A stretch of 24,618 nucleotides of DNA from positions 1 through 24,618 of the IMG/VR virus record IMGVR_UViG_3300007344_000228; one strand, written 5' to 3'. The stretch is from a virus. The notes under the pieces are model-generated. The model searched no databases. It was not told the DNA's origin and was given only the letters and a program-made list of their open reading frames with translations. Below, piece after piece: positions 1 to 24,618 of this stretch (its first letter is position 1; each line of letters opens with the position of its first letter). Position numbers and translations under genes: made by a program.

Positions 1-137
1 GCAAAGAGCATACGGGCGCAACACACAAGGACGCCAAGGGCAGGGTCATGTCTGGCGCACGTCACACAGCGTCTAGCAAGTTTCTGGTTCACAAGAAAGA
101 CCTGTCGGAAACCGCAAAGAAAAGGGCCAATGCGTGA
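1..137 (+). CDS. C-terminal part of a small basic phage protein (truncated by window edge)
   Basis: An open frame enters from the left edge (codons in phase from base 3) and stops at TGA 135-137. The visible 44 residues are rich in His, Lys, Thr and Ser, with a loosely repeated pattern HTGATHKDAKG then GARHTASSK, and end KKDLSETAKKRANA. I recall short proteins with this HTG...HTxxSK pattern next to packaging and head genes in marine phages, but I know no function. The start is outside the window; an in-frame ATG at 48-50 exists but would cut the repeated pattern, so I treat the gene as partial. The next gene starts directly after its stop. Sure of the reading frame, not of the role. Confidence 0.6.
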   Translation, partial: KEHTGATHKDAKGRVMSGARHTASSKFLVHKKDLSETAKKRANA

Positions 138-350
138 GTGGTACACGTCTTCGCCTTGGTTCTATATATCGGTATTGCTGATGATCGTAAGCTGGTCAGC
201 GATGATATGTTGTTTCGCAGCATAGAAACGTGTACATATTTTGCGAAAGCAATCGTTGGGCGATGGGGATACCACAGTAATCCAAAAGATTTTGGCGTTG
301 CATATTGCGTCCCACGGCTGGTCGATCCTGATAAGGCGAGGATTTATTGA
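138..350 (+). CDS. Small conserved hypothetical phage protein, 70 residues, GTG start
   Basis: The GTG at 138 follows the previous TGA with no gap, and a purine-rich AAAGAAAAGGG stretch at 117-127 is a suitable ribosome site. No ATG lies near the N-terminus, so GTG is the best start. The protein opens with a hydrophobic strand (VHVFALVLYIGI), then an S-IETCTYFAKAI segment and an AYCVPRLV segment near the end. Cytoplasmic small proteins with this FALVLY...CxYFA...AYCVP layout are familiar to me from marine phages and have no known role. The gene sits head-to-tail with the downstream ART-like gene, whose ATG follows the stop immediately. Alternative: a short membrane-associated peptide, though one hydrophobic strand is weak support. 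Confidence 0.6.
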   Translation: MVHVFALVLYIGIADDRKLVSDDMLFRSIETCTYFAKAIVGRWGYHSNPKDFGVAYCVPRLVDPDKARIY

Positions 351-1163
351 ATGGCAAATCTAATTGGCGCATTAAGCAAAATAGGATTGCCTGTGGCCCG
401 TAATACGGCTGAAGAAGTGGCGCGGCGCATTCTTGAATTGCGTCAGGCTGGCCGCTCTGATGAAGTTACTGACGATATGATGGACGCTGCATCCGATCTT
501 TATATGTTTGAGAACACGCCACTGCCAATGGATCGTGCATCTAGAGAAGCTAGGGCCGATGAGATGTTCCCAAGAAAAGGCTACCACGGAACAAACGAAG
601 ATATATCTGGCTTTCAAGGAAGCGTGTTCACTTCAGACAACCCAACATTGGCAAGCACTTATGCAAGGGGAATGTCTGACGCACAAGTTTATCCGCTTCG
701 CATTGGGAGCAAACTTGGTGACGCAATTGTCGAGGGCAAGGGCGCAAACTGGAACCAGCTAAACATAAGTGATGTAAAAGACCCAGAAGTCGCAAGCTGG
801 CTTGATTGGGCAGAAGGACAAAAGGTTTCAACGCGAGAGATTGAAAGAGCGGCTGGACTTGAAGGCCGTAGTGGCGTTCAGTTTAAAGATATTAACGACA
901 TAGGGTCGGGATTTAATTCTGGGCAATTTAAAAACTTAGGCTATACCCCTGCGGAAGAAGAGGCTTTGCGCTTGCAATATTTACAAGAGCTTTCCAAGCC
1001 TTCAAATGTTGACGTTAGATTATCTCCTAACTTAGTTCGCTCTGAGTTTGCCCGTTTTGACCCAGAGTTTCGCAACTTGCGAAATTTATCTGCCAGCATA
1101 CTTGGCGCGATAGGCTTTACTGGCATAGCTGCTGGCCTGAGAGAAAAAGAAGAGGGTATGTAA
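351..1163 (+). CDS. ADP-ribosyltransferase-like protein (ART-PolyVal type), 270 residues
   Basis: Likely transfers ADP-ribose from NAD+ to a target, or is a degenerate member. Seen: a helical N-terminus with ILELRQAGRSDEV (about 27-39), then ASREARADEMF (63-73) leading into YHGTNEDISGF, with His79 in the YHGT motif and a downstream SDNPTLASTYA segment with Tyr104. The His and Tyr match the first two positions of the H-Y-E clade of ARTs, the group that also holds diphtheria toxin and PARPs. Later come QVYPLRI and a C-terminal LVRSEFARFDPEFRN block, common in ART domains of polyvalent phage proteins. The last 20 residues (LSASILGAIGFTGIAAGL) are hydrophobic and could be a membrane tail. The gene lies among late genes, overlapping the next start by TAATG, so it could be packaged and injected. 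The third catalytic position is not obvious to me. Fold assignment is fairly confident; activity and target are unknown. Confidence 0.7.
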   Translation: MANLIGALSKIGLPVARNTAEEVARRILELRQAGRSDEVTDDMMDAASDLYMFENTPLPMDRASREARADEMFPRKGYHGTNEDISGFQGSVFTSDNPTLASTYARGMSDAQVYPLRIGSKLGDAIVEGKGANWNQLNISDVKDPEVASWLDWAEGQKVSTREIERAAGLEGRSGVQFKDINDIGSGFNSGQFKNLGYTPAEEEALRLQYLQELSKPSNVDVRLSPNLVRSEFARFDPEFRNLRNLSASILGAIGFTGIAAGLREKEEGM

Positions 1164-1420
1164 TGGCAAAATACAAAGGCAAGAGCGTCACACTGAACAA
1201 GCCACGCAGAATTGCAAAGGGCGAAACCAGCTACGGCAAGAAAAAGTCTGTGGTGTACGTTACGGACGGCGACAGGGTAAAGCGCGTGACCTTTGGCGAC
1301 CCCAACATGAAAATCAAGAAAAACCAAAAGGGGCGCAGAAAGAATTTTAGGGCGCGTCACAACTGTGATAACCCCGGCCCAAAAACTAAGGCCAGATACT
1401 GGTCATGTAAGGCGTGGTGA
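1163..1420 (+). CDS. Small basic conserved phage protein, 85 residues
   Basis: The ATG at 1163 overlaps the preceding TAA (TAATG), with AGAGGG just upstream. The protein is strongly basic: KGKSVTLNKPRRIAKGE at the start, a VVYVTDGDRVKRVTFGD segment, DPNMKIKKNQKGRRKNF, and a C-terminus RARHNCDNPGPKTKARYWS followed by CKAW. The paired cysteines near the end could bind metal, but only two are visible. I recognise the GDPNM...ARHNC...YWSCKxW arrangement as a widespread marine phage family seen near portal and head genes, of unknown role; its charge suggests nucleic-acid contact or a structural part. It sits between two ART-like genes and differs clearly from both. Confidence 0.75.
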   Translation: MAKYKGKSVTLNKPRRIAKGETSYGKKKSVVYVTDGDRVKRVTFGDPNMKIKKNQKGRRKNFRARHNCDNPGPKTKARYWSCKAW

Positions 1421-1421
1421 T

Positions 1422-2576
1422 ATGGCGGCTTTAATTGGATCAGGCATAAAGGCAGGCTTTAAAGCTGGCAAAAATCTTGTTGGTGATGCCGTGGATTATT
1501 TGGGCAATAAGTTTGGCGCTCTTCCAGAGGGAGAGCCTGCTGGGATTGGTCATAACAATCCACCGCCAGAGTTTAGAATGCCGACAGCTTTGGGTGCGCT
1601 GCAAAGATCGCCAGAAGATCAAGCATTTTTTGAAGAATTTCGGCCAGAAATGTATTATCACGGCACCCGTGGCGACTTTTCAGAATTTAACCCTGCTATG
1701 CTGGACTTGGGCGTACACGTTGGCACACCAGAGCAGGCCAATGAGCGTTTGCTGGACGTGGCAAAAATGAAGGGCGAAATACCCAGAGGAGGTAATTTCG
1801 ATAGCGACAACCCACCAAATATACCACAAGCAAGGGTAATGCCTGTTCGTGTGAACGTGCATAATCCACTTAGAATGCCTGACGTTGGTAATTGGAAAAG
1901 CAGTTCCAAAGTAATTGAAGAGCTTGAAAAGCAACAATACCAAAACTCTGGAATAGATATAGACGAAATAATGCAAGCCTACGATGACATTGCAATGAGC
2001 GATCCCATTGGAAATTATAGCGATCCAGATGATTGGATTGAAAGCATGGAAAACAGGGAATTGCTTGAGATAATTAACGAAGAAATCCAAAAGGCTGGAT
2101 ACGATGGCATTGTGTATAAAAACATCGTGGAAACAACGTCGATGGGTGAGGGCGAAATTATGCCCGAAGCAAAGGCCAAGATTGCTGAAATAAAAAAAGA
2201 ATTATTGGTTATAAATGACGCCGCGACTGCGCGAATGGAGGCGACAAGACCACTAGAGGCAACAGTTCCCCGTGCAGCGGATGAAACACTAACTGCATCC
2301 GAAGTAATAAAACGCATCAAGGCGGCAAACGATTGGGACATACAAAACTCTCCAGAAGGGTTTAAAACCCCAGAAGAAATGGCCCGTGAAGATCAACTTA
2401 TGGATTTGCGCGATGATTTGGAAACGCAGAGATATTCGCCTGACAGTATGATTATTCTAAATCCAGAAGATATCAGATCACCCAATGCGGCCTATGACGT
2501 AGACAGGCGGGACAGTTATGACATAATGTCGGACGCAGGCGCATTGGCTGGCATTCAAAACACAGGGGTCGCGTAA
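1422..2576 (+). CDS. Second ADP-ribosyltransferase-like protein (ART-PolyVal type), 384 residues
   Basis: Seen: an Ala/Gly/Lys-rich N-terminus (about 20 residues), an EPAGIGHNNPPPEF linker, then EMYYHGTRGDFSEFNP with the YHGT histidine, and GVHVGTPEQANERL, the matching position of the NAD-pocket strand and helix. PVRVNVHNPLRMPD follows. Towards the middle and end are KAGYDGIVYKN and DSMIILNPEDIRSPNAAYD, close to the GYDGIVYxN...DSYIVFxPxQIKS pattern typical of ART-PolyVal domains. I place the start at ATG 1422, just after the upstream stop, because the frame before it (from 1365) overlaps the preceding conserved gene. The stop overlaps the next gene's ATG (TAATG). The gene is not an obvious duplicate of the 351-1163 gene outside the YHGT motif. 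An NAD-dependent effector is inferred; the target is unknown. A structural role with an inactive ART fold is the alternative. Confidence 0.72.
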   Translation: MAALIGSGIKAGFKAGKNLVGDAVDYLGNKFGALPEGEPAGIGHNNPPPEFRMPTALGALQRSPEDQAFFEEFRPEMYYHGTRGDFSEFNPAMLDLGVHVGTPEQANERLLDVAKMKGEIPRGGNFDSDNPPNIPQARVMPVRVNVHNPLRMPDVGNWKSSSKVIEELEKQQYQNSGIDIDEIMQAYDDIAMSDPIGNYSDPDDWIESMENRELLEIINEEIQKAGYDGIVYKNIVETTSMGEGEIMPEAKAKIAEIKKELLVINDAATARMEATRPLEATVPRAADETLTASEVIKRIKAANDWDIQNSPEGFKTPEEMAREDQLMDLRDDLETQRYSPDSMIILNPEDIRSPNAAYDVDRRDSYDIMSDAGALAGIQNTGVA

Positions 2577-5485
2577 TGTCTTTTTTTACAGCAATAGCTA
2601 GGGTTATTAGGGGCGCAGCCGATGAAGTTTTAGATGTTGTCACTGACGTTATTACGCGCAGGGCTGACGATGATTTGGTTGATATAACGCCAGAAGTTGA
2701 CGGTGATTTTCAAGACCTTGGTGCGCTGGAGAATTTGGGGCAGGCAGAGCCACAAATGACCATTAACATCACGCCAGAGCAGCAGGCGGGTATTGATGCC
2801 ATGAGGGCGAGAGAGGCCGCAGCCGCAAATTTTGATGTTGAAACTGCGCGTATTGATATCACTAGAGCAAGAAACGCAGATATACTTAGAAATACAGTCG
2901 ATGTAGATCAGTTTTTGTCTGATCCAACAAACGAAGCAGAAGCAAGAGCGCAGGCCGCATTAGAATTAATTCGTGCTGGCAGACTAGATGAAGTTCTTGC
3001 AAATAATAACCTTGTAGATGCCCTGACAGATGGAGATGGGGAGGCATATATAGCGAGGCACTCAACCAGAAGGTATAACGCTGACGCTGAAGATGACATC
3101 GTTGACGCTGACTTTGAAGATATTGATATAGCCAATGCGGAGGAAGAAGCCAGAAACGCTAAAGGAATAGAAATTGCCCTGCGTGTTGAACCCGCATTTC
3201 AAAACCCCCAAGTAAGGCAGAGCGTGGAGCAGCTTAGAGTAAGTGGGTCAACAAATTCTGAAATACGAGAATATTTAAATGCGGTTAAAAGAGAGTATGC
3301 AGACGCTGGACGCCCAGTAAGCCGCGCCATAGACGCAACGAATACAGAGCAATTGCGTGAGCTTTACGGCAGATATGATTTGCCAATACCCAAGACAAAT
3401 GCAGAAGCAGCCGCCGCTAATTTAATTATAGAAGCGGCTAGGGGCGTTATTAATATTGGCCCTTCTCTGCGAAGAAATATCGACATTAATTACTTAAAGG
3501 CCCACGCGCCCGATGATGTCTATAAAAAACACGGCCCGACAATTCTTGAGGCCAAGCTGGCACAACAGGCGTCTGGAGACTTGGGTGTATTACCACAAAC
3601 AACTTCTTCTTATAGAACAAGAGTTGCGTTTTACAGTGCCGCACAAGATGCTGTGGAAAACCTCAAGGTAAAAAGCGGCAGCTATGAAAAGCTCAAGAAG
3701 CTGGCGCTCAAGCAGAGCGGCGTAAAGGCCAAAGAATTTGAATGGTCGGGGGCCGATGAGGCGTTTGAGGGTCGCACAGACGTTACCCCAGAAGAGCTTT
3801 CGGAATATTTACAGCAAAACACAGATTTAATTAGAGAAGAAGAAAAAATAGCGCAAGGCGTAATGAGAAGCGCATCTTCTGGCGGCTATGATGACGGCAT
3901 AGACGAGTTTTTAGATAGTCCAAATGGACAGGATTATATTAACGATTATTTGGAAATGTTGGAGGACAGTTTTAAAGACGATTTTACCTATCAGACAAAT
4001 ATGCAAGACATTAGCAGTTACGTTGCTGCTGATAATTTTGATGCACTAGATGAATTTGCAGAGAAAGTAGATGGAGTAAGCAGTGGCAGAGAGCTTGCTG
4101 CAAAATACCCTGATGGGTGGGTGGCAACTGATGCCTACTATGGAGAAACAAAAGTTTTTGGCTCAGAAGAAGCTGCCGCAAAGTGGGAATGGCGGGACAA
4201 CATAGACATTTATGAGCGACAGGCCCGTGAAAGCGCAGAAAATAATCTAAACGAAATGCGCGTCTATGATCCAGACGATTTCAACATGACACTTTACGGG
4301 TCTAATGCCCCAGTAGCCGATCCCGCTGAGTTGGAATATGCAAGTTATTTTCCCAGTGGCGGCACAGACATGACTGAAACCAGATATGTCTTTGATGATC
4401 CCACGGGCGATTTTTCAGAAGGATATTTTAGATCGGGTCATTTTGATGATGACGAAAATGTTGTGGCCCACGCACGAACAGGGCAGTTTCCAATAGAAAC
4501 TGGCGGCACGGCATATCACTTGGGTGAGGCTCAGTCGGATGTTCAGCAAGCGGCCAGAAAGGCAAAATCTAAAGGCACTGCAGGGCCAACAAGAACCCGT
4601 GAGCAAGAGCTTTTTAAAGAAAATTATGACCAACAAAAAGAACTTTTTAGACAAACTGTGGTCGGGTCTGAAAATGATTTAAGTAGAAAAGTTTTTGGGT
4701 ATGGAATAGGGCGAACTGGCATGAGGTTTCGTGACAATCCAGAAGCCCTTGCGGAATACAAAACAATTGTTGCTGATTTTTTAAATAGTAATAGAAGCCA
4801 GATATTCGGAAATCGAACAATTCTTAAACTTCAACCAGAAAATATAAGAGATGACCACTCATTTTTTGAAGGCACTAAGGGCAGCACAAATGAATTAAAT
4901 GTTAAATTAAATGAATTTGCTAAATATATTCAAGAAAATAAAGACAAACTGCCAGAGCCATATACTGCATGGGCTGATGTTCATACAGGACTATCTCCCA
5001 TGATACAAAAACAATCTGATGAATTGGGAAAACTTGAGGCGTCTGGCATAAATGTGGAAAACACAACTGTGGGCGCACCAATGCTTGAAAGCACAGATGC
5101 GTGGCTCGACATGGTTCTTCGCAGGCAGCTAAATGACGCTATCGCAAGTGGTGCAGATTATCTAACGCTGCCAAACCCACAAATGGTTAAAGACTACACG
5201 GGTGGAGACTTTGAGGGACACAGGCAGTTTTATGGAAATATCGCGCCGAAAAACTTAATGAATATTGTAAAGCCTGCTGACCCAACAGCAGATTTCGTTC
5301 CCTTGAGAATGACAACAGGCAAGCAGCCAGAAGATGTGTTGGGCCTGCCACTGACAAAAGATTTAATGCTTGGCCTTCGCAAAATGGGTATGCCAAAGTA
5401 TGTGGTGCCGTTTGGGGGCGTTGGCCTTGGTACATTGGGGGCAGTGACCGAAGATGAAGAGATGGCAACAGGAGGTGGCTTGTAA
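2576..5485 (+). CDS. Large polyvalent-domain phage protein, 969 residues
   Basis: The longest gene in the window. Seen: an acidic helical N-terminal third containing ALELIRAGRLDEV (about 128-140), which echoes ILELRQAGRSDEV in the first ART-like gene; a middle acidic helical part; then a recognisable large-polyvalent-protein-associated domain: SGHFDDDENVVAHARTG (620-636), HLGEAQSDVQQAARKA (from about 648) and STDAWLDMVLRRQLNDA with ASGADYLTLPN (839-868). These correspond to the GHF..N.LAH.R, E.QSD..Q.AR and W..L.LKR...A...GYD.I steps I know for this domain, found with ART and other effector modules in phage and conjugative-element polyproteins. The biochemical role of the domain is unknown. 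The C-terminus is Gly-rich with a short hydrophobic stretch. It ends TAATG into the next gene. It could be injected with the DNA or act in the infected cell; a virion structural role is possible. Confidence 0.7.
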   Translation: MSFFTAIARVIRGAADEVLDVVTDVITRRADDDLVDITPEVDGDFQDLGALENLGQAEPQMTINITPEQQAGIDAMRAREAAAANFDVETARIDITRARNADILRNTVDVDQFLSDPTNEAEARAQAALELIRAGRLDEVLANNNLVDALTDGDGEAYIARHSTRRYNADAEDDIVDADFEDIDIANAEEEARNAKGIEIALRVEPAFQNPQVRQSVEQLRVSGSTNSEIREYLNAVKREYADAGRPVSRAIDATNTEQLRELYGRYDLPIPKTNAEAAAANLIIEAARGVINIGPSLRRNIDINYLKAHAPDDVYKKHGPTILEAKLAQQASGDLGVLPQTTSSYRTRVAFYSAAQDAVENLKVKSGSYEKLKKLALKQSGVKAKEFEWSGADEAFEGRTDVTPEELSEYLQQNTDLIREEEKIAQGVMRSASSGGYDDGIDEFLDSPNGQDYINDYLEMLEDSFKDDFTYQTNMQDISSYVAADNFDALDEFAEKVDGVSSGRELAAKYPDGWVATDAYYGETKVFGSEEAAAKWEWRDNIDIYERQARESAENNLNEMRVYDPDDFNMTLYGSNAPVADPAELEYASYFPSGGTDMTETRYVFDDPTGDFSEGYFRSGHFDDDENVVAHARTGQFPIETGGTAYHLGEAQSDVQQAARKAKSKGTAGPTRTREQELFKENYDQQKELFRQTVVGSENDLSRKVFGYGIGRTGMRFRDNPEALAEYKTIVADFLNSNRSQIFGNRTILKLQPENIRDDHSFFEGTKGSTNELNVKLNEFAKYIQENKDKLPEPYTAWADVHTGLSPMIQKQSDELGKLEASGINVENTTVGAPMLESTDAWLDMVLRRQLNDAIASGADYLTLPNPQMVKDYTGGDFEGHRQFYGNIAPKNLMNIVKPADPTADFVPLRMTTGKQPEDVLGLPLTKDLMLGLRKMGMPKYVVPFGGVGLGTLGAVTEDEEMATGGGL

Positions 5486-5676
5486 TGGCTAAGGCGGCAG
5501 TAAAAAAAGTGGCGCAGGCAGAGATCAGAGCCGCCAAGAAGTTTCTGGAGCGGCGGGGTCTAAAGTCTGACGATGTATCGCCACGCAAGTTTGCAATGGC
5601 GGCAAAAGAACTAGACAAGGGCTTCGCTGATACCCTAAAAATATTGGCAAGAGAATTGTCTGGAGGACAGGTCTGA
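5485..5676 (+). CDS. Small basic helical conserved phage protein, 63 residues
   Basis: The ATG overlaps the upstream TAA and is preceded by a strong GGAGGT at 5471-5476. The protein is Ala/Lys-rich and predicted helical: QAEIRAAKKFLERRGLKSD, DVSPRKFAMAAKELDKGFAD, then TLKILARELSGGQ. The EIRAAKKFLxxxGL...SPxKFA...ELxxxF...L layout is one I recall from small marine phage proteins of unknown role, often close to the head genes. It ends in TGATG with the next start, so translation is probably coupled. Possible roles are a small virion or accessory protein; nothing visible supports an enzyme. Confidence 0.7.
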   Translation: MAKAAVKKVAQAEIRAAKKFLERRGLKSDDVSPRKFAMAAKELDKGFADTLKILARELSGGQV

Positions 5677-6443
5677 TGGCTGACGAGTTTTATAAGAAAT
5701 TTGGCTTTGAAAAGCCCACCGAAATGTATGGTGGAGAAACCGCTGCATTTGAGGCAGTGCCAAATTTAGACCCGACCCGTGACAAACTTTTTTCATATTT
5801 GGAAGAATACTTTCCAAATCAAGCTGGCAACATTGTTGGCGGTGAGGGCCGTGGCTTTATGGATATGGGATACATTGATATTCCCGTTATTGGTGACGCT
5901 ATGGACGTTTACGATGCTGGTGCCAGATTAGTGGATGCGTATAAGACCGACAATTACACGGCGCGTGATGACGCTATGATTGGTCGCTTGCCCTTCGCCT
6001 CTCAATTGGCGCTTATGTTAACAAAAGATACGGATGCAGTTCGTCCTGCTGTCGGTGATTATTACGACAACAAAGCAGAGCCAATGACCTATCTGACTGG
6101 AATGGCGGCGGCTGGCCCTATTATAGTGGGGCTAGGTGGGGCAGCAATGAAGTTTTTAAAAAGACAATTTAACAAGCTGGACAATGTAATGGAGCCGTCC
6201 AGCATGGACTTGCAAATGGATGCGGCAAGAGACAGCTTGATGGCAAGACGGCCCACAGGCGATCAGGGCGATCCTGTCGGTGCGCTGGGACAGTTTGATG
6301 GCAAAACATCAACAGAAACGCTCACTCCAGAAAAACGCCGCATAGAAGAATTAGTTTATGGCGAGTTTGACCCACCCATGACAGCCGCAGAACGCGCAAG
6401 GCTGATGGAAATGCAAAACCCCGTTGGCAATTACGATGAATAG
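5676..6443 (+). CDS. Hypothetical phage protein with one hydrophobic segment, 255 residues
   Basis: The start at 5676 overlaps the previous stop (TGATG) and has GGAGG at 5662-5666. I do not recognise the family. The N-terminal half holds aromatic, acidic stretches (DEFYKKFGFEKPTEMYGGE; GRGFMDMGYIDIPVIGDAM). A Gly/Ala-rich hydrophobic stretch, TYLTGMAAAGPIIVGLGGAA, lies at about 145-164 and could cross or insert into a membrane. The C-terminal half is acidic and helical, with LTPEKRRIEELVYGEFDPP and MTAAERARLMEMQNPVGNY. The IEELVYGEFDPPMTAAERAR segment resembles short motifs on large marine phage virion or polyvalent proteins. Its place after the 969-residue protein suggests they may act together. 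Function open. Confidence 0.65.
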   Translation: MADEFYKKFGFEKPTEMYGGETAAFEAVPNLDPTRDKLFSYLEEYFPNQAGNIVGGEGRGFMDMGYIDIPVIGDAMDVYDAGARLVDAYKTDNYTARDDAMIGRLPFASQLALMLTKDTDAVRPAVGDYYDNKAEPMTYLTGMAAAGPIIVGLGGAAMKFLKRQFNKLDNVMEPSSMDLQMDAARDSLMARRPTGDQGDPVGALGQFDGKTSTETLTPEKRRIEELVYGEFDPPMTAAERARLMEMQNPVGNYDE

Positions 6444-6477
6444 AGCCAGCTTTCCCTCACTGATGAAAGGAAAAAAA

Positions 6478-6561
6478 ATGAAATATGGTAAAAAGAAAAC
6501 TGCAAAGGTTGTAAAAAAGAAAAAAAAGAATAAAAAGAAATCAATGAAAAGGGGATACTGA
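6478..6561 (+). CDS. Lysine-rich micropeptide, 27 residues
   Basis: A short reading frame, ATG 6478 to TGA 6559-6561, encodes MKYGKKKTAKVVKKKKKN followed by KKKSMKRGY. Fourteen of 27 residues are Lys and one is Arg. It has its own ribosome site, AAAGG at 6466-6470 followed by an A-run, and its stop overlaps the next ATG (TGATG), matching the gene packing of the rest of the window. I recall very short Lys-rich peptides ending in a GGY/GY-like tail near the head genes of other marine phages. Such charge suggests binding to DNA, RNA or the acidic scaffold, but that is inference. The alternative is chance coding in an A-rich leader. Confidence 0.55.
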   Translation: MKYGKKKTAKVVKKKKKNKKKSMKRGY

Positions 6562-6683
6562 TGACAGACAATAAAGACGTAACTGTACACGTCACAGGCG
6601 TCTCCATGTCGGGAGGCGTTAAGAATGACAATAAGCGATCTGCTCCAGCAGATCAGAAACAATCTGGAAAAGAGACGGCTTGA
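6561..6683 (+). CDS. Possible small ORF, 40 residues, overlapping the next gene
   Basis: The ATG at 6561 overlaps the micropeptide's TGA. The frame encodes MTDNKDVTVHVTGVSMSGG then a polar tail KNDNKRSAPADQKQSGKETA and stops at 6681-6683, inside the following gene (overlap 59 bases). In favour: the coupled start, and a hydrophilic, non-shadow-like composition. Against: the large overlap, which is greater than elsewhere in this window, and no family I recognise. It could instead be leader sequence for the better-supported gene at 6625. No function proposed. Confidence 0.35.
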   Translation: MTDNKDVTVHVTGVSMSGGVKNDNKRSAPADQKQSGKETA

Positions 6684-6822
6684 AATAGCTGACAGTATGC
6701 TTCGGGGTCGAATGTCTGACTTTGAAGCATATCACAAAAACGTGGGTATTGCAGAGGGGCTAGAACAAGCATCTGACGTAATACATGACACGATCAAAAG
6801 CATAAACAAAGAGGATGAATAA
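6625..6822 (+). CDS. Conserved small helical phage protein, 65 residues
   Basis: Start ATG 6625 with GGGAGG at 6610-6615. The protein reads as one long helix pair: ISDLLQQIRNNLEKRRLEIA, DSMLRGRMSDFEAYHKNVG, IAEGLEQASDVIHDTIKSI. The LEKRRxEIADxMLxGxxxDFxxYxxxVGIAxGL pattern is familiar from marine phages, where the gene sits in the head region without assigned function. The small size and coiled-coil character suggest a protein partner role, perhaps in head assembly. It lies two bases upstream of the co-chaperonin gene and is probably translated with it. Confidence 0.75.
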   Translation: MTISDLLQQIRNNLEKRRLEIADSMLRGRMSDFEAYHKNVGIAEGLEQASDVIHDTIKSINKEDE

Positions 6823-6824
6823 CC

Positions 6825-7229
6825 ATGTCTCATCAACATGACCGTATATACACAGATGAAGAAACCAGTGCGACCATTGGTTCCCATCAAATCCCAATTC
6901 CCATGAATTGGAAGGTCTTGGTTCAGCCAAATCAGGTAAAAATGAAGACCGCAGGCGGCATTCTGCTGCCAGACACCTCAAAGGACAACGAGGAATACCT
7001 GACCGCCCACGGCACCGTCTGTGCAATGGGTGACTTAGCGTATCGTGACCGCGACACAGGAGAACGCTGGAAGTCTAGCGTATTGCCAAAAATCGGTGAT
7101 CGCGTGACCTACGGTAAATACGCTGGTCAGAAAATCGTTGTGAAGGGCGTAAAGTTTTTATTGCTTAATGACGATGAGCTAACGTCCATTTTACCAGACG
7201 GCGTCGAAGTCGCCGCATATTTGGGGTAG
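6825..7229 (+). CDS. Phage GroES-like co-chaperonin, 134 residues
   Basis: Likely the lid for the host GroEL ring, helping fold phage capsid proteins, as T4 gp31 does. Seen: after a 25-residue polar N-terminal extension, NWKVLVQPNQVKMKTAGG (28-45) gives the first strand and a mobile loop with the GGILL hydrophobic contact (44-48), then LPDTSKDNEE, HGTVCAMGDLA, GDRVTYGKYAGQKIVVKG and FLLLNDDELTSIL, all in GroES order. The usual GDxVxYxKYAGxxV core is very clear. It is longer than the roughly 95-residue bacterial GroES because of the N-terminal extension and an insertion between the two middle strands (DRDTGERWKSS). The gene is directly before the scaffold and capsid genes, fitting a role in head assembly. 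Confidence 0.88.
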   Translation: MSHQHDRIYTDEETSATIGSHQIPIPMNWKVLVQPNQVKMKTAGGILLPDTSKDNEEYLTAHGTVCAMGDLAYRDRDTGERWKSSVLPKIGDRVTYGKYAGQKIVVKGVKFLLLNDDELTSILPDGVEVAAYLG

Positions 7230-7233
7230 AGCC

Positions 7234-8154
7234 ATGTCGGAACAAGAGAAAATTCTTGAAGAAATCGAGGCCGAAATCCAAGCGGCCAAGGAAGGCAAGG
7301 AAGATGATTTTGAAATAGAAATCACCGACGAGCCGAAGCCAAAGCCTGAGAAGCCACAGGAAGACCCTGTGGAGGCCGCTGATGATCAGGAGCCAGACTA
7401 TGGGCCAAAGGTGCAGAAGCGCATTAGCAAGCTCGTAGCGCAGCGCAGAGAGGCTGAAATACAAGCGCGGCAAATACAAGAGCAGAACGCGCAACTGCAA
7501 AAGCGGCTAGAGCGTCTGGAGCAGGGATCGCAGCAAAACGCTGAACAGGAGTTTAACGCCCGATACCAGCAAACAAAGCAGGCGCTGCACAAGGCGGTTG
7601 AAGAGGGCGACACAGAGGCCCAAGTCAACTTTCAAGAGCAAATGGCAGACATGAGAGCGGCCATGCGCGTGGCACAGGCCACCGATCAGTATCGGCGGCA
7701 GGATATGCAACGACAGCAGCAACGCCAACAACAGCAGCCACAGCGTCAGCAACAAGCGCAAGGCAATCAGCCACCTGAGAAAGCAATGTCATGGTGGCAG
7801 CAAAATAACTGGTTTAATGCCACAGGTTTTGAACGAGAAACAGCCGCTGCACGGGCCATAGATGTGCAATTAGATTTGGAAGGGTTCGACAAGAATAGCG
7901 ACGAATATTACGCGCAACTTAACGGACGTTTACAAAAAGTATTTCCTGAGTTAAAGTCAGGGCCAAGTCCGAAGCAAAGGCCAAAAGGTAGGTCTCCAGT
8001 CGCCCCCACTACGGGCGGGTCTTCAGCTTATAAGGGCAATCGTGTGCGTATGACGCAAGAGCAGCTTAGAATGGCTAGGGAACTTGGTATAAACGATGAA
8101 CGTGGTCTCAAAAAATACGAAGCCGAAATTCGCCGTCAACAGAGGGAACAATAG
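7234..8154 (+). CDS. Capsid scaffolding protein, 306 residues
   Basis: Inner scaffold that guides procapsid assembly and is then removed. Seen: an acidic N-terminal part (to about residue 55, e.g. EEIEAEIQAAKEGKEDDFEI), a coiled-coil core starting near VQKRISKLVAQRREAEIQ and running past QLQKRLERLEQ, a Gln/Arg-rich low-complexity stretch (about 157-178), a short hydrophobic MSWWQQNNWF patch, and a basic C-terminus rich in Arg and Lys (QRPKGRSPV...RRQQREQ) of the kind that contacts coat protein. Composition, size and position just upstream of the decoration and capsid genes agree. No serine-protease motif is visible, so a fused protease is unlikely. The Q-run has no frameshift. Confidence 0.82.
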   Translation: MSEQEKILEEIEAEIQAAKEGKEDDFEIEITDEPKPKPEKPQEDPVEAADDQEPDYGPKVQKRISKLVAQRREAEIQARQIQEQNAQLQKRLERLEQGSQQNAEQEFNARYQQTKQALHKAVEEGDTEAQVNFQEQMADMRAAMRVAQATDQYRRQDMQRQQQRQQQQPQRQQQAQGNQPPEKAMSWWQQNNWFNATGFERETAAARAIDVQLDLEGFDKNSDEYYAQLNGRLQKVFPELKSGPSPKQRPKGRSPVAPTTGGSSAYKGNRVRMTQEQLRMARELGINDERGLKKYEAEIRRQQREQ

Positions 8155-8156
8155 TC

Positions 8157-8639
8157 ATGCCTGAGAAAAGAAATGTTCGTGCAGAACAATCACGATCTTC
8201 CACCCGCGACGAGCAGTCTCGCACAGAAGCGGCGTGGAAACCACCAGCACTGTTGGACGCACCAGAAGCCCGTCCCGGCTATGTCCAACGCTGGGTCGCA
8301 ACCTCGATTCAAGGGAAGGACACCCCCGACAACGTGTATAAAAGAATGCGCGAAGGTTGGGAGCCACGCTCTGCTGACACTGTGAAAGAAAAGTTGTTTC
8401 CGACTATCAATCATGGGCAGTGGACAGGATCAATTGGGATTGAAGGAATGTTGCTTTGCGAAATGCCAAAGGAACGTCATGCCGCGCAAAAACGGTATTA
8501 CGAAGGCAAAAACGAAGAGCAAAATGAAGCAGTCTCAGGAGAGCTTGATGCGTTTGGACGGCGTAGTGGGCAGACGTTCTATCAAGAACGTAAGTCCGAA
8601 GTAAGTCGCGGCAGAACACTTTCTGCCATGAGCGATTAA
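8157..8639 (+). CDS. Conserved head-region phage protein of unknown role, 160 residues
   Basis: Lies between scaffold and decoration genes. Seen: a polar N-terminus, then PPALLDAPEARPGYVQRWVA, a GKDTPDNVYKRMREGWEPR stretch, FPTINHGQWTGSIGIEGMLL with CEMPKERHAAQKRYY, and a charged tail. The LDAPxARxGYxQRWV...REGWxPR...GxIGIEGMxLCEMP layout is a recurring marine phage family at this same location; I know no function. A link to scaffold or capsid maturation is inferred only from order. The start ATG at 8157 has AGAGGGA about 12 bases upstream. No signal peptide or membrane stretch is visible. Confidence 0.75.
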   Translation: MPEKRNVRAEQSRSSTRDEQSRTEAAWKPPALLDAPEARPGYVQRWVATSIQGKDTPDNVYKRMREGWEPRSADTVKEKLFPTINHGQWTGSIGIEGMLLCEMPKERHAAQKRYYEGKNEEQNEAVSGELDAFGRRSGQTFYQERKSEVSRGRTLSAMSD

Positions 8640-8662
8640 CCTTAACGCTATAGGAGCGAAAA

Positions 8663-9214
8663 ATGGCAAATGTAGACGCCGCATTCGGGTTTGTACCCGT
8701 CCGTCACATGAGCGGTAATGCACCTCGCACCAATAAATATACCATTACGTCTGGTTTGGCTGAGAACATCTTTTCGGGTGATCTTTGCATTCTGACAGCA
8801 GATGGGGTTATCACACCTCACACTGCGACAGAAACCAACAATATCGGTGTGTTTGACGGTGTGTCGTACACTGCCTCTGATGGTTCATATGTATACAGTG
8901 AGTATTGGCCGTCAGGAACAACAGCTACAGATATATGTGCATATGTTTATGACGATCCATATATCGTGTATAAAGTCCAGTCTGATGGAGCGCCTGCACA
9001 GACAAATATCGGCAACTGCGCCGATGTTGTTGCTGGAACAGGTTCCACAATAACTGGAAGGTCAGCGTTTGAGTTGAACTCAACAATGGGTACTGGCACA
9101 GCAAGTGCCAAAATCATCGCATTGTATGATTCACCAGATAATGCTTTCGGCACAAATGCTGTGGTTGAGGTGCTTGTAAACGAGCATATTCTCAAAGCCA
9201 CTGCTGGCATATAG
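8663..9214 (+). CDS. Head decoration-like structural protein, 183 residues
   Basis: Probably coats the capsid surface, stabilising it. Seen: start MANVDAAFGFVPVRHMSGNA with TAGGAG upstream, then alternating beta-rich segments (IFSGDLCILTADGVITPH; IGVFDGVSYTASDGSYVY), a PYIVYKVQSDGAPAQTNIG part and a VVEVLVNEHILKAT tail. The GFxPVRHxxG opening immediately before a capsid gene is typical for this phage family, as is the Thr/Ser/Gly-rich beta composition. It is longer than lambda gpD (about 110 residues), so an equivalent role by position is likely but not a homology claim. AGGAGG after its stop serves the capsid gene. Confidence 0.72.
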   Translation: MANVDAAFGFVPVRHMSGNAPRTNKYTITSGLAENIFSGDLCILTADGVITPHTATETNNIGVFDGVSYTASDGSYVYSEYWPSGTTATDICAYVYDDPYIVYKVQSDGAPAQTNIGNCADVVAGTGSTITGRSAFELNSTMGTGTASAKIIALYDSPDNAFGTNAVVEVLVNEHILKATAGI

Positions 9215-9227
9215 GAGGGCATGAACA

Positions 9228-10136
9228 ATGGCAATGAATAGAGCGAGTTTTGCAAAAACTCTAGAGCCGGGTCTGAACACTCTCTTTGGACTTGAGTACG
9301 ACAGCTATCCCGCTGAATACGAAGCCGTCTTTGAATCGAATAGCTCTCAAAAGGCTTACGAGGAAGACGTACTTTTGAGTGGATTTGGACAAGCGCCAAC
9401 AAAAACTGAAGGTGGAGCCGTCTCTTACGACAGCGCAAGCCAACAGTGGACTGCGCGTTACCAGCACGAAACCATCGCCTTGGCGTTCTCAATCACTGAG
9501 GAAGCTGAAGAAGATGGTCAGTATGGTTCGCTTGCTTCGCGCTACACAAAGGCGCTGGCACGTTCAATGGCATCGACCAAAGAGATCAAGGCTGCTAACG
9601 TCTTGAATAACGCTCAAGCCGCTGGATTTACTGGTGGTGACGGTCAAACCATGTTGAGTGCATCGCACCCAACACAGAACGGCAACCAGTCCAACGTGCT
9701 TGCCACGGCGGCTGATCTGTCCGAAACATCTCTTGAGTCGATCCTGATTAACATCAGCGACATGAAAGATGATCGTGGCCTTCGCATTGCGGCACAAGGT
9801 ATGCAATTGGTTATTCCAACTGCTTATCAGTTCACCGCAGAGCGTCTGCTGGAATCAGCATTGCGTCCAAGCACTGCCGATAACGACATCAACGCGATTA
9901 AGGCTGGTGGTTATCTGCCACGGGGCTATCACATCATGCGCCGTCTGACTGATCCAGATGCGTTCTTTATTACCACTGACGTTCCAGATGGTCTGAAGCA
10001 CTTCACCCGTTCAGCAATGAAAAAGGGCATGGAAGGCGACTTTGAGACTGGCAACGTGCGGTATAAAGTTCGTGAGCGTTACAGCTTCGGTTTTACCGAC
10101 TGGCGCGGCATCTTCGGAACCGAAGGCGCAGCATAA
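9228..10136 (+). CDS. Major capsid protein, 302 residues, Mu gpT-like/HK97-fold family
   Basis: Forms the capsid shell. Seen: MNRASFAKTLEPGLNTLFGL with EYDSYPAEYEAVFE, then AYEEDVLLSGFGQAPTKTEG, ARYQHETIALAFSITEEA, SMASTKEIKAANVLNNAQAAG, and C-terminal FETGNVRYKVRERYSFGFTD followed by WRGIFGT. This order matches the Mu-gpT-type head subunit family, about 300 residues and without a cleaved delta domain. The strong AGGAGG ribosome site at 9213-9218 precedes ATG 9228; the ATG at 9234 is a less likely start. A rho-independent terminator directly follows, so capsid transcription can be ended there, separating it from the tail genes. The scaffold is a separate upstream gene. Confidence 0.88.
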   Translation: MAMNRASFAKTLEPGLNTLFGLEYDSYPAEYEAVFESNSSQKAYEEDVLLSGFGQAPTKTEGGAVSYDSASQQWTARYQHETIALAFSITEEAEEDGQYGSLASRYTKALARSMASTKEIKAANVLNNAQAAGFTGGDGQTMLSASHPTQNGNQSNVLATAADLSETSLESILINISDMKDDRGLRIAAQGMQLVIPTAYQFTAERLLESALRPSTADNDINAIKAGGYLPRGYHIMRRLTDPDAFFITTDVPDGLKHFTRSAMKKGMEGDFETGNVRYKVRERYSFGFTDWRGIFGTEGAA

Positions 10137-10171
10137 ACAACCCACTCTCCTCTTCCTTGTTGGGTCAAACT

Positions 10172-10200
10172 GGGGCGGTCTTCGGATCGCCCCTTTTTTT
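10172..10200 (+). terminator. Rho-independent terminator after the capsid gene
   Basis: A 9-bp stem (GGGGCGGTC with GATCGCCCC, one G.U pair) closes a stable TTCG tetraloop and is followed by seven T residues. It lies 36 bases after the capsid stop. Its core GGGCGGTCTTCGGATCGCCC recurs identically at 11055-11074. Confidence 0.92.
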
Positions 10201-10237
10201 ATTTTAAATAAAAGTGCATTTTATTTGTATCTGCCTA

Positions 10238-10265
10238 TTGTATTCTAGATTGTATCCCTTATATC
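10238..10265 (+). promoter_or_regulatory. Weak candidate promoter for the two-gene cassette
   Basis: In the AT-rich gap after the terminator, TTGTAT at 10238-10243 and TATATC at 10260-10265 are 16 bases apart, an imperfect sigma70-like pair (3/6 and 4/6 matches by eye). Genes downstream of a strong terminator need some promoter or readthrough, which is the main argument; a phage-specific promoter would look different. Confidence 0.25.
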
Positions 10266-10294
10266 AATCATAAGAGAAACAGAGGAGAAAAAAA

Positions 10295-10696
10295 ATGGAT
10301 CGCAGTCAAGTAGCAGACGTATACCTCTCAGACTGGCAGTATGAGTGGAGAAATCCTTACGCTGAAGAGCCAAGCGATAACGTAGCGACCAATTTTTATG
10401 TGACCATTGCCGATCATAGCGGCAGAACGTGGTGCCATAATTTTGGTCTATCATCTGCAAGTCACCCATACTGGGAGTGCGAAGAGCGTATTAATAAATT
10501 GGTTGAGCGCATAAAAAATCATTTGGAAGCTGGTGGTTCAATAAATCTGGATCATTGGGATGAAGGCACACCTCGTTATGGATCAGAGGCTTGGATACGT
10601 TTTGAGCGCGAAGAGCTTCAGCCAGTGGGAATTGCATTGTCAGAAGGCCGTCTGCATGAAGATGATCTTTGTGGAAGACTGCGTGGATACTTTTAA
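10295..10696 (+). CDS. Unrecognised phage protein, 133 residues (cassette gene 1)
   Basis: First gene of the terminator-bounded cassette, with ribosome site AGAGGAG at 10281-10287 before ATG 10295. The protein is acidic and rich in Trp, Tyr and Glu: VYLSDWQYEWRNPYAEEP, an ADHSGRTWCHNFGLSSA beta part, ASHPYWECEERINKLVERI helix, then DHWDEGTPRYGSEAWIRFE and a basic-acidic C-terminus. Two cysteines and several His are scattered without a clear metal site. The PRYGSEAW stretch reminds me of short unassigned proteins near marine phage capsid genes. No signal peptide or membrane segment. Not recognisable as a repressor or anti-CRISPR, though small size and moron-like context leave this open. Confidence 0.7.
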   Translation: MDRSQVADVYLSDWQYEWRNPYAEEPSDNVATNFYVTIADHSGRTWCHNFGLSSASHPYWECEERINKLVERIKNHLEAGGSINLDHWDEGTPRYGSEAWIRFEREELQPVGIALSEGRLHEDDLCGRLRGYF

Positions 10697-10703
10697 TCAA
10701 AGC

Positions 10704-10720
10704 GGGGGCCACGCGCCCCC
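10704..10720 (+). other. GC-rich hairpin between the two cassette genes
   Basis: GGGGGC and GCCCCC (10704-10709 and 10715-10720) form a 6-bp stem with loop CACGC, between the stop of the 133-residue gene and the ribosome site of the next. No T-run follows, so I read it as an mRNA-stabilising or attenuating hairpin, not a full terminator. Confidence 0.55.
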
Positions 10721-10739
10721 ATTCAACTAGGAGGAAAAA

Positions 10740-11012
10740 ATGAAAATTACAAAAATATATGATGGTCGGACGGTGGGAGAAATGGACGCAGGCCGTAAGT
10801 TTTTTATTCGGGCAGAGTTTTCTAAAGACGGTCACAATTATGTGGGATTTAAGGATGGTGACAAATATCGTTTTTCTCGCTTAGTTATAAATGAAAATGG
10901 CTACAAAAAGCAGTATCTTGTTCCACGCAATTCACGCCTTGAGAAAGACATGCTGAACCTAATCGACGAAAACGAAAACAAAGTCAAAGCTGGAAGTTGT
11001 GTAAAATTTTAA
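10740..11012 (+). CDS. Unrecognised small basic phage protein, 90 residues (cassette gene 2)
   Basis: Second gene of the cassette. ATG 10740 has a strong TAGGAGG at 10728-10734. Seen: MKITKIYDGRTVGEMDAGRK, FFIRAEFSKDGHNYVGFKDG, YRFSRLVINENGYKKQYLVP, RNSRLEKDMLNLIDENENK. The start looks beta-rich with aromatic residues, and the end is a charged helix. Net charge looks basic. I do not recognise a family. The downstream terminator at 11052 ends the unit. Host-interaction or regulation is possible from context only. Confidence 0.65.
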   Translation: MKITKIYDGRTVGEMDAGRKFFIRAEFSKDGHNYVGFKDGDKYRFSRLVINENGYKKQYLVPRNSRLEKDMLNLIDENENKVKAGSCVKF

Positions 11013-11051
11013 AACACCAAAACATAACACTAACGCCGTTAGCGTTACAAA

Positions 11052-11083
11052 AAAGGGCGGTCTTCGGATCGCCCTTTCTTTTT
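11052..11083 (+). terminator. Rho-independent terminator closing the cassette
   Basis: An 11-bp stem AAAGGGCGGTC with GATCGCCCTTT, with one G.U pair, closes a TTCG loop and is followed by CTTTTT. The GC core is identical to the post-capsid terminator, while the outer base pairs differ (A-T here, G-C there). A smaller palindrome, TAACGC with GCGTTA, precedes it at about 11032-11048. Confidence 0.92.
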
Positions 11084-11117
11084 GTTCAGACCTGTTGTAT
11101 TGTGCCGACATCCCTGA

Positions 11118-11136
11118 CAGCCGCACAATGTGGCTG
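11118..11136 (+). other. Leader hairpin before the first post-cassette structural gene
   Basis: CAGCCGCA and TGTGGCTG form an 8-bp stem (one G.U) with a 3-base CAA loop, 25 bases before the next ATG. A competing 7-bp repeat, ATTGTGC (11099-11105) with GCACAAT (11123-11129), overlaps it. It could act as a leader stabiliser, an operator or chance pairing; a promoter must be near here if the terminator is efficient. Confidence 0.3.
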
Positions 11137-11161
11137 ACACTTGCCACGACAGGAGATCATC

Positions 11162-11644
11162 ATGGCTAATACAACATTCACAGGCCCAGTACGGTCTGAA
11201 AATGGCTTTCAAGACATTACGAAAAATACAACAACAGGCGCTGTCACAAGCACAATGACGCTTCAAACATATGAAGCAACCATAACTGTTGCAAATGGCG
11301 CAACCACAGGCAAAGAAGCGGCCATTGGTATCCCAGTGAATTTTATTCCTATGGGCGTAACCATTGCAGTAACCACTGCGGCTGCAAATGCAGTTAATCT
11401 TCAAGACATTGGTACTGATGCAGATACAGACGGTTATGTAGACGGCATTAGTGTTGCAGTTAACAGCGTAGGATTTAAAGGCTTCTTTGGATGCAACGGT
11501 GTGTTGGGCATGTCAGGCTTTACGACAGGCGCAAGTGGCCTTGTAGGCGATGAAGTTGAACTTGTTGTGTCAGGTGATCCCGGTGGTGATACAGTAATTG
11601 TTCTAAAATTCTTTGGAATATCTAGCTCTTCGGATGCATCTTAA
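11162..11644 (+). CDS. Small beta-rich phage structural protein, 160 residues
   Basis: Start chosen at ATG 11162, with CAGGAG seven bases upstream; a TTG seven codons earlier is in frame but would take in the ribosome site. Seen: MANTTFTGPVRSENGFQD, then repeated Thr/Ala/Gly/Val-rich strands (TYEATITVANGATTGKE, VTIAVTTAAANAVNLQD, VGDEVELVVSGDPGGD) and a KFFGISSSSDAS end. The MANTTFxGPVRSENGF opening is one I associate with marine phage virion proteins just after the capsid gene. Probably a minor capsid or decoration-type protein. First gene after the terminator-bounded cassette. Confidence 0.7.
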   Translation: MANTTFTGPVRSENGFQDITKNTTTGAVTSTMTLQTYEATITVANGATTGKEAAIGIPVNFIPMGVTIAVTTAAANAVNLQDIGTDADTDGYVDGISVAVNSVGFKGFFGCNGVLGMSGFTTGASGLVGDEVELVVSGDPGGDTVIVLKFFGISSSSDAS

Positions 11645-11645
11645 T

Positions 11646-11667
11646 TGGTGGGGCTTCGGCCCCATCA
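11646..11667 (+). other. UUCG hairpin between two structural genes
   Basis: TGGTGGGGC and GCCCCATCA form a 9-bp stem with one G.U pair and a TTCG loop, immediately after a stop codon. No T-run follows (ACAATTTATAGG), so termination would be partial at best. With the two terminators upstream it is the third UUCG hairpin in 1.5 kb; mRNA end stabilisation is plausible. Confidence 0.7.
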
Positions 11668-11689
11668 ACAATTTATAGGAGGGTCATAG

Positions 11690-12103
11690 ATGGCTAACAT
11701 TACAAGTGTGAAAACGATTACTGAAAACACCAGTGAAGTAGTCATGGCATTCCAATTGCAATATGTTGATACTGGCGATGAAGATGCCGTGAAAAAAGTT
11801 GATGTCTCAACTCTGGCAAAAAACGCAAACGGTGCGTCCTGCAATTCGGTAAGTCTTTTGGAGTGCTGGTGGATAATCCAAGGCATGACAGTCATGGTAG
11901 AGGCAGACGCAGGTACAGATGTCATAATGATGCATATGGCTGCTGATGATATTGGATACCAAGACTTCAGCAAGTTTGGTGGATTGCCATCAACGGTAGA
12001 ATATGGAAGCACAACTGGTGATGTCCTGTTCACAACAACTGGCCTTGGGGCCGCTGGCGATACATATAATATCGTCATGCGGATGAAAAAACATTACGCA
12101 TAG
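11690..12103 (+). CDS. Small phage structural protein, 137 residues
   Basis: ATG 11690 with AGGAGGG at 11677-11683. Seen: MANITSVKTITENTSEVVMA, AFQLQYVDTGDEDAVKKVD, SVSLLECWWIIQGMTVMVEA, DVIMMHMAADDIGYQDFSK, TTTGLGAAGDTYNIVMRMKK. The protein is beta-rich with a CWWIIQGMxVxVEAxAG turn, a layout I know from small virion proteins of marine phages placed before the adaptor gene. Head-completion or head-surface function is inferred from order only. No membrane segment is visible. Confidence 0.7.
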   Translation: MANITSVKTITENTSEVVMAFQLQYVDTGDEDAVKKVDVSTLAKNANGASCNSVSLLECWWIIQGMTVMVEADAGTDVIMMHMAADDIGYQDFSKFGGLPSTVEYGSTTGDVLFTTTGLGAAGDTYNIVMRMKKHYA

Positions 12104-12112
12104 GATTGCTTC

Positions 12113-12796
12113 ATGGCACTATCAGGCACAGTAGCGTTTCGCCCAGATGTTGAAGAAATCATCGCAGAGGCATTTGAGCGGTGTGGGATCGATCCGCAAA
12201 CCCAAACAGGTTATAAGGCTGTGTCTGCACGGCGCAGCCTAAACCTGTTGTTTAGTGAGTGGGCCAACAGAGGCATCAATTACTGGGCGGTAGAGCAAAG
12301 AACCCTGACGCTGGTAAAAGACCAGACAACGCCGTACACGCTTCCTGCTGGCACCATCGACATTATGGACGCCGTCATTAGAGATAGCGCAGGCACAGAC
12401 ACGTCTGACCAAATCATCAATCGTGTGTCTATTGCAGATTATAACCAACTGCCAAACAAAACATCTTCGGGGAAGCCATCACAGTATATGCTGGATAAGC
12501 AATATACTCCGCTGATTTACATATGGCAAATACCAGACGTGACCACATACAGCTTGAATTATTGGTCAGTAAACCAGCTAGATGACATCACGGCCAGCAA
12601 TCAAGACGCTGACGTTCCATATCGCTGGAGCGACTGCATATGCGCGGGTCTTGCAAGCAAGCTGGCGCTGAAAAACGCCCCCGATAGGTTTCAAGTCTTA
12701 AACGAAATCTATGAGAGGGCATTCACGTTTGCAGCGGCGTCCGACAATGATGGCGTCAGCTTGAGGGTTCAGCCAACTGCGCTGAATTTGTATTAA
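12113..12796 (+). CDS. Head-tail adaptor/connector-like protein, 227 residues
   Basis: Probably joins the portal ring to the tail, as P22 gp4 or the SU10 adaptor does. Seen: PDVEEIIAEAFERCGIDP, ARRSLNLLFSEWANRGIN, AVEQRTLTLVKDQTTPYTLP, AGTIDIMDAVIRDSAGT, then SSGKPSQYMLDKQYTPLIY, YSLNYWSVNQLDDI and a C-terminal helix part with RWSDCICAGLASKLAL. The EIxxEAFERCGxD...ARRSLNLLxxEWxNRGxxxW...YTLPAxTID layout is a frequent marine short-tailed phage family. Overlaps the next gene by TAATG. Structural placement in the neck is inference; homology to the family is strong by eye. Confidence 0.78.
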   Translation: MALSGTVAFRPDVEEIIAEAFERCGIDPQTQTGYKAVSARRSLNLLFSEWANRGINYWAVEQRTLTLVKDQTTPYTLPAGTIDIMDAVIRDSAGTDTSDQIINRVSIADYNQLPNKTSSGKPSQYMLDKQYTPLIYIWQIPDVTTYSLNYWSVNQLDDITASNQDADVPYRWSDCICAGLASKLALKNAPDRFQVLNEIYERAFTFAAASDNDGVSLRVQPTALNLY

Positions 12797-13419
12797 TGGC
12801 AAAATACGCACGGGGAAAAAAATCTCAAGCGATAAGCGATAGAAGTGGCCTTCGGGTTCCCTATACGCAATTAAAAACGACTTGGGACGGCCTGCGCGTA
12901 GCGCCAGAAGATTGGGAGCCAAAAAACCCACAATTAACGCCTGCTAAAAATGTTGTTGATGCCACGGCCCTGTTTAATCCACGGCCAGACAATGACCCAG
13001 AAAATGTCGAAATATTTATTGGATTTAATTACGATCCGTTTATAGACCCCCGCCAAAGACCGGGCATTGGAGTTCATGGCAAAGGCAGTGTTGGAAAGGT
13101 ATCAAGATTTGATGTAGAAAACACATCCCAGACTGGCGTTGGTGGCACGGCAGCGGTTGGCACCATTTCACTGCTTATTACTACAGAAATCAGTGTCACA
13201 GGATCATCTGGTTCTGGAGAAGTTGGATCGGAAACGCCAGAAACAAATAAAATTGCCACAGGTCTTGGCGGCACAGGCGGTGTTGGCACAGAATCACTAG
13301 AACTATCAATTTCTGAGACTGGTGCAAACCTTGGTGGCACAGGTGGCGTTGGAAATGAAAGCATAGATATACTTGGCTGGGGTAACGCTGGCTGGGGAGA
13401 AGATGGATGGGGCGAATAA
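12796..13419 (+). CDS. Repeat-containing virion protein with Trp-Gly tail, 207 residues
   Basis: Sits between two adaptor-like genes. Seen: a basic N-terminal section with RGKKSQAISDRSGLRVPYTQ, EDWEPKNPQLTPAKNVVDA and ALFNPRPDNDPENVEIF (to about residue 90), then about five repeats of 20-22 residues, T-G-x-G-G-T-x-x-V-G-T-x-S pattern, starting near residues 92, 113, 135, 155 and 175, and a GWGNAGWGEDGWGE end. The N-terminal ISDRSGxRVPYxxL...PQLTPxxxxDATAL layout is familiar from marine phages. Probably a virion protein whose repeat arm reaches out or wraps; the Trp-Gly tail resembles a segment at residues 217-228 of the nozzle-like protein. Function not known. Confidence 0.72.
   Translation: MAKYARGKKSQAISDRSGLRVPYTQLKTTWDGLRVAPEDWEPKNPQLTPAKNVVDATALFNPRPDNDPENVEIFIGFNYDPFIDPRQRPGIGVHGKGSVGKVSRFDVENTSQTGVGGTAAVGTISLLITTEISVTGSSGSGEVGSETPETNKIATGLGGTGGVGTESLELSISETGANLGGTGGVGNESIDILGWGNAGWGEDGWGE
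13069..13374 (+). repeat. In-frame tandem repeats inside the virion protein
   Basis: About five degenerate coding repeats of 60-66 bases, one per 20-22-residue unit. The last two are the most alike (GLGGTGGVGTESLELSISET and NLGGTGGVGNESIDI). The variation is protein-level, so it reflects duplication with divergence rather than a recent expansion. Confidence 0.7.
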
Positions 13420-13420
13420 C

Positions 13421-14047
13421 ATGAGCTACACAACACTAAAGGCCAACATCCAAGCATTTTTGGAAGATGACTCGACAGAGTTTGTCGCATCAATTGACAC
13501 AATCATAGCGCAGGCCGAAGAAATGATCTTTCAGCGACTGCCAAATATGCCATGCTTCCGCGCCACATCTAGTGCGGCTAATCTTGTGGCAGGCACGGCG
13601 TCATACACAATCCCAACGGCGAGAATGATCCGACAGGTATCAATTACAGACACAAATGTTGTGACGTATCTTGACCACAGGGTTGATTCTTACATCCGAG
13701 ATTACTGGCCCAATGCAACAACTCAAGGCACCCCACGCATGTACAGCACAGATAGCGCAGGAACGGCTGGGACAGTCATTACATTGGCACCTACGCCATC
13801 AGCAGCTTTGGCCTATAGCGTAGACTTTATTGCGCCTGAGACGGGCCTCAGTTCTTCTAATGCTAATACATGGATAGACACTAACGCGCCTGCGGTTATG
13901 CTTGCTGCGGCTCTTTACGAGGCTTCTGCGTTTTTAAAAGCGCCAGAAACTTTATCCCTGTATAAAACCCAATTTGACGAGGCGGTGCAATCTCAGGTAC
14001 AAGAGATGCAACGCGATTACGCAGCAGAATACAACGGAGGCATATAA
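13421..14047 (+). CDS. Second adaptor/tail-completion-like protein, 208 residues
   Basis: Start ATG 13421, just after the previous stop; an upstream ATG in frame at 13373 would overlap the repeat gene's conserved tail and is rejected. Seen: MSYTTLKANIQAFLEDDSTE, IDTIIAQAEEMIFQRLPNM, PCFRATSSAANLVAGTASYT, IPTARMIRQVSITD, TPRMYSTD, then VITLAPTPSAALAYSVDF and a C-terminal helical tail AVMLAAALYEASAFLKAPET. The YxxLKxxIQxFLE...FVxxIxxxIxxxExxI...F plus LxPxP strand layout fits the phage adaptor family of short-tailed marine phages, likely in the neck or tail hub. Overlaps the next ATG. A role as tail tubular A-like protein is inferred. Confidence 0.75.
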   Translation: MSYTTLKANIQAFLEDDSTEFVASIDTIIAQAEEMIFQRLPNMPCFRATSSAANLVAGTASYTIPTARMIRQVSITDTNVVTYLDHRVDSYIRDYWPNATTQGTPRMYSTDSAGTAGTVITLAPTPSAALAYSVDFIAPETGLSSSNANTWIDTNAPAVMLAAALYEASAFLKAPETLSLYKTQFDEAVQSQVQEMQRDYAAEYNGGI

Positions 14048-14487
14048 TGGCTATCACACAAGCGATGTCCACACTTTTTAAAAAAGATGTTCTGTTGGGT
14101 GATCATCACCTAGACAGTGACAATATTTACATTGCGCTATACACCAGCAGCGCAACTCTGAACGCGACTACTGATGGTTATACAACCAGCAATGAAGTTG
14201 CCAACGGCAACGGATACACAACAGGCGGCAATGCTTTGGCAAGTAAGGCAGTGACCGAAAACAGCACAAGCGGTGTTTTTGATGCGGCTGATCCAGAGTG
14301 GACAAGCGCAACATTCACAGCCCGTGGTGCTTTGATTTACAACAAAACGCTAGGCGATGCATCTTCAAACGCAAGAGGCGCAATTGCCATTCTTGATTTT
14401 GGCGGTGACTTTTCTGTTTCTGGTGGTAATTTTAAAATTGTATTCCCAGCAGCAACTGCAAACAATGCAATTGTAAGGATCGACTAA
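14047..14487 (+). CDS. Small beta-rich virion/tail protein, 146 residues
   Basis: ATG 14047 overlaps the upstream TAA, with GGAGG at 14036-14040. Seen: DNIYIALYTSSATLNATTDG, YTTSNEVANGNGYTTGGNAL, DPEWTSATFTARGALIYNKT, GAIAILDFGGDFSVSGGNF, KIVFPAATANNAIVRID. The IxIALYTSSAxL...GYTxGG...W.SATxTARGALIYN...AIAxLDFGGD layout is a common marine phage virion protein. It is probably attached to the tail or fibre; its partner is not known. Confidence 0.78.
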   Translation: MAITQAMSTLFKKDVLLGDHHLDSDNIYIALYTSSATLNATTDGYTTSNEVANGNGYTTGGNALASKAVTENSTSGVFDAADPEWTSATFTARGALIYNKTLGDASSNARGAIAILDFGGDFSVSGGNFKIVFPAATANNAIVRID

Positions 14488-14488
14488 A

Positions 14489-15682
14489 ATGGCTTCAACC
14501 TATGTAAACGACTTACGCCTCAATGAAATGGCGACTGGCGATCAGTCGGGAGCATGGGGAACAGTCACAAACCTAAACTTGGAAATGATTGCAGAGGCAT
14601 TTGCTTATGGCACTGAAGCTATTGCGAATGCCTCTACACACACGATCACCGTCCCAGATGGTGCCAAAGGTGATGAACGAAGGTTCTATCTCAAATGCAC
14701 AGGCGGCGGTCAGGCTTGCACAGTCACACTTGCACCAAACACCGTTTCAAAAGTTTGGATGATTGAGAATGCAACTAGCTATACTCTGACATTCACTCAA
14801 GGCTCTGGAGCGAATGTTGCAGTTCTTGCTGGTCAGGTCAAAATGATTGCCACAGATGGCGCAGGATCAGGTGCAGTAATTTATGATCTTTTGACAGACG
14901 TAAATCTGGCTGGGACAACACACTTTGACAACATTGATGTTGATGGAACAGTAAATGTTGGAGTTGATGACACTGGTTATGACGTCAAGTTTTTTGGAGA
15001 TACTGCCAGTGCTTTTATGCAGTGGGATGCAAGTGCAGACGATTTAATTCTTGGCGGCGATGCAGGATTAATTGTCCCAGAGGGCCAGATTACAATTGCA
15101 TCTACCGCAATGACCAGTTCAGCGGCTGACTTAAACCAGCTTGACGGGAAAGTAGCTAAGACCGCTGGCTTGGAAACGATTTGGGTTCCTGCGGCAGCTA
15201 TGTACCCCAGCACAACCAATCCATGCAGTGACTTGACACAAGTTGAAACAACGGCGCTAAGACCTGATCTAAAGGTGCTAGACTTTGCGGCGGATGCGGA
15301 TGATTTTGCTCAGTTCTCAATCGCATTTCCAAAATCTTGGAATGAAGGAGTGATAAAGTTCCAAGTTTTTTGGACACCTAGCACCACAAATACTGGGGAT
15401 TGCATATGGGGATTGCAGGGCGTTTCGGTTGCCGATGGTGCCACTATAGATGTTGCGTTTGGTACAGCCGTAACGGTTACAGACGCAGGGATAGGCACGG
15501 TAGAAGATCAGCAGGTTTCGCCCTTAAGCGGCGAAGTTACCCTCACAAACGCTGCTGTTGATACGCAAACTTATTTCCAAATATTTAGAGATGCTAATGC
15601 GGGAGGCGATACATTTACTGGAGTGTCTCGTTTACTAGGCATTAAACTGTTCTTTACCACCGATGCGGCGAATGATGCGTAG
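14489..15682 (+). CDS. Tail fibre/appendage protein, 397 residues
   Basis: Seen: MASTYVNDLRLNEMATGDQS with SGAWGTVTNLNLEMIAEAF, a Thr-rich beta part (HTITVPDGAKGDERRFYLK), VNVGVDDTGYDVKFFGDTA and AFMQWDASADDLILGGDAG (about residues 154-190), then AMTSSAADLNQLDGK, followed by a beta C-terminal domain. The YVNDLRLxEMxTGDxSGxWGxVTNxNLE opening and the DDTGYDVKFFGDTAxAFMQWDAS segment are typical of marine phage fibre proteins that precede glycine-rich tips. Probably trimeric and attached to the tail or baseplate. The variable C-terminal part may carry the receptor contact. Confidence 0.8.
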   Translation: MASTYVNDLRLNEMATGDQSGAWGTVTNLNLEMIAEAFAYGTEAIANASTHTITVPDGAKGDERRFYLKCTGGGQACTVTLAPNTVSKVWMIENATSYTLTFTQGSGANVAVLAGQVKMIATDGAGSGAVIYDLLTDVNLAGTTHFDNIDVDGTVNVGVDDTGYDVKFFGDTASAFMQWDASADDLILGGDAGLIVPEGQITIASTAMTSSAADLNQLDGKVAKTAGLETIWVPAAAMYPSTTNPCSDLTQVETTALRPDLKVLDFAADADDFAQFSIAFPKSWNEGVIKFQVFWTPSTTNTGDCIWGLQGVSVADGATIDVAFGTAVTVTDAGIGTVEDQQVSPLSGEVTLTNAAVDTQTYFQIFRDANAGGDTFTGVSRLLGIKLFFTTDAANDA

Positions 15683-15691
15683 GAGATAGCA

Positions 15692-16615
15692 ATGAGTTTT
15701 GGTTATCAGGTGTTGGGTTTTGGCGGTTATCCAAATAGGGACGTACCAAGGGATGTAACTTATCTTGTGGTGGCAGGTGGTGGCGGTGGTTCTAATACTT
15801 ATGGAGGTGGTGGTGGCGCAGGTGGCTACCGCACTGGCACCTTATCGTCCAAAGGAACAGTAACAATTACGGTTGGGGCTGGTGGCGCACAAACGCCTGT
15901 CGGTGGTTATAATGCTGGGGGCCAAGGTTCTAACTCTGTGTTCTCTTCAATTACCTCTGCAGGTGGTGGCTATGGTGGATGGTCAGGGCCGGGTCGTGGC
16001 GTAGGAAATTTTGGCGCACCTGCTGCTGGTGGTTCTGGTGGTGGTGCAGGTGACGATTATGCTCGTTACACACAAACAGGGGGTGCTGGAAACACGCCTT
16101 CAACTAGCCCATCACAGGGTAACGCAGGTGGAACATCGGGAGGTGATTTTGCTGGTTCAGGCGGTGGTGGAGCTAGTGCAGCAGGTGGTTCACCTACTGA
16201 TGAAGGTGGTACTTGGTTGCAAGGCGGGGTTGGCGGGGCAGGTTCAGCTAATTCAATTACAGGTGCTTCTGTTACATATGCAGGTGGTGGCGGTGGTGGT
16301 AATTTACAATTTGGTGATGGCGCAGGGGGAGTTGCAGGAGCAGGTGGTGCAGGTGGCGGTGGCGCAGGTGGTGCAAATGCTGAAGACGGCGCAGGTACTG
16401 CAGGAACAGTAAACACTGGTGGTGGCGGCGGCGGGGGCGGTGATGGTAGTGCAAACCAAGGTGCTGCAGGTGGTTCTGGTGTGGTAATCATTAGCTATGA
16501 TGATGGATTTGATGATCTTGCTTCAGTTGGTGCAGGTTTGACCTACACAAAATCTTCTTCTGGGGGCAACACAATCTACAAATTTACTGCGGGCACAGGA
16601 GACATTACATTCTGA
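15692..16615 (+). CDS. Glycine-rich tail-fibre tip/adhesin-like protein, 307 residues
   Basis: Probably binds the host surface. Seen: a short N-terminal part (FGYQVLGFGGYPNRDVPRD), VTYLVVAGGGGGSNTYGGGG, then a long glycine-rich region (about 25-265) with GGGAGG, GGAGAGG and polyGly runs, and a C-terminal GGSGVVIISYDDGFDDL then TYTKSSSGGNTIYKFTAGTG. The VTYLVVAGGGGG...VTVGAGG...GGSGVVII...YKFTAGTGxI layout is a well-known phage fibre type; polyGly helices of this kind appear in the tip adhesin gp38 of T4-like phages and may form compact polyproline-II bundles. The preceding fibre gene probably carries it. Ribosome site TAGGAG at 15680-15685. The low-complexity region is likely a hot spot for length variation. 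Confidence 0.82.
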   Translation: MSFGYQVLGFGGYPNRDVPRDVTYLVVAGGGGGSNTYGGGGGAGGYRTGTLSSKGTVTITVGAGGAQTPVGGYNAGGQGSNSVFSSITSAGGGYGGWSGPGRGVGNFGAPAAGGSGGGAGDDYARYTQTGGAGNTPSTSPSQGNAGGTSGGDFAGSGGGGASAAGGSPTDEGGTWLQGGVGGAGSANSITGASVTYAGGGGGGNLQFGDGAGGVAGAGGAGGGGAGGANAEDGAGTAGTVNTGGGGGGGGDGSANQGAAGGSGVVIISYDDGFDDLASVGAGLTYTKSSSGGNTIYKFTAGTGDITF

Positions 16616-16962
16616 TGGCACATTATGCATTCCTTAATGAAAACAACATTGTAACTGAAGTTATCGTTGGCAAAGACGAAACGGATACCACCCACGATTG
16701 GGAACAGTTCTACGGAAATTTGCGTGGGCAAACTTGTAAACGAACTTCTTATAACAACAACTATAGAAAAAACTACGCAGCACTTGGTGATACATTTGAT
16801 GCTGGGCGTGATGCTTTTTATAGACCGCAACCTTATCCTAGTTGGGTGCTAAACGAAACAACCTGCGTGTGGGAGCCACCTGTGGCGAAGCCGTCAGATG
16901 CTAGTTTCACGAAACACTACACTTGGAACGAAGACACAACAAGCTGGACAGAGGTAACTTAA
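16615..16962 (+). CDS. Fibre-associated conserved phage protein, 115 residues
   Basis: ATG 16615 overlaps the adhesin gene's TGA. Seen: MAHYAFLNENNIVTEVIVGK, a GQTCKRTSYNNNYRKNYAAL block, GDTFDAGRDAFYRPQPYPSW, LNETTCVWEPPVAKPSDAS and YTWNEDTTSWTEV. This arrangement (AxLxxNNIVTxVIV...TSYNxNxRKNYAxxGxxxDxxxDAFxxPxPYPSWxLNETTCxWExP...YxWNExTxSW) is a very frequent marine phage protein, best known from cyanophages, usually by fibre genes. I know no settled function; a fibre tip or assembly chaperone is plausible. Two Cys could pair. Confidence 0.82.
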   Translation: MAHYAFLNENNIVTEVIVGKDETDTTHDWEQFYGNLRGQTCKRTSYNNNYRKNYAALGDTFDAGRDAFYRPQPYPSWVLNETTCVWEPPVAKPSDASFTKHYTWNEDTTSWTEVT

Positions 16963-17156
16963 TGGACAAACGAACAGTGTCATCTGCACACAGCAGAATT
17001 GATGACTTGAACATTACCTTTGCGTCCCTACGCACAGAGGTGACCATACAGCACAAAGAGCTGTTTACGAGGGTGAAGCGTTTAGAGGCGATTATGATCG
17101 GTGCCAGTGCGGCGATAATCGTGATGCTGATGACTGTACTAACAAAAATGGGATAA
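16962..17156 (+). CDS. XhlA-like lysis accessory protein, 64 residues
   Basis: Start ATG 16962 overlaps the previous TAA (TAATG); an upstream in-frame ATG at 16923 lies within the previous gene and is rejected. Seen: a polar helical N-terminus with coiled-coil spacing (SRIDDLNITFASLRTEVTIQ, HKELFTRVKRLEA) and one membrane segment, IMIGASAAIIVMLMTVLT (44-61), then KMG. This resembles haemolysin XhlA-type proteins, which help holins in phage lysis. Directly followed by holin-like and endolysin genes, so a lysis role is well supported by context; an unusual spanin would be the alternative. Confidence 0.65.
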   Translation: MDKRTVSSAHSRIDDLNITFASLRTEVTIQHKELFTRVKRLEAIMIGASAAIIVMLMTVLTKMG

Positions 17157-17160
17157 AACT

Positions 17161-17364
17161 ATGACACCAGAGACGTTTGATAAATTCAAAGTTTTGCCGC
17201 GAATAATGATGCTGGCTGTTACGGTATTGACGTATCAAAGTGTTCACTGGTTTATGTCTATCCCCCCAGATCAAGTAACAAATGCCCAAGCGGGTTTGGT
17301 TAGCGTCTGTATGGGCGCACTCACTGGCTGTTTTGGCATCTTCATAAACGGTGAAAAAGCATGA
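17161..17364 (+). CDS. Small holin-like membrane protein, 67 residues
   Basis: Seen: MTPETFDKFKVLPRIMMLAV, with membrane segment LPRIMMLAVTVLTYQSVHWF (12-31), short loop SIPPDQVTNAQ, second segment AGLVSVCMGALTGCFGIFI (44-62), then a short polar end. Two membrane helices with a short loop and size under 80 residues fit a class II holin-type topology. The MTPETFDKxKxxPRxMMxxxTVxxYxxVxWFM...GALTG layout is one I know from marine phages as a holin. Its stop overlaps the next gene's ATG (ATGA), so expression is coupled. Confidence 0.72.
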   Translation: MTPETFDKFKVLPRIMMLAVTVLTYQSVHWFMSIPPDQVTNAQAGLVSVCMGALTGCFGIFINGEKA

Positions 17365-17819
17365 TGGCTCTTCTGGGAAGCCTGCTGGGCTTCGGATCAT
17401 CGTTTCTGCCGTCAGTTCTTGATTACTTCAAGGCCAATCAGCAGCAGAAGCACCGCATTGAAATGATGCAAATCGAGACAGAGCTTGCCCAAAAGCGTTC
17501 TGAGATGAAGCTGGTAGAGCTAGATAAAAAGGCAGACATCGAAGAAACAAAGGGGCTGTACGCACATGATCGATCTATCGACGCTGGCGGATTTATCAAC
17601 GGTCTTCGGGGTAGTGTTCGTCCTATCGTTACTTATGCCTTTTTCGGATTGTTCGTAGCTACGAAAGTGGTCATCATGGTCAAGGTAACGCAGGCTGGTG
17701 GTGATTGGATGCAGGCAGTTGATCTCATGTGGGATGGGGAGACATCTGGATTATTCAGCGCAGTTCTGGCATTCTGGTTTGGAAATCGGGCAATCAGTAA
17801 ATACGCAGGACAGAAATGA
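17361..17819 (+). CDS. Three-helix holin of the gene-transfer-agent type, 152 residues
   Basis: Probably opens the inner membrane or sets lysis timing. Seen: an N-terminal hydrophobic helix MMALLGSLLGFGSSFLPSVL (1-20), a coiled-coil-like charged region (about 24-65), RGSVRPIVTYAFFGLFVATK (83-102) with the SVRP motif at the second membrane helix, and a third hydrophobic stretch GLFSAVLAFWFGNRAISKYA. The SVRPxxTYxxF...TxxxFxxVxxFWFGxRxxxK pattern is that of the three-transmembrane holin family known from alphaproteobacterial gene transfer agents. Placed right before the endolysin, overlapping by ATGA. Two methionines (17361, 17364) could start translation. Confidence 0.8.
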   Translation: MMALLGSLLGFGSSFLPSVLDYFKANQQQKHRIEMMQIETELAQKRSEMKLVELDKKADIEETKGLYAHDRSIDAGGFINGLRGSVRPIVTYAFFGLFVATKVVIMVKVTQAGGDWMQAVDLMWDGETSGLFSAVLAFWFGNRAISKYAGQK

Positions 17820-18640
17820 TATTATCGTCGGGGCAAATTGAGCAGCTACTGCATGGCAACAAAGACTGGAAATCTTGGGAGCAGCCTCTCAAAGATATTC
17901 TTGCCAAGTACCAGATCAACACGCCCCAACGCATTGCAATGTTTATCGCCCAGTGTGGGCATGAAAGCCTGAACTTTACGGTACTAGAAGAAAATCTAAA
18001 TTACTCTGCAAAGGGCTTAAATGCAGTATTCGGAAAATATTTTCAGAGGGCAGGGCGGGACGCAAATGCATTTCACCGCCAGCCAGAACGCATAGCTAAC
18101 GTGGTCTATGCAGATCGCATGGGCAACAGCAATGCAGCGTCAGGTGATGGCTGGAAGTACCGTGGTCGCGGGGTCATACAATTAACTGGGGCGCATAACT
18201 ATGCGATGTTCGCGGATGCAGTTGGAAAAAAACTGTCCCAAATAATTGAATATGTCAGCACCAAAGATGGCGCACTGGAAAGCGCCTGCTGGTTCTGGAA
18301 TAGAAATGACCTTAATAGATATGCCGACAACGGCGACATTAAAAGCGCAACTAAACGAATTAACGGCGGCTATAACGGCCTGTCTGATCGGGAGCATCAC
18401 TACCACCGCGCAATGTCTGTACTAGATGGCTCATACAAGCCCCAGACAGCCCCTGTGCTGCTCAAGGTTGGCTCTATAGGCCCAGAGGTCATAAAAGTGC
18501 AGGAGGCGCTTAATTTGGACGCTGACGGCGTATATGGCTTAATGACCAAAACGGCTGTCATGGATTGGCAGAAAAGAAATGACTTGACTGAAGACGGGAT
18601 AGTTGGCCCTAAGACTTATGCTGCCCTGATCGGAGAATAA
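17816..18640 (+). CDS. GH19 endolysin with C-terminal peptidoglycan-binding domain, 274 residues
   Basis: Cuts peptidoglycan glycan chains at the end of infection. Seen: an N-terminal GH19 (chitinase class I-like) domain, with IAMFIAQCGHESLNFTVLEE (40-59) holding Glu50 in HES and Glu59 in ENLNY, matching catalytic positions of phage GH19 lysozymes; then KYRGRGVIQLTGAHNYAMF, a WFWNRNDLNRYAD stretch and TKRINGGYNGLSDREHHY. The C-terminal LLKVGSIGPEVIKVQEALNL and DADGVYGLMTKTAVMDWQKR with GIVGPKTYAAL is a peptidoglycan_binding_1 domain. No signal peptide or membrane anchor, so release depends on the holins. Overlaps the upstream holin by ATGA. Confidence 0.9.
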   Translation: MILSSGQIEQLLHGNKDWKSWEQPLKDILAKYQINTPQRIAMFIAQCGHESLNFTVLEENLNYSAKGLNAVFGKYFQRAGRDANAFHRQPERIANVVYADRMGNSNAASGDGWKYRGRGVIQLTGAHNYAMFADAVGKKLSQIIEYVSTKDGALESACWFWNRNDLNRYADNGDIKSATKRINGGYNGLSDREHHYHRAMSVLDGSYKPQTAPVLLKVGSIGPEVIKVQEALNLDADGVYGLMTKTAVMDWQKRNDLTEDGIVGPKTYAALIGE

Positions 18641-18641
18641 G

Positions 18642-20555
18642 ATGTCACTGCAATTGCTGAAATACAACGCTGGCATCGTCAAAGATACCACAGAATATTC
18701 TGCTGGCAAAAACGGCCCATTTTATGTGGACAGTGACCTTGTTCGTTTTGTGAACGGATACCCAGAAAAAATTGGTGGATGGGAAAAAGATGTATTTTAC
18801 GCATTAGATTCGGATGGAGAAACAACATCTACTGAAGCTACGCTGACTGGCGTTGGTCGAAAAATGGTTTTTTGGAGAGGTGTAGATGGTACAGATCGAA
18901 TAGCTGTCGGAACACACAATCATCTCTACATAATTCAAAACAACGCAATTTATGACATTACGCCATTGCGAAAAACCACAAGCAATCTTTCTAATCCTTT
19001 GGTCGTGACCAATGGCAGCACAACCATTACTGTAACCGATAACTCTCATGGCGCTTCAGACGGTGATTGGGTTGTAATAAATTCTGCCACTGCCACAGGC
19101 GGCATATCTGCCGAAACAATCAACAGAATGGCAGGGTATCAAATAACCTATATTGATGCCAATTCTTATTCAATACAATCGCCCGATGCAGCAACAAGTG
19201 GAGCCACAGGCGGCGGTACGACAATAGACATAAAATATCTTATTGGTGCCGCAGAAGGATTAGGCACACAAAGTGCTGCTCCCGCTCTGGGTTGGGGCGT
19301 TGGTGGATGGGGTGAATCAACGTGGAACACGCCAAGAGCTTTATCTCTGTCTCAAGTCAATCTTGAAAACTCTTCATGGAGTTTAAATATTTGGGGCGAA
19401 GATTTAATTGCCAATGTCAGGGGTGGACGGATATATTATTGGGATACATCTGGCCTAATCACAGCACGGGCCGTCCTTGTGTCTAGCCTTGCAGGGGCGG
19501 CGTCTGTTCCTGCTGAAGTTCGGGCAACTGTTGTCAGCTTTCCTGACAGACATTTTATTGCTGCTGGAGCTAGTGCGTATGTTGCGGCAGATGGAAGTTC
19601 TGGAACATTAGACCCAATGTTGGTTCGCTGGTCTACGCAAGAGGATTTTACAAAATTTGCTCCAACAGCACTCAATACTGCTGGCGATCAAAGACTTGAA
19701 GTTGGAACCAAAATTGTTGCTTTGGTTAACACGCGAGAAGAAACTATAATAAGCACCGACGAGGCTATCTATGGCATGACATTCGTTGGTGACCCATTTA
19801 TATTTTCGTTTAGATTGCTTGGCACTGGCACTAGCGCAATTGGCTTAAACTCTATGATTGCAATCGACGGCAATACATATTGGATGGGCAATAGATCGTT
19901 CTATATATACGATGGTGTAATTAACGAAATACCATGCCCATTAAAGCATTTTGTCTTTGATAGATTGCAGACATCATTTTTTGATAAAACTGTGGCTGGT
20001 CATAATGTCGAATTTAACGAAGTAACGTGGTTCTATGTCTCTGACCAAAATACAGCAGGGACAACTAATCCAGAGCCAGACAGTTATGTGACCTATAATT
20101 ACAACGAAAAAGTATGGTCGATTGGATCAATGGACAGAACAGTGTGGAACGATGCATTCGGCTCCCGCGAAAAACCATTTGCATTTAGCCCTCAAGGCTT
20201 TTTGTACAACCATGAGACAGGGACAAGTAACGATGGCGCAGCTATGACTGCATTTATTGAGGCAGCGCCCCGTGAAATCACAGCAGAGGGCGAAAACCTT
20301 TACATGGTGGATCGGATTATTCCTGACGCAACGATGGGGGCCAATAGTACCGTCTCGCTATACATGAACACACGAAAATATCCCAACGCCAGCGAGACTG
20401 TAAAAGGGCCGTTTAATATTACGTCTACAACAGAAAAAATCAGCACTCGCGTCAAGGGTCGGCAAATTGCTTTGAAGTTTGAAAGCACAGGTACGCAAGA
20501 CGAATGGCGGCTTGGTGACCTTCGGATCGACACAAAGATGGATGGATTACGATGA
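18642..20555 (+). CDS. Tail nozzle/DNA-stabilisation-like protein, 637 residues
   Basis: Probably forms the tail knob or closes the packaged head. Seen: KDTTEYSAGKNGPFYVDSDL then VRFVNGYPEKIGGWEKD (N-terminus), HNHLYIIQNNAIYDITPLRK, GWGVGGWGESTW (217-228), SWSLNIWGEDLIANVRGGRI, FPDRHFIAAGASAYVAADGS and repeated beta blades up to KGRQIALKFESTGTQDEWRL with GDLRIDTKMDGLR at the end. This is a common marine short-tailed phage protein, similar in place and pattern (beta-propeller-like) to P22 gp10 or the nozzle of SU10. Its stop overlaps the next gene's ATG. The function label is by analogy; homology to the marine family is clear. Confidence 0.7.
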   Translation: MSLQLLKYNAGIVKDTTEYSAGKNGPFYVDSDLVRFVNGYPEKIGGWEKDVFYALDSDGETTSTEATLTGVGRKMVFWRGVDGTDRIAVGTHNHLYIIQNNAIYDITPLRKTTSNLSNPLVVTNGSTTITVTDNSHGASDGDWVVINSATATGGISAETINRMAGYQITYIDANSYSIQSPDAATSGATGGGTTIDIKYLIGAAEGLGTQSAAPALGWGVGGWGESTWNTPRALSLSQVNLENSSWSLNIWGEDLIANVRGGRIYYWDTSGLITARAVLVSSLAGAASVPAEVRATVVSFPDRHFIAAGASAYVAADGSSGTLDPMLVRWSTQEDFTKFAPTALNTAGDQRLEVGTKIVALVNTREETIISTDEAIYGMTFVGDPFIFSFRLLGTGTSAIGLNSMIAIDGNTYWMGNRSFYIYDGVINEIPCPLKHFVFDRLQTSFFDKTVAGHNVEFNEVTWFYVSDQNTAGTTNPEPDSYVTYNYNEKVWSIGSMDRTVWNDAFGSREKPFAFSPQGFLYNHETGTSNDGAAMTAFIEAAPREITAEGENLYMVDRIIPDATMGANSTVSLYMNTRKYPNASETVKGPFNITSTTEKISTRVKGRQIALKFESTGTQDEWRLGDLRIDTKMDGLR

Positions 20556-20737
20556 CCCGCGCAGCACCCCTTGCAATCTTGCGATTGCCGTCACCTCCCC
20601 AGCAATATCAGCAGGGGTATATGGGAAGATTGGTAAACACTCTGGAGCTTGAAAAGCAGGCGACATATTTTGCAGCCTCGCAGGGCTTGCAGACAGCCGT
20701 TGATCAGGCTGAAGCTACAGCGTGGTTTATGGGCTAA
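20552..20737 (+). CDS. Small conserved phage protein, 61 residues
   Basis: ATG 20552 overlaps the nozzle gene's TGA and its own stop overlaps the next ATG (TAATG). Seen: MTRAAPLAILRLPSPPQQYQ, QGYMGRLVNTLELEKQATYF, AASQGLQTAVDQAEATAWFM. The LPxPPxxYxxxYMxRLxNTLELE core is a short motif I know from marine phages in the same spot, downstream of the nozzle-like gene. It is helical and mostly soluble. Role unknown; a small virion or assembly protein is likely. Confidence 0.72.
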   Translation: MTRAAPLAILRLPSPPQQYQQGYMGRLVNTLELEKQATYFAASQGLQTAVDQAEATAWFMG

Positions 20738-21060
20738 TGGCTAATAATTACAAAAATGCCAAGGTCGATTTAACAACGACAAATGTCACAACGCTGTATA
20801 CTGCGCCCAGCGCAACCACCACTTTGATTAAATCAATCCTAGTGTCCGAAGACAGTGGGAATGCGGATACAATTACGGTTACAATTACAGACGTTGCCGC
20901 AGCCGTGTTTTCGCTATATAAGGTGAAGGCAGTGGCGGCGAACACAACTGTTGAACTTTTAACGGCCCCCTTGGTCGTACAAGAAGACGAAATAATTAAG
21001 GTCACAGCGGCCACGGCCAACAGGCTGCATGTTGTGGCTTCACTATTGGAGATAACCTGA
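20737..21060 (+). CDS. Small beta-rich virion protein, 107 residues
   Basis: Start chosen at ATG 20737 (TAATG), giving MANNYKNAKVDLTTTNVTTL; an in-frame ATG at 20722 would extend into the previous gene. Seen: TLYTAPSATTTLIKSILVSE, NADTITVTITDVAAAVFSLY, KVKAVAANTTVELLTAPLVV, DEIIKVTAATANRLHVVASL. The KNAKVDLTTTxxTTxYTxPxxTTxxxKSILVSxDSxNADTITVT layout is a frequent marine phage virion protein, probably part of a tail or fibre attachment. No catalytic motif. Confidence 0.75.
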   Translation: MANNYKNAKVDLTTTNVTTLYTAPSATTTLIKSILVSEDSGNADTITVTITDVAAAVFSLYKVKAVAANTTVELLTAPLVVQEDEIIKVTAATANRLHVVASLLEIT

Positions 21061-22163
21061 TGGCATTTAGTGGTGATTTTATGGATCAAGCCGTTGCTGC
21101 TGGACTATTAGCAAGCAACAATGGCGTTAAGTATGACGCAAATGGCATTGCTCTCACAGATGAGCGCGGAATTGCTCTCCCAGACCCATATGGAAATTTA
21201 GGTGTTTTGCCAGCAGCAGAGGACGGCATGGAGACAGTTGATGTTTATCAAATGCAGTCTCAGGTCGCGCCAGAACTTGCTGAAGGCTTGCGCCTTCAAG
21301 ACGTTTACGGCACTGCCGCCATGCCAATGTATGAGTTTGTAAAGCCAGTCAAGACAGGCACCCGCACGTTCTCTACTGTGCCAGACTTTGGTGGTGTGAC
21401 GTTTGACGGAGAAAAAGACCCGTTTGGAACTGGTAATAATACTGATTTTAATACGTCAAACCAGAAAGAAATTGCCAGAAGAATGCAACAAGCAGCGGCT
21501 GGCGAGTTGGGCAGTATGGTTGGCGGTAATATTGGGCGGCAGTATTTGTTTGGTGGTGAAGGCATCGCAGATAATTTTGGGAAGTCGGCAAGCGAAGGCT
21601 TGAAGTCATCTTTTAGTTTTAAAAGCAAAACTCCGACTTTTGAAGGATTTAGCCCAAAAGTTGGCGTTGGCTACGGTGCTGGTCGTTTTGCTGGAGGATT
21701 ATTGGCAGGAGAAGATTTTAAAGATGCAGCGAAGGCTGGTGTTAAATCAGGCGTTGGCGCGGCAGTCGGAAGCGTATTTGGCCCTGCTGGAGCTTTTATC
21801 GGTGCAAGTTTATTGGGTCGTGTGATCTGCAACGAACTACAGCGGCAGGGCGTAATGAGCAGGCAGAACGTACTTTTGGACTATCGCTTCACCAGAGATT
21901 ACCTGACACCACAACACGTCAATGGATATCACGTATGGGCCGTACACGTTGTGAAGCAAATGCGTAAAGGTAGAGGCGTCAAGCTCTGGCGTCACCTAGC
22001 CCAACACAGAGCCAACGAAATCGCCTATATCTACGGTAAGCGCGACAAGCCCGACTATCTGGGCAAGATTTATCGAAAAATTCTGGAACCAATCTGCTGG
22101 TCGGTTGGCTTCTTCTGCGAAAAAACTGACTGGTCTGTGCTATATAAAGCAAAGGAAACGTAA
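21060..22163 (+). CDS. Candidate internal/ejection protein with glycine-zipper segment, 367 residues
   Basis: Seen: a Gly/Ala/Asp-rich N-terminal region (ANGIALTDERGIALPDPYGN), a DFGGVTFDGEKDPFGTGN part, then a Gly-rich, hydrophobic stretch, AGVKSGVGAAVGSVFGPAGA with FIGASLLGR (226-254), like glycine zippers that insert into membranes, and a compact C-terminal domain (about 255-367) with VICNELQRQGVMSRQNVLLD, RFTRDYLTPQHVNGYHVWAV, VVKQMRKGRGVKLWRHLAQH and RKILEPICWSVGFFCEKTDW. The C-terminal domain with its Cys residues recurs in alphaproteobacterial and marine phages, usually as the end of varied proteins; I know no function. Its place after the nozzle gene, before Met-rich and Ala-rich proteins, suggests an internal virion protein. 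Confidence 0.6.
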   Translation: MAFSGDFMDQAVAAGLLASNNGVKYDANGIALTDERGIALPDPYGNLGVLPAAEDGMETVDVYQMQSQVAPELAEGLRLQDVYGTAAMPMYEFVKPVKTGTRTFSTVPDFGGVTFDGEKDPFGTGNNTDFNTSNQKEIARRMQQAAAGELGSMVGGNIGRQYLFGGEGIADNFGKSASEGLKSSFSFKSKTPTFEGFSPKVGVGYGAGRFAGGLLAGEDFKDAAKAGVKSGVGAAVGSVFGPAGAFIGASLLGRVICNELQRQGVMSRQNVLLDYRFTRDYLTPQHVNGYHVWAVHVVKQMRKGRGVKLWRHLAQHRANEIAYIYGKRDKPDYLGKIYRKILEPICWSVGFFCEKTDWSVLYKAKET

Positions 22164-22501
22164 TGCCTAATAAAGATATGATGAAAGCAGAAATGCCAGA
22201 TATGCCAGATATGCGTGGCGCAAATATGCGAGAAGAAAGACGCCCACAAAGAGATATGAGTCAAGCATCGCCAGAAATCGCGGCTGCTCTTGTATCGCGT
22301 CTGGGTGGCATGTCTGAGCAAGAACTTGCAATGCTCGACAGTGTCATCACACCAGAAATAGCCTCAGTGCTTATGAAGCTGCTGCCAGAGCTTGCAGAGC
22401 TTATTGCGGCCATAGAGGGTGGCGCAGGCGGTGGGCAAGCCCCTATGCCCCGTCAGATGGCGGCTGAGGGGCAAATGGGCGCACTGGGCGGCATGGGCTA
22501 A
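22163..22501 (+). CDS. Methionine-rich small protein, 112 residues
   Basis: ATG 22163 overlaps the upstream stop. Seen: a Met-rich, charged N-terminus (MKAEMPDMPDMRGANMREE), then a helical middle (SPEIAAALVSRLGGMSEQEL; AMLDSVITPEIASVLMKLLP; ELAELIAAIEGG) and a Gly/Met/Gln-rich end (QMAAEGQMGALGGMG). The SxEELxxLDxxxTPExxxxLxKLLPELxxLI core is a short motif familiar from marine phages between ejection-type genes. Probably an internal virion or assembly protein. No membrane segment strong enough to call. Confidence 0.65.
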   Translation: MPNKDMMKAEMPDMPDMRGANMREERRPQRDMSQASPEIAAALVSRLGGMSEQELAMLDSVITPEIASVLMKLLPELAELIAAIEGGAGGGQAPMPRQMAAEGQMGALGGMG

Positions 22502-22938
22502 TGATGATCAGAGTGGCGACACCTCTGGATATATCCGCACTGTACGGAATGCTGCACGTCATGCACTCCGAAACAGTTCACGATGTGTCGCCTGTCCGAT
22601 CTGACAAGATGGTTGCAGCAATCAGCCGTGCCATCCACGATGGCGTTGTTCTCGTCGCTGAAATAGACGGCAGAATTATTGGATCAATTGGTGGTGCTGA
22701 AATGACCGACTGGTGGAGCGACAAAAAGTATCTGGCTGATAAGTGGTTTTTCGTCTATCGACAGCATAGGAAATCCACCATCGCCACTCGACTGATTAAA
22801 AAGTTTATGAAAATCGGTCAGGAGGCTGGCGTCCCAGTTAAATTGGGCCACGTCTATTCTGGCGATATAGATCGCAAAGATAAATTTTACGAGCGGCTTG
22901 GCTTATGCAAAGTCGGTTCGTTATTTACGGAGGCTTAA
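22501..22938 (+). CDS. GNAT-family N-acetyltransferase, 145 residues
   Basis: Transfers acetyl from acetyl-CoA to an amine; the substrate is unknown. Seen: IRVATPLDISALYGMLHVMH (beta1 and alpha1), GVVLVAEIDGRIIGSIGG (strand pair, 48-65), KWFFVYRQHRKSTIATRLIK with the motif-A CoA loop in degenerate form (RKSTIA where RGxGIG/A is usual), then KFMKIGQEAGVPVKLGHVYS and FYERLGLCKVGSLFTEA, the common GNAT C-terminus. The R-K-S variant of the loop occurs in phage GNATs. It lies between the Met-rich and Ala-rich putative internal proteins, so it may modify a virion or host protein. Start ATG 22501 or 22504. Confidence 0.82.
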   Translation: MMIRVATPLDISALYGMLHVMHSETVHDVSPVRSDKMVAAISRAIHDGVVLVAEIDGRIIGSIGGAEMTDWWSDKKYLADKWFFVYRQHRKSTIATRLIKKFMKIGQEAGVPVKLGHVYSGDIDRKDKFYERLGLCKVGSLFTEA

Positions 22939-23937
22939 ATGGGCAGTTTCTGCACACCATCATATTCGGAGCTACCAAGCTCATCTGATACATATAGCGC
23001 AGATGAAGTTCCATCTTGGGTCTCCTCCGCTGGCCGATCATTATTTGAAAAAGCTGCCGAAATAGCAGCGTCTGACTATCCAACATATTCGGGTGATCGC
23101 ATTGCGACATATGGCGATGATAACAGCAAGCTGACAGATCAGGAGCGCGAGGGCATGGAAATGCTTGGCACTCTTGATGATACCTTCCAGCCGTATTTGG
23201 ATAAATACGAGGGCGTTGCTGACACGCTGGGCCAAGGCTATGACGCAGCAACACGCGAAGAGCTTTTGGGCGATCCGTTTAGCATGGACACAGCGCAGCC
23301 GTTTATGGACATTTATCAAGACGCCATGAACCCTGCCGTGCGTGAAATCGAAGAGCAAACCATTCGCGCTCAAAACGAGGCGAGAAGCCGCGCTGCAAGA
23401 GGCGGTGGTGCCTTCGGCTCACGTCTGGGCATTATGGAAGGCACAGCGGCAGGAGAAGGCGCAAAGGCCGCTGGAGACCTCAGAGCAAGGGCAGGCCGCG
23501 AGGGATTAGACTTTGCTGCTGGTCGCTTTGATACGGAACGTGCCAATCGGTTTAGCGCAGAAAACGCGCTCAGAAGTGCGTATGAAACCGAAGAAACGGC
23601 ACGGGCTGGTCAAATGGATGCATATGGATCGGCTGGTACACTGGCGGCTGACTTGCAGGCGCAAACGGCGCAGGGTCTCATTACATCTGGCGAGGCCACG
23701 CGACTACTTGATCAACGGGCGCTTGATTTGGCTTACGCTGATTATCTTGATCAGCGGGATTATCCGCAAGAGCAGCTTAACTTTGCTCTGGGGGCATTGT
23801 CCCAAACGCCTTACAGCAAGGCGTCGAGAGGTTTCCAGACAGGCACACAGATGGCTGCTGATCCTTCGGTATACGGCCAGACACTTAGCGGTTTGGGCAG
23901 TCTGTACAGCGCGTATAAACTGATGAACCAAAAATAG
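22939..23937 (+). CDS. Ala/Gly-rich candidate internal (ejection) protein, 332 residues
   Basis: ATG 22939 with GGAGG at 22929-22933. Seen: SDYPTYSGDRIATYGDDNSK, LTDQEREGMEMLGTLDDTFQ, then NPAVREIEEQTIRAQNEARS, RAARGGGAFGSRLGIMEGTA with AAGEGAKAAGDLRARAG (helical core), LDFAAGRFDTERANRFSAEN, YDAYGSAGTL-like repeats, and DLAYADYLDQRDYPQEQLNF with ALGALSQTPYSK. The YxxYxGxRIAxxxxxQxxG...GGAFGSRxGIxEG...QRDYPQEQLxFxxGxLxxTPY layout is common in marine short-tailed phages and is taken as an internal or DNA-ejection protein because of its helical composition and position. Function by analogy only. Confidence 0.72.
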   Translation: MGSFCTPSYSELPSSSDTYSADEVPSWVSSAGRSLFEKAAEIAASDYPTYSGDRIATYGDDNSKLTDQEREGMEMLGTLDDTFQPYLDKYEGVADTLGQGYDAATREELLGDPFSMDTAQPFMDIYQDAMNPAVREIEEQTIRAQNEARSRAARGGGAFGSRLGIMEGTAAGEGAKAAGDLRARAGREGLDFAAGRFDTERANRFSAENALRSAYETEETARAGQMDAYGSAGTLAADLQAQTAQGLITSGEATRLLDQRALDLAYADYLDQRDYPQEQLNFALGALSQTPYSKASRGFQTGTQMAADPSVYGQTLSGLGSLYSAYKLMNQK

Positions 23938-23947
23938 GGACTAGAGC

Positions 23948-24618
23948 ATGGCACTGGGCGCAAGCGACACTACTGAATTTGACAAAATGATGGGTGCATT
24001 GGGAATGCTTTCTGGCAGTAAGGCTGGAGCGCAGAAAGCCTTTGACGCAGCTAGCGCCATGTACGCCCCCGTTGAAGATGCCAATCCTTGGGAGGCTTCC
24101 CTGCGGTTCTTTTTGGAAATGGGCAAGCAGGCATCACAACCGGGTGCCACAGTGCTTGGCTCTGCCGTAGGCTCTGGCCTTGTGCCGCTTGACTACCTGA
24201 CTGCCAAAAAGAAAGAGAAGCGCGACAGAAACCAGAAGGTGGCCTCCACGGCGTTCAGCCTTGCGCCATCGCTGAAGCCGAAGGCTGTTGCGGGTAGTGG
24301 AACAGCGGTTAAAGTTATAGACAAAGACGGCAAAGTCACATTTATGTCTACAGCAGAAGCTATAAAAACTGGGGCAACGCCGTATATTGCTCCACCCGCT
24401 GGAAGCAAAGAATCACTAGCAACAAAAAATTATACTGTGACGGCTGACGGCGGCATTACCATTGGAACAACTCTTATTCCTCAAGGTGACGTGGTGCAAT
24501 TAACTGATACACAAAGAAGTATTTTTGGGCCAACTGATTTGGGGCCGTATGAAAAGGCTGGATCGGGTGACGGCACAAAGACACCTAAAGCATATGCTGT
24601 GACGGAACAAAATCTTAC
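23948..24618 (+). CDS. N-terminal part of a large putative internal virion protein (truncated by window edge)
   Basis: ATG 23948, ten bases after the previous TAG, opens a frame that is still open at the right edge (223 codons visible). Seen: MALGASDTTEFDKMMGALGM, AFDAASAMYAPVEDANPWEA then SLRFFLEMGKQASQPGATVL, GSAVGSGLVPLDYLTAKKKE and a basic KRDRNQKVASTAFSLAPSLK stretch, then a VKVIDKDGKVTFMSTAEAIK beta part and ATKNYTVTADGGITIGTT. The PWEAxLxFFxEMGKQASQPGATxxGxAVGSGxxxLDYxxxKxxE block is one I recall at the start of large marine phage structural proteins, downstream of ejection genes. Length and function cannot be judged here. Confidence 0.72.
   Translation, partial: MALGASDTTEFDKMMGALGMLSGSKAGAQKAFDAASAMYAPVEDANPWEASLRFFLEMGKQASQPGATVLGSAVGSGLVPLDYLTAKKKEKRDRNQKVASTAFSLAPSLKPKAVAGSGTAVKVIDKDGKVTFMSTAEAIKTGATPYIAPPAGSKESLATKNYTVTADGGITIGTTLIPQGDVVQLTDTQRSIFGPTDLGPYEKAGSGDGTKTPKAYAVTEQNL

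Follow-up and report, generated by a model that had tools for sequence, protein, structure and literature searches.

GroES lids encoded by phages are already known, including in relatives of the marine phage studied here; what we describe is their pairing with one capsid lineage. In T4, gp31 is thought to enlarge the chaperonin cage for the 56-kDa capsid protein gp23, and it is able to serve every E. coli client in place of GroES (PMC6318259). The 82 HTVC023P-type pelagiphages have 13 core genes, GroES among them (PMC9599517), and in the paper on Roseobacter phages CRP-901 and CRP-902 a figure legend labels the gene as GroES (PMC10149686).

The gene that we examined lies in a 24.6-kb linear IMG/VR fragment (the window, by which we mean the whole stretch of DNA analysed), and its best named matches were in CRP-901 (86.6% identity) and CRP-902 (85.8%). 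The CRP-901 record annotates its gene as GroES (CRP901_gp61) and has the gene order of the window; at 86–87% identity, with extension and neighbours alike, these are essentially one gene. We found no functional work on CRP901_gp61 or on the CRP-902 GroES. The HTVC023P-type proteins share the slot, the cassette and the long mobile loop with the window GroES, but they are only ~27–32% identical to it, have a roof segment of 17–18 aa and carry another extension. The initial annotation had called phage GroES genes within the head operon of a short-tailed phage uncommon, which did not hold: a broad range of phages have the gene in this slot, and it belongs to the published core genes of HTVC023P-type phages (PMC9599517). 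Within IMG/VR, 468 stretches encoded relatives of the window GroES. Phage-type GroES was also encoded on contigs from a Planctomycetaceae MAG (L172) and a Thalassolituus MAG (L173), both of which are probably misbinned phage DNA.

Fold, loop geometry and origin of the window GroES

The GroES gene and its parts are as follows:
6825–7229, + strand: GroES/Cpn10 co-chaperonin of phage lineage, 134 aa (Pfam PF00166, PHROG 3188, AF2 model against GroES structures)
6825–6899, + strand: N-terminal extension, residues 1–25 (pN/pS on residues 2–26; AF2 helix at 11–19)
6942–7013, + strand: mobile loop with GGILL (17 aa separate GG from the conserved Gly that follows; hosts 13)
7032–7094, + strand: roof segment DLAYRDRDTGERWKSSVLPKI (21 aa; E. 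coli 17; gp31 10)

The ORF at 6825–7229 is a true GroES/Cpn10 protein. It matched Pfam Cpn10 (PF00166) with an E value of 4.5e-15 and 55.9 bits, against a curated cut-off of 21.1, and PHROG 3188 (co-chaperonin GroES) with an E value of 3.4e-14, and all 63 members of alignment A4 matched the Cpn10 family. An AF2 model built from an input alignment of 63 sequences (mean pLDDT 78, pTM 0.74) had the GroES beta-barrel as its predicted fold; its best structure match was 8wuc (E = 1.5e-8, TM 0.72 by target length for the predicted structure), the nearest solved structures were bacterial and mitochondrial GroES, and the T4 gp31 structure (1g31) was matched weakly (E = 0.033). The GroES core reported earlier was borne out, in that GGILL and GDRVTYGKYAGQ both occur in the translation, in agreement with the family match and the predicted fold.

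As had also been noted, 25 residues precede the Cpn10 domain, which begins at residue 26. Across 32 distinct GroES sequences, pN/pS was 0.158 for residues 2–26, 0.113 for the core and 0.098 for the mobile loop, and since residues 2–26 are under purifying selection, the extension is coding and translated; on the same grounds we ruled out the internal ATG at M27 as the start. Residues 11–19 formed a helix in the AF2 model (block pLDDT ~71). The length of the extension is not conserved, with 3–68 residues preceding the Cpn10 domain in distant relatives.

The single insertion between strands described in the initial annotation proved to be two relative to E. coli, the mobile loop and the roof segment each being 4 residues longer. 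We measured the loop as the number of residues that separate the mobile-loop glycine (E. coli G24) from the conserved glycine that follows it (G38); residue-level alignment within the loop is uncertain, and the count for the window between these flanking glycines is independent of it. This segment was 13 aa long in all 38 host GroES and 17 in the window, and it was 17–18 aa long in 13 of 14 named phages (the exception being vir526, with 13) and in 56 of 60 representative contigs, so that the phage loop is 4–5 residues longer than in any of the 38 hosts. The mobile loop is lengthened, as it is in gp31, here by the segment following GG (17 versus 13 aa); in gp31 that segment spans 14 aa and the extra residues stand before the hydrophobic tripeptide, whereas those of the window stand after it, on the opposite flank. 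The tripeptide itself follows the glycines directly (GGILL, residues 44–48), was hydrophobic at 3/3 positions in 52 of 60 representative viral relatives, and is kept, together with the glycines, in most of the distant relatives.

The roof segment, 17 aa in most hosts and 8–25 aa across relatives of the window GroES, is 10 aa in gp31 and 21 aa in the window, which rules out a roofless lid of the gp31 type here. Short roofs do occur among the relatives, as in ct2os315 (9 aa); in MW202796 (L178), which has the same cassette, the roof segment is gp31-like with 9 residues, and roof length is therefore variable inside one lineage.

The phylogeny favoured a phage-lineage over a host-derived origin, a check that had been proposed with the initial annotation. 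In a tree of 113 rows and 104 columns, all 38 host GroES, drawn over one phylum plus three MAGs, formed one group behind a branch with SH-aLRT 100, with vir526 as the sole virus among them, and the window GroES fell outside it, grouping with CRP-901 (SH-aLRT 99). With so few alignment columns, most deep forks of this tree are unsettled, and a long-branch effect probably accounts for the joining of gp31 to some relatives. The window GroES shares its fold, tripeptide and glycines with bacterial GroES, which has a shorter loop and no extension. Membership in one family and an identity of ~35% to host GroES would fit a recent pickup of a host groES as an auxiliary gene. Both the tree and the loop segment (13 aa in 38/38 hosts versus 17–18 in almost all cassette phages) disfavour acquisition from a host, which we regard as extremely improbable.

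The head cassette and its probable transcript

The window GroES lies in a cassette comprising the following further features:
6625–6822, + strand: conserved small acidic protein, 65 aa, at the head of the cassette (phmmer links; same slot in 8 of 9 other cassette phages)
7234–8154, + strand: scaffold-like protein, 306 aa, Gln/Glu-rich (PHROG 28737, annotated as function unknown; position conserved)
8157–8639, + strand: p160, conserved cassette protein (PHROG 36003; conservation in the cassette)
8663–9214, + strand: p183, conserved cassette protein (PHROG 37556; conservation in the cassette)
9228–10136, + strand: major capsid protein of 302 aa and 32.9 kDa, put forward as the main client (Pfam PF25209, E = 3.9e-14; PHROG 371)
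10172–10193, + strand: intrinsic terminator stem-loop, very likely the end of the head transcript (GGGGCGGTCTTCGGATCGCCCC then TTTTTTTATT)

In agreement with the earlier description, GroES stands ahead of the scaffold-like and capsid genes, with the putative scaffold gene (7234–8154) adjoining it and the capsid gene (9228–10136) further downstream; the position and composition of the 306-aa protein suggest a scaffold role. The order of small ORF (~65 aa), GroES, scaffold-like protein, p160, p183 and capsid protein was common to CRP-901, HTVC023P, HTVC027P, 023Pt, Caulobacter phage RW, Planktothrix phage Pag-Yong1, DSL-LC04 and the groundwater phage ctpbd312, with slots equated by phmmer links, direct or via one another, and it extends over phage groups of Roseobacter, Pelagibacter, Caulobacter, cyanobacteria and groundwater. 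In Alcaligenes phage QDWS535, such links were found for GroES, p183 and the capsid protein only. T4 gene 31, in contrast, is not beside head genes.

Past the capsid gene, every one of 29 distinct relatives of the window group had a terminator-like stem, as against 0 of their shuffles; in more distant groups it was found less often. From this conserved terminator we take it as very likely that GroES and the capsid protein are co-transcribed, with the transcript ending at the stem-loop at 10172–10193.

Around the cassette we made several further observations. Nearly all cassette phages have the small acidic protein of ~65 aa directly 5′ of GroES, and a very lysine-rich candidate ORF of 27 codons (6479–6562) lies just 5′ of the cassette. 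The capsid gene is separated from the next structural gene by ~1 kb (10194–11140) that holds two ORFs of 133 and 90 aa with no Pfam match; the corresponding interval in CRP-901 is only ~140 bp.

Pairing of GroES with one capsid lineage

A tblastn search with the window capsid protein matched 21 of 50,697 phage records, and the same 21 were returned with a distant member of the lineage as query. GroES stood in the cassette in 18 of these 21 named records, and all 20 phages tested (leaving out MW202604, which equals MW202601 in length and capsid coordinates) carried some GroES, 18 in the cassette and 2 elsewhere; the 21 records include near-copies, which lowers the number of independent cases to perhaps a dozen. 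When IMG/VR contigs were picked by the capsid gene alone (four lineages, at least 3.6 kb upstream), GroES was found upstream in 181 of 181, these contigs being the ones nearest to four query proteins, near-copies included. No GroES was detected in T7-type marine podovirus controls, which have T7-type capsids (0/18 records, 0/80 loci). As a background, an E. coli GroES query matched 89 of 50,697 phage records, some of them apparently bacterial DNA; this number is a floor, because tblastn with one query has low sensitivity and proteins like gp31 would escape it. Distances between GroES proteins correlated with those between capsid proteins (Mantel r = 0.89, 68 taxa, 0/2000 permutations), a correlation equally expected from joint inheritance of neighbouring genes without functional pairing.

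The ct7ZZ929 lineage at first appeared to have lost the gene (0/5 upstream of the capsid gene), an explanation that we rejected once whole-record searches revealed another GroES in MW202601 and in G154. MW202601 has no cassette GroES, and its cpn10, which adjoins a gene for a single-stranded DNA-binding protein, scored highest to host GroES and has a loop segment of 21 aa. In the archaeal virus vir526, groS lies upstream of the terminase and not in the cassette.

The location of the gene among head genes and its variable N-terminal extension could be taken to mean that a GroES-fold protein was reused as a component of the virion or of head assembly and no longer works with GroEL. We consider this very unlikely, as the GroEL-contact tripeptide and glycines are kept in most of the distant relatives, the loop is under purifying selection, and phages without a cassette copy carry another GroES.

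Proposed role of the lid

Our preferred reading, which we hold to be likely, is that the phage-lineage GroES serves as a heptameric lid on host GroEL that is dedicated to head proteins, above all the 33-kDa major capsid protein. The phage GroES heptamer would cap host GroEL, to which its mobile loop may bind through the retained hydrophobic contact tripeptide (ILL), and the 4–5 extra loop residues would alter either the height of the lid or its affinity for GroEL. GroES would be made from one transcript with the small ORF, the scaffold-like protein, p160, p183 and the capsid protein, and its place on the capsid transcript implies that lid supply would track capsid synthesis. As the partner, a phage GroEL was considered and discarded, none being present in nine relatives of the window phage. 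We infer the capsid protein to be the client, and its need for the lid in folding is suggested by co-occurrence and operon position; the client could instead be the scaffold or another head protein. A capsid-specific lid for host GroEL, as first proposed, is thereby supported by family, position, capsid co-occurrence and the lack of a phage GroEL in those nine relatives, and only the claim of rarity and the full analogy to gp31 fall away.

From that analogy the role survives, both proteins being phage lids of GroES fold with a proposed or known tie to capsid folding and a lengthened mobile loop, while the roof, the loop flank, the gene position and the mass of the capsid protein differ (33–34 kDa in window-type cassettes versus 56 kDa for gp23). 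Capsid proteins of 33–34 kDa are well within the host cage, so cage size is unlikely to be the reason for the lid, and the oversize-client rationale of gp31 does not transfer. A 33-kDa protein should indeed fit under host GroES, which counts against the need for a private, dedicated lid. The lid might instead take over or supplement host GroES in general, directing GroEL towards phage proteins as a whole and having no particular tie to the capsid protein. In favour of this, a larger cage is superfluous for a 33-kDa capsid protein, and gp31 can stand in for GroES with every E. coli client (PMC6318259). We think this improbable, since GroES is strictly paired with one capsid lineage, even where its gene lies elsewhere, and nothing would keep a general helper within the head transcript.

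Returning to the dedicated lid, we advance more tentatively, with slightly less than even confidence, that a whole lineage of tailed-phage capsids depends on phage-made GroES: the head operon encodes a dedicated lid of distinctive loop geometry, an unrelated-looking GroES occurs elsewhere when that copy is missing, and this holds even though the host lid could accommodate so small a capsid protein. If so, the lid would act other than via cage size, for example through affinity, timing or cage chemistry. Should the pairing be functional, this abundant group of aquatic phages would be well suited to testing cleanly what phages gain from a chaperonin lid of their own. The explanation from T4, that the capsid protein exceeds what the host cage can take, fails for one of 33 kDa. 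The cultured members CRP-901, HTVC023P and Caulobacter phage RW make the pairing testable.

Elsewhere in the window, the ORF at 1365–2576 is ADP-ribosyltransferase-like (ART-PolyVal, E = 2e-4, below the cut-off), and the ORFs at 351–1163 and 2576–5485, with no Pfam match, display by eye YHG/YHL-type motifs similar to those of 1365–2576.
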